64,000 nucleotides of DNA from Opitutia bacterium (GTDB taxonomy: Bacteria > Verrucomicrobiota > Verrucomicrobiia > Opitutales > UBA953): NCBI GenBank assembly GCA_947453335.1, contig CANGFP010000001.1, forward strand, positions 186,001 through 250,000, in the 5' to 3' direction. Shown here piece after piece: positions 1 to 64,000 of this stretch. The notes under the pieces were generated by a model that worked only from the letters and a program-made list of their open reading frames with translations, was not told the origin of the DNA and made no database searches. The position numbers were made by a program, and so were the translations under genes. Position 1 is the first letter of the stretch. Every line of letters begins with the position of its first letter.

Positions 1-766
1 TGTCGTAGGAAGGCTGGGCGCGGCCGGGCTGCCAGGTGGACGCCGGCCAGTAGCGGGAGGAGTCGGGCGTCAGCACTTCGTCGATGAGCACGAGCGAGCC
101 GTCGGGCGCGGTGCCGAACTCGAACTTCGTGTCGGCGAGGATCACGCCTGCCTTGGCGGCGCGTTCGGCGCCCATGCGGTAGAGCGCGATGGACGTGTCG
201 TGCACCGTGCGGAAGACCTTGGCGCCGAGGATCTGCTCGCACTGCGCGTTGGTGATGGCCTCGTCGTGGCCTTCGGCGGCCTTGGTCGACGGCGTGAAGA
301 TCGGCGTCGGCAGCTTCGAGCCGTCGAGCAGGCCCGTGGGCAGGGCGTGGTCGAGGATGGCGCCGCTCTTCTTGTACTCCTTGAAGCCGCTGCCGGCGAG
401 GTAGCCGCGCACGACGGCCTCGACGGGCAACGGCTGCAGCTTGCGCACCAGCATCGAGCGCGGAATCAGGTGCTCGTGGCCCTTGAGCGCGCGGGCGAGC
501 GCGGCGGCATGGTCGGGCACCAAATGCGTCGGGAAGAGCGCCTTCGCCTGTTCGAACCACCAAAGGCTGATGTGCGTGAGCAGGATGCCTTTGCCCGGGA
601 CGCCGTTGGGCATGACCACGTCGAACGCCGAAAGTCGGTCGGTCGCCACGATGAGGTAGTGTTCGCCCAGGTCGAAGACCTCGCGGACCTTGCCCTTGGC
701 CTTCAGCGGGAAAGGCAGGCCGGTCACGGTCATCAAGGCTTCCTTGGGCAAGGGCGGCGTTTTCAT
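1..766 (-). CDS. purC: Phosphoribosylaminoimidazole-succinocarboxamide synthase, 3' part outside window
   Basis: SAICAR synthase joins CAIR and aspartate using ATP in cytoplasmic purine synthesis. The frame read on the minus strand from ATG at 766 stays open to the window edge (about 255 residues), so the C-terminus is missing. Family motifs are clear: KGKVREVFDLG near residues 24-34, TDRLSAFDVVMPNG soon after, VVRGYLAGSGFKEYKKSG in the middle, then DTKFEFG and IDEVLTPDSSRYW. A second ATG at residue 12 is a possible start. The gene is divergent from the TatD-type gene, with about 100 bp between them that must hold both promoters. The family assignment is firm; the full length cannot be judged. 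Confidence 0.95.
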   Translation of the reverse strand, partial: MKTPPLPKEALMTVTGLPFPLKAKGKVREVFDLGEHYLIVATDRLSAFDVVMPNGVPGKGILLTHISLWWFEQAKALFPTHLVPDHAAALARALKGHEHLIPRSMLVRKLQPLPVEAVVRGYLAGSGFKEYKKSGAILDHALPTGLLDGSKLPTPIFTPSTKAAEGHDEAITNAQCEQILGAKVFRTVHDTSIALYRMGAERAAKAGVILADTKFEFGTAPDGSLVLIDEVLTPDSSRYWPASTWQPGRAQPSYD

Positions 767-867
767 CCTGCCACGGAGATAGGCGAGGGCGGGGCGAGAG
801 GGCAAGGAGAACGCGCGCCGATTCGGCGTTGAGGCGCGGCCCTGTTCCTTCAGGATGGCGGTCCCGG

Positions 868-1665
868 ATGCTCGTCCACGACGCCCATTGCCATTACCAG
901 TTCGCCGAAGTCCCGGCCGCGGCCGTCGACCTCGCCCGCCGCGAAGGCGTCGGCTACGCGGTCGTCAACGGCAGCGCGCCGGTCGACTGGCCGGACGTCG
1001 CCGCGTTGGCGGCGCGGGACGCCCGCAACCTGCCGGCGTTCGGCCTGCATCCTTGGGACGTCCCTACCGCGCCCGTCGGGTGGGAAGCGTTGCTGCGGGA
1101 GACCCTCGTCGCGCATCCGCAGGCCTCGGTCGGAGAGATGGGCCTGGACCGTTGGGTGGAAGGCCACGACCCGGTCGCGCAGGAAACCGCCTTCCGCGCG
1201 CAGCTTGCTTTGGCCGTCGAGCTGGAGCGTCCGCTGACCATCCACTGCGTCCGCGCCATCGGACCGCTCATGGACATCCTCCGCGCCACGCCCGTGCCTC
1301 GGCGCGGGTTCCTCCTCCACAGCTGGAACGGCCCTGTCGAACTCGTGCCCGAGCTCGCCGGCCTCGGCGCCTACTTCTCCTTCAGCGCGCATCACCTCCG
1401 TCCGACCAAGGCGGACCTCCGCGCGCAGTTCGCCGCCGCGATCCCCGCGGACCGCGTGCTCGTCGAGACCGACGCCCCGGCGCTGTGCCCGGCGCCCGAA
1501 CATCGCCGGTACGAACTCCCGCCGGACGCCGCGGGCGTCGCGCAGAACCACCCCGCCAACCTCCTCGTCAACCTGGAGGAACTCGCGCGCACGCGCGGGC
1601 TTTCTCCGGAAACGGCCGCGGAGCTCACGTGCGCGAACTTCGCGCGCCTATTCCTGGGGCAGTAG
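868..1665 (+). CDS. TatD-family metal-dependent hydrolase
   Basis: A 265-residue TIM-barrel hydrolase of the TatD family, whose members are metal-dependent nucleases. Metal ligands expected for the family are visible: DAHCH at residues 4-8, the glutamate in GEMGLDRW, the histidine in IHCVRA, the histidine in LLHSWNG and the aspartate in LVETDAP near the C-terminus. The ATG at 868 gives the usual N-terminus (MLVHDAHCHY); an upstream TTG at 829 would add 13 unlikely residues. It converges with tcdA, and the two coding regions overlap by 18 bp (1648-1665). The exact substrate is not predictable; TatD, YcfH and YjjV types are not separated here. Confidence 0.85.
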   Translation: MLVHDAHCHYQFAEVPAAAVDLARREGVGYAVVNGSAPVDWPDVAALAARDARNLPAFGLHPWDVPTAPVGWEALLRETLVAHPQASVGEMGLDRWVEGHDPVAQETAFRAQLALAVELERPLTIHCVRAIGPLMDILRATPVPRRGFLLHSWNGPVELVPELAGLGAYFSFSAHHLRPTKADLRAQFAAAIPADRVLVETDAPALCPAPEHRRYELPPDAAGVAQNHPANLLVNLEELARTRGLSPETAAELTCANFARLFLGQ

Positions 1666-2430
1666 CGCGAGCCGCAGCGCCTCGCCCGCGGCCGCCAGCC
1701 CGAACGCGCCGGCCACGTGGGACGCCGTCCCGTAGCCCCATTCGCAGTTCGGGTGCAGGTCTTCGCCCTCGGGGATCTCGCCGCCCGGCAGCCCCGCGCA
1801 ATCTGTCGGCTGCGTGAACGGCTCGTCGGACCACACGCACGACACCCCGAACGGCGCCTTGCCGCGGGGGAAGTCGAAGTTCTGCCGCAGCCGCTTGCGG
1901 ACCAGCATCATCAGCGGGTCGTCGCGCGAATCGCGGAGGTCGGTGACCTTGAGCCGCGTCCCGTCGAGCCGCCCCGCGCAGCCCCCGACCGTGACCACGC
2001 GCAGCCGGCGGTTGACCGCCTCGGCGATGAGCCCGCACTTCGGCGACAACGCGTCCATCGCGTCGATGACCACGCCGTCGAAGCCCGCGAGCACCTCATG
2101 CGGGTTGAAGCGCGACAGGAAGCGCGTGTGCAGCGTCGTGCGGATCCCCGGATGGATCGAGCGCGCCCGGGCGGCCACGGCCTCGGTCTTGGCCACGCCC
2201 TCGCTGCCGGCGACCGCGTGCAGCTGCCGGTTCGTGTTGGAGACGCAGACCGTGTCGCCGTCGACCAGCGCCAGGTGCCCGACCCCGGAGCGCGCGAGCG
2301 CCTCGGCCGTCCAGGAACCCACGCCGCCGAGACCCACGACCAGGAAGCCGCTGCGCGACAGCCGTTCCAGCCCGGCCAGCCCGTAGAGCCGGCCGACGCC
2401 GGCGAACCGTTCGAGGTAGGCGGGATCCAT
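1648..2430 (-). CDS. tcdA: tRNA threonylcarbamoyladenosine dehydratase (ThiF/E1-like)
   Basis: TcdA uses ATP to cyclise t6A37 to ct6A in tRNAs reading ANN codons. The 260-residue protein has the E1-like Rossmann start VVGLGGVGSWTAEALARSG with nucleotide binding, followed by LVDGDTVCVSNTNRQLHA. The centre (VIDAMDALSPKC, then VTVGGCAGRLDGTRL) and the C-terminal part SCVWSDEP resemble TcdA/CsdL rather than MoeB or ThiF, and no sulfur-carrier gene lies next to it. The start is ATG 2430 (MDPAYLERF) or ATG 2439, three codons upstream; both are plausible. It is divergent from the gene at 2532 and its end overlaps the end of the TatD-like gene. Confidence 0.9.
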   Translation of the reverse strand: MDPAYLERFAGVGRLYGLAGLERLSRSGFLVVGLGGVGSWTAEALARSGVGHLALVDGDTVCVSNTNRQLHAVAGSEGVAKTEAVAARARSIHPGIRTTLHTRFLSRFNPHEVLAGFDGVVIDAMDALSPKCGLIAEAVNRRLRVVTVGGCAGRLDGTRLKVTDLRDSRDDPLMMLVRKRLRQNFDFPRGKAPFGVSCVWSDEPFTQPTDCAGLPGGEIPEGEDLHPNCEWGYGTASHVAGAFGLAAAGEALRLALLPQE

Positions 2431-2531
2431 GCGCGGCATCGAAGGCGGAAACCGCGCCCACTCCAAGAAACAAAACGCTCCGGGCTTGAACGCGACCCGA
2501 ACCCCGCAAAGATGTCCGCCCGCCCCTTTCC

Positions 2532-3041
2532 ATGTCCGACTCCGCCTCGAACGTCCCCCAGGTCCTCATCGCGCCGTCCTCCCCCCTGTGGTACCATGTC
2601 CTGATGACCGCGGTCGTCGGCCTCGTGCTCGGCCTGCTCATCGCCTTCGGCTTCGTCCTCCGCGACCATTTCCAGGCCGACGGCATGACCGCCGCCTTCC
2701 GCGAAGCCCGCGCCCCGCTCATCCAGTACCGCCTCGAGAAAGGCGCCTGGCCGGCGAAGTTCGATTTCCGCGCCCCGCCGGCCGACCTCGTCGCCTTCGG
2801 CTTCGCCAAGGCCGTCCAGCCCGCGGTGGACAAGGCCACCCTGGTCGGCGCGTGGACCTTCACGACCGACGGCCCCGCCGGCAAGGGCGTGCCCGCGATC
2901 GTCTTCACCCCGTCCACCTTCGACGCCTCCGCGCGCCGCATCCTCGAGGTCGTCGACGGCCGCGTGGACGACGGCGAGCCCACCAAGGGCGGTTTCCGCG
3001 TCACCGACGCCGAAGCCGCGTTTACGCTGAAGGCCGAGTGA
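2532..3041 (+). CDS. Hypothetical single-pass membrane protein, pseudopilin-like soluble part
   Basis: A 169-residue protein with one strong transmembrane segment at about residues 24-46 (VVGLVLGLLIAFGFVL inside it) and a soluble C-terminal domain. After the membrane helix come FREARAPLIQYRLEKGAWP and a beta-rich part. This resembles the helix-plus-sheet layout of GspG/GspH-type pseudopilins, where a Y-R/K-x-x-x-G-x-W/Y-P phrase is common. However, no prepilin-peptidase site (G followed by F-T-L-x-E) precedes the helix, so a processed pilin is not supported. The ATG at 2532 is well placed. It converges with prfA, overlapping its 3' end by 20 bp. Function unknown. Confidence 0.7.
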   Translation: MSDSASNVPQVLIAPSSPLWYHVLMTAVVGLVLGLLIAFGFVLRDHFQADGMTAAFREARAPLIQYRLEKGAWPAKFDFRAPPADLVAFGFAKAVQPAVDKATLVGAWTFTTDGPAGKGVPAIVFTPSTFDASARRILEVVDGRVDDGEPTKGGFRVTDAEAAFTLKAE

Positions 3042-4113
3042 TCGCCTCGGCCCGCGTGCGCAGGTCGGCCTCGTAGAGCGCGTTCACCAGTTCGTCCAGG
3101 TCGCCCTCCAGCACCTGTTCGATCCCGTGGACCGTCAGGTCGATGCGGTGGTCGGTGATGCGGTTCTGCGGGAAGTTGTAGGTCCGGATGCGTTCGGAGC
3201 GGTCGCCCGAGCCGATCATGTTCTTGCGGGCGTCGGCGCGGGCCTCGCGTTCCTTGGCGCGCGTCATGTCGAGCAGGCGGGAGCGCAGGACGCGGAGCGC
3301 CTTCTGGCGGTTGCGCAGCTGGGAGCGCTCGTCGGCGCAGTAGACCATGAGCCCGGTCGGCTTGTGGATGATCTGCACGGCCGACTCCGTCTTGTTGACG
3401 TGCTGGCCGCCGGCGCCGGAAGCGCGGGCCACCGACATGTCGAGGTCCTCGGGCTTGAGCACGACCTCGGCCTCCTCGGCCTCGGCCAGGACCGCGACCG
3501 TGGCGGCTGAGGTATGGACGCGGCCGGAGGCCTCGGTGGCCGGGACGCGTTGGACGCGGTGGACCCCCGCCTCGTGGCGGAGCAGGGCCGTGGCCCCTTC
3601 GCCCTCGATGAGCAGGACCGCTTCGCGGACCCCGCCGAGGTCGGATTGCGCCATCGACATCAGTTCGTGCTTCCAGCCCTTGCGTTCGGCGAAGCGCGTG
3701 TAGGCGCGGAGCAGTTCTGAGGCGAACAGCGAGGCCTCCTCGCCGCCCGTGCCGGCGCGGATCTCGACGAGCGCGTTGCGGTCGTCGCCGGGGTTGGGCG
3801 GCACGATCGCCTTGACCAGCTGGTCGCGGGCGACCTCGACCAAGGGCGTCAGCCGGCGGATCTCCTCGTCGGCCATGCGGCGCATCTCCGGGTCGCTCTC
3901 GCCGGCCAAGGCCTGGGCCTCGGCCAGCTCCTTCTCGAGCCCCGTGAGCAGGTCGTCGGCCTTGACCGCCTTGCCGGTGAAGCGCAGCTCGGCCCCGAGG
4001 GCGGCGGCCCGGCGGGAGTCCCCGAAAGTCGCCGGGTCGGCCATGAGCCCTTCCAGCTCGGCGAGGCGTCGGCGGAGGCCGGAGAGGTCGGGTCTGAGGG
4101 GGGCTTCGGCCAT
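3022..4113 (-). CDS. prfA: Peptide chain release factor 1
   Basis: RF1 recognises UAA and UAG and triggers hydrolysis of peptidyl-tRNA. The 363-residue length is typical. The catalytic GGQ lies at residues 235-237 (ASGAGGQHVNKTESAVQ), and the tripeptide PAT at 191-193 is the RF1 form of the stop-codon anticodon (RF2 has SPF). GTGGEEASLFASELLRAY near 121 is also family-specific. The ATG at 4113 gives MAEAPLRPDL. No prmC (HemK) methylase follows, because the next gene converges. The gene is divergent from the HAD hydrolase, with 108 bp between them. Confidence 0.96.
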   Translation of the reverse strand: MAEAPLRPDLSGLRRRLAELEGLMADPATFGDSRRAAALGAELRFTGKAVKADDLLTGLEKELAEAQALAGESDPEMRRMADEEIRRLTPLVEVARDQLVKAIVPPNPGDDRNALVEIRAGTGGEEASLFASELLRAYTRFAERKGWKHELMSMAQSDLGGVREAVLLIEGEGATALLRHEAGVHRVQRVPATEASGRVHTSAATVAVLAEAEEAEVVLKPEDLDMSVARASGAGGQHVNKTESAVQIIHKPTGLMVYCADERSQLRNRQKALRVLRSRLLDMTRAKEREARADARKNMIGSGDRSERIRTYNFPQNRITDHRIDLTVHGIEQVLEGDLDELVNALYEADLRTRAEAITRPSA

Positions 4114-4221
4114 GGCGGAGGGACGGGAATCGGGCTTGGACAGCGGGGCTGCCTCCGTTAGTTAATGGATGCTTGGGGACTCTCCCCGCAAGCCCGACCT
4201 TTCACCCTTTTCCGATTTAGC

Positions 4222-5247
4222 ATGCAGACCAAGGAACCCGCCCTGCGCGGCAGCCACGTCCTCTCCTGTGTCTGGGACTTCGACAAGACCCTCTGTCCCG
4301 GGTACATGCAGACCCCGCTCTTCCGCGCCTACGGCGTCGACGAGGAGCAGTTCTGGAAGGAGACGAACCAGCTCCCGGCCCTGTACCAGCGCAAAGGCAT
4401 CCGCACCTCGAAGGACTCCGTCTACCTCAACCACCTCCTCAGCTACGTGAAGTCCGGGCCCATGAAGGGCCTCACCAACCGCCGCCTCCGCGAGCTTGGC
4501 GCCGAAGTCGAGCTCTGCCCGGGCCTCCCGGAGTTCTTCCCCGCGCTCAAGGAATACGTCCGCGAGCTCGGCCGGAAGCACAACGTCGAGGTCGTCCTCG
4601 AGCACTACGTCATCAGCACCGGCCTCGCGGAGATGATCCGCGGCACCGCGCTCGCCGCGCATTGCGACGGCATCTACGGCTGCGAGTTCCTCGAGCACCC
4701 GCTTCCGCCGCACTTCAGCAAGCAGGACGAGCTAGCGCTGGAGCTCCCCACCGAGATCACGCAGGTCGCCGCCATGGTGGACAACACCATCAAGACCCGC
4801 TTCCTCTTCGAGATCAACAAAGGCTCGAACAAGAACGCCGACATCGACGTCAACGCCGTCGTCCTCGCCGAGGACCGCCGCGTGCCGTTCGAGAACATGA
4901 TCTACGTCGCGGACGGTCCGAGCGACGTCCCCGTCTTCTCGCTGCTCCGCAAGAACGGCGGCAAGGCCTTCGCCGTCTACGTCCCCACCAACGAGGCCGA
5001 GTTCGCCCAGAACGACGCGCTCCTCCAGGCCGGCCGCGTCCATGGCTACGGCCCGTGCGACTACGGCGCGGCGTCCTTCACCCCGAAGTGGATCCGCCAC
5101 GCGCTGGCGGGCATGGTCGAGCGCCTCGCCGCCGAGCGCACCCGCGCCCTCGCCGCGCGCGTCACGCGCCCGCCCCGCCACATCCACGCCGACCCCGCCG
5201 CCCCGCGCGACCCGTCGGCGGCGCAGGGCAACCTCTTCGGCGAATAA
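4222..5247 (+). CDS. HAD-superfamily hydrolase of unassigned type
   Basis: A 341-residue cytoplasmic protein with HAD motif I, DFDKTLCPG, at about residues 19-27, a motif II serine/threonine in YVISTGLAE, and a motif IV-like VADGPSDVPVFS near residue 230. These indicate phosphate-monoester or related hydrolysis through an aspartyl-phosphate. It is longer than phosphoserine phosphatases, carrying an extended cap between motifs I and II and about 60 extra C-terminal residues rich in Ala/Arg/Pro. The ATG at 4222 follows a long leader; an upstream ATG at 4165 would add 19 residues unlike the family. ftsK begins 9 bp after its stop, so they may be co-transcribed. The substrate is unknown. Confidence 0.8.
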   Translation: MQTKEPALRGSHVLSCVWDFDKTLCPGYMQTPLFRAYGVDEEQFWKETNQLPALYQRKGIRTSKDSVYLNHLLSYVKSGPMKGLTNRRLRELGAEVELCPGLPEFFPALKEYVRELGRKHNVEVVLEHYVISTGLAEMIRGTALAAHCDGIYGCEFLEHPLPPHFSKQDELALELPTEITQVAAMVDNTIKTRFLFEINKGSNKNADIDVNAVVLAEDRRVPFENMIYVADGPSDVPVFSLLRKNGGKAFAVYVPTNEAEFAQNDALLQAGRVHGYGPCDYGAASFTPKWIRHALAGMVERLAAERTRALAARVTRPPRHIHADPAAPRDPSAAQGNLFGE

Positions 5248-5256
5248 GCCCTTTTC

Positions 5257-7875
5257 ATGCCCGCCCCCGCCCGTAAGCGCACCGCCACGCTGGCCACGCC
5301 CGCCAGCGAAAGCCGCCCGATCCTCGCCGTCGTCCTCGGACTCCTGGCGACCTTCCTGGTCATAGCGCTCGTCTTCCACTCCACGACCGACGCGAACCTC
5401 CTGCCGGGTTGGCTCGAGCGCACCTTCGGGTTCCCGACCGCGACGGCCGACGCCGCGAGCAGCAACCCGTGCGGTTCGTTCGGCGCGACCATCGCGGTGA
5501 CGCTGTTCTGCCTCTTCGGCTATGGTGCGTTCTTCGGCCCGGCCTTCCTGTTCGCCGCCGCCTGGTTCGCGCTCAACAACCGCGCGCACACGCTGTGGCC
5601 GACCAAGGTCGCGCTCATGTCGGCGTGCCTCCTGTTCGGCGCGCCCATCCTCGCGCTCGCGCTGGGCTCCGACACCTCCGGCGCCTTCGACCCCAAGGGA
5701 CCCGGCGGCGTCCTCGGCGGGTTCATCTACCTCAAGCTCTGCCTGCCGGTCCTCGGCGAATACGGCACCTGGGTCCTCCTCTTCCCCTACGGCTTCTGCC
5801 TCCTCGGCGCGCTCGTCGACGACCCGAAGGCCACCCTCACCGCCTGGATCGGCGAGATGCGCGACGGCGTCGGCTCCTGGAACGCCGAACGCCAGGCCGC
5901 CGCCGCCCGCGCCGCCGCCGAACGCGTCCGCCAGCAGCAGGCCGCCGCCGAGCTCCGCCGCAAGCAGCAGGAGGTCGTCGGCGCCGAGGTCTCCTCCCTG
6001 CCGTCGGCCGCCGCCCGGCCCATGGTCAAGATCGAGGACATCCCGCTCGACGACGATGCGGACATCGAGCCCGCCCCGCGCGAAGCCGAGCCCGCCGCGA
6101 AGGGTCCCGTCACCGTCAAGCCCGAGAACGTCACCATCACGCCGCTCGCCGACGAGCCGGCGGAGGACGAGGAGCCGGAGGACGACGAAGAAGCGGCCCC
6201 GCCCGCCGCCGCCAAGCCCAAGGCCGCTCCCAAGCCCCTCGAGCCCACTCCGGCCGTCGCCGGCGCCGGCAAGGTCCTCATCGTCAAGCCCGAGGAGATC
6301 GAGCGGGCCAAGGCCTCGCAGCAGCTGAAGAAGCGGGGCGAGTACCACTTCCCCGCGATCGCGTTGCTCAACGAGCCCAAGGCCGCCGGCAACGCCCCCG
6401 CGGAGGACTTCCGCAAGCGCGCCCAGGACCTCATCGAGACCCTCAAGCAGTTCAAGGTCGAGTGCATCCCCGTCGACCCGACCAACGGCGTCGACGTCGG
6501 CATCCAGCAAGGCCCCTCGATCACCCGCTACGAGATCAAGCCGGCCCCCGGCGTGCGCGTCGAGAAGATCGCCAACCTCTCGAACAACATCGCGATGAAC
6601 CTCGAGGCCGAGGCCGTCCGCATCCTCGCGCCCGTGCCCGGCAAGGGCACCGTCGGCATCGAGATCCCCAACCGCAACCGCAAGGACGTCCTCCTCCGCG
6701 AGATCATCGAGTCCAAGGCCTGGGCCGAGACCTCCATGGAGCTCCCCGTCGTGCTCGGCGTGGACAGCGTCACGAACAAGCCCGTCATCCAGGACCTCGC
6801 CAAGATGCCGCACGCCCTCATCGCCGGCGCCACCGGCCAGGGCAAGTCGGTCTGCATCAACGCGATCATCGTCTCGCTGCTCTACCGCTGCACGCCGCAG
6901 GACCTGCGCTTCATCATGGTCGACCCCAAGGTCGTCGAACTGCAGATCTTCAACCAGCTCCCGCACCTGCTCATCCCGGTCGAGACCGACCCCAAGCGCG
7001 TGCCGTCGGCGCTCAAGTGGCTCATCGCCGAGATGCAGCGCCGCTACAAGATCTTCGCCAAGTGCGGCGTGAAGAACATCACCGGCTTCAACGCCAAGCT
7101 CGCCAAGGAGGCCGGCCAGCCGAAGCAGGAGGAGCTGCCGCTGAGCCCCGAGGAGCAGGCCGCCGCGGCCGCCGCCGCCGAGGCAGTCATCGACGACGGC
7201 GTGCGCATCCCGGCCGAGAAGCTGCCCTACATCGTCTGCATCATCGACGAGATGGCGGACTTGATGATGGTCGCCGCGCAGGACATCGAGACCTCCGTCG
7301 CGCGCATCGCCCAGCTGGCCCGCGCCGCCGGCATCCACCTCGTGCTCGCCACGCAGCGCCCGTCGACCGACGTCATCACCGGCCTGATCAAGGCCAACCT
7401 GCCGACGCGCATCGGCTTCAAGGTCTCCTCGCAGATCGACTCCCGCACGATCCTGGACCGCGGCGGAGCCGAGGCCCTCGTCGGCCGCGGCGACATGCTC
7501 TTCGTCCCGCCGGGCAGCGCCACGCTCAACCGCGTACAAGGCGCGTTCGTCGGCGAGCAGGAGGTCTCGGCGATCGTCGAGTTCCTCCGCGACAAGAACG
7601 GCGCGCCCGAGTTCGCCCAGGAGGTCGTCGAAGCCATCCAGGAATCCGCCGAGGGCGGGGAAGGCGGCGGCGAGGACGGGGAGGATGGCGAAGACCCGCT
7701 GGTGTCCCAGAGCTGGGCCATCATCAAGGAGACGCGCCGCGCCTCGGTCTCGATGCTGCAGCGCCGCCTCAAGCTCGGCTACAACCGCGCGGCGCGCATC
7801 ATGGACATCCTCCACGACAAGGGCTACGTGGGTCCCGAGAACGGCTCGAGCCCGCGCGAGATCCTCGTCGACTGA
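5257..7875 (+). CDS. ftsK: DNA translocase FtsK/SpoIIIE
   Basis: An 872-residue septal DNA pump that moves chromosome termini and aids dimer resolution. About four hydrophobic segments fill residues 20-190 (for example ILAVVLGLLATFLVIALVF). An acidic, Ala/Pro-rich linker spans about 210-350. The motor domain carries Walker A GATGQGKSVCIN at about 524 and Walker B IIDEMADLMM at about 661, with the typical LVLATQRPSTDVITGLIKAN. The C-terminal winged-helix gamma domain (about 813-872, SMLQRRLKLGYNRAARIM) would read polar DNA sequences. An Ala-rich insertion (EEQAAAAAAAEAVIDDG) sits before the Walker B strand. The ATG at 5257 closely follows the HAD gene. Confidence 0.95.
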   Translation: MPAPARKRTATLATPASESRPILAVVLGLLATFLVIALVFHSTTDANLLPGWLERTFGFPTATADAASSNPCGSFGATIAVTLFCLFGYGAFFGPAFLFAAAWFALNNRAHTLWPTKVALMSACLLFGAPILALALGSDTSGAFDPKGPGGVLGGFIYLKLCLPVLGEYGTWVLLFPYGFCLLGALVDDPKATLTAWIGEMRDGVGSWNAERQAAAARAAAERVRQQQAAAELRRKQQEVVGAEVSSLPSAAARPMVKIEDIPLDDDADIEPAPREAEPAAKGPVTVKPENVTITPLADEPAEDEEPEDDEEAAPPAAAKPKAAPKPLEPTPAVAGAGKVLIVKPEEIERAKASQQLKKRGEYHFPAIALLNEPKAAGNAPAEDFRKRAQDLIETLKQFKVECIPVDPTNGVDVGIQQGPSITRYEIKPAPGVRVEKIANLSNNIAMNLEAEAVRILAPVPGKGTVGIEIPNRNRKDVLLREIIESKAWAETSMELPVVLGVDSVTNKPVIQDLAKMPHALIAGATGQGKSVCINAIIVSLLYRCTPQDLRFIMVDPKVVELQIFNQLPHLLIPVETDPKRVPSALKWLIAEMQRRYKIFAKCGVKNITGFNAKLAKEAGQPKQEELPLSPEEQAAAAAAAEAVIDDGVRIPAEKLPYIVCIIDEMADLMMVAAQDIETSVARIAQLARAAGIHLVLATQRPSTDVITGLIKANLPTRIGFKVSSQIDSRTILDRGGAEALVGRGDMLFVPPGSATLNRVQGAFVGEQEVSAIVEFLRDKNGAPEFAQEVVEAIQESAEGGEGGGEDGEDGEDPLVSQSWAIIKETRRASVSMLQRRLKLGYNRAARIMDILHDKGYVGPENGSSPREILVD

Positions 7876-7880
7876 ACCCG

Positions 7881-8243
7881 ATGCGCCTCGGTTGGCTCGC
7901 CGCCGTGCTCCTCGCCGCCTGTGCGGCGACGCCGCCGGCGCAGCCCGCCAAGGTGCGGTTCGACCTGGCGGCCATCCGCGCCGACGGGCTCGCCGGGCCG
8001 GCCGACGGACTCGTGTCCGTGGATTACGAATTCGTCATCCCGGCCGACCCCGCCAAGCTCGCCGAGGTGAAGCGCCTCGACCCGAGCCTCCAGGTCTCGC
8101 TCGTCGCGCGCGGCCGCATCGGCCGCAAGGACGGCCAGGCTTTGTGCACGGGCAACACGCATCGCCCGGGTTGGCGCGCGGCGTTGGAGCGCTTGGCGGC
8201 GTTGGATTACGTCGCCGAGATCCGTCGTTGCTTCTGGGAGTAG
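7881..8243 (+). CDS. Small predicted lipoprotein, unknown function
   Basis: A 120-residue protein starting 5 bp after the ftsK stop, hence probably in the same transcript. It begins with a signal sequence ending in a lipobox-like LLAAC (Cys 14), predicting attachment to a membrane. The mature part has VSVDYEFVIPAD and a C-terminal ALCTGNTHRPGWRAALERLAALDYVAEIRRCFWE. Three further cysteines are present. No known domain was recognised. It is followed by an inverted repeat at 8264-8296. Confidence 0.65.
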   Translation: MRLGWLAAVLLAACAATPPAQPAKVRFDLAAIRADGLAGPADGLVSVDYEFVIPADPAKLAEVKRLDPSLQVSLVARGRIGRKDGQALCTGNTHRPGWRAALERLAALDYVAEIRRCFWE

Positions 8244-8263
8244 CCGCGACCTGCGCAAAATAA

Positions 8264-8296
8264 CAGACCCCGGTTCCGTGAGGAGACCGGGGTCTG
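8264..8296. terminator. Rho-independent terminator, likely bidirectional
   Basis: A perfect 11-bp stem (8264-8274 with 8286-8296) and an 11-nt loop lie between two converging genes. Read on the minus strand, the stem is followed by TTATTTTG, a fair U-tract, so it best ends the transcript of the gene at 8316-8612. On the plus strand the downstream bases are not T-rich. Confidence 0.75.
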
Positions 8297-8315
8297 CGTG
8301 GGAAGCGACGAGCGC

Positions 8316-8612
8316 TTACTTGGCGGCGGGAGCGGCCGGGTCGGTCGCCGGGGTGGCGGGAGCGGCGGGGGCCGGAGCGGGCTCTTCGCCCTTCTTCTTC
8401 TTGCCCTTACCCTTTTCCTTCTTCTCGCCCTTGCCCTTCTTCTTTTCGGGCTCGGCCGGGGTGGCCGGAGGGGTCACCGGAGGCGTGGCCTTGGTCGGGT
8501 CGACCGAAGGAGCCGGAGCGGGATCCGTGGCCGGGGTGGTGGCCGGAGCAGGAGCGTCGGCCGCGAAAGCGAGGCCGGCGACGAGGAGGAGGGCGAGGAG
8601 GGAGGTGCGCAT
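8316..8612 (-). CDS. Exported low-complexity Pro/Ala/Lys-rich protein
   Basis: A 98-residue protein with a clean signal peptide (MRTSLLALLLVAGLAFAADA, cleavage near residue 18). The rest is low complexity: a Pro/Ala/Thr section, then a basic run with repeated KGK/KKK units at about 55-75, then Pro/Ala again. Such sequences are probably disordered and could bind nucleic acid, polyanions or the cell wall; no domain is recognised. Terminators lie on both sides (8264-8296 and 8674-8695), so it looks like a single-gene unit. Compare the neighbouring exported protein at 8717-9298. Confidence 0.7.
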   Translation of the reverse strand: MRTSLLALLLVAGLAFAADAPAPATTPATDPAPAPSVDPTKATPPVTPPATPAEPEKKKGKGEKKEKGKGKKKKGEEPAPAPAAPATPATDPAAPAAK

Positions 8613-8673
8613 GGGAGTGTCTGGATGAAACCCCGTCCTGTCCGGATGGTTGCACTCGATCTGTTCAAAAAGA

Positions 8674-8695
8674 AAACCCCGGCGGACCGGGGTTT
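8674..8695 (-). terminator. Rho-independent terminator after the 8717-9298 gene
   Basis: A perfect 9-bp stem (8674-8682 with 8687-8695) with a 4-nt loop. On the minus strand it is followed by a T-rich stretch (TTTTCTTTTTG). It sits 21 bp past the stop codon of the minus-strand gene at 8717-9298. Confidence 0.85.
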
Positions 8696-8716
8696 CGAAG
8701 GCGGACGATGGCCAGC

Positions 8717-9298
8717 TTACTGCTTCTGCGCTCCGTCGGGCTTCCGGCCGAAGGCCTTGTTGTCGCCGGCGCCATCGGAATTCTGCTCGGCCTTCTTCTT
8801 GGGCTTCGGAGCCGGCTCGTCGGCCGGGGCGTCTTCGGCCGCCGGCTTCTTCTTCTGGTTCTTGGAGACTTCCTTGGCGACGGCCGAAGCGCCGGCCACG
8901 CCGGTCTCGACGGCGACCGCGGAAGCGGAAGCGCCGGCGGTGGCGCCGCCGCCGATGGCCTGGAGGCGCTTGACCTCCTCCATCGCGGCCTTGGCGGCCT
9001 CATTCGCGATCTGCGTGGCGGCATCGACGGAGTTGCCGACGATCGAGGCCGGGCTGCCGTCGGCGGGAGCGTCGGCGTCGGCGCCCTTCTTCTTCTTGGC
9101 CGGGGCCGGCGTGGTGCCGTCCTGCGGCGCGGCTTGGTCGGGCGTGGTCGCGTCGGCCGGGGTCGTCGTGGACTTCGACGACTTGGAAGACTTCGAGGTC
9201 GCCGTCTTCGACGTGGTCGTCTTGGACGTCGTCCCGCCGTTGTTGGCAGGTTGCGTGTTGGTCGCGGCGGCGAGCAGGGCGAGGACGAGCAGGTTCAT
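8717..9298 (-). CDS. Exported low-complexity Thr/Ser/Lys-rich protein
   Basis: A 193-residue protein with a short hydrophobic N-terminus (MNLLVLALLAAATNTQPA), a Thr/Ser/Lys repeat region at about 22-50 (units such as TSKTTTSK and SKSSKS), a KKKK run, a central helical part (about 85-115, ANEAAKAAMEEVKRLQAIGG), and a basic Lys/Pro-rich tail. Composition resembles the neighbour at 8316-8612, but no sequence domain is shared. The signal peptide lacks a clear basic n-region, so export is probable rather than certain. It has its own terminator at 8674-8695. Function unknown. Confidence 0.65.
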   Translation of the reverse strand: MNLLVLALLAAATNTQPANNGGTTSKTTTSKTATSKSSKSSKSTTTPADATTPDQAAPQDGTTPAPAKKKKGADADAPADGSPASIVGNSVDAATQIANEAAKAAMEEVKRLQAIGGGATAGASASAVAVETGVAGASAVAKEVSKNQKKKPAAEDAPADEPAPKPKKKAEQNSDGAGDNKAFGRKPDGAQKQ

Positions 9299-9332
9299 GA
9301 TGTATATGAAACACCATGACCGCCCCGAGGTT

Positions 9333-9701
9333 TCAACCCTTGTCGGGACGGAAGACGAAGAACACCGCCCCGAGGACGCAGAAAAACGCCCATAAGTAGT
9401 CCCATTTCCACTTTTCGCCTAGGAACAGGACCAGAAAGGGCACGAACACGAGCAAGGTGATGCATTCCTGGATGACCTTCAGTTGGGCGACCGAAAGGCC
9501 GCCGGCGGAGCCTAGACGGTTGGCCGGGACCATGATCAGGTATTCCAGCAGGGCGATGCCCCAGCTCGCGAGGGCCGCGACCCACCAGGCGCTTTCCTTC
9601 ATGGTGCGCAGGTGGCCATACCACGCGAACGTCATGAAGAGATTGGAGAGCGTCAGCAGCCCGATGGTCTGCAGCAACGTGCGAGGAGAGACGGTATCCA
9701 T
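9333..9701 (-). CDS. DMT-superfamily small membrane protein (DUF486)
   Basis: A 122-residue, four-helix membrane protein matching the DUF486 family of drug/metabolite-transporter relatives. Characteristic phrases are LTLSNLFMTFAWYGHLR near residue 18, ALLEYLIMVPANRLG near 50 and LSVAQLKVIQECITLLVF near 70. The ATG at 9701 gives a family-typical N-terminus; longer in-frame upstream sequence is Arg/Pro-rich and unlikely to be coding. The substrate of this family is not established. It lies 47 bp downstream of the end of the sialidase-like gene on the same strand and could share its transcript. Confidence 0.85.
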   Translation of the reverse strand: MDTVSPRTLLQTIGLLTLSNLFMTFAWYGHLRTMKESAWWVAALASWGIALLEYLIMVPANRLGSAGGLSVAQLKVIQECITLLVFVPFLVLFLGEKWKWDYLWAFFCVLGAVFFVFRPDKG

Positions 9702-9748
9702 GCCGGCAGCAAAGTCGCCTGTCCGAGGTAAGGCAAACCGTCTCGCGC

Positions 9749-10807
9749 TCAGAGGCCGGCTAGCGTGAAGGTCCGTAAGACGATCTCGCGGCGGTTGCGC
9801 GTGTAGGCGACGCGCAGGACGAGCTGGCCGTCCACGACGTCGAGCAGGGCCGAGGGGTAGGAGACTTCGCCTTTCGGCACTTCGTCCAGCCTGAGCAGGC
9901 GTTCCCAGGCGGAGCCGTCGATGCCGATGAGCACGGCGTCCAGTTGGAGGCGGTTGGGGCCAGGGTTCAGCACCAGCAGCTCGCGCCCGTCGGGGAGCCG
10001 CAACGCCTCCAGACCCGAGTTGGGGTTGGCTTGGCGCGGTTGCGCCGGACGGAGCGTCGACCACTTCCGGCCATCGTCGTCGGAGGTCGCGCGGGCCACG
10101 ACGCCTTCGCGCGTGCGTGCGTAAGCGACGAGGTGGCCGGCGCCGTGGTCGACGAGCGACGGCTGGATGGCGTTCAGCGCGGGGGCGTCATCGGCGGGCG
10201 TGGTGCGGCTCCAGTGCGCGGCGACGGTCCAGGCGCCCGGTTGGGAGCAGCGTTCGAAGTGGACGCGCCAGGGCTTTGCGCCGAGCGCGGACTCCGTGCT
10301 GCTGCCGAAGAGCACCGACCCATCCGGGCGGGCGAGCGCATGGCAACGGATCGGACCAAGGAAGCCTGCAGGCAGCGGCTGGGCCGGGGACCAGGTGAGG
10401 CCGCCGTCGGCGGACTGACGGCACCAGCCAGCCCAGTCCGGGATTCGTTTGGCTACCTTATAGAAGAGCGTGAGCGTGCGGTCGGGGCCGACGAAGAGGA
10501 CAGGATTCCAGCAAGGCACGCCGGGGTGGGCGGCGACGGTGCTTGGGCGTGCCCAGGCCCGCGACCCTGGCTGCTGTCGGGTAAAGCGGATGACCACATC
10601 GTCCGCCCCTTCTTTGGTGCCCGAGAACCACGCCGCGGCCAGGCAGCCATCGGGCAGCTTGACCAAGGTGGAGGCGTGGCACTCGGGGCCGGCTCCGTCG
10701 CTTAAGATGGTTTCCGAGCCGAAAACGGCCGTCGGCCGGGTGGGCGACGCGCAGCCCCCGAGCAAGAAGCCCGTCAGGAGGAGGATTGCGGCGAAGGGCC
10801 GGCGCAT
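9749..10807 (-). CDS. Sialidase-family (BNR repeat) lipoprotein
   Basis: A 352-residue predicted lipoprotein (LLTGFLLGGC, lipid Cys at 19) with a sialidase-type beta-propeller. Two Asp boxes are visible: SADGGLTWS near residue 131 and SDDDGRKWS near 240. The N-terminal phrase SDGAGPECHASTLVKLPDG and the later CWNPVLF and FGSSTES resemble the exo-sialidase-like BNR families common in Verrucomicrobiota and Bacteroidota. A true sialidase needs an arginine triad, which could not be confirmed by eye, so the substrate may be another glycan. The ATG at 10807 is 62 bp from the divergent carbonic anhydrase gene. Confidence 0.75.
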   Translation of the reverse strand: MRRPFAAILLLTGFLLGGCASPTRPTAVFGSETILSDGAGPECHASTLVKLPDGCLAAAWFSGTKEGADDVVIRFTRQQPGSRAWARPSTVAAHPGVPCWNPVLFVGPDRTLTLFYKVAKRIPDWAGWCRQSADGGLTWSPAQPLPAGFLGPIRCHALARPDGSVLFGSSTESALGAKPWRVHFERCSQPGAWTVAAHWSRTTPADDAPALNAIQPSLVDHGAGHLVAYARTREGVVARATSDDDGRKWSTLRPAQPRQANPNSGLEALRLPDGRELLVLNPGPNRLQLDAVLIGIDGSAWERLLRLDEVPKGEVSYPSALLDVVDGQLVLRVAYTRNRREIVLRTFTLAGL

Positions 10808-10869
10808 GCACAGGCAATAAAACCTCTCAAACGGCTTGCAACGCTACGTTCTTCCGCACCTTCCACGGC

Positions 10870-11517
10870 ATGCCGAAGATCCGCGAGTTGTTCACCCAGA
10901 ACCAAGCCTGGTCGGAGGACATTCGCCGGAAGACCCCGGAGTTCTTCGAGGTCCTCTCGAAGCAGCAGAGCCCGCGCTTCCTCTGGATCGGTTGCGCCGA
11001 CAGCCGCGTCCCCGCGAACGAGATCGTCGGCCTCCTCCCCGGCGAGCTCTTCGTCCACCGCAACGTCGCCAACCTCGTCATCCACACGGACCTCAACTGC
11101 CTGTCGGTGCTGCAGTACGCCGTCGACGCGCTCAAGGTCGAGCACGTGATCGTCTGCGGCCACTACGGCTGCGGCGGCGTGCAGGCCTCGCTGGAACGGC
11201 GCAAGCTCGGCCTCATCGACAACTGGCTGCGTCACATCCGCGACGTCCACCATAAGCATGTCATGGCCGTCGAGAACGTGCTCGGGCCCGCGAAGCTGGA
11301 CACGCTCTGCGAGCTCAACGTGATCGAGCAGGCCTACAACGTCTGCCACACCACCGTCGTGCAGGACGCCTGGGCGCGCGGCCAGAAGGTCCAGGTGCAT
11401 GGCTGGATCTACGGCCTGCGCGATGGCCTGCTCAAGGACCTCGGCATGAACGTCTCCGCGTTGGAGGAGATCACGCCCGTCTACGGCAAGGCCTTGGCCC
11501 GCTACCATAAGGGCTAA
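10870..11517 (+). CDS. can: Beta-class carbonic anhydrase
   Basis: A 215-residue zinc enzyme that interconverts CO2 and bicarbonate in the cytoplasm. Zinc ligands and the Asp/Arg dyad are in place: GCADSRVP near residue 41 and HYGCGG near 98. It ends with HGWIYGLRDGLL, typical of the beta class. The ATG at 10870 gives MPKIRELF; the open frame continues 28 codons upstream through non-family sequence. It has no signal peptide, so it acts in the cytoplasm. radC follows after 55 bp on the same strand. The gene symbol reflects the general bacterial beta-CA name. Confidence 0.93.
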   Translation: MPKIRELFTQNQAWSEDIRRKTPEFFEVLSKQQSPRFLWIGCADSRVPANEIVGLLPGELFVHRNVANLVIHTDLNCLSVLQYAVDALKVEHVIVCGHYGCGGVQASLERRKLGLIDNWLRHIRDVHHKHVMAVENVLGPAKLDTLCELNVIEQAYNVCHTTVVQDAWARGQKVQVHGWIYGLRDGLLKDLGMNVSALEEITPVYGKALARYHKG

Positions 11518-11572
11518 CCCTTGGGGCGGATGGGCCGTTGCGCGGCCACCCGGCCGTTCGTTGCCTCGGTGG

Positions 11573-12253
11573 ATGAACTCCGACGACCGACCGCGCGAGC
11601 GCCTCGCCAAGCTGGGTCCGCGGGCCTTGATGGACGCCGAGCTCTTCGCGCTGCTCATCGGCTCGGGCACCAAAGGCGCGCCCGTCGAGCAGGTCTCCCG
11701 CGCGTTGCTCGCGGAGGCCGGCGGACTGGCGCCGATGGCCACGTGGGAAGCCGCGGACTTCGCGCGCGTGCATGGCCTGGGGCCGGCGAAGGCCGCGGAA
11801 CTGGCGGCCGTGATGGAGCTCGCCCGGCGGATCCGCGAGCGCGCGCAGGACCCCGGGGAGAAACTCGACGCCCCGCATAAGGTCTGGGCGCGGATGGAGC
11901 CCTTGGCAGCAGGGCTCACGGTGGAGAAATGCTGGGTGCTGTGCCTGAACCGCCGCAACCGTCTGCTGGCCCTGCAGGAGGTCAGTTCCGGCACCGCGAC
12001 CAGCGCGCTGCTCCATCCGCGCGAGGTCTTCCGCCAGGCCCTGCGGCATGGAGCCCCCGCCGCGATCGTCGCGCATAACCACCCGAGCGGCGACCCTACG
12101 CCCAGCGGCGCGGACCGGGCCGTCACGCGCCAGCTCACGGACGCAGGGCGCGTCGTCGGGGTCGAGCTCCTGGATCATGTGGTCCTGGGCCGACCGGAGG
12201 CCGATCCGGGAGGAAAAGGCTGGTTCAGCTTCGGGGAAGCAGGGTTGATTTAG
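11573..12253 (+). CDS. radC: RadC-family JAB/MPN-domain protein
   Basis: A 226-residue protein with an N-terminal helix-hairpin-helix-like part (DRPRERLAKLGPRALMDAELFALLIGSG inside residues 4-31, then FARVHGLGPAKAAELAAV) and a C-terminal JAB/MPN metalloprotease-like domain with its zinc motif AHNHPSGDPTPSGAD near residue 164. The length is normal for RadC. Despite the name, a role in recombination repair is disputed and the biochemical function is unknown. It is chosen from ATG 11573; an ATG four codons upstream also exists. It is a stand-alone chromosomal copy, not beside phage or plasmid genes. Confidence 0.9.
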   Translation: MNSDDRPRERLAKLGPRALMDAELFALLIGSGTKGAPVEQVSRALLAEAGGLAPMATWEAADFARVHGLGPAKAAELAAVMELARRIRERAQDPGEKLDAPHKVWARMEPLAAGLTVEKCWVLCLNRRNRLLALQEVSSGTATSALLHPREVFRQALRHGAPAAIVAHNHPSGDPTPSGADRAVTRQLTDAGRVVGVELLDHVVLGRPEADPGGKGWFSFGEAGLI

Positions 12254-12292
12254 GGGAACTTCCCTAAAGGCTTGGGGGTCTACCCCTGCAGC

Positions 12293-14644
12293 ATGCCCCT
12301 TGCCCGCAACCTCAAGATCGTCGGCGTCGTCGCCGCCCTTGGCCTCGTCGCCGTCGGCGTCCGCCAAGGCCAGCGCTATTACAAGAAGAACCTGGCCGCG
12401 CCCCGGACGGGCGAGGTCGTGTACCGCGAAGATTGCCTGCGCTGCCACGGCGCGGAGGGGCAGGGCGTCGCCGGCAAGGCCGACGAACCCCTGGTCGGCG
12501 AGAAGTCGGTCGCTTCGCTGGCCAGGTACATCGCGCGCGAGATGCCGGAGAACGACCCCGGCACCCTGTCGCTGGCCGATGCGACCGCCTCCGCCGAGTT
12601 CATCCACCAGGCCTTCTATTCGGCGGAAGCCCGCGCCCGCAACCATCCGCCGCGCATCGAGCTCGCGCACCTGACCGTGCGCCAGTACCGCGAAAGCGTC
12701 GCCGACCTCCTTGGCTCGCTCCGGGGCGCCTCTGCCGCCGTCGGGTCCGGCGGCCTCGCCGGTTCGTACCGCGAGCGCCCCGAGCGCGATCCCGCCAAAC
12801 CCGACCAGAACCGTCCCGAGGTCCGCTTCAAGGAGCAGGTCGACCCCGTGATCGATTTCGACTTCGGCCCGAACGCGCCGCCCAAGGGCACCTACGCCGC
12901 GCAGTTCGCGATCAACTGGAGCGGCTCGCTCCTCGTCCCCGACACCGGCGAGTACGAGTTCCGCGTCACCTCCCCCAACGGCGTGCGCCTGTACGTCAAC
13001 CCGCCCGACAACGGCAACGAGAAGAACGCGCTCATCGACCTCTGGGTGAGCTCGGGCATGTCGCGTTCCGGCCAGGCGCCGGCGTTCCTCCTCGGCGGCC
13101 GCAGCTACCCCCTCAAGGTCGAGTTCTTCAAGTACAAGGACAAGACCGCCGCGCTCAAGCTGGAGTGGCGTCCGCCCGGCGGCGATTGGGTCGTGATCCC
13201 GAGCGAGAACCTCTCGCCCAAGTACTCCTCCTTCGTGCACGTCGTCTCGGTCCCCTTGCCGCCCGACGACGCCAGCGTCGGCTACGAGCGCGGAGCCTCG
13301 GTTTCGCGCGAGTGGACGGAGGCCGTCGCCAAGGGCGCCCAGCAGGTCTCGGCCCTGGTCGGCCCGAACCTCTTCGCCTTCGCCGGCACCAAGCCCGACG
13401 CGCCGGACCGCGCCGACAAGCTCAAGGCGTTCTCGCTCCGCTTCGCCCAGCTCGCCTACCGCCGTCCGCTGACCGCCGGGCAGAAGGCCGACCTCGAGCG
13501 CATCTACGCGCCCGACGTGCCCCCGGAGGTCGCCGCCAAGCGCGCCTTCATCTTCACGCTCTCCAGCCCGTACTTCCTCTATCCCGGCATCGGTCCGCAG
13601 GACGATTTCGCCGTGGCCTCGCGCCTGGCGCTCGCGCTCTGGGACTCGGTGCCCGATGCGCCGCTGCTCCAGGCCGCGGCCGCCGGCCAGCTGAACACCG
13701 AGGCGCAGGTGCGCAAGCACGCCCAGCGCATGCTGAAGGACCCGCGCGCCAAGGCCAAGCTGCGCGACTTCCTCCATCATTGGCTGCATGTCGAGGAAGG
13801 CGCCGAGATCGCCAAGGACCAGAAGGAATACCCCGGTTTCGACCAAGGCGTCGTCATGGACCTCCGGACCTCGCTCGACCTCTTCGCCGAAGCCGTCGTC
13901 TGGTCGGAGCCGTCCGACTACCGCCAGCTCCTGCTGGGCGACACCATCCTCATGAACGAACGCCTCGCCAAGTTCTACGGCCAGAAGGTTGCGGCCGGCG
14001 CCGGCTTCCAACCCGTGCGCATGGACCCCGAGCAGCGCGCCGGCGTGCTCACGCACCCGTACGTGCTCGCCACCTTCTCCTACACCAAGTCCTCCTCGCC
14101 GATCCACCGCGGCGTGTTCGTCACGCGCAACATCCTCGGCCGCATGCTGAAGCCGCCGCCCATGGCGATCGCCTTCATGGACGACAAGTTCGACCCCTCG
14201 TTCACCATGCGCGAGAAGGTGACCGAGCTCACGGCCAAGCCCGCCTGCCAGTCCTGCCACGTCACCATCAACCCCCTCGGCTTCAGCTTCGAGCGCTTCG
14301 ACGCCGTCGGCCGCGTGCGCGCGACCGACAACCGCAAGCCCGTGGACGCCGTCGCCGACTACACCACCTCCGACGGGAACGTCATCAAGCTCACCGGCGC
14401 GCGGGACGTCGGGAAGCACGCCGCGGAGAGCGCGGCCGGCCAGGCCGGCTTCGTCCGCAACCTCTTCCAGTCGCTCGTGAAGCAGCCGCCCACCGCCTAT
14501 TCCCCTGGGCTCCTCGGCCAGCTGACGGACCGCTTCCGCGCGGATAATTTCCACGTCCGCAACCTCGCGGTCGAGGTCGCCGTCGTCGCGGCCCTGCGCC
14601 CGACCCAGACCGCGCCCGCCGCGCCCAGCCCTTCCAGCCGCTAA
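12293..14644 (+). CDS. PVC-type cytochrome/PA14/DUF1592-family protein
   Basis: A 783-residue exported or membrane-anchored protein (hydrophobic segment at residues 8-23). Order of parts: one c-heme site CLRCH (48-52); a DUF1587-like segment (LTVRQYRESVADLLG, near 128); a PA14-like beta domain at about 190-320 (FAINWSGSLLVPDTGEYEFRV inside); DUF1595-like (RFAQLAYRRPLT, near 390); DUF1592; DUF1588 (HRGVFVTRNILGR, near 610); and DUF1585 (FVRNLFQSLVKQPPTAY) near the end. A second CxxCH, CQSCH, occurs near residue 655. Such proteins are abundant in Planctomycetota and Verrucomicrobiota and are thought to be redox proteins linked to polymer use, but none is well characterised. The DUF1552 gene starts 4 bp after its stop, the usual arrangement. 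Confidence 0.9.
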   Translation: MPLARNLKIVGVVAALGLVAVGVRQGQRYYKKNLAAPRTGEVVYREDCLRCHGAEGQGVAGKADEPLVGEKSVASLARYIAREMPENDPGTLSLADATASAEFIHQAFYSAEARARNHPPRIELAHLTVRQYRESVADLLGSLRGASAAVGSGGLAGSYRERPERDPAKPDQNRPEVRFKEQVDPVIDFDFGPNAPPKGTYAAQFAINWSGSLLVPDTGEYEFRVTSPNGVRLYVNPPDNGNEKNALIDLWVSSGMSRSGQAPAFLLGGRSYPLKVEFFKYKDKTAALKLEWRPPGGDWVVIPSENLSPKYSSFVHVVSVPLPPDDASVGYERGASVSREWTEAVAKGAQQVSALVGPNLFAFAGTKPDAPDRADKLKAFSLRFAQLAYRRPLTAGQKADLERIYAPDVPPEVAAKRAFIFTLSSPYFLYPGIGPQDDFAVASRLALALWDSVPDAPLLQAAAAGQLNTEAQVRKHAQRMLKDPRAKAKLRDFLHHWLHVEEGAEIAKDQKEYPGFDQGVVMDLRTSLDLFAEAVVWSEPSDYRQLLLGDTILMNERLAKFYGQKVAAGAGFQPVRMDPEQRAGVLTHPYVLATFSYTKSSSPIHRGVFVTRNILGRMLKPPPMAIAFMDDKFDPSFTMREKVTELTAKPACQSCHVTINPLGFSFERFDAVGRVRATDNRKPVDAVADYTTSDGNVIKLTGARDVGKHAAESAAGQAGFVRNLFQSLVKQPPTAYSPGLLGQLTDRFRADNFHVRNLAVEVAVVAALRPTQTAPAAPSPSSR

Positions 14645-14648
14645 GACC

Positions 14649-15965
14649 ATGACGCTCCAACATCGCAGGGATTTCCTCCGTCGCCTCGGCCTCTCGGCCG
14701 CTGCGCTGCCGCTCCTCGGGGGCCTCGCGTCCCTCGGCGCGGCCGAACCCGCCGCCGCCCGCCGCCAGCGCGTCATCTTCGTCTTCTCTCCGAACGGCAC
14801 CGTTCCGCCGGCCTTCTGGCCGGACGAGGAAGGCTCCAGCTTCAGGCTCAAGCCGATCATGAAGCCGTTCGAGCCGTTCAAGGACCGGATGCTCACGCTC
14901 AAGGGCGTCAACAACCGCGTCCGCGGCGACGGCGATTCGCACATGCGCGGCATGAGCTGCCTGCTTACCGGCATCGAGCTCTTCCCTGGCAACATCATGG
15001 GCGGCGGCGGTGCGCCCGCCGGCTGGGCCAGCGGCCCGTCGATCGACCAGGTCCTCCGCAACTACCTGCAGTCCAAGCCCGGGACCAAGACCCGCCTCGG
15101 CTCGCTCGAGATCGGCGTCGCCGTCGGCAACCGCGCCGACCCCTGGACGCGCTGGAGCTACGCCGGCCCGAACCAGCCCGTCGCGCCCGTCTCGAGCCCG
15201 TATGAGCTCTTCGATAAGCTCTACGGCTCCATGAAGGAGGGCGAGAACCTTGGCTCCGTGCTCGACGGCCTCAAGGGCGACATCGCCAAGGTCGCCGCCG
15301 CCGTCGACCAAGCCGACCGCGCCTTGCTCGACCAGCACGTCACCGCTTTGCGCGAACTGGAGCGCGGCCTCAAGGAAAGCCAGTCGCAGGCCGCCCTGCA
15401 GGTGCCGCCTCCGCCGGAAGCGGGCGTACCCCTCGACAACGACAGCATCCCGAAGATCACGCGCCTCCAGACCGAGCTGCTTCTCAGCGCGTTCCGGAAC
15501 GACCTGGCGCGCGTCTCGACCTTCCAGTTCACGAACTCCGTCGGCGGCGCCCGCATGAAGTGGATCGGCGTCGAAGAGGGCCACCATTCGCTCTCGCACG
15601 ACCCCGACCTCAACACGGGGTCCGTCGAGAAGTTGATCAAGATCAACACCTGGTTCGCCGAGCAGGTCGCCTACCTCGCGAAGTGCCTGCAGGAGACCCC
15701 CGAGCCCGATGGCCGCGGTAACATGCTCGACAACACCACCATCGTCTGGACGAACGAGCTCGGGAAGGGCAACAGCCACACGCACGAGGACATCCCTTGG
15801 GTGCTCATCGGCGGCGGCCTGGGCTTCAGGACCGGCCGGGCGCTCAAGTTCAAGAAGGAGCCCCACAACCGCCTCCTCATGGCCATCGCCCAAGGCTTCG
15901 GTCATCCGATGAAGACCTTCGGCAACCCGACCCTCTGCGAGGGCGGGGCGCTCAAGCTGGGTTGA
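14649..15965 (+). CDS. DUF1552 protein with Tat-type signal
   Basis: A 438-residue DUF1552 protein, the standard partner of DUF1592 proteins. The N-terminus HRRDFLRRLGLSAAALPLLGG has a twin-arginine-like signal, implying export in folded form. The body contains VIFVFSPNGTVPPAFWP near 40, MLTLKGVNNRV near 80, IDQVLRNYL and TIVWTNELGKGNSHTHEDIPWV near 370. This resembles alkaline-phosphatase-like DUF1501/1552 folds that have no proven activity. It is translationally close to the upstream gene (4 bp), so the two are an operon. The hairpin region at 15980-16036 follows and may end the transcript. Confidence 0.9.
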   Translation: MTLQHRRDFLRRLGLSAAALPLLGGLASLGAAEPAAARRQRVIFVFSPNGTVPPAFWPDEEGSSFRLKPIMKPFEPFKDRMLTLKGVNNRVRGDGDSHMRGMSCLLTGIELFPGNIMGGGGAPAGWASGPSIDQVLRNYLQSKPGTKTRLGSLEIGVAVGNRADPWTRWSYAGPNQPVAPVSSPYELFDKLYGSMKEGENLGSVLDGLKGDIAKVAAAVDQADRALLDQHVTALRELERGLKESQSQAALQVPPPPEAGVPLDNDSIPKITRLQTELLLSAFRNDLARVSTFQFTNSVGGARMKWIGVEEGHHSLSHDPDLNTGSVEKLIKINTWFAEQVAYLAKCLQETPEPDGRGNMLDNTTIVWTNELGKGNSHTHEDIPWVLIGGGLGFRTGRALKFKKEPHNRLLMAIAQGFGHPMKTFGNPTLCEGGALKLG

Positions 15966-16299
15966 GGGAGAGGATCGCCGAGTGCTGATTGCAGAGGGGG
16001 CCTTCCCCTGAACTCGGGCATCTGCAATCGGTGCTCTCTTCTTAAAGGGTCCCCCGCCTGTGCCGGTTCCGATTGGAGCTCCAGTATTTCCTGGATTAAG
16101 GTGGGCGGTACGTTGCCACGGCTCGGACGAGGCCGGTCGGGTCGCACCTCCCGATTATTATGTTCGTAGGAGACGGAGGCTGCCGCGGTTATCGAACACT
16201 GCAGGGGACGTTCAACATGTCAGGAACCGACCGGAAAAGCAAGCCGCTGCTGGCGAAAAACGGGTTCGATTCCGCCTAGGTCCGGGTTACCAAGGAGCC
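15966..16299. other. Intergenic region with imperfect hairpin; no gene seen
   Basis: About 330 bp without a convincing gene. It starts with an imperfect 16-bp inverted repeat (15980-15995 with 16021-16036, a few mismatches or G-U pairs) enclosing a small GC hairpin (15995-16000 with 16005-16009). This could act as a terminator for the DUF1592/DUF1552 operon, although only CTCTTCTT follows. Further on there is a 10-bp palindrome at 16074-16083. Base use is less G+C-biased at third positions than in neighbouring genes. The remainder presumably holds the promoter of the SGNH hydrolase gene; no clear -35/-10 pair was identified. Confidence 0.5.
15980..16036 (+). terminator. Possible terminator hairpin after the DUF1552 gene
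   Basis: Imperfect long stem (15980-15995 with 16021-16036) with an inner GC-rich hairpin, 14 bp past the stop codon. The U-tract is weak (TCTTCTT), so it may instead be a repeat element. Confidence 0.4.
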
Positions 16300-17595
16300 A
16301 TGCCCCGCCTCCTCTCCATCCTTTTCCTGATGGTCGCCGCCCTTGGCGCCCGCGAGCGACAGCCCTTGCCGCTCGGCGTGCCCGACAGCTATGTCGGCCA
16401 TCTTGCGCCTGAACCGAAGGGCCTGCTGCTGCAGAAGGGGGACCGTTACGCGATCTGCGGCGATTCGATCACCGAGCAGAAGATGTACAGCCGGATCATC
16501 GAGGCCTACCTCGCCGCCGCCCGCCCGGACCTCGCGGTCGAGTGCCGCCAGTATGGCTGGAGCGGAGAGACCGCCGCCGGCTTCGCCGGTCGCCAGAAGA
16601 ACGACGTGCTCCGGTTCCAGCCGACGATCGCCTCGACCTGTTATGGCATGAACGATTTCCGGTACGTGCCCTTCGAGGCCGCCATCGGCGAGGACTACCG
16701 CAGGAACCAGACCAAGGTCGTGCAGGCCTTCAAGGCCGCCGGCGCGCGCGTCGTGCTCGGTTCCTCCGGCACCATCCATTCCGTCCCGCCGTGGGTGAAG
16801 AGCGCCAAGGGCACCTGGGAGACCCTGAACCTCTCGCTGCTCCAGTTCCGCAACATCGACATCGAAGTCGCCGAAGCCGAGCAGGTGGCCTTCGCCGACG
16901 TCTACTGGCCGATGCTCGCGCAGGGCTACGCTTCGCGCGCCAAGTACGGCGAAGGCTTCAAGCTCGAAGGCAACGACGGCGTGCATCCCGGCTGGGCAGG
17001 CCACGTCCTGATGGCCGCCGCCTACCTGAAGGCCCTCGGTCTCGACGGCGACCTCGGCACGGTCTCGGTCGGCCTTGCCCAAGGCGCCGCTACGGGCACG
17101 AACGGCCAAGCCATCAGCCGCCAGACCGACGGTGCCTACCGCCTGCGCAGCGAACGCCTGCCGTTCACCTTCGACGCCGGCGACATCACCAAGGACAGCT
17201 CCATCGCAGCCGGGGTGGCCTTGAGCGATTTCCAGGCCCGCTTCAGCCGTCTCACCCTCAAGGCCACCGGCGCGAAGTCCGCCCAGGTCAAGGTCACGTG
17301 GGGCGAGCAGTCCAAGGTCTTCGCTTCAGCCGACCTCGCGCGCGGCATCAACCTCGCCGCGGAGTTCCCGCAAGGCCCGACCAAGCCGGCCTTCGACAGG
17401 ATCTGGAAGGCCGTCGGCGACAAGCAGGCCTACGAGACCAAGCAGATCAAGTCGCTCTTCCACGGCAAGGACGCCAAGGCCGACATGGAGGCCGTCGTGA
17501 AGGCCTCCGAAGCCGAGCACGCCAAGCACGTCGCCGCGCTCGCCGCCGCGTACGCCCCGGCCGAGACCACGCTCAAGCTCGAAGAGGTCAAGTGA
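16300..17595 (+). CDS. Exported SGNH/GDSL-family hydrolase
   Basis: A 431-residue protein with a signal peptide (about residues 1-17) and an SGNH hydrolase domain: block I CGDSIT (catalytic Ser near 55), block II glycine in GWSGETAAGF, block III YGMNDF with Asn, and block V NDGVHPGWAGH with the Asp/His pair near 226-229. Such enzymes cleave esters, often acetyl groups on polysaccharides. The C-terminal 180 residues (from about LGLDGDLG) are an additional domain of unknown role. ATG 16300 was chosen because it begins the signal peptide; AAGGAG lies at 16292-16297, only two bases before it. The open frame continues 80 codons upstream but is not protein-like. Confidence 0.85.
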   Translation: MPRLLSILFLMVAALGARERQPLPLGVPDSYVGHLAPEPKGLLLQKGDRYAICGDSITEQKMYSRIIEAYLAAARPDLAVECRQYGWSGETAAGFAGRQKNDVLRFQPTIASTCYGMNDFRYVPFEAAIGEDYRRNQTKVVQAFKAAGARVVLGSSGTIHSVPPWVKSAKGTWETLNLSLLQFRNIDIEVAEAEQVAFADVYWPMLAQGYASRAKYGEGFKLEGNDGVHPGWAGHVLMAAAYLKALGLDGDLGTVSVGLAQGAATGTNGQAISRQTDGAYRLRSERLPFTFDAGDITKDSSIAAGVALSDFQARFSRLTLKATGAKSAQVKVTWGEQSKVFASADLARGINLAAEFPQGPTKPAFDRIWKAVGDKQAYETKQIKSLFHGKDAKADMEAVVKASEAEHAKHVAALAAAYAPAETTLKLEEVK

Positions 17596-17601
17596 CCTCG
17601 C

Positions 17602-18354
17602 TCAGCCGCGGCGCGCGAGCGCCAGCGTGATCGCCACGCAGGCCAACGCCGCGTTCTCCGCGCGGAGCACCGTCGGGCCGAGCACCACGGGACGGAACCC
17701 CGCCGTGCGCGCGGCCGCGTATTCGGACGCCGTGAGGTCGCCTTCGGGGCCGATGAGCCAGGTCACCTGCGTCGCCGCGGAAAGGTCGAGCTGCGCCACC
17801 GGTTGCGCGTCGAGCTCCAGCGAGCCCGTCAGGCGGAGCTCGCCGGGTGCGCAGGGCGGCAAGGAAGCGAGCCACGCCTCGAAGCGCGTCGGCGGGTCGA
17901 TGTGCGCGAGCCAGGGGTGGCCGGATTGCTTGCAGGCCTCGACCGCCTGCTGTTGCCAGCGCGCCGCCCGGGACAACGCGCGGTCGCCGTCGAGCTTCAC
18001 CTCGCAGCGCGCGGTCTCCAGCGGGACGACCCCGCTGGCGCCGGCTTCGCAGACCGAGCGCACCAGGTCGTCCATCGTACCGCCCTTGGGCATGCCTTGG
18101 GCCACGACGACGCGGGGGCGCGGGGCGTCGGCCACGCGCAAGCGCGTCACCTCGACCACGGCCGCGGCGCCATCGGCCGATTCCAATCTGCCCTCGAGCA
18201 CGCGTCCTTCGCCGTCGAGCAGCACGAGCGCGTCGCCGCGGCGGGCGCGCAGGCTGCGGACGAGATGGGCGCTTTCCTCGCCGTCGAGGCGCAACCTGGC
18301 TCCGGGCGTCGCGCCGCGCGCCTGCGCGGCGTCGATCCAGACGCGGAGGCTCAT
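17602..18354 (-). CDS. rsmE: 16S rRNA (uracil1498-N3)-methyltransferase
   Basis: A 250-residue SPOUT methyltransferase that makes m3U1498 in 16S rRNA using SAM. Family marks are VAQGMPKGGTMDDLVRSVCEAG near residue 90, WQQQAVEACKQSGHPWLA near 140, GPEGDLTASEYAAA near 200, and the knot motif LGPTVLRAENAA near 225 (the usual ET pair reads EN). The ATG at 18354 overlaps the thiH stop (ATGA), so it is translationally coupled to thiH. Its end converges on the SGNH gene with only 6 bp between stops. Confidence 0.92.
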   Translation of the reverse strand: MSLRVWIDAAQARGATPGARLRLDGEESAHLVRSLRARRGDALVLLDGEGRVLEGRLESADGAAAVVEVTRLRVADAPRPRVVVAQGMPKGGTMDDLVRSVCEAGASGVVPLETARCEVKLDGDRALSRAARWQQQAVEACKQSGHPWLAHIDPPTRFEAWLASLPPCAPGELRLTGSLELDAQPVAQLDLSAATQVTWLIGPEGDLTASEYAAARTAGFRPVVLGPTVLRAENAALACVAITLALARRG

Positions 18355-19493
18355 GCCGTGGCCGCCTCCGGACGGTCGTAGGACGGGTCCCAGTCCTTCC
18401 ACACCGCTTCGTAGCCTGCGGCCCGCAGCATCGCGGCCACCTCGGCGGGCGAACGGCTGTCGTCGATGGCGAACTGCTCGAGCGAGGCCGCGCGGCCCTC
18501 GGCGTAGCCGCCAGGGTTGGTGTGGGACCCCGCGCTCATGGCGGTTATGCCCAGCCTGCAGACCTGGTCGCGGAACGCCGGGCGTTCGCGCGTGCTCAGC
18601 GTCAGCTCCAGCTCGCCGTTGAGGAGCCGGAACGCGCAGATCGCCTGGACCAGGTCGCGGTCGGTCATCTCGACCTTCGGTTCGACGTCGCCCTCGTGCG
18701 GGCGGATGCGCGGGAAGGAGACGCTGAAGCGGCTGCGCCAGTGCTTGCGCTCGAGCCACCCCAGGTGGAGCGCGGTGAAGAAGCATTCCGCCCGCCAGTC
18801 CTCGAGCCCGAAGAGCGCGCCCAGGCCGATCTTGTGCACCCCGGCCGCGCCGACGCGGTCGGGCGCGTCGAGCCGGTGGAGGAAATCCGCCTTGCGGCCC
18901 TTCGGGTGGTGCTGGTTGTAGGTCTCGCGGTGGTAGGTCTCCTGGTAGACCAGGACCGCGTTGAGCCCATGGCGGCGCAGCTCGGCGTATTCCCCGGTCT
19001 CCAGCGGCTGCACCTCCATCGACAACGACGCGAAGTGGGGCCGCAGCAGGTCGAGCGCCGCGACGAAGAACGGCAGCGACACCTTCGTCGATTCGCCCGT
19101 CAGCAGCAGCAGGTGGTCGAAGCCCAGCTTCTTGAGCGCGCCCGCCTCGGCGAGGATCTCGCCGGGCGAGAGCGTCCGGCGGGCGACCTTGTTGCCGGCG
19201 GAGAACCCGCAGTACGTGCAGACGTTCTGGCACTCGTTGGAGAGGTACGCCGGCGCGAAGAGCTGCATCGTGCGGCCGAAGCGGCGCACCGTGCGTTCCT
19301 GGCTGAGGCGGGCCATCGTCTCCAGGTGCGGCGCCGCGGCGGGCGACACCAGCGCCTGGAAGTCGTCCAGGCCGCAGTCGCCCTGGGCCGCGCGCGCCAA
19401 GGCGCGGCGCACGTCGGCGTCGGTCTTCGCGCGGATGCCCGTCAGCACGTCGTCCCACGGATGGGCGGCATGGACTTCGGCGAACGACGACAT
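18351..19493 (-). CDS. thiH: 2-iminoacetate synthase, radical SAM (ThiH)
   Basis: ThiH cleaves tyrosine to dehydroglycine (2-iminoacetate) and p-cresol for thiazole synthesis. The 380-residue length fits ThiH. The radical-SAM cluster is CxxxCxxC at Cys 88, 92 and 95 (CQNVCTYCGF). The end GYEAVWKDWDPSYD is typical of ThiH; HydG, the hydrogenase-maturation relative, is longer and has a second C-terminal cluster motif, absent here. No thiG, thiS or thiF is nearby. Instead it follows gcvT and gcvH and overlaps rsmE. This context is unusual and may hint at shared glycine or one-carbon metabolism, which is an inference. Confidence 0.9.
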   Translation of the reverse strand: MSSFAEVHAAHPWDDVLTGIRAKTDADVRRALARAAQGDCGLDDFQALVSPAAAPHLETMARLSQERTVRRFGRTMQLFAPAYLSNECQNVCTYCGFSAGNKVARRTLSPGEILAEAGALKKLGFDHLLLLTGESTKVSLPFFVAALDLLRPHFASLSMEVQPLETGEYAELRRHGLNAVLVYQETYHRETYNQHHPKGRKADFLHRLDAPDRVGAAGVHKIGLGALFGLEDWRAECFFTALHLGWLERKHWRSRFSVSFPRIRPHEGDVEPKVEMTDRDLVQAICAFRLLNGELELTLSTRERPAFRDQVCRLGITAMSAGSHTNPGGYAEGRAASLEQFAIDDSRSPAEVAAMLRAAGYEAVWKDWDPSYDRPEAATA

Positions 19494-19521
19494 GGCGGGA
19501 TCGGCGCGGAGCCGAACGACC

Positions 19522-19902
19522 TCAGAGCGTGGCGCTGTAGGCCGCGGCGTCGAGCAGCTGGGCGGCCTCGGCCGGGTTCTTCAGCTTCACGCGGATCATC
19601 CAGGCGCCGCCGTAAGGCTCGCGGTTGACGAGGTCGGGCGAGTCGTTGAGGCCGTCGTTGGCCGCGACCACCTCGGCGGACACCGGGCAGTAGAGGTCGG
19701 AGGCCGCCTTCACGGATTCGACGGTGCCGAAGACCTCGCCGGCGGCGAAGCTCTTGCCCGGCTTGGGCAGGTCGACGAACGTCACGTCGCCCAAGGCGGC
19801 CTGAGCATGGTCGGTGATGCCGATGGTGGCGGTGCCGTCCGCCTCGAGGCGGACCCATTCGTGTTCCTTGGTGTAGCGGAGATTGGCGGGGACTTGGCTC
19901 AT
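19522..19902 (-). CDS. gcvH: Glycine cleavage system H protein
   Basis: The 126-residue lipoyl carrier that shuttles the aminomethyl group between P, T and L proteins. The lipoylated lysine is Lys 65 in TVESVKAASD. HEWVRLEADGTATIGITDHAQ at the N-terminus and NDSPDLVNREPYG near 90 are standard. It follows gcvT by 19 bp and precedes thiH by 28 bp on the minus strand, so they probably share a transcript. The glycine decarboxylase gene (gcvP) is not in this window. Confidence 0.95.
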   Translation of the reverse strand: MSQVPANLRYTKEHEWVRLEADGTATIGITDHAQAALGDVTFVDLPKPGKSFAAGEVFGTVESVKAASDLYCPVSAEVVAANDGLNDSPDLVNREPYGGAWMIRVKLKNPAEAAQLLDAAAYSATL

Positions 19903-19921
19903 GGTATGGTTGGAAGGCGGG

Positions 19922-21013
19922 TTACTTCACGAACGGTTCGGCCGAGACGTGCAGCGGCAGGCGCGTGCCGCGGATGTCGACCGTCAGCTCGGATGAGCCC
20001 GTGAAGCCGGCGGCGACGAGCGCCGTGCCGATGGGTTTGTTGAGGACCGGGGAGAGCGTGCCCGAGAGCACCTCGCCGACGGCGGTGTCGCCGGCGAAGA
20101 CCGTGGCGCCTTGGCGGGCGATGCGGCGATCGGCGAGGGAGAACATCACCACCGAGGAAGGCGGGCCGCCTTCGGCCTGGCGGCGGAGCGCCTCGCGGCC
20201 GACGAACTGCGACTTGGTGAACTTCACGGTCCAGCCGAGCCCGGCCTGGATGGGCGAGATGCGTTCGGAGATCTCGTGGCCGTAGAGCGGGTAGCCCGCC
20301 TCGAGGCGGAGCGAATCGCGCGCGCCGAGGCCGGCGGGGGTGAGCCCGAGCGGCTTGCCGGCGGCGAGCAGAGCGCGCGCGACCTTGGTCGCGGAAGCCG
20401 CGGGCAGGTAGATCTCGAAGCCCGCGGAGCCCGTGTAGCCGGTGCGGGAGACCACGCAGCCGGAGGCACCGGCGACCTCGCCGACGAGGAAGCCGAAGCG
20501 GCGGATCGTGGCGAGCGGCAGCGCGGTCGTCAGCGCGAGGATCTGTTCGGCGAGCGGTCCTTGGATGGCGAGCTGCGCCCAGGCGGCGCATTCGTCGAGC
20601 ACCTCGACCTTGGCCGTGCCGATGAGCGAGCGCATCCACGCGATATCCTTCTGGGCGTTGGAGGCGTTGAGGCAGATCAGGAACTCCGTCTCGGAGAAAC
20701 GGTAGACGATGAGGTCGTCGACGCAGCCGCCGTCGGGCTGGCACATCAGCGTGTAGCGGGCGGCGCCGGGCTTCAGCGTCGACAGCTCGTTGGTCATGAT
20801 GCGGTCGAGGAACGCGGCGGCGTCGCGGCCGCGGATGCGAGCCTCGCCCATGTGCGAGACGTCGAAGAGCCCGGCCGCCTTGCGCACGGCCATGTGCTCC
20901 TCGATGATGCCGGTGTACTGCACCGGCATCTCCCAGCCGGCGAACGGCACGAGCCGGGCGCCGAGTTCGGCGTGGAGGTCGTAGAGAGGCGTACGGGCGA
21001 GCGGTTCCGACAT
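19922..21013 (-). CDS. gcvT: Glycine cleavage system T protein (aminomethyltransferase)
   Basis: A 363-residue folate-dependent enzyme that releases ammonia from the H-protein-bound aminomethyl group and makes 5,10-methylene-THF. The N-terminus [20 protein letters not shown] and [13 protein letters not shown], then [16 protein letters not shown] in the middle and [13 protein letters not shown] in the C-terminal half, are GcvT signatures. It is the first gene of the minus-strand run gcvT-gcvH-thiH-rsmE. Its start at ATG 21013 lies just after the terminator of the upstream lipoprotein gene, so the promoter must fall in the roughly 40 bp next to that terminator or overlap it. Confidence 0.95.
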
Positions 21014-21051
21014 GGAGCCAAGGTGCCGAGGATTGTCCGCTGTTCCAACAA

Positions 21052-21078
21052 AAAAGCCCGGCGCGCGGCCGGGCTTTT
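21052..21078 (-). terminator. Rho-independent terminator of the PEGA lipoprotein gene
   Basis: A perfect 11-bp stem (21052-21062 with 21068-21078) with a 5-nt loop, followed on the minus strand by a U-rich run (the stem's own T's plus TTGTTGG). It lies 21 bp past the stop of the minus-strand gene at 21099-23045 and just upstream of gcvT. Confidence 0.9.
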
Positions 21079-21098
21079 GGAGCGGAAACCTCCGTCGC

Positions 21099-23045
21099 TT
21101 ACTGAGTGAATTCCTTCAGCAGCTCGGCCACCTGCGACTTGTATTCGCCTTCGGTGATGACCTTGGTGCGGAGACGCAGCTCGAGCAGCGCGACGCGGGC
21201 GTTGCGCTCGGAGTAGATGCGGCGCTTGGATTCGGCGATCGCCTCCTTGGCGCCCTTGGTCGCTTCGGCCAGCTTCACTTCGGCGTCGGCACGGGCGTCG
21301 GCGAGGGCCTTCTCGGCGGCGGCCTTGTCGGCGACCTTCTCGGCGGCGGCGGTTTCCTTGGCGTCGTTGAGGGCCTTCTGCGCGGCGGCGAGGGCCTTGT
21401 CGGCGGCGTCCTTGGCTTCGGCGCCGGCCTTTTCGGCTTCGGCCTTGGCGTTGGCGACCTGCTTGGCCGTTTCGGCCTGGAGCTCGGCGATGGTCTTCTC
21501 GGAATTGGCCTTCGCTTCGGTGGCGGCCTTCTCGGCGGCTTCCTTGGCGGCGGCGAGGGCCTTGTCGGAGTTGGCCTGGGCTTCGGCGGCGGCGGCAGCG
21601 GCCTCCTTGGCCTTCGCCTCCGCGGCTTCCTTGGCGGCGGCGAGCGCCTTGTCGGAGTTGGTCTGGGCTTCGGCGGCGGTCTTCTCGGCGGCGGCGAGCT
21701 TCTCGTTGGCTTCCTTCAGCTTGGCGTTGGCTTCGGCGAGGGCCTTCTCGGCCTCGGCGGCTGCGGCGGCCTTGCTTTCGGCCTTGGCCTGTTCGAGTTG
21801 CTTGGTGAGGTCGGCGGCCTGCTTGGCGCCTTCGTCCTTGGCGGCGGCGAGGGCCTTGTCAGCGGCTTCCTTGGCTTCGGCGAGGGCCTTGTCGGCGGCA
21901 TCCTTCGCCGCGGCGGCAGCCTTGTCGGCGGCGGCCTTCAGTTCGTCGCGCTCTTGGGCGGCCTTGCCGACGGCGGCCTTCTGTTCTTCCAGGGCCTGCT
22001 GGATGCCGGCGAGCTGCTTGGCGGCTTCGGCCTTGGCGTCCTGCACGCCGTTGTTGGCGAGCTTGGTCAGCTCTTCGTTGCGGCTGGCGAGGGCCTTGAG
22101 GACGTCGGCGGAATTCTTCTGCGCGGCGGCGATGGACGCCTTCTCGGCGTTGAACTGGGTTTCGAGTTCGGCGACGCGTTCATCGGCGCTCTTGCCGTTG
22201 TTGACCTTGGCGCGGGCGGCCTTGGCGGCTTCGAGCTCGGCCTGGGCCTTGGCGACCTTCGCGTCGGAAGCGGCGAACGCGGCGGCGACTTCGGCCTTGG
22301 CGGCGGCGACCTGTTGGGCGAGTTCGTTGGCGTTGGCGGTCTCGAGCTTGGCTTCGAGGGCGGCGCGGCGCTGCTCAAGCTTGGCGAGCGTGCCGGCGGC
22401 CTGGGCGGCGGCGCCGGAGTCGCGGTCGGCGAGGGCGGCCTTCAGGTTGGCTTCGGCTTCGGTGACCTTGGCGTCGGCGGCGGCGTCGGTGCCCTTCGCG
22501 GCGGAGTTGCGGGCCTCTTCCAGGGCCTTGCTGATGGCTTCGAGCTTGGACTTCGAGGAAGCTTCGCGGTCGGCGAGGGCGGCCTTCACCTTCTGGGAGG
22601 CTTCGATGACGGCGGCGATGTCGCTCTTCAGGGAGCCGGAGGCTTCGAGGGATTCGCCGTTGGCCTTCTTCACGAGGCCCTTGAACTCGGCTTCGTCGCC
22701 TTCAGGGATCGAGACTTCGTCGGCGCCGGGCAGCTTGGTGAGCGTGACGTTCACCTTGGAGGGGAAGCCGAAGTCGAGGGAGCCCTTGTCGCTCGTGCGG
22801 AGGGCGGGCTTCAGGTAGGTGACTTCAGCGGAGTAGCCACCCTTGCCGACGGTCAGTTCGTAGTTCGAGCCGCGGTCGAGCTGGACGGTCGTCGGCGTGC
22901 GGCCGACGGCGACGCCGTTGAGGCGGACCGCGGCGCTGGGCGGATTGGAGGTGACCGAGATGGTGTCGACGAGGGCGGGGTCGACGGAGGTCGTGCAACC
23001 AGTGATGCCGGCGCAAAGGACGAGGAGGGAGACGGGGAGACGCAT
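21099..23045 (-). CDS. PEGA-domain lipoprotein with long alanine-rich helical repeats
   Basis: A 648-residue lipoprotein (lipobox AGITGC, lipid Cys at 17). Residues about 28-75 form a PEGA domain (VTSNPPSAAVRLNGVAVGRTPTTV inside), a small beta fold found on bacterial surfaces. From about 110 to 610 the chain is almost wholly Ala/Lys/Glu/Asp helix with degenerate units such as DKALAAAKEAAE, predicting a very long coiled coil or LEA-like helix. The C-terminus (NARVALLELRLRTKVITEGEYKSQVAELLKEF) resembles a SHOCT-like short helical tail. The likely site is the outer membrane or periplasm, perhaps as a spacer or tether. It is a single-gene unit with its own terminator. Function unknown; biased composition will defeat simple homology searches. 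Confidence 0.75.
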   Translation of the reverse strand: MRLPVSLLVLCAGITGCTTSVDPALVDTISVTSNPPSAAVRLNGVAVGRTPTTVQLDRGSNYELTVGKGGYSAEVTYLKPALRTSDKGSLDFGFPSKVNVTLTKLPGADEVSIPEGDEAEFKGLVKKANGESLEASGSLKSDIAAVIEASQKVKAALADREASSKSKLEAISKALEEARNSAAKGTDAAADAKVTEAEANLKAALADRDSGAAAQAAGTLAKLEQRRAALEAKLETANANELAQQVAAAKAEVAAAFAASDAKVAKAQAELEAAKAARAKVNNGKSADERVAELETQFNAEKASIAAAQKNSADVLKALASRNEELTKLANNGVQDAKAEAAKQLAGIQQALEEQKAAVGKAAQERDELKAAADKAAAAAKDAADKALAEAKEAADKALAAAKDEGAKQAADLTKQLEQAKAESKAAAAAEAEKALAEANAKLKEANEKLAAAEKTAAEAQTNSDKALAAAKEAAEAKAKEAAAAAAEAQANSDKALAAAKEAAEKAATEAKANSEKTIAELQAETAKQVANAKAEAEKAGAEAKDAADKALAAAQKALNDAKETAAAEKVADKAAAEKALADARADAEVKLAEATKGAKEAIAESKRRIYSERNARVALLELRLRTKVITEGEYKSQVAELLKEFTQ

Positions 23046-23165
23046 GTGCGGGGGAGAGGCCGTGATTTCGCCCGATTATCCGGGGAGGTTCAACCCCTAA
23101 AACTGCCGATGGCCCAAGGTTGACAGGGGGTGCCGCCCGAAAAGACTGCCCTGGCCCAGGGAAGC

Positions 23166-23238
23166 GCCAGCATAGCTCAGTTGGTAGAGCAGCCGCCTTG
23201 TAAGCGGCAGGTCATCGGTTCAAGTCCGATTGCTGGCT
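23166..23238 (+). tRNA. tRNA-Thr (anticodon TGT)
   Basis: A 73-nt cloverleaf: acceptor 23166-23172 pairs with 23231-23237; anticodon stem 23192-23196 with 23204-23208; anticodon TGT at 23199-23201, reading ACA/ACG-type Thr codons; T-arm with GGTTCAAGTCC. The discriminator base is T at 23238. The 3' CCA is not encoded (the bases after the discriminator are CCC), so it must be added enzymatically. The gene stands alone between two minus-strand protein genes; no integrase or att-like repeat is beside it. Confidence 0.95.
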
Positions 23239-23250
23239 CCCTCGGGTGCT

Positions 23251-24108
23251 TCAACCCGGCGTCCAGCGTGGCCCGCGGCGCAAGGCATCGGCGGCCTGGA
23301 CGACCGGCCGGAGCGCCGCGATGTCGTGGGCGCGGATCATGGCGCAACCTTGGGCGATGCCCCAGGTCACCGTCGCCAGGTGGGCGGGTTCGCGGCGGAG
23401 CGGATCGCTTTCCCCAAGCATCAGCCCGAGCGTCGATTTGCGGCTCGTCCCGAGCAGCACAGGGAAGCCTAGGCTGGCGAGCTGCGAGAGGTTGCGGACG
23501 AGCATGAGGTTCTGCGTGGGCGTTTTGCCGAAGCCGAAGCCCGGGTCCGTCCAAAGCTGTTCTGGGCGCATGCCCGCAAGCTGGGCGAAGCGGATCGACT
23601 CCTGCATGTCGCGCAGCAGGTCGGGCCAGAACTCCTTGTAATCCGGCTCTTTTCGACGGTGCATCAGGATGAGCGGACAGCCCGCTTGGGCGCAGACCAT
23701 GGCCATCGGGGAGGCCTCGCCGCGCAGTTCATGGCGCCCCCCTTCGACGTCGTTGATCAGGTCCGCGCCTTCGGCGATCGCGACCCGGGCGACCTCCGCC
23801 TTATAACTGTCGACGGATAAGGCCGTGCGCGGGAGCCGTTGGCGGAGGAGGCGTAGGGCAGGGAGGAGCCGGGTCAGTTCCTCCTGCGGAGTGACTGGTG
23901 CGCTGCCCGGGCGGGTGGATTCAGCCCCGAGGTCGAGGACGTCGGCTCCGGCGGCGACCAAGGCTTCGGCCTGGCGGAGGGCGGCATCGGGGGTGGTGAG
24001 TTGACCGCCGTCCGAGAAGGAGTCGGGCGTCAGGTTAAGGATGCCCATCAGGAGGGTCCGGTCCCGCCAAGACGGGAGGGGGGTGCCGTGAGGACTGCGC
24101 CAGGACAT
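23251..24108 (-). CDS. folP: Dihydropteroate synthase
   Basis: DHPS condenses p-aminobenzoate with hydroxymethyl-dihydropterin pyrophosphate in folate synthesis. The 285-residue TIM barrel shows MGILNLTPDSFSDGG near 21-35, LGAESTRPGSAPV near 60, SVDSYKAEVAR, DPGFGFGKT near 190, GTSRKS near 220 and IRAHDI near the end. The loop usually read as MHxxGxP is MHRRKEP here, a divergent version. ATG 24108 was chosen; the upstream in-frame ATG at 24174 would add 22 residues unlike the family. The final residues run to within 13 bp of the tRNA-Thr gene on the other strand. It is divergent from the oxidase operon. Confidence 0.92.
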   Translation of the reverse strand: MSWRSPHGTPLPSWRDRTLLMGILNLTPDSFSDGGQLTTPDAALRQAEALVAAGADVLDLGAESTRPGSAPVTPQEELTRLLPALRLLRQRLPRTALSVDSYKAEVARVAIAEGADLINDVEGGRHELRGEASPMAMVCAQAGCPLILMHRRKEPDYKEFWPDLLRDMQESIRFAQLAGMRPEQLWTDPGFGFGKTPTQNLMLVRNLSQLASLGFPVLLGTSRKSTLGLMLGESDPLRREPAHLATVTWGIAQGCAMIRAHDIAALRPVVQAADALRRGPRWTPG

Positions 24109-24208
24109 ACCCAAGGGGGCTAGTCCGGGGTGAAAAAGGTGCAATCCCCAAGCGGAGGGCGGTAGAAGCCCCACCCTTTTGGGCCATTAGCCGACTTCAT
24201 GAAGATAG

Positions 24209-24249
24209 TTAAATCATAAAACTTTGATTATAAGTGATTTATGATTTAA
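24209..24249. promoter_or_regulatory. AT-rich palindrome in the folP/coxB divergent promoter region
   Basis: A perfect 12-bp inverted repeat (24209-24220 with 24238-24249) separated by 17 bp, in a 50-bp A+T-rich island inside a G+C-rich chromosome. Each arm contains TATGAT, a good -10-like hexamer, one facing each gene. The spacer also holds TATAAT on the minus strand at 24232-24227. The layout suits an operator or paired divergent promoters for folP (minus) and the oxidase operon (plus). No matching -35 boxes were convincing. It is not an obvious terminator, as neither flanking gene ends here. Confidence 0.6.
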
Positions 24250-24362
24250 AAGCCCTCCACTGCGCACGGAAGCGTCGAGTTTATGTCCTTGGAGACGGCC
24301 GGGGCTTGCAAATGACGATTTTTTTACGACTTTCCGAGCAGTTCGCACTTCACGCTTCACCC

Positions 24363-25646
24363 ATGTTTTCTCGTCTTTTCCGCCGGGTCGCCCTTCTCGC
24401 CGCCCCGCTCTTCCTCTTCCTCCTGAGCGGCTGCTCCCGCGCCGACCTCACGGTCCGCCAGTCCACCCTCGATCCGAAGGGTCCCGTGGCCCAGATGCAG
24501 TATGAGGTTTTCATGGACACCGTCTGGCTCGTCGTCGTCCTCTTCACCTTGGTCGGCGGCCTGCTCGTCTACGCCGTGATCCGCTTCCGCGCGCGCCCGA
24601 CCGACGACCCCAAGCCCATCGTCGAGGAAGGCCACGGCAACCCGCTCATCGAGATCGGCCTCATCACCGCCTCCATCGGCGCCCTCGTCTTCATCGCCAT
24701 CCCGACCCTCAGCGCCATCTGGTACGACAACGACGTGCCCGCCGAAGCCGTCCCGACCTCCAAGCTTTCCGCCTGGTACCAGCGCATCGGCGCCGACGGC
24801 AAGGAGAACTACGCCAAGGCCGTCGAAGAGCAGGTCCTCGAGATCGACGTCATCGGCAAGCAGTGGTGGTTCCGCTTCGAGTACCCGCAGCTCGGCCTCA
24901 CCAGCGACGCCAAGCACACCGTCCCGAACGAGTTCGTCATCCCCAAGGGCAAGGCCGTCCGCATCAACCTCCGCTCCGAGGACGTCATCCACTCCTTCTG
25001 GGTGCCCAAGATCGCCGGCAAGGTCGACCTCATGCCCGGCCGCAAGAACTACATGTGGATCCAGGCGAACGAGACCGGCCACTACTACGGCCAGTGCGCC
25101 GAGTTCTGCGGCGACTCCCACGCCTACATGCTCTTCCGCTGCGAAGTCGTCGAGCCCGAGGCCTTCGCCGCCTGGGTGAAGGCGCAGAAGGCGCCCGCCA
25201 ACGAGCCCGCCGCCGGCAGCAAGGCCGCGAAAGGCAAGGAGCTCTTCGCCGCCAAGACCTGCGCGATGTGCCACAACATCACCGGCCACTTCGGCGCCGG
25301 CATGTTCGCCCCTGACCTCACGCACGTCGCCTCGCGCAAGTCCCTCGCCGGCGCGTGGCTCGACAACCGCGACCCGAAGGCGCAGGGCGCCCTTGAGAAG
25401 CAGACGAAGAACACCGAGGCCTCCGTCGCCGTCGACCCCGCCACCCTCAAGGCCAACCTCGTCAAGTGGATCGGCTCCTCCGGCACCTCGCACGGCGCCG
25501 ACGGCAAGCCCACCAAGGACGTCAAGCCCGGCAACCGCATGCACTACTACGCGATGTTCGGCGTGGCCGGACTCAACGTCTCCAAGCAGCAGTTCACCAC
25601 CGAGGAGCTCGACTGCCTCGCGGAATACCTCCTCACCCTCAAGTAA
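24363..25646 (+). CDS. coxB: Cytochrome c oxidase subunit II with fused cytochrome c domain
   Basis: A 427-residue caa3-type subunit II. It starts with a lipoprotein signal (LFLFLLSGC, lipid Cys near 22), then two transmembrane helices at about 50-75 and 95-118. The cupredoxin domain carries the CuA site CAEFCGDSHAYMLFRCEV (Cys, Cys, His, Met) near 245-260. After an Ala/Pro linker comes a cytochrome c domain with CAMCH near 300 and a candidate axial Met in GNRMHY near 390. Electrons pass from this heme to CuA and then to subunit I. ATG 24363 begins the signal peptide; the frame extends 43 codons upstream without protein-like content. First gene of the oxidase operon. Confidence 0.95.
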   Translation: MFSRLFRRVALLAAPLFLFLLSGCSRADLTVRQSTLDPKGPVAQMQYEVFMDTVWLVVVLFTLVGGLLVYAVIRFRARPTDDPKPIVEEGHGNPLIEIGLITASIGALVFIAIPTLSAIWYDNDVPAEAVPTSKLSAWYQRIGADGKENYAKAVEEQVLEIDVIGKQWWFRFEYPQLGLTSDAKHTVPNEFVIPKGKAVRINLRSEDVIHSFWVPKIAGKVDLMPGRKNYMWIQANETGHYYGQCAEFCGDSHAYMLFRCEVVEPEAFAAWVKAQKAPANEPAAGSKAAKGKELFAAKTCAMCHNITGHFGAGMFAPDLTHVASRKSLAGAWLDNRDPKAQGALEKQTKNTEASVAVDPATLKANLVKWIGSSGTSHGADGKPTKDVKPGNRMHYYAMFGVAGLNVSKQQFTTEELDCLAEYLLTLK

Positions 25647-25667
25647 ACCTTCCGACCTTTCACGCAG

Positions 25668-27713
25668 ATGTCCCACGATTCGCACCACGCCCCTGTCGCC
25701 GACAAGATGGAGCTCGCGCCTGAGCGCAGCGACCTCGGCCTGTTCCGTCCCGACCGCACGCGCGGCCTCTTCGACTGGCTGACCACCGTCGACCACAAGA
25801 AGCTCGGCATCATGTACGGCGCCTTCGCGATGTTCTTCTTCCTCGTCGGCGGCGTCGAGGCCCTCGCCATCCGCACGCAGCTGGCCCGCCCGGACAACGA
25901 CTTCATCACGGCGCGCATGTACAACCAGCTGTTCACCATGCACGGCACCACGATGATCTTCCTCGGGGTCATGCCGCTCTCCGCCGCGTTCTTCAACTTC
26001 CTCGTGCCGCTGCAGATCGGCGCGCGCGACGTCGCCTTCCCCCGCCTGAACGCCTTCTCGCTCTGGACGTTCGTCGCCGGCGCGCTCGTGCTCAACGGCA
26101 GCTGGCTCTTCGAGTTCGCCCACCTCGCCGGCTGGCTCGACGGCTTCGCCTGGCACCAGGCCCTGACCTACACCGACTTCGCCCCGGCCAACGGTTGGTT
26201 CAGCTACGCGCCGCTCTCCGGCACCTTCGGCCAGGCCAACGCCGCCCTCCAGGCCCCGCGCTTCACCGGCGTCGGCACCGACTTCTGGATCATCGGCATC
26301 CAGGTCCTCGGCGTCGCCTCCCTCGCCGCCTCGTTCAACTTCATCTGCACCATCGTGAACATGCGCGCCAAGGGCATGACCATGATGCGCCTCCCGGTCT
26401 TCACCTGGATGACGCTCGTCACCTCCATCCTCATCATCCTCGCCTTCCCCGCGATCACCGTCGCGCTCATCGAGCTGATGTTCGACCGCCAGTTCGGCGC
26501 CAACTTCTTCAACCCCTCCGCCGGCGGCCAGCCCGTCCTGTGGCAGCACCTCTTCTGGATCTTCGGCCACCCCGAGGTGTACATCCTCGTGCTCCCCGCG
26601 ATGGGCATCGTCTCCGAGATCCTGCCGACCTTCACCGGCAAGTCCCTCTTCGGCTACCCGATCATCGTCTTCTCCGGCGCCGTCATCGGCTTCCTCGGCT
26701 TCGCCGTCTGGAGCCACCACATGTTCACCACCGGCCTTGGCCCCGTGCCGACCGCCGCGTTCTCGCTCCTTACCATGGCCATCGCCGTGCCGACGGGCGT
26801 GAAGATCTTCAACTGGCTGGGCACGATCTGGGGCGGCCGCATCCGCTTCACCCCGCCGATGGTCCTCGCCCTGGGCTTCATCTGGATGTTCATGTGCGGC
26901 GGCTTCTCCGGCGTCATGCACTCCTCGGCCCCGGCCGACGCGCAGCAGCAGGACACCTACTTCATCGTGGCGCACTTCCACTACGTGCTCCTCGGCGGCG
27001 TGCTCCTCGGCCTGATGGCCGGCCTCTACTTCTGGTTCCCGAAGATCTTCGGCCGCATGCCCAACGCGGGCGTCGCCTACCTCGCTTCGGGCATGGTCAT
27101 CCTCGGCTTCAACCTCGCCTTCGGCCCGATGCACTACCTCGGCCTCTCCGGCATGGCCCGCCGCACGCACACCTACCACGCCGGCAACGGCTGGGAGACC
27201 TGGAACCTGGTCTCGACCATCGGCGCCTTCATCCTCGGCATCGGCGTGTTCATCGCCTTCGTCAACTTGGTCTACACCGCGGCCAAGGGCCAGAAGTGCG
27301 CCTCCGATCCGTGGGATGGCCGCACCCTCGAGTGGTCGCTGCCTTCCCCGGTGCCGGAATACAACTTCGCCCGCAGCCCGGTCATCGCCGCGCGCGATGT
27401 CTACTTCGAGCACAAGCACGGCGTGCATAAGCTCGCCTACGAGAACGACGGCGGCGAGGCCGGCGTCCACATGCCCAGCCAGTCGTGGTTCCCGCTCCTC
27501 GCGGGCTTCGGCTTCCTCATCATCGGCTTCGGCATGCCGCTCATGTCCATGGGCGTGCCCCACGCCGGTTGGGTCGTGATCGCCGGCGTCGGCGTCATGT
27601 TCCTCGGCATCTGGCTCTGGGCCCTCGAAGGTCCGGGTGGCTACATGCTCAAGACCCCGGCCAACCCCCTCGGTACCACCGCCGCGGCCGACGCCGCCAC
27701 TTCGGCCCACTGA
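25668..27713 (+). CDS. coxA: Cytochrome c oxidase subunit I
   Basis: The 681-residue catalytic subunit with heme a, heme a3 and CuB; a proton-pumping O2 reductase with 12 or more transmembrane helices. WLTTVDHKKLGIMY near 38 starts the core; the H-P-E-V-Y motif (IFGHPEVYILVLPAMG) near 300 gives a CuB His, the cross-linked Tyr and the A1-type Glu of the D-channel. SHHMFTTG near 350 gives the paired CuB histidines, and HFHYVLLGG near 440 the heme ligands. The C-terminal 150 residues add two more helices, common in caa3 enzymes. It is 21 bp after coxB and 33 bp before coxC. Confidence 0.97.
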   Translation: MSHDSHHAPVADKMELAPERSDLGLFRPDRTRGLFDWLTTVDHKKLGIMYGAFAMFFFLVGGVEALAIRTQLARPDNDFITARMYNQLFTMHGTTMIFLGVMPLSAAFFNFLVPLQIGARDVAFPRLNAFSLWTFVAGALVLNGSWLFEFAHLAGWLDGFAWHQALTYTDFAPANGWFSYAPLSGTFGQANAALQAPRFTGVGTDFWIIGIQVLGVASLAASFNFICTIVNMRAKGMTMMRLPVFTWMTLVTSILIILAFPAITVALIELMFDRQFGANFFNPSAGGQPVLWQHLFWIFGHPEVYILVLPAMGIVSEILPTFTGKSLFGYPIIVFSGAVIGFLGFAVWSHHMFTTGLGPVPTAAFSLLTMAIAVPTGVKIFNWLGTIWGGRIRFTPPMVLALGFIWMFMCGGFSGVMHSSAPADAQQQDTYFIVAHFHYVLLGGVLLGLMAGLYFWFPKIFGRMPNAGVAYLASGMVILGFNLAFGPMHYLGLSGMARRTHTYHAGNGWETWNLVSTIGAFILGIGVFIAFVNLVYTAAKGQKCASDPWDGRTLEWSLPSPVPEYNFARSPVIAARDVYFEHKHGVHKLAYENDGGEAGVHMPSQSWFPLLAGFGFLIIGFGMPLMSMGVPHAGWVVIAGVGVMFLGIWLWALEGPGGYMLKTPANPLGTTAAADAATSAH

Positions 27714-27746
27714 TCACCTCCCGTCCACTTCCCAACCTTCAGCACC

Positions 27747-28418
27747 ATGTCTCACGCCGCCGACGCGTCCCACGCGCACGCCCCCACCTCCACGGGGATC
27801 GACCACAAGAAGCTCATCATGTGGCTCTTCCTCGCTTCGGACTGCATGTTCTTCGGGACCCTGATCTCGACGCACCTGCTCTACCGTAAGCTCTACCCGA
27901 CGGGCTTCACCGACGCCGAAGGCCACCAGCGCTTCGTGCAGAACCTGTTCAACATCGAGCTGACGTCCTTCTCGACGTTCATCCTGCTGATGTCCTCGTT
28001 CCTCATGGCGCTCGCGGTCTCCGCGATGCACAAGGGGCAGGTGAAGTCCTTCCGCCGCAACGTGCTGGGCGTGATCTTCTTCGGCCTGATCTTCCTGGGC
28101 TGCCAGGTCTTCGAGTTCACGCACTTCTACCACCAGGGCCTGACCATCCAGAACAGCGTGCTCGGTTCGACGTTCTACGTCCTCACCGGTACGCACGGTA
28201 CGCACGTCGCCATCGGCGTGCTTTGGCTCATCCTGCTCTACTTCTACAGTTTCACCGGCAAGCTCACCGGCCACATGGCGGGTCTGGACGTCGAGATCGC
28301 GGGCCTCTACTGGCACTTCGTCGACATCGTCTGGATCGTCATCTTCACCGCGGTCTACCTCGTCGAATACCTCGGGCCCAGCGGCTTCTGGGGCAACGGC
28401 CTGCCGCTCGCCAAATAA
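27747..28418 (+). CDS. coxC: Cytochrome c oxidase subunit III
   Basis: A 223-residue integral membrane subunit III with five predicted helices, the short form seen in caa3/bo3-type enzymes. LIMWLFLASDCMFFGTLIST near 30, QVFEFTHFY near 115, STFYVLTGTHGTHVAIGVLW near 140 and GLYWHFVDIVWIVIF near 185 are family signatures. It stabilises subunit I and the proton-uptake path. The gene is the third of the oxidase operon; subunit IV starts 21 bp downstream. Confidence 0.95.
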   Translation: MSHAADASHAHAPTSTGIDHKKLIMWLFLASDCMFFGTLISTHLLYRKLYPTGFTDAEGHQRFVQNLFNIELTSFSTFILLMSSFLMALAVSAMHKGQVKSFRRNVLGVIFFGLIFLGCQVFEFTHFYHQGLTIQNSVLGSTFYVLTGTHGTHVAIGVLWLILLYFYSFTGKLTGHMAGLDVEIAGLYWHFVDIVWIVIFTAVYLVEYLGPSGFWGNGLPLAK

Positions 28419-28439
28419 CCTTCCCGCCCCGCTTCCGCC

Positions 28440-28775
28440 ATGTCCGACGCCGTCGCCCACGACCCCGACTTCCTCGCCGAGGAGGTCCGCCGCTACCACC
28501 ATTTCATCACGCTGGCCCTGTGGCTGGCCGCCATCACCGGCGCCGAGATCGTCCTGATCTTCGTCCCGGTCCCGATGCCGATCATCCTCACCCTGCTGTC
28601 CCTCATGTCGGCGGTGAAGTTCTTCGCCGTCATCCTGTGGTTCATGCACCTCATCTACGACCATAAGCTCCTGTTCTGGATCTTCATGTGCGGCATGGTC
28701 CTCGCGTTCGCGACCTTCGCGGCGGTGCTCAACCTGTTCTCCGCCGACCGCATCGACACGAAGTGGTTCAGCTGA
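28440..28775 (+). CDS. coxD: Cytochrome c oxidase subunit IV (small, prokaryotic)
   Basis: A 111-residue protein with three hydrophobic helices (about 24-44, 48-75 and 80-102), matching the short bacterial subunit IV family (LTLLSLMSAVKFFAVILWFMHL, a hallmark, in two parts around 48-70). It probably stabilises the oxidase core. It lies between coxC (21 bp) and the DUF3142 lipoprotein gene (7 bp). The symbol follows common usage for this position; ctaF is an alternative name. Confidence 0.85.
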   Translation: MSDAVAHDPDFLAEEVRRYHHFITLALWLAAITGAEIVLIFVPVPMPIILTLLSLMSAVKFFAVILWFMHLIYDHKLLFWIFMCGMVLAFATFAAVLNLFSADRIDTKWFS

Positions 28776-28782
28776 GCGCGTC

Positions 28783-30033
28783 ATGCGCCGCCTGAGGCCC
28801 TTCCTCTTGGCTTGCCTGTGTTTCTGCGCAGGATGCCGGGAGGAAGGGTCTCCTGTTTTCCAGGGGCTCACGCACGCCGCCTACGTCTGGCGCCAGGGCT
28901 GGGACGCCGCCGCGGTGGCGTCGCTGTCCGTCGGCGACCTGCCTGCCGAACTCGGTGAACTCATCGTATTGGTCGGCGAATGCGGGCTCGGGCAGCCTCC
29001 GCGGGCCGTGTATCCACCTTGGGCGCAGCTAAAGGCAACGGGACGCACGGTTTCGCTCGCGGTCCGCATCGGGACGCGCTCCGCCCTCGGCGGCTCGCAG
29101 GAGCCCGATCTGTCGGAGGGGTTCGCGTTGCTGCAGGCCGGCGTCGCGGCGGCGCGCGCGTCCGGGGTCGCGGTGCGGCAGGCGCAGGTCGACTTCGATT
29201 GTCCGGAGAGGCTGCTGTCCGCATACGCCGCCCGCGTGCGCGCCTTCAAGGCGACGAACCAGGACCTGACGGTGACCGTCACGGCGCTGCCGTCTTGGTT
29301 GGATGCGCCTGGGTGTGCGGAGCTTTTCGCCACGGCCGATGGGTTCACGTTGCAGGTGCACGCCACGCAGCGACCCAACGCGCGTTCGCCGGCGCCGCTG
29401 CTCTCGTCCCGTCAGGCGCTCGCCTGGGTGGAGCGGGCTCAGCGTTTCGGCCGTCCGTTCCGCGTCGCCTTGCCGACCTATGCCTATGTGGCTGGTTTTG
29501 CGCGCTCGGGGACGTTCCTGGGCGTCCAGGCTGAGGGCCGCGAGCTGCCGGCGGCGACCGTGCGCACTCAACTCCTGCCGGCCGACCCGACGGAAGTCGC
29601 GACGACCTTGGCGGCGCTGAGGTCGGGGCGTTATCCATGGGTGCGCGGGGTGGATTGGTTCCGCTTGGCGTTCCCCGGAGATCGCCAGAACTGGACGCGC
29701 GCGGGTCTCGCCCAGGTCCTAAAGGGCGAGGCCCTTGCCGCGCGCTGCCAGCTGGAGCCGCGCACGAGCGGCGCCTTGGTCGACCTCGTGGTCGTCAATC
29801 CGACCCCTCAGCCGTTGGCCCTCCCGGTCGTGCGCGTCCGTTGGTCCTCGGCCTCATGGGTCGGCGCCGACGCGGCGGAAGGGTGGACCCTCGCGGACGC
29901 CAAGGCCCATGCGCAGGACTTCGCCGTGGACCCGCGCGCGGGCTTCCTCGCGCCTGGGGAACGGCGAGTGGTCGGGTGGCTCCGCTTGAGCGCCGTCGAT
30001 CCGGGGCTCCGCATGGAGACGGTGGGCGAATAA
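28783..30033 (+). CDS. DUF3142-like lipoprotein in the oxidase operon
   Basis: A 416-residue lipoprotein (FLLACLCFCAGC, lipid Cys at 18). The order HAAYVWRQGW, RTVSLAVRIGT, VRQAQVDFDCPERLLSAYA and VTVTALPSWLDAPGC resembles the DUF3142 family, which looks like a TIM-barrel glycosidase-type fold (acidic residues in QVDFDCP). The assignment is from memory of the motif pattern and moderate. No activity is known for the family. It starts 7 bp after subunit IV and is followed, 52 bp on, by the 800-residue solenoid lipoprotein and ctaG, so it appears to be co-transcribed with respiratory genes. A direct role in oxidase assembly is unproven. Confidence 0.65.
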   Translation: MRRLRPFLLACLCFCAGCREEGSPVFQGLTHAAYVWRQGWDAAAVASLSVGDLPAELGELIVLVGECGLGQPPRAVYPPWAQLKATGRTVSLAVRIGTRSALGGSQEPDLSEGFALLQAGVAAARASGVAVRQAQVDFDCPERLLSAYAARVRAFKATNQDLTVTVTALPSWLDAPGCAELFATADGFTLQVHATQRPNARSPAPLLSSRQALAWVERAQRFGRPFRVALPTYAYVAGFARSGTFLGVQAEGRELPAATVRTQLLPADPTEVATTLAALRSGRYPWVRGVDWFRLAFPGDRQNWTRAGLAQVLKGEALAARCQLEPRTSGALVDLVVVNPTPQPLALPVVRVRWSSASWVGADAAEGWTLADAKAHAQDFAVDPRAGFLAPGERRVVGWLRLSAVDPGLRMETVGE

Positions 30034-30085
30034 CTCCGTCGGATAAAAGGTTTCCTGCCTTGGTGGCGCCCGTTAAGAAGGAGAC

Positions 30086-32488
30086 GTGCCTCGCCTGCGT
30101 CCGCTCACCTTGCTGTCCGTCGCCCTCACCGGCGCCGCCTTGGTCTGGGCCTGCACTGGGCCTTGGTATGAGACCAGCGTGCTCGAGGTCGGCGATGCCG
30201 CCTTCAGGCGACCATTGGAATCCACCTGGGCCGAGGACTTCGTGGCCATCGCCGGCAAGGCTCCCAAGCCGCTGGCCATCGCCGGCACGGACCGCGTGCT
30301 CGAGTCGGTCGTCGGCCTCCTCGATCGGGAGCTCGCGGCCCGCGGAGAACCGCGGCGCGCCGAGCTCGTCCGGTTGACGGCGCTGCACCTTTCCGCGCTG
30401 ACGGCCGAGCAGGGGGGGCTGATCTTCAGGGACAAGCAGGGCGCGTGGCGTTTCCGCTCGGACCTGCCGGCGGACATCGACCCGCAGCAGGTTACGCATG
30501 GCGTGCCGTTGTCCGCGACCGATATCCTGCGTCCCGCGCGCCTGGTCAAGGCGGAGGCCCTGCCCAAACTGCTGCGCGAGCTCCCGGATGAGTTCCGCTT
30601 CTACATCCGCTCGCTGACGTTGGAGCGCGCCGATGCCTTGGCCTTGTGCGAAGCGTTGCTGCACCTGCCGCCGGCGAAGCGCCGCCACCTCTCCGCCCTG
30701 GCGGCCTACCGCCTCGCGCGTTTGCGCATGCTCATGGACGCCGACGTCGACGAGGACGGCGCCGAGGCCCACCTGAAGGATGTCCGCCGGGACCTGGTGC
30801 GCGTCCAGCAGCTCATCGCCGAAGGCACGCCCGCCATCGCTCACCTCGACCTCGCGGCCGAGGGCTGGCTCGCGCACACCTATCTCTACGGCAAGTCGAC
30901 CGACTCCGACTACGACCCCGCCGACCGTTCGGCCGATCCCGCGAAGGCTTTGCTGACCTATGTGCGGCTGTGGCAGGCCGGCGACGCGACCGCGGAGGTT
31001 TCGATCGAAGAGGGTCTGCGGGTCGTCCTCGAGTCGGGCCAGCTGCAGCCGCTCACTGGCGATCCCGTCCTGCGCCGTCTCACGACCGCCTACCTATGTT
31101 CCGCCCGATGGTTAGGCACCGAACTCGGGCGCGACCGAGCCGAGGCGATGGACGCGCGCGCCCGCGCGTGGCTCGCGGCCTTGCAGGCCGCGAAGGTCGA
31201 CTTCTCCGAGGACGCTGTCCGCCTGGCGGCCCTGCAGTATCGCCTCGGGGCCTGGGACGCCTGCGCCGCCACGCTGCGCTCCGCCCCGGTGGACGACGCC
31301 ACCGCGCGCTTCCTGCGGACGCGCCTTCGGCTGCGCGCGGGCGACCTCGTCGGCGCCGAGCAGACGCTCCGTCCGCTGGCCGCCGAGCCCGAGAAGGTCC
31401 GTCCGCCTGGCCCGGCCGGCGAGAACGAATACCACGGCCCGCCGTTCTTCGCCTTCCATGCGGTCGAATTGGACGGACCGGCCTCCGCGGCCGACCCGAC
31501 CGAACCCGATGGACCGGACCTCGGACATGGTTTCCTGACGCAGCAGCACGACGCCTACACCTGGGACTTCACCCAGCAGGTCGGCGCCATCAGCCGGGCG
31601 CGGGCCGAACTGGCTTTGCTCGAGCTGCATCACGGCCGTTACGTCACGGCGATGAACCTCTTCTACCGCGAGGGCCTGCAGAGGGACGGCGATTACGTCG
31701 CCGAGTGCGTGCTCACGACCGCCGAGCTCCAGGCCGCCGTCGATGCGGCATGGAGTTCCCCGGTGGACTTCGGTAAGGGCGGCTCCGTCCATGACTACGG
31801 GTTGGGCACCGGCGCGCATGTCCGCGCGCTGCTCGGCCGCCGGCTCTTCCGCGAAGGCCGCTGGGAGCAGGCGGTCCCGTACCTCGGCGAAGAATACCAG
31901 AAGTCGCTCCGCCAGTTCATCTCCTTGATGCGCGTCGCGCAGGACCCGAACCTCCCCGCGAAGGCGCGCGCCGACGCCTATTGGAAGGCCGCCCTGAATG
32001 TCCGCACCTACGGCGAGGAGTACCTCTTCTGCAGCTTCGGCCTCGAATGGACCGCCGCCGCCGATCGCCATTGGTTCGACCCGGGCGGCCTGCCGCGCGC
32101 CCGGGTGCGCCCGATCCTGGACGAGCCGGAAAGCCTCCTTGCTCCCCCCGGAGACGACGAAGTCAGGCGCGTCGACGCGTGGATCGCCCAGCATCTCGAG
32201 CGCCCTGTCCGGGCGCATCGCGACGCCCGCTACGAGTTCTACCGGCTCGCGCTCGAGGCCGCGGCGCAGCTGCCTGACGACGACCTCGCCGGCGCGCAGA
32301 TCCTGCAGAGCGCCGGCAACGCCTTGAAGTACCGCGAGCCCGGCGCCGCCCGCGCCGCCTACCGCGAGCTCGCCACCCGATTCCGCGGCACCCCCTTGGG
32401 CGCCGCCGCGCACCGGGCGCGCTGGTTCTCGGCCTACGCCGTGCCCGCCGACCCCGAGTGGGTGGCCAAACTCAGCAGACTCAAATGA
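30086..32488 (+). CDS. Large solenoid (TPR-like) lipoprotein, unknown function
   Basis: An 800-residue predicted lipoprotein (LTGAALVWAC, Cys near 23). It begins with GTG at 30086, preceded by AAGGAG at 30078-30083, a spacing of only two bases. Most of the chain is alpha-helical pairs resembling degenerate TPR repeats; the clearest are YVTAMNLFYREGLQRDGDY near 515, GRRLFREGRWEQAVPYLGEEY near 580 and REPGAARAAYRELATRFRGT near 750. No catalytic motif was recognised. The stop overlaps the ctaG start (ATGA), so translation is coupled to that oxidase-assembly gene, and the DUF3142-like gene lies just upstream. It may be a scaffold, but this is inference. Confidence 0.65.
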   Translation: MPRLRPLTLLSVALTGAALVWACTGPWYETSVLEVGDAAFRRPLESTWAEDFVAIAGKAPKPLAIAGTDRVLESVVGLLDRELAARGEPRRAELVRLTALHLSALTAEQGGLIFRDKQGAWRFRSDLPADIDPQQVTHGVPLSATDILRPARLVKAEALPKLLRELPDEFRFYIRSLTLERADALALCEALLHLPPAKRRHLSALAAYRLARLRMLMDADVDEDGAEAHLKDVRRDLVRVQQLIAEGTPAIAHLDLAAEGWLAHTYLYGKSTDSDYDPADRSADPAKALLTYVRLWQAGDATAEVSIEEGLRVVLESGQLQPLTGDPVLRRLTTAYLCSARWLGTELGRDRAEAMDARARAWLAALQAAKVDFSEDAVRLAALQYRLGAWDACAATLRSAPVDDATARFLRTRLRLRAGDLVGAEQTLRPLAAEPEKVRPPGPAGENEYHGPPFFAFHAVELDGPASAADPTEPDGPDLGHGFLTQQHDAYTWDFTQQVGAISRARAELALLELHHGRYVTAMNLFYREGLQRDGDYVAECVLTTAELQAAVDAAWSSPVDFGKGGSVHDYGLGTGAHVRALLGRRLFREGRWEQAVPYLGEEYQKSLRQFISLMRVAQDPNLPAKARADAYWKAALNVRTYGEEYLFCSFGLEWTAAADRHWFDPGGLPRARVRPILDEPESLLAPPGDDEVRRVDAWIAQHLERPVRAHRDARYEFYRLALEAAAQLPDDDLAGAQILQSAGNALKYREPGAARAAYRELATRFRGTPLGAAAHRARWFSAYAVPADPEWVAKLSRLK

Positions 32489-33264
32489 CCATCCCGCTCC
32501 ACTGGCACACCGAACCCCTGCTCCTCGCGCTCGTCGTCGGCGTCTCCTGGGCCTATGCCTTGGCCACCGGCCCGCTGCGCGCCCGCTGCGCGCCTGGCCT
32601 GGACCGCTACCCGCGCGCGCACGCCGTCTGCTTCCATCTCGGCGTCGGCGTCGCCTACCTCGCCGTCGGGTCGCCGCTGGACCAGGTCGGCGAAGCCTTC
32701 CTGTTCTCGGCGCACATGCTGCAGCACATGCTGCTCATCTACGTCGCGGCCCCGCTGCTCGTCCTCGGGCTGCCGCCGGAGCTCACCGACCCTTTCCTCG
32801 AGGCGCGCCCGTGGTTGCTGCGCGTCGCCCGCTTCCTGGTCCATCCCGTGGCGGCCGGCTTGCTGTTCAACTTCATCTTCTCGGTCTGGCATTTCCCGGA
32901 GCTCTACGAAGCCGCCTTGCGCGACCGCTCCCTGCACATCATCGAGCACTGGCTGATGTTCCTGCCGGCGGTGCTGATGGTCTGGCCGCTGCTCTCGCGT
33001 TCGCGTGTCCTGCCGCGCATCAGCTTCGGCGGTGCCATGGTCTATTGCTTCATCCTCATGATCGCCGACCTGCCGCTCTGGGCCGCGCTCATCTTCGGCG
33101 AGCACCCCATCTTCGAGACCTACCGCCTGGCCCCCCGGATCTGCTCCTTGAGCGCCTCCTCCGACATGGTCCTCGGCGCCGCGATCATGAAGGGCTTCAA
33201 CGAAGTCTTCGCCTTGGTCAACATGGCCTGGGCGTTCTTCGCCTGGTACCGCCGCGACCGCTGA
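32485..33264 (+). CDS. ctaG: Cytochrome c oxidase assembly protein, CtaG (caa3) type
   Basis: A 259-residue membrane protein with about seven helices of the caa3_CtaG family, unrelated to the Cox11-type CtaG; the family is implicated in metal delivery during oxidase assembly. His/Met-rich helix ends are visible: FSAHMLQHMLLIYVAAPLLV near 74, FSVWHFPELYEAALRD near 130 and HIIEHWLMFLP near 152. ATG 32485 overlaps the previous stop; an open frame upstream of it belongs to another gene. It ends the operon begun by coxB and converges on lptF with 4 bp between stops. Confidence 0.88.
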   Translation: MTIPLHWHTEPLLLALVVGVSWAYALATGPLRARCAPGLDRYPRAHAVCFHLGVGVAYLAVGSPLDQVGEAFLFSAHMLQHMLLIYVAAPLLVLGLPPELTDPFLEARPWLLRVARFLVHPVAAGLLFNFIFSVWHFPELYEAALRDRSLHIIEHWLMFLPAVLMVWPLLSRSRVLPRISFGGAMVYCFILMIADLPLWAALIFGEHPIFETYRLAPRICSLSASSDMVLGAAIMKGFNEVFALVNMAWAFFAWYRRDR

Positions 33265-33268
33265 GGCC

Positions 33269-34414
33269 TCAGTGCTTCGACGCGCGGCGCAGGAGGACGA
33301 GCGCCACGCCGACCACGATGAGGTTGGGTATCCAGATCAGGAGGTCGGGGCGCAGCGCCGGGTTCTTCACCCAGGCGGCCGCGGAGCTCAGGATGTAGTA
33401 GCTGAGCGCGACCGCGAGGGCGACCGCGGCGTTGACGAACGTCTCGGAGCGGCCGACGCGCACGGCGAGCGGCACGGCGAGGAGCGACAGGGAGAAGATG
33501 GAGAACGCCGAGGCCAGGTGCGACATCAGCTGCGTGCGCGGCATCATCCTGCATTCCGCGAGCTTCGCGGGCGAGGCGTCGACCGGCACCTGCCAGCCCT
33601 TGTCCATGAGCGCCAGCAGCTCGGACGTCGTGTGCCAGCGGAGCTTCTTCTCGTAGCCGCTGCCTTCCTTGAACACCCCGCTGACCGGGAACTCCAAGGG
33701 GGCCTGGCCGGCTTCCTTGGTCACGGAAGGGAAGCGGAAGGCGTCGTCGCCGGGCCGGCGCGTGTCGACCTGGGCCGAGAGGGCGACCAGGCGCAGGACC
33801 GCCGTGCCGTCGGGCTTGTCGACCTTGGTGAGGCGCCCTTCGGCGGTGTGGATCGTCTCGAAGAGCCGGCCGTGCTCGTCGAGGCGCCAGATCCACAGGT
33901 CGCGCAGCACCGCCCCATCCCGCTCGCGCGCGTGGATGATGAGTCCCTTGAACTTCCGGTTGATCTCGCCGGGCGTGATGATGCTCGCCGGGTTGTCCTT
34001 CACGGAGCCCATCAGCAGGCGGCGGTATTCGTCGTTGGAGCGGGTCGCGACCTCGAGGTTCATCCAGGCGGCGAGCGCGGCGAGGACGGCGGCCAGCGCC
34101 AAGGCCGGCGCGGCGATGCGGGCCAGGCTGAGGCCGCCGGCCTTCATCGCGGTCAGCTCATGCTGCGCGCCCATGCGGCCGAAGGCCATGAGCACGCCGG
34201 TGAGCATCCCCATCGGCAGCACGTAGGGGACGAGACCCGGGAAGAGCAGGCCGACGAGCTGGAAACCTTCCCAGGTGGTGACGCGGCCGGAGGCGATGGC
34301 CCCCGCGACCTGGCTAAGCACGTTGCCCGCGGCCATGACGAAGACGAACGCCCCCGTCGCCACGCCGGCGGAGAGGGCGGTCTCGGTCAGGACATGGCGA
34401 TCCAGGATGCGCAC
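33269..34414 (-). CDS. LptF/LptG-family permease (YjgP/YjgQ)
   Basis: A 381-residue inner-membrane permease of the LPS export ABC system, with three helices at each end (about 10-105 and 285-375) around a periplasmic beta-jellyroll. The N-terminus MRILDRHVLTETALSAGV, reading GTG 34414 as the start, matches the family's usual start; a TTG at 34426 would add four residues. GMLTGVLMAFGRMGAQHELTAMKAGGLS near 70-97 is the coupling region. Only one permease is present here, so LptF and LptG cannot be told apart; the partner and lptB must be elsewhere. It is convergent with ctaG and shares the minus strand with the Bat operon. Confidence 0.88.
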   Translation of the reverse strand: MRILDRHVLTETALSAGVATGAFVFVMAAGNVLSQVAGAIASGRVTTWEGFQLVGLLFPGLVPYVLPMGMLTGVLMAFGRMGAQHELTAMKAGGLSLARIAAPALALAAVLAALAAWMNLEVATRSNDEYRRLLMGSVKDNPASIITPGEINRKFKGLIIHARERDGAVLRDLWIWRLDEHGRLFETIHTAEGRLTKVDKPDGTAVLRLVALSAQVDTRRPGDDAFRFPSVTKEAGQAPLEFPVSGVFKEGSGYEKKLRWHTTSELLALMDKGWQVPVDASPAKLAECRMMPRTQLMSHLASAFSIFSLSLLAVPLAVRVGRSETFVNAAVALAVALSYYILSSAAAWVKNPALRPDLLIWIPNLIVVGVALVLLRRASKH

Positions 34415-34459
34415 GCGTCCATCCAAGCCTACGCCACGGGATTGTCCAAGGACAAAGCC

Positions 34460-35215
34460 TTAGGGCGCCTGCTTCTGGTCGAGGTTCGCCGGCAGGCCGC
34501 CGCCCCAGATCGGCTCGAGCTCGGTCGACTTCACCCAGCCACCCTTGCCGTCGGCGGAGGTCACGTAGGTGTGGCCATGGAAGCTGCGTCCGGTCCGGAG
34601 GACGTCGCCTTCGGCGGTGCCGTTGACGGTTTCGCCCAGCACGGTCGGGGTCAGCTTCACCGCGACGTCTGGGCGGCGGACCACGGCCCGGTTGGCCAGG
34701 GTGTACGCACCATAGAGTCCGGGGATGCAGAACGCGAAGAGCGTGGCGCTGGTCACGAGGATGCGCTGGTTCCACTCGCCAGGCGCCTGGCGGCGCAGGC
34801 GCGGGAGCAGCAGCGTCAGCAAGGTCCCCCAGAAGCCTAGGGCCGCCAGGATGAGCCAGAAGTCGGCGCCGAGCAGCCCGGCGTAGTTCTCGGACCAGGT
34901 CTGCGTCGGACGGTCGGTTCCGCCGGAGCCTTGCGCATGCCTGACGCCCGCCAACGCGACGGGGTCGCGCGGGTCGAGCAGGAGGGCGCGCTCCCAGCAG
35001 ACCATCGCCCGGCCTTTATGCCCAAGTTTCCATTCCGCGTTCCCCAGCGCGGCCAGGAGGTCGGCGGTGACGCCGTCGCGGCGGGCCTGCGCGGTCCAGG
35101 CCTCCAGCGCGCCCACGTAGTCTCCGCGGGCGTAGGCCGCCTCGCCGTCGCCGGCGAGCAGCGGGACCACGGCGCCGGCCAGCAGGAGGATGGTCAAGCG
35201 GAGAAGCCGGTTCAT
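34460..35215 (-). CDS. batE: BatE-like TPR/SH3-domain protein
   Basis: A 251-residue exported or membrane protein: signal peptide (about 1-22), a TPR unit pair at about 25-95 (AAYARGDYVGALEAWTAQAR, ALGNAEWKLGHKGRAMVCWE), two transmembrane helices at about 120-180 and a C-terminal SH3-like domain (VKLTPTVLGETVNGTAEGDVL, GGWVKSTELEPI). The TPR-TM-SH3 layout is that of BatE, last in the Bat aerotolerance-type operon. Its ATG at 35215 overlaps the batD stop (ATGA). Molecular function is not settled; Bat proteins have been linked to stress tolerance in Bacteroides, Leptospira and Francisella. Confidence 0.8.
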   Translation of the reverse strand: MNRLLRLTILLLAGAVVPLLAGDGEAAYARGDYVGALEAWTAQARRDGVTADLLAALGNAEWKLGHKGRAMVCWERALLLDPRDPVALAGVRHAQGSGGTDRPTQTWSENYAGLLGADFWLILAALGFWGTLLTLLLPRLRRQAPGEWNQRILVTSATLFAFCIPGLYGAYTLANRAVVRRPDVAVKLTPTVLGETVNGTAEGDVLRTGRSFHGHTYVTSADGKGGWVKSTELEPIWGGGLPANLDQKQAP

Positions 35216-36891
35216 AGCTGGGCCTCCAGGGTGTTGAGCATGGCCTGCAGGCGGGCGTCGTCCTCGACGGAGCGGCGGACGTCCTTCGCGCCGTATCTCT
35301 CGCCGTCGGCGGCGAGGAAGACCTCCGCCAGCAGGTCGGCGTCGGCGCTGGGCAGGACGCGGAGGATGTCGCCTTGCGTGAGCGCGCGGGGCTCGGCGCC
35401 GAGCAGCGCCGCGGCGCCGGCGCGGAGGCCGTCGGTGACCGCGCGCGCGTAGGCGGCGGCGTCCTGTTGGCGCAAGGCCGCGGCCGAATCGCGGCGGGCG
35501 CGGCGCACGGCCTGGCGGGCGCGGCGGCGGACGAGGACTTCGGGATGCGCCGCGAGGTAGCCGACGACGCCGACGACCGCCGCGGAAAGCAGCACCCCGG
35601 CGAGCAGGGCGGTGTTGGACAGCCAGAAGGGTTTCGAGGCCGCGAGCGGTTCGATCTTCGCGACCCCCTTGGCGCCGGCGGAGACCTGCGGCGCCAGCAG
35701 GCCGGTCACGGCCTTGGCCGTCGGCGCGCCGACCTTGGCGGACGGATCGATCGACACCAGCTCGACCTTCGCGGGGGCGTTGCCGGAGACCTTCACGTTG
35801 ACCGGGATGAATTCGACCGACTCGAACGCCTTCTTCTCCGGATCGAACGTCGAGAAGCGGACCGCCGGGGTCTTGAGTTCGCCGGGGACGCGCGGCAGCA
35901 ACGTGTAGACGAAGGTGCGGCGGTCTTCGCCGCGGCGCTGGCGCTTCTCGCTCAGCGGAGCCACGTCCCAGACGTCGGAACCGGGGATCTCCGGCGGCAC
36001 GATGCGCTCCAGGTTGCCTTCGCCCACGAGCGTCAGCTTCAGCTGGATCGGTTCGCCCACCTCCGGGAAACGGTTCGAGACGTCGGGGGGCGTGGCCTCC
36101 AGCTTGCCGATGGAGCCGCACCAGTCCGCCGGCCGGCCGGTCTCCGGCACGTGCTCGACGGTCAGGCGCCGGCGGAAGTTGAACGGCCGGTCGCGGCCGG
36201 CGGCGTTGAGCGAACTGATGCGGTCGCCGGTGTTGACCAGCATGATGCCGCTGAGGTTGAGCTCGCTCTGGCCGGCGCGGATGGGCGTGAGCTCGAACGG
36301 TTTCGTCAGCCCATGGCCGTCGGGGAGCGGTTGCGTGTAGGAGGAGCCTTCGGTCTGGAAGTTGAAGCCCTCGGCCTCGCATTCGAGGCCGAACGTGCCC
36401 GTGACCGTCTCCTGCTCGCTGCCGCGCATGACGACGCTGCCGGCGATCTTCTCGCCGACGTAGAAGGTGCGGACGGGCAGGGCGAGCTCGGCGCGGGCGC
36501 GGCCTTCCTTGCGGTAGCCCGTCTTGGCGCTGACCGTCAGGGTGATGTCGGGAACCTTGACCATCTGCGCGGGGAAGCGCGCGTTGAAGGCCGGAAGGAC
36601 GTAGGCGCCTTCTTCCTCGGGTGCGACGCCGGAGAAGTTTAGCACGGCTTCGGTCGCGTTGGCCCGGAAGACCTGGCCGGAGAAGCGCAGCGCCATGCCG
36701 CGCGGCGGCCGGATCTCCTTGCCCACCTGGTTGGCAGGTCCAAGGACGTCGTCGGACTCGATGCGGACCTGCAGGCGGAAGGGTTGGCCGGGACCGCAGA
36801 CGGTCGGCGTGATCTCCCAGCTGACGTGGTTTTCGGCGCGGAGGCCGAGCGCGCCGCAGGCGAAGAGGAGGAACAGGAGCAGGGCGCGCAT
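35212..36891 (-). CDS. batD: BatD-like protein (oxygen tolerance family)
   Basis: A 559-residue protein with a signal peptide (MRALLLFLLFACGALGLRA), a long periplasmic beta-rich region of repeated Ig-like segments (about 25-400) and one transmembrane helix near 440-460 (ALLAGVLLSAAVVGVVGYLAA), then a cytoplasmic helical tail. FEPFQLTL-type phrases appear as GEPIQLKLTLVGEGNLERIVPPEIP near 285. This is the BatD/oxygen tolerance layout. It overlaps batE at its 3' end and is preceded by batC (2 bp). Function unknown beyond association with VWA proteins BatA and BatB. Confidence 0.85.
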   Translation of the reverse strand: MRALLLFLLFACGALGLRAENHVSWEITPTVCGPGQPFRLQVRIESDDVLGPANQVGKEIRPPRGMALRFSGQVFRANATEAVLNFSGVAPEEEGAYVLPAFNARFPAQMVKVPDITLTVSAKTGYRKEGRARAELALPVRTFYVGEKIAGSVVMRGSEQETVTGTFGLECEAEGFNFQTEGSSYTQPLPDGHGLTKPFELTPIRAGQSELNLSGIMLVNTGDRISSLNAAGRDRPFNFRRRLTVEHVPETGRPADWCGSIGKLEATPPDVSNRFPEVGEPIQLKLTLVGEGNLERIVPPEIPGSDVWDVAPLSEKRQRRGEDRRTFVYTLLPRVPGELKTPAVRFSTFDPEKKAFESVEFIPVNVKVSGNAPAKVELVSIDPSAKVGAPTAKAVTGLLAPQVSAGAKGVAKIEPLAASKPFWLSNTALLAGVLLSAAVVGVVGYLAAHPEVLVRRRARQAVRRARRDSAAALRQQDAAAYARAVTDGLRAGAAALLGAEPRALTQGDILRVLPSADADLLAEVFLAADGERYGAKDVRRSVEDDARLQAMLNTLEAQL

Positions 36892-36892
36892 C

Positions 36893-37864
36893 TCAGTAGT
36901 CCTTTTTCCTCGGGTCGTTGGAAGGCTTGCTGCCGCCGGGGCCGTTGCCGGGCTGGTCGCCCGTCGGCATCTTGCGGCCGAACTCGCCCTTGAGGCTTTC
37001 GAGCGCGCCGCGGGCCTCCTGCTCGGACATGCGCTTCTCCTGGCCCTCGCGCGGGTCGGTCTTGCCGCCCTTGCCGGTCTTCGGCTTCTGCATGCCTTCA
37101 GGCAGGAAGTTCTCGTCGTCGTCGCCTTCGCCTTCCGCGTTCTGCGGCAGCTTGTCGGGAGGGATGCGCTTGGCCAGCTCGCGGATGACGTCGCGCAGCT
37201 CCTCCTGCTTCCTGCGCTGGTCGGCGATGGTCTCCTCGAGCGCGAGCGTCTCCTTCTTCAGCGCGCGGAGGAGCTCCTCGATCGCCTCGGCGTTGCGCAG
37301 CGAGGGCTCGTCCTGCGCGTCGAGCTCATGGGCGCTCCGGAAGTCCCCGACTGAGCGGATCCAGCTGGCGACGACCCCGGCGCGCTTGGCGACCATGGCC
37401 TCCTCCTTGGGGATCAGCTTCTTGACCGTGCGGTAGGTGCTGATGCCGCCGCCGAGGGCTGACACGGCCGGCACGAAGTCGGGCTCCTTGCCCGCGGCCT
37501 TGGCCTTGTCGAGGATCTCGATCTGGTCCTTCATGTCCGAGATGTCCGCGTCGGCGGCCTCGAGGTAGGAGCGGGCGATGGAGAGTTCGGTGACGTCGCC
37601 GGAGGTCTTGCCGCCGAGCGCGGCCTTGCCGCGGCCGAAGCGCACGTGCCCGAGGTTGTGCAGCGCCGGCACGCGCAGGTCGTCGTCGTTGCGCATCAGC
37701 GAGGCCTTGAGGGCCTCCTCCGCGCCGGCGAGGTCCCCCTGCTGCAGGCGCAGCGTGCCGCGGTTGTGGAGCTCGCGCGCGTCGAGCAGGGCGAGTTCGT
37801 CCGGGGCCTTGTCCGCCGCGAAGGCCGAGGCGGCGAGGAGAAGCAAGGTCAGCGGCGTTTTCAT
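36893..37864 (-). CDS. batC: BatC-like TPR protein
   Basis: A 323-residue exported protein: signal peptide at residues 1-17 (TPLTLLLLAASAFAADK), TPR-like pairs at about 28-75 (HNRGTLRLQQGDLAGAEEALKASLMR), a long helical coiled-coil-like section at about 190-240 (ETLALEETIADQRRKQEELRDVIRELAK), and a low-complexity Gly/Lys/Asp-rich C-terminus. It corresponds to BatC. ATG 37864 overlaps the batB stop (ATGA). The charged disordered tail differs from typical short BatC proteins. Confidence 0.75.
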   Translation of the reverse strand: MKTPLTLLLLAASAFAADKAPDELALLDARELHNRGTLRLQQGDLAGAEEALKASLMRNDDDLRVPALHNLGHVRFGRGKAALGGKTSGDVTELSIARSYLEAADADISDMKDQIEILDKAKAAGKEPDFVPAVSALGGGISTYRTVKKLIPKEEAMVAKRAGVVASWIRSVGDFRSAHELDAQDEPSLRNAEAIEELLRALKKETLALEETIADQRRKQEELRDVIRELAKRIPPDKLPQNAEGEGDDDENFLPEGMQKPKTGKGGKTDPREGQEKRMSEQEARGALESLKGEFGRKMPTGDQPGNGPGGSKPSNDPRKKDY

Positions 37865-38871
37865 CGGGCGGACGGGCGGCGGGTGGAGAAGAGGGACTCG
37901 AGCACCACGAGGGCGAGGGCGAGGGACAGGAACCATTCCTCCCGCGGGACGCCGCGGCGCGTCGCGCCGGTGCCGTCGGTGCCGGCCTGGATCGCGAGAC
38001 GGAGCGCTTCCATCCCTTCGCCGGCCTGGCCGAGGCGGATGAAGCGGCCACCGGTGGCCTCGGCGACCTTGGTGAGGGTCTCCTCGTCGAGGCGGCTGCG
38101 GATCTCCTCGCCGCCGGCGTCCTTGAGGGTGTCGGGCGTGCCGAGGGCGCTGATGACGGTGATCGGTCCGCCCGCGGGCGTGCCCACGCCCACGGCGTGG
38201 ACCACGAGCCCTTGGCGCGCGAGCTTCTTGGCCGCGTCGACGCCGCCGGATTCCAGGTCCTCGCCGTCGGTCAGCAGCAGCACGAGCTTGCGGTTGCGGT
38301 TCTTGGCGAAGGCCAGCTCGGCTTCCTCGAGCGCGCGGCCGATGTCCGTGCCGGGCACCTGGATGCTCGTGGTGTCGGTCTCGGTCAGCGTGCGGAAGAA
38401 CGCGTCGTAGTCGCGCGTCAGCGGGCATTGCAGGAAGGCCTGGCCGGAGAAGGCCACGAGCCCGACGCTGCCGGTGCCCTTGCGGCGCACGAAGTTCGCG
38501 ATGGAGGCCTTGGCGCGGGCGAGGCGGTTCGGGCGCATGTCCGCCACGAGCATCGACTTCGAGACGTCGAGCACGAAGACGACGTCTTCGGTGGTCGCGC
38601 GCTGCTCGGTGACCTCGACGCCCCAGCGCGGGCCGGCGAGCGCGACGCCGATGAGGGCGAGGGCGCCCGTGACCGCGAGGTCCTTGGTGAGCCGGCGCGT
38701 CGTGGAGTAGCCGGCGGTGAGCCGGCCCAGCAGGCGTTCCGCGGCGAACGCGGCCAGGCCGAGGCGGCGGCGCCGTTCGGTCCAGCGCAAGGCGCCGAAG
38801 GCCGCGGCGGCGGCGAGCGCGGCGACGGCGAGGAGCCCCGGGGACTCGAAATGGAAGTCGGTGAAGTCCAT
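37861..38871 (-). CDS. batB: VWA-domain membrane protein BatB
   Basis: A 336-residue protein with two N-terminal hydrophobic helices (about 10-28 and 62-82), a VWA domain with an intact MIDAS start DVSKS near 102 (FVLDVSKSMLVADMRPNR), later LLLTDGEDLESGG near 200, and a final helix near 315. VWA domains bind metal and mediate protein contacts. Gene order moxR-DUF58-DUF4381-like-batA-batB-batC-batD-batE is the standard aerotolerance operon order. It starts 3 bp after batA ends. Confidence 0.87.
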   Translation of the reverse strand: MDFTDFHFESPGLLAVAALAAAAAFGALRWTERRRRLGLAAFAAERLLGRLTAGYSTTRRLTKDLAVTGALALIGVALAGPRWGVEVTEQRATTEDVVFVLDVSKSMLVADMRPNRLARAKASIANFVRRKGTGSVGLVAFSGQAFLQCPLTRDYDAFFRTLTETDTTSIQVPGTDIGRALEEAELAFAKNRNRKLVLLLTDGEDLESGGVDAAKKLARQGLVVHAVGVGTPAGGPITVISALGTPDTLKDAGGEEIRSRLDEETLTKVAEATGGRFIRLGQAGEGMEALRLAIQAGTDGTGATRRGVPREEWFLSLALALVVLESLFSTRRPSAR

Positions 38872-38874
38872 CGG

Positions 38875-39918
38875 TCAGGGCGCGCGCGGGCGGTGGAGCG
38901 CGAGCGCCAGCTCGGCGAGGAGCAAGGCGAAGGCGGCGGCGATCCAGGCGAAGCGGTGGCTTTCGTAGGTCACGCTTTCGCGGATCTTCACCTCGGTGCG
39001 TTCGAGGCGGTTGATCTCCTCGTAGACGCGCGCCAGCTCGTCCTTGTCGAGCGCGCGGTAGAAGCGGCCGTTCGTCAGCTTGGCCATCTTGTCGAGCATC
39101 TCGTAGTTGGCCGGGTTGATCGTCTGCATCGGGATCGTCTTCCCGAAGGGGTCGCGGAGGAGCGTGCCCGTGCGCAGGTCGAACTGCGGGAGGACGGTGG
39201 GCTCGTTCTTGCCCAGGCCCACGGTGTAGAGGCGGATGCCCAAGGCCGCCGCGAGCTCGGCCGACGGCACCGGCAGGATGGCCTTGCTCATGTTGTCGTC
39301 GCCGTCGGTGAGGAGGATGAGGACCTTGGAGTTCCTGCCCTTCAGGTTCTTCATGCGGTCGATGGCCATGGCCACGCCGTCGCCGATGGCCGTGCCGGCC
39401 TCGCGGATGATCCCGATGTGCATGCGGTCGACGCCCTTGCCGACCCATTCCTTGTTGATCGTGATCGGGCTCAGCAGGTACGGTTTGCCCGAGAAGACCA
39501 CGGCGCCGATGCGGTCGTCGGGTCGCTTCGCGAGGAAGTCCTTGATGACGCTGTGGCTGGCCTGCCAGCGGGTGACCTCTTCCCGCGGCGTGCTCATGTC
39601 CAAGGCCATCATCGACCACGAGAGGTCGATCACGAGCATGATGTCGAGTCCTTCGGTCTCGCGTTCGATCTCCTTGCTGACGGTGCGCGGGCCGGCGAGC
39701 GCGACGATGAGCGCGGCGACCGTGGCGAGTCGGAGAAACGCGCGCAGCGCGCCGGCGCCTTCGCGGACGGGTCCCGAGACGCTGCGCAGCAGGCCGACGT
39801 CAGGGTAGAGCAGGGCGGCGGCCCGGCCGGCCTGGCCGCGCAGCCACGCGTAGAGCGGAAGCAACGCGAGCAGCAGCAGCGCCCACGGGTGTTCGAACTC
39901 GAAGCCCAGGTCGGTCAT
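38875..39918 (-). CDS. batA: VWA-domain membrane protein BatA
   Basis: A 347-residue protein: N-terminal helices (about 8-25 and 55-72), VWA domain with MIDAS DLSWS near 95 (MLVIDLSWSMMALDMSTP), RIGAVVFSGKPYLLSPIT near 140, LILLTDGDDNMSK near 195, and a C-terminal transmembrane helix near 325. The family is cytoplasmic-membrane bound with the VWA domain outside. ATG 39918 overlaps the stop of the preceding gene (ATGA), showing translational coupling. Probably works with BatB. Confidence 0.88.
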   Translation of the reverse strand: MTDLGFEFEHPWALLLLALLPLYAWLRGQAGRAAALLYPDVGLLRSVSGPVREGAGALRAFLRLATVAALIVALAGPRTVSKEIERETEGLDIMLVIDLSWSMMALDMSTPREEVTRWQASHSVIKDFLAKRPDDRIGAVVFSGKPYLLSPITINKEWVGKGVDRMHIGIIREAGTAIGDGVAMAIDRMKNLKGRNSKVLILLTDGDDNMSKAILPVPSAELAAALGIRLYTVGLGKNEPTVLPQFDLRTGTLLRDPFGKTIPMQTINPANYEMLDKMAKLTNGRFYRALDKDELARVYEEINRLERTEVKIRESVTYESHRFAWIAAAFALLLAELALALHRPRAP

Positions 39919-40526
39919 GCGCGGTCCTTTCCAGGCAAGGGTGGCGGGCCCGGCGGTTCGGCGGGAGGGACGACGAGGACGGTCGCTCCTAAGGGCGTGG
40001 ATACGACGACCGGCGCCGGCGCGACCGCCTGACCGGCGAAGGCCCTGCGGGCGGCCTCGATGCGGGTGACGGCCTCACGGGCCTGGGTGATGAGGAGGTC
40101 GGGCGCGGCGTCGGCGCCGGCGAACTTCGCGAGGTCGGCGGTCTGCAGCGCCGTCAGCAGCAGGCTGCGCGCGGGCAGGTAGACCGGCCGGCCGGCGAGG
40201 CGGCCGGCGAGCTCCTCGGTCGAGAGTCCGGCCGGCAGCCCGTCGTCGGTCGCCGCGAGGAACCCGCGCAGCGCCTGCGAGACGAGGGCCGCGGCGGCCG
40301 GGCCCGCGGCGCGGTCGGCCTGCTCCAGCGCGGCTTCGAAGGCCTGCTGGGCGTTGGTCCGCGCAGGACGGGCGCGGCGTCGGCGGTGCAGTTCGAGCAA
40401 GGCCAAAGCGGCTACCAGCGCGACGCCGCCGGCGAGCGCGCCCCAGTAGGATTCGAGCCAGCTCGGCGGGATGGTCGCGCGGGGGCCTTGCAGCACCAGG
40501 ATCGTCTCGTCGGCGGCGAAGAGCAT
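39915..40526 (-). CDS. DUF4381-like membrane protein of the Bat operon
   Basis: A 203-residue protein with a single transmembrane helix (about 28-45, GALAGGVALVAALALLEL) and a cytoplasmic helical domain (about 60-175), followed by a Pro-rich tail. Position between the DUF58 and batA genes, size and one-helix layout fit DUF4381-type proteins of Bat operons; sequence similarity is weak to the eye. It overlaps the DUF58 stop by one base (TGATG) and the batA start (ATGA in batA direction). Confidence 0.6.
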   Translation of the reverse strand: MLFAADETILVLQGPRATIPPSWLESYWGALAGGVALVAALALLELHRRRRARPARTNAQQAFEAALEQADRAAGPAAAALVSQALRGFLAATDDGLPAGLSTEELAGRLAGRPVYLPARSLLLTALQTADLAKFAGADAAPDLLITQAREAVTRIEAARRAFAGQAVAPAPVVVSTPLGATVLVVPPAEPPGPPPLPGKDRA

Positions 40527-41434
40527 CAGCGGCGACGGCGGCGACGCTCGAAGAAGCGGCTCAGGGTGGGGGCGACCGACGCCTCGGCGTCGAGGCGCAC
40601 GACGTCGACGCCGGCGCGGCCGAGCGCGGCGCCCACGTCGGCGAGGCGGGCCTGGGCGGCGGCCGTGAAGCGCGCGCGGACCGCGGCGGAACCGGTGTCG
40701 ACCTCGCGGATCTCGCCGGTCTCGGCGTCCTCGAGGGCGACCACGCCGACGTCGGGCAGCGCGTGTTCGCGTTCGTCGACGAGCTGCACGCAGGCCGTGT
40801 CGTGGCGCGCGTTGAGTTCGCCGACCGCGGCGGCCATGGCGTCGTCGCCTTCGGGGCCCGCGAGGAAGTCGGACAGCACGAAGACCATCGCGCGGCGCTT
40901 GAGGGCGCGGGCCAGGCGGCGCATCGGCGCGGCGAAGGCCGTGCGGCGGGAGACGGCCGGGTGTTCGAGCACGTCGCGCACGATGCGGAGGACGTGCCGG
41001 CGGCCCTTCTTCGGGGGGATCCAGAGCTCCTCGCGGTCGGTGAACAGCAGCAGGCCGACCTTGTCGCCGGCCTTGAGGGCGGAAACCGCGAGCGCCGCGG
41101 CGACCTCGGCGGCGCGCTCGCGCAGCGTCACGCGGCCCGAGCCGAAGCCCGCGGAGCCGGAGACGTCGACGGCCAGCACCATCGTCAGCTCGCGCTCCTC
41201 GCGGTGCAGGCGGATGAACGGCTTGCCCGTGCGGGCCGTGACGTTCCAGTCGAGGGCGCGGACATCGTCGCCCGGCACGTATTCGCGCAGCTCCTCGAAG
41301 TCCGTGCCGCGGCCCTTGTAGCGGGAAAGGTAGGCGCCGACCATCGCGTCGTTGACCATGCGCGCGGCCACCACCTCCACGCGCTGGGCGCGGCGGAGGG
41401 TGTCCTGGGCGGAGGTCGGGACGACGGGGTCCAA
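40526..41434 (-). CDS. DUF58-domain protein of the MoxR/Bat operon
   Basis: A 302-residue protein with the DUF58 core FEELREYVPGDDVRALDWNVTARTGKPFIR near residues 46-75, followed by a VWA-like fold with MIDAS-like DVSGSAGFGS near 90 and FVLSDFLAGPEGD near 190. These proteins accompany MoxR ATPases and are thought to be substrates or partners in metal or cofactor loading. The only long frame start is TTG 41434, 15 bp after moxR ends, with no clear Shine-Dalgarno site; an internal start further in is possible but would remove conserved sequence. Confidence 0.85.
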   Translation of the reverse strand: MDPVVPTSAQDTLRRAQRVEVVAARMVNDAMVGAYLSRYKGRGTDFEELREYVPGDDVRALDWNVTARTGKPFIRLHREERELTMVLAVDVSGSAGFGSGRVTLRERAAEVAAALAVSALKAGDKVGLLLFTDREELWIPPKKGRRHVLRIVRDVLEHPAVSRRTAFAAPMRRLARALKRRAMVFVLSDFLAGPEGDDAMAAAVGELNARHDTACVQLVDEREHALPDVGVVALEDAETGEIREVDTGSAAVRARFTAAAQARLADVGAALGRAGVDVVRLDAEASVAPTLSRFFERRRRRR

Positions 41435-41449
41435 CGGAGCGGCGGGCGG

Positions 41450-42418
<969 letters not shown>

Positions 42419-42492
42419 GGGGATGGGGTTGAAAGCGTAGGGGTACGGGGAACCAACGGGCGGTTCTCCGCGCAACTGCCGACCTGAAAGCG

Positions 42493-42507
42493 TCCGGGGG
42501 TCCCGGA
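42493..42507 (-). terminator. Weak hairpin between pyrG and moxR
   Basis: A 6-bp stem (42493-42498 with 42502-42507) with a 3-nt loop, 14 bp past the pyrG stop on the minus strand. Downstream on that strand is GCTTTCAGG, a poor U-tract, so termination may be partial and moxR could read through from pyrG. Confidence 0.35.
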
Positions 42508-42520
42508 TTCGTCTACCTAC

Positions 42521-44411
<1,891 letters not shown>

Positions 44412-45083
44412 ATGTCCGCCAGTTCCTGTTGTTCCTGCTGCCGTCCCGCTTCGATCGGGAAGAAGGTCGTCATGGCCCTTTCGGGTCTCGTCCTCGCCGG
44501 CTTCGTCCTCGGCCACATGTCGGGTAACCTCCTGATGTTCAAGGGCCCCGAGGCCATCAACGCCTACGCCGCCTGGCTGCACGCCAACAAGGGCCTGCTC
44601 TGGGGCGCGCGCATCGTGCTGGTCGTCAGCACCCTCGCCCACCTCTGGACCGGCATCCAGTTGACCCTTGAGAACCGCGCCTCCCGCGATGGCGGCCCGG
44701 CCGTCGACGCGACTCGCCGCGCGACTCTCTCATCCCGCACGATGCCTTACTCCGGCGTGGTCATCCTCGCCTTCGCGGTCTTCCACCTCCTGCACTACAC
44801 CTTCCGCACGGTCGCCCTCGGTGGCGTCGAGTTCGGCGACAACGTCCACGGGATGCTGATCGCCGGCTTCTCCAGCAAGCCCGTCGCCGTCTTCTACATC
44901 GTCAGCATGATCCTGCTCTGCCTGCACCTCAGCCACGGCGTCAGCAGCGTCTTCCAGACCCTTGGCCTGCGCAATGAACGCTGGCGGGCCCGCCTCGATT
45001 GCCTCGCCCAGCTCTACGCGTGGGTCGTCGCCCTCGGCTTCATCTCCATCCCTCTCGCCGTCCTCCTCGGCCTCCTGAAGTAA
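44412..45083 (+). CDS. sdhC: Succinate dehydrogenase cytochrome b subunit (b558 type)
   Basis: A 223-residue membrane anchor with five helices, of the single-subunit di-heme b558 family found with SdhA/SdhB of the Bacillus/Bacteroidota/Verrucomicrobiota type. [23 protein letters not shown] near 17-39, [27 protein letters not shown] near 125, and [20 protein letters not shown] near 170 carry the heme histidines. The extreme N-terminus has a run CCSCC at residues 6-10, which is unusual. ATG 44412 was chosen; upstream frame is not membrane-protein-like. sdhA follows after 5 bp. Confidence 0.92.
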
Positions 45084-45088
45084 GTCCC

Positions 45089-47017
<1,929 letters not shown>

Positions 47018-47022
47018 ACACC

Positions 47023-47832
47023 ATGGTCCAGGAAAACGGAAAAGAACAAACCCTCGCGCTCAAGCTCCGCGTCTGGCGCCAGCGCCGCGGCCAGCCCGGC
47101 GCCTTCGAGGAGCACGCCCTCGCGGCGGTGCCGACCTCGGCCTCCTTCCTCGAGATGATGGACATGCTCAACGAGCAGCTCATCAAGGAAGGCAAGGACA
47201 CCTTCGCCTTCGACCATGACTGCCGCGAAGGCATCTGTGGCATGTGCTCGATGACCATCAACGGCATGCCCCACGGCCCCATCCCGGGCGTGACGACCTG
47301 CCAGCTGCACATGCGCAACTTCCGCGACGGCGAGACGATCACCGTCGAGCCGTGGCGCGCCCGCGCCTTCCCGGTGCTCAAGGACCTCGCCGTCGACCGC
47401 TCGGCCTTCGACAAGGTGATCCAGTCCGGCGGCTTCATCACCGTCCGCACCGGCTCCGCCCCCGAGGCCAACAACATCCCGGTGCCCAAGCCCATCGCCG
47501 ACGAGGCCATGGACGCGGCCGAGTGCATCGGTTGCGGCGCCTGCGTGGCGTCCTGCAAGAACGGCTCCGCGATGCTCTTCGTCGGCGCCAAGATCAACCA
47601 CCTCAACATCCTGCCGCAGGGCCAGGCCGAGCGCGACCGCCGCACCTTGGCCATGGTGAAGACCATGGACGAAGCCGGCTTCGGCAACTGCACCAACTAC
47701 GGCGAGTGCCAGGCGCACTGCCCGAAGAGCATCACGCTCGACGTCATCGCCAAGCTGAACCGCGACTACCTCCGGGCCCGCGTGAAGGAGTTCTTCTCCT
47801 CCACCGGCAAGCCCTCCAAGGGCGGCGACTGA
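47023..47832 (+). CDS. sdhB: Succinate dehydrogenase iron-sulfur subunit
   Basis: A 269-residue subunit that passes electrons from FAD to the quinone site. The N-terminal ferredoxin domain has [15 protein letters not shown] near 67 with a later Cys (TTC) for the [2Fe-2S] cluster. The C-terminal part has [14 protein letters not shown] near 168 and [16 protein letters not shown] near 220 for the [4Fe-4S] and [3Fe-4S] clusters. ATG 47023 begins 5 bp after sdhA. Transcription ends at the perfect 13-bp terminator hairpin at 47855-47883. Confidence 0.96.
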
Positions 47833-47854
47833 GCGGCGTTCCGGAGGGCAACGG

Positions 47855-47883
47855 AAAAGGGACGTCCGTCGGACGTCCCTTTT
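47855..47883. terminator. Strong bidirectional Rho-independent terminator
   Basis: A perfect 13-bp stem (47855-47867 with 47871-47883) with a 3-nt loop and T-rich ends on both strands. It ends sdhCAB on the plus strand and the CotH/VTC/DUF4956 cluster on the minus strand. Confidence 0.95.
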
Positions 47884-47907
47884 GTTTCCGGACCTGGCGA
47901 CCGCGCC

Positions 47908-48657
47908 TCAGTCGCTGTCCTGCGCGACCAGGTCGTTGGCCTTGGTGATGAGCACGCGGTTGTTGCCGTTGGCCATCTGCAGGGCGTTCGTGAAGGTGTT
48001 CAGCTCGGCGAGGTCGTTGAGCGTGATGTCGTAGACGAGCTCGGTCATCATGCCGGCCTGGATGGTCTCCGCGGAGACGAGCTCATGGCTGACGAGGTAT
48101 TGCTTGAAGGGCGCGGCGAAGGCCTGGTCGTAGTTGAGGTCGTTGCCGACGCGGATGCGCAGGACGTGCGAGCCGCGCTTGGTGCCGAAGAGGGTGATGG
48201 TCCCGAGCACGTAGATGACGGCGCAGACGAGCGGGACGGTGATCAGGGCCAGTTCGTACTGGCGGGCGCCGACGGCCAGGCCGGTGGCCATCGCCAGGAA
48301 GATGAAGCCGATGTCCCTCGCCTGCGAGACGCTGCGGCGGAAGCGGATGATGGAGAACGCGGCGAACATGCCGAAGGCGGTCTCCTTGTTGCCGTGCACG
48401 ACCATGATCACCATGGTGACGACGGTGCCGAGGATGATCAGCGTGTTGACGTAGTCCTGGGAGTACTTCGTGCCGCGGTAGGTGACCTTGTAGAGGAGCG
48501 CGATGAGGCTGTTGAGGACGAAGCTGAAGAGGATGGCGAAGATGATCTCCTTCACGCCGGGGTGCTGCAGCTGCGCACCGGGGGCGAAGAGGGCGTCGAG
48601 GATGCCGTCGCTGTCGGCGACGGATTGGGCCTGGGCGGCGAGGAGGGGGAGGAACAT
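47908..48657 (-). CDS. DUF4956 integral membrane protein
   Basis: A 249-residue protein with about four transmembrane helices (about 40-60, 75-95, 115-130 and 138-160) and a soluble C-terminal domain (about 165-249). GMFAAFSIIRFRRSVSQARDIGFIFLAMATGL near 98-128 is the conserved DUF4956 core, where a basic FRRSVSQARD segment between helices resembles the MgtC/SapB-like layout. To my knowledge DUF4956 genes often neighbour VTC-domain genes, as here, though no function is known. It is last in the minus-strand cluster CotH-CotH-VTC-DUF4956 and ends at the 47855 terminator. Confidence 0.8.
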   Translation of the reverse strand: MFLPLLAAQAQSVADSDGILDALFAPGAQLQHPGVKEIIFAILFSFVLNSLIALLYKVTYRGTKYSQDYVNTLIILGTVVTMVIMVVHGNKETAFGMFAAFSIIRFRRSVSQARDIGFIFLAMATGLAVGARQYELALITVPLVCAVIYVLGTITLFGTKRGSHVLRIRVGNDLNYDQAFAAPFKQYLVSHELVSAETIQAGMMTELVYDITLNDLAELNTFTNALQMANGNNRVLITKANDLVAQDSD

Positions 48658-48677
48658 AAGCGGAGAGAAAAAGGGGG

Positions 48678-49430
48678 TTAGGCGGCGATGGAGAGATGGC
48701 GGCCGGAGATGCGCAAGCCTTCGCCGTACTTGCTGAACTGACGAGGGTACAGGCGCAGGTGGCTGAGGTGGGCGGCGAAGGCGTACGGCACGGAGCCGGC
48801 GCCCTTGACCTCCATGATGCAATGGTCGGCGGGCAGGACGTATTGGTTGAACCGGCGGTCGTCCACGGTCGGCGTCAGCTCGTCGAAGCGCACGGCGATG
48901 TCGTGGTCGAAGGTCACGCGCAGCGGCTCGCGGCCGAGCTCGGCCTCCTCCGGCAGGTGCAGGAAGTAGGCGTGGCGGTCGTAGCGCATGACGCAGGTCG
49001 GCCGGAAGCCTTCCTGGGCGACGAGGCGATGGACCTCCTCGGCGATCCGGAGGTCGTGCGCGGAGAACGAGGCGTCGGGCCGGGCGCCCTGGGAGACGGC
49101 CAGGGCCTGGGCCAGCGTGGTCTGGATCCGGCGCTTCACGCCGCGGCCGTCGGCCTTGTGCTTCACCTCGATGAAGCTCGTGGGCGCGATGGCTCCGTCC
49201 AGCGAACCGTAGACGCGCACGCGCAGCTTGCGGCGGGAGGGGATGCCGCGCCACGCGTCCCAGTAGCAGCGCAGGTCGGGCGAATCGTAGTAGAGGCTGA
49301 CGATCGGGTAGTGGCCGTCCGAGCCGCCATGGGTATCGGGCAACAGCTGGCCGGCGAGGCGCCCGAGCAGCTCGTCGCGCCGTTCGCGGCGGATGAGGAA
49401 CTTGTACTCGAAGCGGTCGGCGGTGTCCAT
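48678..49430 (-). CDS. VTC-domain protein (polyphosphate polymerase-like)
   Basis: A 250-residue soluble protein of the VTC/CYTH-like tunnel fold. Basic and acidic residues expected inside the tunnel are visible: FEYKFLI at 7-13, SLYYDSPD near 45, RRKLRVRVYG near 66, FIEVKHK near 85, MRYDRHAYF near 148, and NQYVLPADHCIMEVKG near 195-211. Yeast Vtc4, the founding enzyme, makes polyphosphate from ATP; bacterial homologues lack the SPX regulatory domain, as here. Product identity is not proven by sequence. It is 4 bp after the first CotH-like gene and 20 bp before the DUF4956 gene. Confidence 0.85.
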   Translation of the reverse strand: MDTADRFEYKFLIRRERRDELLGRLAGQLLPDTHGGSDGHYPIVSLYYDSPDLRCYWDAWRGIPSRRKLRVRVYGSLDGAIAPTSFIEVKHKADGRGVKRRIQTTLAQALAVSQGARPDASFSAHDLRIAEEVHRLVAQEGFRPTCVMRYDRHAYFLHLPEEAELGREPLRVTFDHDIAVRFDELTPTVDDRRFNQYVLPADHCIMEVKGAGSVPYAFAAHLSHLRLYPRQFSKYGEGLRISGRHLSIAA

Positions 49431-49434
49431 CGGC

Positions 49435-51159
49435 TCAGGGGAGGCGCGTCACGGTGACGCTGCCGCGGTCGAGCCAGAGCTCGCCGGCTTCGGCGCGGAG
49501 CTCGACGGCGAGCGTCGGGTCGTTGTCGCCGACGGTGAAGTCGACGGAGATGGGCTTCCAGGGGCTGTCGCCGACCAGCGGCGTGGACTTGGCGTCGGTG
49601 CTGCTGCCGTGCACGCGGAGGCGTCCGCCCTTGGCGGCGTCGCCGGCGGGCTTGATGCCTTTCCACTGCAGTTTGCCTTCGAGGCGGTAGCGGCCGGGCG
49701 AGAGCGAGAGCGGCAGGCGCCAGTCGGAGCCCTTCTCCGCGCCGATCTTGAGGTAGAGGCAATCCTTGCCGGCGTAGGCGGTCTCCTTGGCGTCGCCTTT
49801 GTCCGTCGACCAGACCCAGCCGTAGTTGGCCATGCCGAGCACGGCCTTCCCGCCCGGGGCGCGCAGGCGGTAGGCGTCCTCGACCTGCGCCTTCACGTTG
49901 TCGAGGCGCGCCTTGATCTCGCGCGCGGCGTCCTTGCCGCGCTGGTCGAAGCGCTTGGCCTCCTCTGGGTCGATGGGCTTGAGCTTCACCTTGAGTTCCG
50001 CGGCGACCTCGAGGGCGCGGCGCGGCCAGTCGATGGGCCGCAGGACCTTCTCGTAGACGCCGAAGAACTGCGTCCGGGCGCGCTCACGCATCGTCTTGTC
50101 GAAGAGCAGGGCGTTGGGCACGGCCTTGCCGGGCGGCTTGAAGATGTACCAGCGGGGGTCGCCGAACATCTGGTCCATCCCGTGGAGGATGAAGTAGAAG
50201 CGGCCGCTGCCGGGGTCCTCGTAGATGCGGTAGTTGTTCTGGTTGAACGAATACCCGTCCCAGTGGCAGAGCACCTGCTCCATCGCGAGGTGGCGGAAGT
50301 AGGCGTCGACATCCAGGATCTTCTCCATGCGCTCGAGCCGCTTCGCCGGGTTCGGTTCGGCGACCGCGCCGCAGAGCTCCAGCAGGCGCGACTTCTCGGC
50401 GGGGTCGCCCTTGTCGCACTCGAGGTTGGGGTTGATCTCGTTGACGAAGCCGCCGTCGTAGAGGTGGCCGCTGGTGTTCCTGAAGAAGTAGTGCAGGAAC
50501 TCCCCGTTGAAGCCTTCCTTGAGCACGTACGTGCCGAGGACCTTGTTGTTCAAGGTGACGTAGGCGTGCGTGCAGCGGGAGGCGGGGATGCCGGCGCGGC
50601 GGGCCATCTCGCCCGCGAGCTGCTCGTGCAGCATCGTGCCGTCCTGCGCGCAGTTGTTCAGCTGGAACTTCGTGCAGCCGCGGAACTCCTGGGACTTGTG
50701 GACCTTGTCGGTGCGGATCGAAAAGCCCGGGCGGTCGTCGTTGATCTGGCGGAAGCTGCCGGCGGAGCCTTTCAGCTTGATGAGGCAGTCCGCGAGGGTC
50801 TGTCCGTTGGATTCCTTGAGCGTGAACTTGACGAGGGTGCGCGGGTCCTTGGCCAGCGCCGTCATGCCTTCAGGGGAGATCACCAGGGTGAGCCGCGGGA
50901 CGATCCCGGCGAAGAGCGCGTCATCCGGCAGGTCGGGTGCCTTGGGCAGGACGGGCGCGGCCGGGACGTCGGGCGCGCCTATCACGGGGGTGTCCGGCGT
51001 CGTGGGGGGCGTCTGCGCCGGCAGGGCCGCCGCCAGGCATAAGGCAGCGATCCAAGCGGTGCGGGGGCGACGCGGTTGCTGATGGCTGGAGGGGTGGGCT
51101 TCCAAGCGGGGTGGGGGAGGCGCTAAAATGCCCCTGCGATTTTGGGGAGTCAACCCCAT
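49435..51159 (-). CDS. CotH-family exported protein (kinase-like fold), copy 1
   Basis: A 574-residue protein with a signal-like segment (about 33-49, AWIAALCLAAALPAQ) after a long N-terminal extension. The CotH core begins near 80; KLKGSAGSFRQINDDRPGFSIR is near 130 and NNYRIYEDPGSGRFYFILHGMDQMFG near 320. CotH proteins are protein kinases in Bacillus spore coats. Many CotH proteins have a WD-x-D metal/ATP motif at the second site, but this one reads HGMD, so activity is uncertain. The last 110 residues form a beta domain that could bind carbohydrate. ATG 51159 is the only in-frame ATG near; a TTG at 51105 would give a shorter signal peptide. Confidence 0.8.
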   Translation of the reverse strand: MGLTPQNRRGILAPPPPRLEAHPSSHQQPRRPRTAWIAALCLAAALPAQTPPTTPDTPVIGAPDVPAAPVLPKAPDLPDDALFAGIVPRLTLVISPEGMTALAKDPRTLVKFTLKESNGQTLADCLIKLKGSAGSFRQINDDRPGFSIRTDKVHKSQEFRGCTKFQLNNCAQDGTMLHEQLAGEMARRAGIPASRCTHAYVTLNNKVLGTYVLKEGFNGEFLHYFFRNTSGHLYDGGFVNEINPNLECDKGDPAEKSRLLELCGAVAEPNPAKRLERMEKILDVDAYFRHLAMEQVLCHWDGYSFNQNNYRIYEDPGSGRFYFILHGMDQMFGDPRWYIFKPPGKAVPNALLFDKTMRERARTQFFGVYEKVLRPIDWPRRALEVAAELKVKLKPIDPEEAKRFDQRGKDAAREIKARLDNVKAQVEDAYRLRAPGGKAVLGMANYGWVWSTDKGDAKETAYAGKDCLYLKIGAEKGSDWRLPLSLSPGRYRLEGKLQWKGIKPAGDAAKGGRLRVHGSSTDAKSTPLVGDSPWKPISVDFTVGDNDPTLAVELRAEAGELWLDRGSVTVTRLP

Positions 51160-51223
51160 GGGGCGGTTGGGAATAAGGTTTATTCCTCAAACCGCCGGAA
51201 CTTTTTTCGCGCACGGATTTCCG

Positions 51224-52921
51224 TCAGGGCAACCGCACCAGCTGCACGCTGTTCCGGTCGATCCAAAGTTCGCCGGAGACGCCGGGCGGAAGTTCGGCGA
51301 CGAGCGTCGGGTCGTTGTCCGTGACGGTGAAATCCAAGGCGACGGCTTTCCACGGCGAGTCCCCGACGAAGGTCGTGGCGGCCGGGCCGACGGCGTCGCC
51401 CGAGAGGCGGAGCCGCGCGCCCTTGGCGCCGTTGGCGCCGGGCTTGACGCCCTTGTGCTGGACCTTCGCCTCGAGGCGGTAGCGTCCGGGCGCGAGGCAG
51501 AGGGCGAGGCGGAACTCCGCGCGGCCTTCCGGGGTGGCCTGCAGGTAGAAGGTGTCCTTGCCGGCGACGTTCTTCTCCGCGGCCTGGCCTTTGTCCGCCG
51601 ACGGGAACCAGAGGTAGTTGCCGAGCGCGGCCTTGCCGCCGCCGGGCGAGCGCAGGCGGTACGCATCCTCGAACTGCATCTTCACGAAATCCATCCGCGC
51701 GCGGACCTGTTTCGCCCCGTCCTTGCCGCGTTGTTCGAAGCGCTTGGCTTCCGCGGGGTCGATGGCCTGCAGCTTGGCCTTGAGCTCGGCGGCGACCTGT
51801 TCGGTCCGGCGGCCCCAGTCGTAGGCGCGCACGACCTTCTCGTAGACCAGGAGGCTCTGCTGGCGGAAGCGTTCGCGGATCGCCGGGGCGTCCTTCGAGG
51901 TCCAAAGGGCCTGCGCGACGGCGGTGACGCTCGCGCCGGGGTAGAGCGGGGCGGTGACCGGCGAGGAAAGCACGTAGGCGCGGGGGTTGCTCTGGCCCCA
52001 CGAGTCGACGCCGAACATGTTGTCCATGCCGTGCATGATGAACACGAACCTGCCGGCGTCGGGGTCCTCGTAGACGCGGTAGTTGTTCGCGCGGTACGAG
52101 TAGCCGTCCCCGTGCACCATGATGTTCTCCATGGCCAGGTGGCGCAGGTAGAGGTCGATGTCCAGGCTCCTGGCGACGCGGCCGGCGCGCTTGGCGGCGT
52201 CGGGTTCGGCGAGGGCCGCGGCGAACTCCGTGATGCGCGACTTCTCCGCGGGGTCGCCGTGGTCGCATTCCAGTCCGGGGCTGATGTCGTTGTGCAGGCC
52301 GCCGTCGTAGAGGTGGCCGCTGGTGTTGCGGAAGAAGTACCGCAGGAACTCGGCGTTGAAGCCTTCCTTGAGGACGTACGTGCCTTGGACCTTGCCGTTG
52401 AGGGTGACGAACGCGTGCGTGCAACGGGAGGCGGGGATGCCGGCCTTGCGCGCCATCTCGCCGGCGATCTGCTCGTGGAGGTAGGTGCCGTCCTGGGCGC
52501 AGTTGTTGAGCTGGAACTTCGCGCACCCGCGGTACTCCTGGCGTTTGCGCACCTTGTCGGTGCGGATCGAGAGACCCGGGCGGTCCTCGTTGATCTGGCG
52601 GAGGCTGCCGGCGGAGCCCTTGATCTTGACCAGGCAATCCTCGTACGTCGCGCCGCCGACCTCCCTCATCGTCATCGGCACCAGCGTGCGCGGCTCCTTC
52701 ATGAGGCGCTGGATGTTCTCCGGCGCGATCGTCAGCTGGAGGTGCGGCACGAAGCCGGCGAAGAGGGCGTCGTCGTTCTGGTCCGCGGGCCTGGGCGCGA
52801 CCGGCGCGGCCGGGACGTCGGGCGCGCCGATCGCCGGCGTGTCGGCCGCCGCCAGCGGGAGGCAGCCGCAGGCCAGGGCGAAGCCGAGCGTCGCGAGGTG
52901 GGTGGAGGACGGGGCGGACAC
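51224..52921 (-). CDS. CotH-family exported protein (kinase-like fold), copy 2
   Basis: A 565-residue paralogue of the next gene downstream: both share DxPAIGAPDVPAAPV, KIKGSAGSLRQINEDRPG, KFQLNNCAQDGT, VLKEGFN, NTSGHLYDGG and the C-terminal beta domain with FVGDSPWK and DNDPTL. It also has HGMDNMFG in place of the common WD-x-D. No ATG is in frame near the N-terminus; GTG at 52921 gives a good signal peptide (STHLATLGFALACGCLPLAAA) and is chosen over TTG 52966. A 64-bp gap separates it from copy 1. It is divergent from the FecR-like gene, sharing about 110 bp of upstream DNA. Confidence 0.8.
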   Translation of the reverse strand: MSAPSSTHLATLGFALACGCLPLAAADTPAIGAPDVPAAPVAPRPADQNDDALFAGFVPHLQLTIAPENIQRLMKEPRTLVPMTMREVGGATYEDCLVKIKGSAGSLRQINEDRPGLSIRTDKVRKRQEYRGCAKFQLNNCAQDGTYLHEQIAGEMARKAGIPASRCTHAFVTLNGKVQGTYVLKEGFNAEFLRYFFRNTSGHLYDGGLHNDISPGLECDHGDPAEKSRITEFAAALAEPDAAKRAGRVARSLDIDLYLRHLAMENIMVHGDGYSYRANNYRVYEDPDAGRFVFIMHGMDNMFGVDSWGQSNPRAYVLSSPVTAPLYPGASVTAVAQALWTSKDAPAIRERFRQQSLLVYEKVVRAYDWGRRTEQVAAELKAKLQAIDPAEAKRFEQRGKDGAKQVRARMDFVKMQFEDAYRLRSPGGGKAALGNYLWFPSADKGQAAEKNVAGKDTFYLQATPEGRAEFRLALCLAPGRYRLEAKVQHKGVKPGANGAKGARLRLSGDAVGPAATTFVGDSPWKAVALDFTVTDNDPTLVAELPPGVSGELWIDRNSVQLVRLP

Positions 52922-53034
52922 GCGCGTGGGGTCCGTCCATCTCAGGCCGCCGCCCGCGGGAGTCAACCGCCGCTCCGCCGGCTTTCCCGCAGTGGCGTGT
53001 TGCTTCCGGGCGGGTGGCCCATCAATAAAAGGCC

Positions 53035-53754
53035 ATGCGCCCGCTTCTCGCCGCTTCCGCCATGGTTTCGCTCAGCCTGCTCTCCGGTTGCGCGGGTTCC
53101 CCGTACGAACCGGCGGAGAAGGCCTCCGGTCTCCATGACGGGCTGGCGTTGGTCGCCCCGGCCAAGGGCACGGTGATCATGCGCAGCCCGGCCAACAAGG
53201 TCGCCCTCCTGAAGGCCGCCTCCTACACGGAGCGCGGCACGACGCTCGAGACGCCCGCCGCCGCCAACGCTTCGTTCAGCCTCTTCAACGGCGTCTCCGG
53301 CACGGTGCAGGAGAACTCCGGGTTCCGCTTCCTGACCTTGCTCGGCGAGCCGGAAGGCTACAGCAATCCTTTCCGCGTCGAGACCGGCGACGGCAACTAC
53401 GAGCGCGGCTACTCGATCGTCGAGCTGGAGCTCCAGCGCGGCGGCGTCGACCTCGAGACCGGCTGGCTGAGCGCGCGCAGCGTCTGCGTCGTCCGCACCG
53501 AGGTCGGCCTGGTCAGGTACGTCGCCGGGACGGTCGCGATCCGCCTGACGCGCAACGACGCGGGCGAGCCGGTGCTGACGGTGACCTGTCCGCGCGGTTC
53601 GGCCGAGGTGTCCTACGTCAACTACACCAAGGACGCGGCGTACGCGAAGGCCGTCGTCCGCGGCGGCTACGTTCAGATCGCGCAGAATCCGACGTCCGGC
53701 CGCACGGTCGTCGTCGCGGGCGACGTCGTCCCGGCCAAGCCGGCCTCCAAGTAA
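53035..53754 (+). CDS. Small lipoprotein with a FecR-like beta domain
   Basis: A 239-residue lipoprotein (SLSLLSGC, lipid Cys at 19). The body is beta-rich; ETPAAANASFSLFNGVSGTVQENSGFRF near 85-112 resembles the FecR domain, a sandwich found in sensors and in surface proteins. No transmembrane helix or sigma-factor gene is nearby, so a classic FecR signalling role is unlikely. ATG 53035 starts the lipoprotein signal. It converges on the GH20 gene with 3 bp between stops. Function unknown. Confidence 0.6.
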   Translation: MRPLLAASAMVSLSLLSGCAGSPYEPAEKASGLHDGLALVAPAKGTVIMRSPANKVALLKAASYTERGTTLETPAAANASFSLFNGVSGTVQENSGFRFLTLLGEPEGYSNPFRVETGDGNYERGYSIVELELQRGGVDLETGWLSARSVCVVRTEVGLVRYVAGTVAIRLTRNDAGEPVLTVTCPRGSAEVSYVNYTKDAAYAKAVVRGGYVQIAQNPTSGRTVVVAGDVVPAKPASK

Positions 53755-53757
53755 GGG

Positions 53758-55503
53758 TCAGCCTAGGCGCAGCCCGGCCGCGCTTTCGGCGAGTCCGCCG
53801 CGGCGGGCGCGCTTCAGCCAGGCTTGTTCGTAGCGGGAACGGAGCTCGGCGGCCGCCGTCGGGGCGAGCGGGCGACCGGTCGCCCGGCCGAGGCCGGCGC
53901 GCGCGAGTTCGAGCCCGACGGCGAGCTCCTCCCTGACGCGGTCGTCCTTGATCGCCGCGACGAGCCGGGCGCTTTCTTCGAGGTAGGCCAGCGAGGCGGC
54001 GAGCTCCTTGGCGTCGACGCCGGCGACGAAGCCGGCGAGAGCCTCGGGCGCCGCGGTCAGGAAATCCCAGGTGAGGCTCTTGTTGCGGTTGGCCTTGGCG
54101 ATCTGGCCGTCGAGCCGCCCGAGGTGCGCGAGGGCCGCGGCGACGGCGCCGCCATCCTTTGCGTCCAGTCCGCCGAGGATCCCGCAGGCGGCCGCGTCGT
54201 CGGTCTGCTGGTTCGCCGCGCCGCACCAGGCTTGCGCGAGGCCCGCGGCCATCGGCAACCATGCGGTCGGCCAGGGCTGGTGCGAGCCGTTGTCTCCCCA
54301 AGTGGTGACGAGGACACCCTGGGCGCGGTGGCGCGCGGCGGCGGCGACGGCTTCGCGTTGGTTGGCCAGCGCGTTGTCCAGCCGGCCGGTGAAGCTCTGC
54401 CAGGCGCTGGTGCCGGGCGCGACGAGGTAGGCCCGGCCGAGCTCCTGCAGCCGACCGCATTGCGCCGCGAACGGATGGCCGGCGTCGTAACCCCAGACGA
54501 CGGGGGTGGCGTCGACCGGTGCGTCCTGCGCGAGCGCGAGGTCCTCGAGGAGGATGTCGCCCCAGAACTGCGGGGTGCGGCCGCGGCCGGAGGCGAGCGC
54601 GCAGATGCGGCGCAGGTGGTCGAGGTAGACGCGGTGCTTGCCGCGCGCGGCGACGGCGGCCTTGCTGTGGCCTTGGCCGAGTTCCCATGGTTCGTCGCCC
54701 CCGAGGTTCACCTGTCGGCTGCGGAAGCAGGGCAGGTAGGCGTCGAGGAGCTCCGCGACGAAGGCGAGCGAGGCGTCGTCGGGCTTGAGCGTGCCGGGGA
54801 ACTCCTTGAACTGTCCGGTGAGCGGATGGATCCAGCCTTCGGGGCATTCGGCGAGCGCGCGGTAGCGCGGGTGGCGCAGCCACCGCTCCATGTGGCCGAA
54901 GGTGTTCAGGTTCGGGACGAGTTCGATGCCGACCGCGGCGCAGGCGTCGTCGAGCGCGCGGACCTCCGCTGGCGTCAGCGGCGAGGCGTCGGCCCAGGCG
55001 TCTGCGTGGCCCGGGAACGCGAAGGTGTGTTCGACGTACAGCTGGAGCTGGTTGACGCGGAGCTGCGCGAGCGCGCGCACGAGGTCGAGGAGTTCCGCCT
55101 GCGTCGGCACCTTGCAGCGCGAGATGTCCAACATGAACCCGCGGACGGGGAGGTCGGGCGCGTCGGAGACCAGGAGGCAGGGCAGGGCGTCGGGGTGCTG
55201 GGCGTGGATCTGGCGGAGCGTCTGCGCGCCATAGAGGAGGCCCGCCGCGTCGCGCGCCTGCAGGCGGAGGCCTTCGGTGGAGATCTCCAGACGGTAGCCT
55301 TCGGGCTCGAGGCCTGCCGCCTGCTCGATGCGGCAAGCCCCTTCGGCGGGCGCGGCCAGCGCGGCTTGCGCGGCGACGATGGTCGCAGGGAGGCCGGCCA
55401 GGAAACGGCCCGTCGGGTGGGGCGCCGCCGGAGCCGCCAGGGAGCCCGTGCGCAGGCTCAATTCCCTTGGACGGGGGAAGAGACGCGGCGGTTGGGCGGG
55501 CAT
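53758..55503 (-). CDS. GH20-family beta-N-acetylhexosaminidase, cytoplasmic
   Basis: A 581-residue TIM-barrel glycosidase that removes terminal GlcNAc or GalNAc residues. An N-terminal GH20b-like domain (about 1-110) precedes PVRGFMLDISRCKVPTQAELLDLV at about 118-142, FGHMERWLRHP near 200 and the catalytic pair in NLGGDEPWELG near 265 (Asp-Glu). WGDILLEDL near 310 and VVWGYDAGHP near 335 follow the family pattern. There is no signal peptide (start MPAQPPRLFPRP), so it acts inside the cell on imported oligosaccharides or recycled wall fragments. It is divergent from the large cytochrome gene. Confidence 0.85.
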   Translation of the reverse strand: MPAQPPRLFPRPRELSLRTGSLAAPAAPHPTGRFLAGLPATIVAAQAALAAPAEGACRIEQAAGLEPEGYRLEISTEGLRLQARDAAGLLYGAQTLRQIHAQHPDALPCLLVSDAPDLPVRGFMLDISRCKVPTQAELLDLVRALAQLRVNQLQLYVEHTFAFPGHADAWADASPLTPAEVRALDDACAAVGIELVPNLNTFGHMERWLRHPRYRALAECPEGWIHPLTGQFKEFPGTLKPDDASLAFVAELLDAYLPCFRSRQVNLGGDEPWELGQGHSKAAVAARGKHRVYLDHLRRICALASGRGRTPQFWGDILLEDLALAQDAPVDATPVVWGYDAGHPFAAQCGRLQELGRAYLVAPGTSAWQSFTGRLDNALANQREAVAAAARHRAQGVLVTTWGDNGSHQPWPTAWLPMAAGLAQAWCGAANQQTDDAAACGILGGLDAKDGGAVAAALAHLGRLDGQIAKANRNKSLTWDFLTAAPEALAGFVAGVDAKELAASLAYLEESARLVAAIKDDRVREELAVGLELARAGLGRATGRPLAPTAAAELRSRYEQAWLKRARRGGLAESAAGLRLG

Positions 55504-55623
55504 ATTGGGAGGGTTAGGCCCGTTTATGCCACGGGCAAGCCCTCCTTGCGCCGCTTTTATGGTTCCCGCTTGGAACCACAGGGGAAACTCCTACATCTAC
55601 AACCTTCACCTACCCCGCATACC

Positions 55624-58600
55624 ATGGTCCGTCCTACCCTTAGCCTCCTGTTCTTCGCCGCGGCCGCGCACGCGGTCCCCGAAGGCTTCACCATCCGCGA
55701 ATTCGTCGGCACCGCCCAGGAGCCCGAGATCTACCCGACGGCCGTCTCGGCGGCCGCCAACGGCGACATCTACATCTCTTCCGACAAGAACGGCTCGTTG
55801 GGCCACACCAAGGGCATGGGTCGCATCCTCCTCGCGCGCGACACCAAGGGCGCCGGCAAGGCCGACGTCATGGTCGAGTACACCAAGGTCGAGAGCCCGC
55901 GCGGCGGCCACTTCGTCGGCGGCGTCCTTTACCTCGTCCACCCGCCCTTCCTCTCCAAGTTCCAGGACAAGGACGGCGACGGCAAGGCCGACTACGCCAC
56001 GGAGCGCACGCTGCTCGTCGACGGCCTCGGCGGCGGCATCGAGCATCCCCGCGGCGCCGACCACACCACCAACGGTTGTCGCATGGGCATCGACGGCTGG
56101 CTCTACATCGCCGTCGGCGACTTCGGCGCCGGCCTCGTCCGCGACAACGACGGCGCCATCGGCATGGGCGACAAGAAGCGCGTCACCCTTTACGGCGGCG
56201 GCGTCATGCGCGTCCGCCCCGACGGCACCGAGCTGGAGGTCTACACCGAGATGACCCGCAACATCTGCGACATCGCCATCACGCCGACCCTCGACCTCTT
56301 CTCTCGCGACAACACCAACGACGGCAAGGGCTGGAACACGCGCTTCCACCACTTCACGTCCTTGGCCAACCCGGGCTATCCCCGTCTGTACAAGAACTTC
56401 GACGACGAGACCGCCCGTCCGCTGGCCGACTACGGCGGCGGCGCCGGCACCGGCGGCCTCTACCTCAGCGAGCCCGGCTTCCCCAAGGGTTGGGGCGAGA
56501 CGCTCTTCACCTGCGACTGGACGACCGGCACGATCCACAACCACCCCATCAAGCCCTTCGAAGCGACGTTCGTCGCCCAGCAGCAGACCTTCCATAAGGT
56601 CCCGCATGCGACCGACATCGACGTCGACGGCAGCTCCCGCCTCTACATCGCCGACTGGCGCGCGGGCGGCTTCAGCTACCTCGGCAAGGGCAAGCAGCAG
56701 GGCATGATCCAGCAGGTCGTCGCCAACGGCGTGACCCCGAACAAGTACGTCGACGTCACCAAGGTGTCCGACGCCGAGCTCGTCAAGCTGCTCGCCTCCG
56801 ACAGCGCCGTCCAGCGTCTCGAGGCCTCCCGCCGCCTGATCGACCTCAAGAAGGCCGACCTCGCGCCGGCCGTCCTCGCGATCGCCGCCGCCGGCAAGGA
56901 GCACCTCTACCACCGCGTCGCCGCGCTCTTCACCTACAAGCAGCTGCTCGGCAAGGATGCGACCCCCGGTCTGGTCGGCCTCGTGAAGGACGACGCGATG
57001 CGCGAGTTCGCCCTGCGCGCGCTCGCCGACCGCACCACCGAGCTCGCCGGCGTGCCGGTGCAGCCCTTCCTCGACGGCCTGAAGGACGCCAACCCGCGCG
57101 TCCGCCTGCAGGCGATGGTCGGCCTCCAGCGCCTCGGCGCCAAGGACGCCGCCGCCGCGATCGCCGCCGCCGCCTCCACCTGGCCGGTCGACGAGTCCAA
57201 GCTCGAGGAAGGCGCCCACTACCGCCTCCCGCACACGGCCATCCACGCCCTCGAGCACCTCGGCAACGCGAAGCCGCTCGTCGAGGCCGCCAAGGACCCC
57301 GCCCAGCGCTACATCGCGTTCCGCTCCCTGCAGCTGATCCATTCCAACGACGCCGTCGACGGCCTCATCGCCCTCAGCACCTCGGGCGACGCGGAGCAGC
57401 GCGCCGGGGCCATCGGCGCCCTCGCCCGCCTGTACCACGTCGAGAAGCCCTGGAACTACAAGGACTGGTGGAGCACCCGCCCCGACGACCGCGGCCCGTA
57501 CTTCATCCCCGTCGAGTGGGAAGCCACCCCGCGCATCAAGGCCGCCATCGAGGCCGCCTACGCCAAGCTCCCCGGCAACGTCCGCATGTCCGTGCTCGAG
57601 GTCCTCGCCAAGAACCGCATCGCCGTGACCTCGCTCAAGCTCGACGGCCTCGATCCGATCCGCCTCGCCATGGCTTCGCAGACGCTGAAGCCCGCCGATG
57701 TCGCCCTCCTGGTCGACGCCGCGCTCTCGTCCAAGCGCCCTTGGAACGAGCGCTTCGACTGCTACAAGGCCCTCGGTAAGGTCGAAGGCAACGACGGCCT
57801 CGCCCCGCGCGTGCAGGTGCTCGCCGGCTGGTCGAAGGAGAAGGGCGCCCCCGCAGGCGTCGAGCAGGCCATCAACGACTTCGTCAACGATGGCCAGCGC
57901 GGCAACGAAGTGAAGCCGCTGCGCGCCCTCGCCAACAAGGCGGAGGACGCCAACTCCCGCATCATCTGGCGCGCGTTGCTCACGGTGCTCAACAGCCCCC
58001 TGACCAAGGACGCCCAGAAGAAGGCCGTGAAGGCCGAGGTCGACAAGAACCCCCGCGACATCGGCTTCTTCCTCGCCATCTCCGACCTGGGTCTCTCGGG
58101 CTTCGACAAGGCCATCGACGCCGCCATCGGCGGCGACAACACGATCCTGATCAACGCCGCCAAGGCCGCCCGCGAGGCCGGCAAGGCCGCCGCCGAGCAC
58201 AAGGGAAAGCGCATCGCCGAACTCTCGCTCGCCGACGCCACCGCGGCCGGCATGAAGGGCAAGGGCAACGTGAAGCTGGGCCAGAAGCTCTTCACGCAGC
58301 AGGGTTGCGTGGCCTGCCATGCGATCGACCCGACCGCCGAGCAGAAGGGTCCGTACCTCGGCGCCGCCGGCGCGAAGTTCTCCCGCGACTACCTCGTCGA
58401 GTCCGTGCTGCAGCCCAACAAGGTCGTGGCGCAGGGCTTCCAGACGTTCATCTTCCAGATGAAGGACGATTCCGAGCAGACGGGCTTCGTCACCGGCGAG
58501 GCGGATGGCGTGATCACCCTCCGCAACGTCGCCGGCCAGGTCTCCAAGATCAAGCGTGCCGACGTCCGCAACGAGCGCCATGACACCAAGTCGATGATGC

Positions 58601-58686
58601 CCGAAGGCCTCGCCGCCGGCCTCACCGCCGAGGAGTTCGCCGCGCTGATCGACTACCTCGCCTCCCTTAAGGCGATCGGCGGTTAA
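55624..58686 (+). CDS. PVC-type propeller/HEAT/cytochrome c protein
   Basis: A 1,020-residue exported protein of the PVC heme-binding type. After a signal peptide (about 1-17), residues about 20-370 form a six-bladed propeller of the membrane-bound dehydrogenase-like type (EGFTIREFVGTAQEPEIYPT, PHATDIDVDGSSRLYIADW). A HEAT-repeat region follows at about 380-850, and the C-terminal cytochrome c domain has CVACH at residues 895-899. Very many PVC genomes encode large families of these; substrate (possibly an alcohol or sugar) is unknown. ATG 55624 was chosen; an open frame continues 600 codons upstream only as the antisense of the GH20 gene. A strong terminator follows at 58709-58735. Confidence 0.88.
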   Translation: MVRPTLSLLFFAAAAHAVPEGFTIREFVGTAQEPEIYPTAVSAAANGDIYISSDKNGSLGHTKGMGRILLARDTKGAGKADVMVEYTKVESPRGGHFVGGVLYLVHPPFLSKFQDKDGDGKADYATERTLLVDGLGGGIEHPRGADHTTNGCRMGIDGWLYIAVGDFGAGLVRDNDGAIGMGDKKRVTLYGGGVMRVRPDGTELEVYTEMTRNICDIAITPTLDLFSRDNTNDGKGWNTRFHHFTSLANPGYPRLYKNFDDETARPLADYGGGAGTGGLYLSEPGFPKGWGETLFTCDWTTGTIHNHPIKPFEATFVAQQQTFHKVPHATDIDVDGSSRLYIADWRAGGFSYLGKGKQQGMIQQVVANGVTPNKYVDVTKVSDAELVKLLASDSAVQRLEASRRLIDLKKADLAPAVLAIAAAGKEHLYHRVAALFTYKQLLGKDATPGLVGLVKDDAMREFALRALADRTTELAGVPVQPFLDGLKDANPRVRLQAMVGLQRLGAKDAAAAIAAAASTWPVDESKLEEGAHYRLPHTAIHALEHLGNAKPLVEAAKDPAQRYIAFRSLQLIHSNDAVDGLIALSTSGDAEQRAGAIGALARLYHVEKPWNYKDWWSTRPDDRGPYFIPVEWEATPRIKAAIEAAYAKLPGNVRMSVLEVLAKNRIAVTSLKLDGLDPIRLAMASQTLKPADVALLVDAALSSKRPWNERFDCYKALGKVEGNDGLAPRVQVLAGWSKEKGAPAGVEQAINDFVNDGQRGNEVKPLRALANKAEDANSRIIWRALLTVLNSPLTKDAQKKAVKAEVDKNPRDIGFFLAISDLGLSGFDKAIDAAIGGDNTILINAAKAAREAGKAAAEHKGKRIAELSLADATAAGMKGKGNVKLGQKLFTQQGCVACHAIDPTAEQKGPYLGAAGAKFSRDYLVESVLQPNKVVAQGFQTFIFQMKDDSEQTGFVTGEADGVITLRNVAGQVSKIKRADVRNERHDTKSMMPEGLAAGLTAEEFAALIDYLASLKAIGG

Positions 58687-58708
58687 GCCGCGCCAACAGC
58701 GACGCACC

Positions 58709-58735
58709 AAGGGCGCCCATCCGGGCGCCCTTTTT
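58709..58735 (+). terminator. Rho-independent terminator of the PVC cytochrome gene
   Basis: A 10-bp stem (58709-58718 with 58723-58732), 4-nt loop and a TTTTTGTT tail at 58731-58738. It lies 23 bp past the stop codon and is immediately followed by the intergenic repeat at 58750-58789. Confidence 0.92.
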
Positions 58736-58749
58736 GTTGGGGCGATGGG

Positions 58750-58789
58750 TAGGGGCTTAGCCGCGTGCTGCCCTAGTCCGTCTCCCCTT
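58750..58789 (+). repeat. Structured intergenic repeat, copy A
   Basis: A roughly 40-bp element whose 30-bp core (58760-58789) matches the copy at 61658-61687 with two differences. It can fold into a hairpin with arms at 58750-58754 and 58771-58775. At the outer pair, copy A has T-A and copy B C-G, a compensatory change. It follows a terminator in both places and lies between the PVC cytochrome and metK genes. The similarity extends weakly toward 58825. Confidence 0.6.
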
Positions 58790-58922
58790 GCTTGGTACTC
58801 TGTAATCTCCCCCAACCCCGATCCCCCAACCCCCAGCCCCTATACTATGACGCATCTTCCTATCCAGATACTTGGATACCCACTTGCCTCCCGGCGGCTT
58901 CCCGTTTTGTTTGCCTGACCTT

Positions 58923-60107
58923 ATGGCCCGCGCCGCATCCTTCATCTTCTCCTCCGAATCCGTCGGGGAGGGTCACCCCGACAAGGTGGCCGACTCGATC
59001 TCCGACTCCGTCCTCGACGCCTGCTTCGGCCAGGACCGGTTCTCCCGCGTCGCCTGCGAGACCCTGGTCAAGAGCGACCACGTGGTCATCGCCGGCGAGC
59101 TGACGACCAAGGCCAAGGTGAACTTCGAGGAAGTGGTCCGCGCCGCCATCCGCGAGATCGGCTACGTGAACGACGACGATGTCTTCCACGCCGACAAGGT
59201 CTTCATCACCAACCTGCTCACGAAGCAGTCGCCTGACATCGCCCAGGGCGTCGACGAGCGCAAGGCCGAGGGCAAGAAGCACGCGAAGATGGGCGCCGGC
59301 GACCAAGGGATCATGTTCGGCTACGCCTCGACCGAGACGCCGGAGCTCATGCCGGCGCCGGTCATGTTCGCCCATCGCCTCAACCGCGAGCTGGCCCGCC
59401 TCCGCAAGTCGGGCGCCAAGGGCACCGAATGGCTCCGTCCCGACTGCAAGTCGCAGGTCGCCGTCCGCTACGAGGACGGCCGCCCGGTCGCCATCGAGAA
59501 CGTCGTCATCTCCACGCAGCACACGGCCGACGTGTCGCACCGCCAGATCGAGAAGTTCTGCGTCGAGCACGTCATCCGGAAGGTGCTCCCGAAGGCCTTG
59601 CTCGGGAAGAAGACCGAATATCTGATCAACCCCACGGGTCGCTTCGTCGTCGGCGGTCCGCAGGGCGACTGCGGCCTGACGGGCCGTAAGATCATCGTCG
59701 ATTCCTACGGCGGCATGGGCCGTCACGGTGGCGGCGCCTTCTCCGGCAAGGACCCGACCAAGGTCGACCGTTCCGCCGCCTACATGGCCCGCTGGGTCGC
59801 CAAGCACATCGTCGCCTCCGGCGCCGCCGAACGCTGCGAACTCCAGGCCGCCTACGCCATCGGCCATCCCGAGCCGACCAGCCTGCACCTCGACACCTTC
59901 GGCACGGGCACGTTGTCCGACGCGCAGATCCTCGCCGCGGTGAAGAAGGTCTTCCTCTTCAACCCCGCCGAGATCATCCGCCAGCTCGACCTCCGCCGTC
60001 CGATCTACCGCGCGTCGACCCACTACGGCCACTTCGGCAAGAAGGGCCTGCCTTGGGAAACGACCTCGAAGCTGCCGGCCTTCATCAAGGCCCTCCATTC
60101 CGCCTGA
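58923..60107 (+). CDS. metK: S-adenosylmethionine synthetase
   Basis: A 394-residue cytoplasmic enzyme making SAM from methionine and [21 protein letters not shown] near residue 10, the [12 protein letters not shown] hexapeptide region near 122, and [22 protein letters not shown] near 263 are the three signature segments. ATG 58923 gives the usual start; an upstream ATG at 58872 would add 17 residues. ahcY follows after 17 bp, so SAM use and removal of the S-adenosylhomocysteine product are likely co-expressed. The 58790-58922 leader is pyrimidine-rich with a TATACT at 58841-58846; no known SAM riboswitch could be recognised. Confidence 0.97.
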
Positions 60108-60124
60108 CCTTCATCCATACCTTC

Positions 60125-61561
<1,437 letters not shown>

Positions 61562-61614
61562 ACGCGAAGCGCGGGTCACGTGGGCAAGGGGACACGGTGA
61601 CAAGGTAAAGGAAG

Positions 61615-61638
61615 AGGGCGCCTGCGGGCGCCCTTTTT
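61615..61638 (+). terminator. Rho-independent terminator of metK-ahcY
   Basis: An 8-bp stem (61615-61622 with 61627-61634) with a 4-nt loop and a TTTTTGTTTT tail from 61634. It is very similar to the terminator at 58709-58735, and both are followed by copies of the same repeat. Confidence 0.92.
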
Positions 61639-61647
61639 GTTTTGCGG

Positions 61648-61687
61648 CAGGGGCAGCGCCGCGTGCTGCCCTGGTCCGTCTCTCCTT
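61648..61687 (+). repeat. Structured intergenic repeat, copy B
   Basis: Second copy of the element at 58750-58789. Here a stronger hairpin forms: 61648-61657 with 61665-61673, nine pairs with a bulged G and a 7-nt loop. The outer C-G pair replaces a T-A pair in copy A. Between ahcY and the minus-strand gene at 61753. Confidence 0.6.
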
Positions 61688-61752
61688 CAAGGCCGAAGGC
61701 TGCCGCACAACCCCATGCCCCCTTGTCACCGTGTCCCCTCGTGCCTACTTGC

Positions 61753-62835
61753 TCACTTCCCGAGCGCCCACTTCATCGCGCTGAGTTCGCCGTCGCGGCG
61801 CATGCGCAGGAAGTATTCCTTCGAGGTCGCGGAGTCCATCTTGATGGATACTTCCGCGAAGGCCGCCGTGGTGTCCCGGATGTCGCTTCTCTTGGCGTCG
61901 AGCTCGGCGAGGCGGTCGGCCGCGGTCTGCCCATTGGCCCCGGTGGTCGTGAGGGGGTCGAGTTGCACGAGGAACGATCGTTCGATCGACATGCCGACGA
62001 GCTGGTCGACGAGGTAAGGGGCTTGGCTCTGGATTTTTTGGCCAAGGTCGATGCCGACGAGGACGGTGGGATGCGCAGCGTCGAAATCCTCCGCCTTGAT
62101 GAACTCGTCCTTGAGGCCGTCGATGTGGCGGGAGACTTCGCGCAGGGGCACGAGGGTGGGCCGGGTCAGGCCCGTCATGGCGGCTAGTTGGGCGGTCTGC
62201 GGATCCTGTCCGGCGCTGAGATACGCCTGCTCGGTGCCGGCCATGATCTGTTCGGAGAAGTCGGCCAGCGTGCCATGGTCGAGCGAGGCGAGCAGGCCGT
62301 TGGCGGCCTCGGCGTACTTGCCCTCCGAGAACGAGAGGTGTGCGCTGAGGTAGTCTCCCAGCGCGTTGTCGGGGCTGACGACCTTGAAGGCTTCGAGGGC
62401 GGCGCGGCGGTCTTCCGGCGAGGCGCTGGGGCTGAGCGCGACCTCCAGTTGGACCAGCGGGTTCTCCGGGTAGAGCAGGGCCGCCTCCTTCAGGAAGTCG
62501 ATGTCGAAGGACAGCCGCGCAGCCACGATGAGGCTTTGCGCGTCGCGTCCGCAGGAGTCTGCATAGTCGTTGAGTTGAGCCAGCGTGAGTTTGGGCGCGC
62601 CGCCCTGCATGAAGTCGCCCCACGCTTCGGCGAGGGTCTTGCCGTTAGGCAGGGGCGCCTTCGCGTCGAGCTTGCGCGCGGGTCGGGCCGCGGCCGGCTT
62701 GGCCGGCGCCATCGGCTTCGTCCGCCAGCCGGCGCGCTCGGGCCAGTCCTGGCGGACGGCCCAGTCGAAGAGCAGCAGCGCCCCCGCGGCGACCGCGAGG
62801 GCGAGGAGGACGGGCTTGGGCGAACGCGGGCTCAA
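61753..62835 (-). CDS. Unrecognised membrane-anchored TPR-like protein
   Basis: A 360-residue protein with one N-terminal transmembrane helix (about 8-25, VLLALAVAAGALLLFDW) and a helical periplasmic part with TPR-like pairs (LYPENPLVQLEVALSPS, HLSFSEGKYAEAANGLLASL near 165-190). It starts with TTG at 62835, overlapping the upstream stop (TTGA), and has GGAG five bases upstream; no ATG is suitably placed. The overlap indicates translational coupling with the Gfo/Idh-type gene. It ends 16 bp inside the right arm of the large inverted repeat region. No domain was recognised; function unknown. Confidence 0.7.
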   Translation of the reverse strand: MSPRSPKPVLLALAVAAGALLLFDWAVRQDWPERAGWRTKPMAPAKPAAARPARKLDAKAPLPNGKTLAEAWGDFMQGGAPKLTLAQLNDYADSCGRDAQSLIVAARLSFDIDFLKEAALLYPENPLVQLEVALSPSASPEDRRAALEAFKVVSPDNALGDYLSAHLSFSEGKYAEAANGLLASLDHGTLADFSEQIMAGTEQAYLSAGQDPQTAQLAAMTGLTRPTLVPLREVSRHIDGLKDEFIKAEDFDAAHPTVLVGIDLGQKIQSQAPYLVDQLVGMSIERSFLVQLDPLTTTGANGQTAADRLAELDAKRSDIRDTTAAFAEVSIKMDSATSKEYFLRMRRDGELSAMKWALGK

Positions 62836-64000
62836 AGCTTCTCCAGCGACCAGGGCTTGCGCAGCTCGCGCGAGAGCATGCCCGTGGCGGTGTCGTCGTT
62901 GAATCTGCCGGTGGCGGCGTCGAACTTGAGCTTCCGGCCGGTGAAGATGGCGGCGTTGCCGAAGTGGCCGATCGCGGTCGCGTGGTGCGCGGCGAGGGCG
63001 TGCGAGATCGGCTTGCGGCGCGATTGGCAGCAGTCGACGAACTCCTGGTAGTGGTCGGTCGTGCCGGGGCAGCGCCAGGCGTCGGGTCCGAGGTCCTTTT
63101 CCCAGAGGCCTTTGATGCTGCATTCCTGCGCGCCGCGGCGCACGAACAGCGTGCCTTTCTCGCCGGTGAACTTCACGCCTTCGAATTTGCTGTTCACGTT
63201 GAGCTGCGCGCCGTCGGCGTAGGTCAGCGTGTAGTCGTAGGTGCGGTGGGTGTTCCACGGCGCCTCGCGGAGCTCGCCGGAGCCCTCGACGGCCACCGCG
63301 AACTCGCCGTCCTTGCCCATCGCCCAGGCCGCGATGTCGCCGTGGTGGCAGACCCAGTCGAGCACCATGCCGCCGCCGAAGTTGGTGTGCCAGCGCCAAT
63401 GGAAGTGGAAGACGCGCGGGTCGTACTCCATCCATGCGGACGGGCCGACCCAGAGGTCGTAGTCTACCTCAACGGGCGGCTTCTCGCCGGGCTTCGGGGC
63501 GTCGGGGACCTTGTGGTTGTTGGTCGTCGTGCCGGCTTCGACACGCAGGATCTTGCCGAGCTCGCCGTTGCGGACGATCTCGACGGCGCGGCGGAAGTTG
63601 CCGGTGGAGCGCTGCCACATGCCGGTCTGCCAGACGCGGCCGTTGGCCTTGACCGTGTCGACGATGGCCTTGCCTTCGGCCCAGGTCTTCGCGAGGGGCT
63701 TCTCGCCGTAGACGTCGATGCCGGCGCGGAGGACGGCGCAGCTCAGCACGCCGTGCCAATGGTCGGGCAGGCCCATGACGGCGGCGTCGGGCTTCTCCTT
63801 CGCGAGGAGTTCGCGAAAATCCTGGTACTGCTTCGGGGCGGCCTGGCCGGCCTTGACGACGGTTTCGGAGGCGGACTTGAGGACGCGCTTGTCGATGTCG
63901 CAGACGGCGATGACCTGGACACCTTTCTTCGACAGGAGGTTGCGCATGTCGCCGCCGCCTTGGCTCTTGAGGCCGATGCCGACGAGCTGCAGGCGGTTAG
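62832..64000 (-). CDS. Gfo/Idh/MocA-family oxidoreductase, 5' end outside window
   Basis: The frame stays open to the window edge (389 codons), so the start is missing. Its N-terminal part (GIGLKSQGG, VQVIAVCDIDKRVLK) is a Rossmann dinucleotide fold; GLPDHWHGVLSCAVLRAG, then VYGEKPLAKTWAEGKAIVD (Glu-Lys-Pro motif) and GGMVLDWVCHHGDIAAWA are typical of the Gfo/Idh/MocA sugar oxidoreductases. The C-terminal half has NFGGG and HYQEFVDCCQSRRKPISH. Substrates are usually sugars or inositols; PVC bacteria have many. Without the 5' end, a signal peptide (Tat-type is frequent in PVC members) cannot be assessed. Confidence 0.9.
   Translation of the reverse strand, partial: NRLQLVGIGLKSQGGGDMRNLLSKKGVQVIAVCDIDKRVLKSASETVVKAGQAAPKQYQDFRELLAKEKPDAAVMGLPDHWHGVLSCAVLRAGIDVYGEKPLAKTWAEGKAIVDTVKANGRVWQTGMWQRSTGNFRRAVEIVRNGELGKILRVEAGTTTNNHKVPDAPKPGEKPPVEVDYDLWVGPSAWMEYDPRVFHFHWRWHTNFGGGMVLDWVCHHGDIAAWAMGKDGEFAVAVEGSGELREAPWNTHRTYDYTLTYADGAQLNVNSKFEGVKFTGEKGTLFVRRGAQECSIKGLWEKDLGPDAWRCPGTTDHYQEFVDCCQSRRKPISHALAAHHATAIGHFGNAAIFTGRKLKFDAATGRFNDDTATGMLSRELRKPWSLEKL

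Follow-up and report, generated by a model that had tools for sequence, protein, structure and literature searches.

A CotH–VTC–DUF4956 gene module free of Pel in Verrucomicrobiota and its possible role in membrane-coupled polyphosphate synthesis

To our knowledge it has not been established by what route bacteria produce and export polyphosphate using enzymes of the VTC type, or whether they do so at all. The question is raised by a run of four genes in an Opitutia bacterium (assembly GCA_947453335.1, contig CANGFP010000001.1), located in a window of 64,000 nt (forward-strand positions 186,001-250,000), which is the whole stretch of DNA analysed here and to which the coordinates below refer. 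All four lie on the minus strand in the order CotH–CotH–VTC–DUF4956, with spacers of 64, 4 and 20 bp. A sequence-only reading had described this arrangement and its gaps, and both the coordinates and the four Pfam families were borne out, every gene scoring well above the cut-off of its family (CotH 23.8, VTC 23, DUF4956 30.6 bits). The features are the following.

51224..52921, minus strand: CotH1, first of the tandem pair; putatively exported, kinase-fold protein with a C-terminal jelly-roll domain (Pfam CotH, 89.2 bits)
49435..51159, minus strand: CotH2; putatively exported, kinase fold at residues about 50-430 and a CBM16-like C-terminal domain (Pfam CotH, 85.5 bits)
48678..49430, minus strand: VTC protein; predicted cytosolic polyphosphate polymerase with the triphosphate tunnel fold (Pfam VTC, 110.5 bits)
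47908..48657, minus strand: DUF4956 protein; five predicted TM helices (MgtC-like) and a predicted cytosolic ACT/ferredoxin-like domain (Pfam DUF4956, 64.9 bits)
47855..47883, no strand: hairpin, bidirectional and terminator-like, between the DUF4956 gene and convergent sdhB

The CotH1 frame extends to 52966 (TTG), the GTG at 52921 being the likelier start. Both CotH proteins begin with signal-peptide-like segments, in agreement with the export that had been proposed for them. The shared terminator expected at the end of the cluster corresponds to a strong hairpin, common to the DUF4956 gene and sdhB (13-bp perfect stem, A/T tails, -21 kcal/mol, z -4.43), which was overlooked by the consensus terminator scan because its T-run has four T and the scan requires five; the consensus promoter scan found no match at the locus. 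Among named relatives, the closest are metagenome-assembled Opitutae genomes from freshwater (VTC identity 84–88%). The host assembly (1.13 Mb) was judged 63% complete, so that absences in its own genome carry little weight.

The linkage of CotH, VTC and DUF4956 is real, conserved and far beyond chance. Across a survey of 241 Verrucomicrobiota genomes, VTC and DUF4956 were each present in 48 and occurred together in 47 (Fisher p 8e-48, a value that overstates the case since kin genomes are counted as independent, yet the pairing spans many families). For 53 of the 57 VTC genes in these genomes a DUF4956 gene lies on the same strand at a distance of at most 650 bp, in 50 cases downstream, and two of the remaining four VTC genes (G004 and G226) sit at contig ends. 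The two families were also found in exactly the same three of 14 named control genomes, and DUF4956 adjoins VTC in 59 of 61 named loci, a set gathered with a narrow VTC alignment and biased toward Verrucomicrobiota. No convincing VTC-DUF4956 fusion was seen among the loci inspected; long DUF4956 ORFs in some of them, considered as fusions, were read instead as open-frame overextensions. At 18 named loci from Opitutae and Chthoniobacter the order is CotH–VTC–DUF4956, with CotH directly upstream of VTC; CPR loci likewise have CotH directly upstream of VTC, and the full tandem recurs in six further Opitutae loci (L039, L041–L045) and in one CPR genome (Peribacteria contig L094). Related arrangements were found in loci of Deltaproteobacteria, Pseudonocardia, Planctomycetota and Bacteroidota. 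The conserved neighbourhood that the sequence-only reading had proposed to look for therefore exists, across genomes and across phyla. Within the host genus, VTC is present in 17 of 25 genomes (the host's own counted); the two genomes sampled from the sister genus have none of VTC, CotH and DUF4956.

As a set, the three families are not new, having already been published as accessory genes of Pel operons (PMC7112168, PMC12345266); these operons serve a biofilm sugar, and the trio had been known only next to them, in Gram-positive bacteria. The order cotH–PPP(VTC)–DUF4956–DUF4832 neighbours pel in streptococci and clostridia, and bifidobacteria have a variant of it (PMC7112168); a 2025 paper places the trio of S. 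intermedius within SIR_1594-1591 and reports no instance of the arrangement away from Pel loci (PMC12345266). In C. perfringens, too, one locus combines VTC genes with membrane genes and CotH, close to a glycosyltransferase (PMC2879425). The window's cluster shares with the Pel accessory cluster a secreted CotH, a polyphosphate-polymerase domain and an MgtC/ACT membrane protein, but differs from it in that no pelDEADAFG genes are adjacent, two CotH genes stand in tandem, the C-terminal domain of CotH is CBM16-like and not FN3, and no DUF4832 glycosidase was found within the cluster. PelG itself was detected in 2-3 of the 241 phylum genomes. It is missing from 47 of the 48 VTC genomes, including the host's own (63% complete) and the same-genus G102, and in the sole VTC genome that carries it PelG is on another contig; the module thus exists without Pel. 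Within the literature searched, what appears to be new is this Pel-free form, in which two tandem CotH carry a CBM-like domain, and the porin gene, described below, that accompanies the module in relatives.

Is the VTC protein a polymerase? It is 250 aa long and consists of the VTC domain only, with no SPX domain by Pfam. A PDB search with the single sequence gave no real match; the profile search succeeded, profile A1 matching yeast Vtc4 (3g3q, E 5.5e-25). All 11 mapped Vtc4 residues are kept in the window's protein (window=yeast: R6=R196, K10=K200, R70=R264, R72=R266, K90=K281, K99=K294, R152=R361, R171=R373, E207=E426, K209=K428, K234=K458), so that the tunnel has every catalytic Lys and Arg on which the earlier reading had hinged. 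Vtc4 R264 and R266 are essential for polyphosphate synthesis (PMC8749416) and K458 has been called catalytic (PMC4641920). What separates polymerases from tripolyphosphatases is a set of four positions, basic in Vtc4 and Glu in the phosphatase (PMC4641920); taking the alignment columns as equivalent, the window's protein seems to have a basic residue at three of them (R6, K99, K209). Counting against a polymerase is the acidic E8, which corresponds to Thr198 in yeast Vtc4 and presumably to Glu in phosphatases. On balance, these residues favour a polymerase over a tripolyphosphatase. A role as replacement for PPK1 was rejected, PPK1 being present in 180 of the 241 genomes, including G102.

In the DUF4956 model (pLDDT 84.5), five long membrane helices precede a C-terminal domain of ferredoxin-like fold. 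The Foldseek hits of this domain include ACT domains and PII proteins among further ferredoxin-like structures, with no hit below E 0.001. PDB searches by single sequence and by profile gave no real match. An hhalign comparison with MgtC reached 82.5% (E 1e-5), against 0.2% for reversed controls and 42% for the best of 40 block shuffles, and the MgtC Pfam model (PF02308) matched DUF4956 genes in five relatives, exceeding its cut-off once (G004). As modelled, the protein is an MgtC-like membrane domain followed by a cytosolic ACT-like domain; the S. intermedius member was independently described as MgtC plus ACT in the 2025 paper (PMC12345266). DUF4956 thus has in common with MgtC/SapB (PF02308) the membrane-spanning core and the ferredoxin/ACT-like domain at the C-terminus, but it is a separate Pfam family that lacks the AGxRT signature of the MgtC alignment, has an invariant RFR motif and pairs with VTC. 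R105 and R107 in this protein are invariant in 50 sequences, and the charge pattern would place them at the cytosolic membrane face.

A further neighbour is seen in relatives. In 13 related loci, mostly of Akkermansiaceae, a Porin_O_P gene directly follows DUF4956 (13/13 match the family), and in G091 and G179 it likewise adjoins DUF4956; VTC-DUF4956-porin is carried by a cultured Luteolibacter (L071, L073). No porin gene occurs in the cluster of the window itself. Porin_O_P is the Pfam family (PF07396) named for the phosphate-selective porins O and P, and OprO prefers polyphosphate. The link to OprO/OprP is this position after DUF4956 in relatives, with the family assigned here from sequence, and its weight is lessened by how common Porin_O_P is, 96 of the 241 phylum genomes having it. 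The order VTC–DUF4956–Porin_O_P suggests a candidate path for a phosphate polymer across both membranes.

We tentatively read the four genes, at a confidence somewhat short of probable, as a membrane-coupled polyphosphate synthase module serving a CotH surface function. What the analysis shows directly is the gene linkage, the catalytic residues of VTC and the domain folds. In the cytosol, the VTC protein would polymerise phosphate from ATP into polyphosphate, working with the DUF4956 protein as its MgtC-like membrane partner, whose ACT-like domain is probably a ligand sensor and whose conserved R105, R107 and R114 are at the predicted cytosolic membrane face. By analogy with the yeast VTC complex, this partner would receive the growing chain and hand it outward. 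Outside, the CotH proteins, held to polysaccharide by their CBM-like domain, would make use of the phosphate polymer, or react to it, in building or modifying the cell-surface matrix. Synthesis by VTC, passage by way of DUF4956, the reaction of CotH and its target at the surface are inferences. A scheme of this kind, with polyphosphate made inside, moved by DUF4956 and used outside with CotH, had been put forward by the sequence-only reading; it fits and gains from the porin of 13 relatives, its transport and use steps keeping their conditional standing. That reading had included neither the earlier publication of the trio in Pel operons, nor the MgtC-like and ACT-like nature of DUF4956, nor the altered WDxD motif of CotH (see below). 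With the eukaryotic VTC complex (Vtc4/Vtc1/Vtc3; 7ytj, 8i6v) the cluster shares a tunnel domain with all catalytic residues and a membrane partner, but it has no SPX domain, its polymerase is separate and soluble, and the partner is MgtC-like and not of Vtc1 type. A regulatory role is what is known for MgtC proteins, not one as polymer channel, and both this and the resemblance of DUF4956 to MgtC, not Vtc1, count against the synthase reading. In its favour, basic residues line the channel along which polyphosphate moves in the yeast complex (PMC9911596), and in S. intermedius loss of the CotH or the MgtC/ACT gene alters the amount of Pel and cuts aggregation in sputum medium by more than half (PMC12345266).

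The main rival, possible though on the unlikely side, is a regulatory one. DUF4956 would be an MgtC-like membrane regulator whose ligand-sensing ACT domain controls the ATP or phosphate state, VTC would make or drain a cytosolic polyphosphate or triphosphate signal, and a surface polymer would be tuned with CotH as effector and no export of polyphosphate. The kinship of DUF4956 with MgtC and its ACT-like domain speak for this, and so do the S. intermedius deletions of the 2025 paper: loss of the MgtC/ACT gene raised Pel, loss of CotH lowered it, and for the VTC gene no aggregation phenotype is reported (PMC12345266). The lack of a reported phenotype for the VTC deletion also counts against a membrane-coupled synthase, as do two exceptions to the pairing, G115 (VTC without DUF4956) and G238, whose CotH-DUF4956 pair without VTC speaks for the regulatory module. 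Two findings speak against regulation: DUF4956 is paired nearly strictly with a VTC in which the catalytic residues of Vtc4 are retained, and a porin gene is linked to the pair in the 13 loci.

The CotH proteins pose the question of what happens outside the cell. CotH1 and CotH2 share 61.5% identity. The CotH profile matches B. cereus CotH (5jd9, E 4e-32), and the AlphaFold2 model of CotH2 (pLDDT 84.6) matches 5jda (TM 0.75 by target); the C-terminal jelly-roll matches CBM16 structures (E 2e-5) and an endoglucanase N-terminal region (8e-8). The catalytic-loop Asp (D228 type) and Asn are kept in the family (DGYS...NNY). The CotH1 motif HGDGYSYRANNY...HGMDNMFG is common to orthologues, and in it HGMD replaces WDxD, the first Asp having become Gly and the second being kept. 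HGMD was found in every VTC-linked Opitutae and Chthoniobacter CotH in which the region could be read, and a Deltaproteobacterium CotH has the form WGxD, which suggests that HGMD marks a subfamily rather than decay. The spacing from the catalytic Asp to the first WDxD Asp is 23 in B. cereus CotH, equal to D228–D251 of B. subtilis; by this spacing, and assuming no indel between the species, the Asp missing in HGMD would be the equivalent of D251. With HGMD, kinase activity cannot be assumed, and these proteins may not be kinases. They resemble the spore-coat kinase (B. subtilis; B. cereus 5jd9/5jda) in the kinase fold and the catalytic-loop DG...N, but differ in being exported, in the added CBM-like domain, in HGMD for WDxD and in a host phylum in which we know of no endospores, for which reason a role in an endospore coat was rejected.

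It is quite unlikely, in our estimate, that CotH1 and CotH2 act outside the cell as kinases of protein or sugar and phosphorylate the matrix, VTC-DUF4956 only supplying polyphosphate as phosphoryl donor where ATP is absent. The kinase fold with its catalytic-loop Asp and Asn and the CBM16-like domain agree with such kinases. We know of no CotH that uses polyphosphate. CotH is a proven kinase in Bacillus, yet D251A inactivates the B. subtilis enzyme (PMC7821199), and it is the D251 equivalent, matched by spacing on the no-indel assumption, that is Gly here.

A bolder form of the synthase reading, which we regard as unlikely, is a polyphosphate secretion machine unrelated to PPK, running from VTC through a translocon of MgtC type, followed in relatives by a porin of OprO/P type, to the surface, where the CotH proteins with altered WDxD would attach or transfer polyphosphate onto the matrix. 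That separate phosphate-related genes merely travel together by history, with no joint function, is very improbable: gene order does vary between loci and many CotH genes of the phylum are unlinked, but co-occurrence and adjacency across several phyla are far above chance, and CotH lies within 6 kb of at least 19 of the 57 VTC genes where a rough estimate expects about one.

In this module a VTC protein with an intact catalytic set is tied, almost without exception, to a single membrane partner, and it is tied to secreted CotH proteins across phyla. The trio is freed from Pel, outside which the 2025 paper did not find it (PMC12345266). The link to MgtC offers a case where a protein of MgtC type is matched with a defined enzyme, and the porin linkage offers a testable route across both membranes.

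Two genes lie upstream of CotH1, the first of the two exported kinase-fold proteins of the module:

53035-53754, small lipoprotein-like gene
53758-55503, GH20-type beta-hexosaminidase gene

Synteny of the GH20 gene extends to several Opitutae loci. While the orthologues of CotH1 start with an ATG (MECTDP...), in the window (52910-52966) this codon is out of frame owing to a 5-base difference; either CotH1 starts here with the GTG at 52921 or the assembly is in error. The hexamer TTGACT is found upstream of CotH1 both in the window (52950-52970) and in the Opitutae loci L039, L041 and L042, and a second copy is located at the start of CotH2 in the window (51130-51160); these are possible conserved promoter elements.

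In G102, a genome of the same genus, a CotH1-type paralogue is located on a separate contig (C5; L101:3731-5359) from VTC-DUF4956, beside which a CotH2-type gene is still found.

At the other end of the module, a pseudopilin-like gene, recognized by its N-terminal methylation motif, directly or closely follows DUF4956 in about ten loci (L054, L057, L060, L063, L064, L083, L085 and L087-L089), mostly from Chthoniobacteraceae and Akkermansiaceae.

In L098 (G115:C139, 28-4636), VTC has no DUF4956 partner; after it come a glycosyltransferase-like gene and further genes that, judged by eye, seem polysaccharide-related. In L097 (G238:C59, 4810-7003), DUF4956 adjoins CotH without an intervening VTC, which was not found in genome G238. 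DUF4956 can be paired with CotH without the VTC polymerase.
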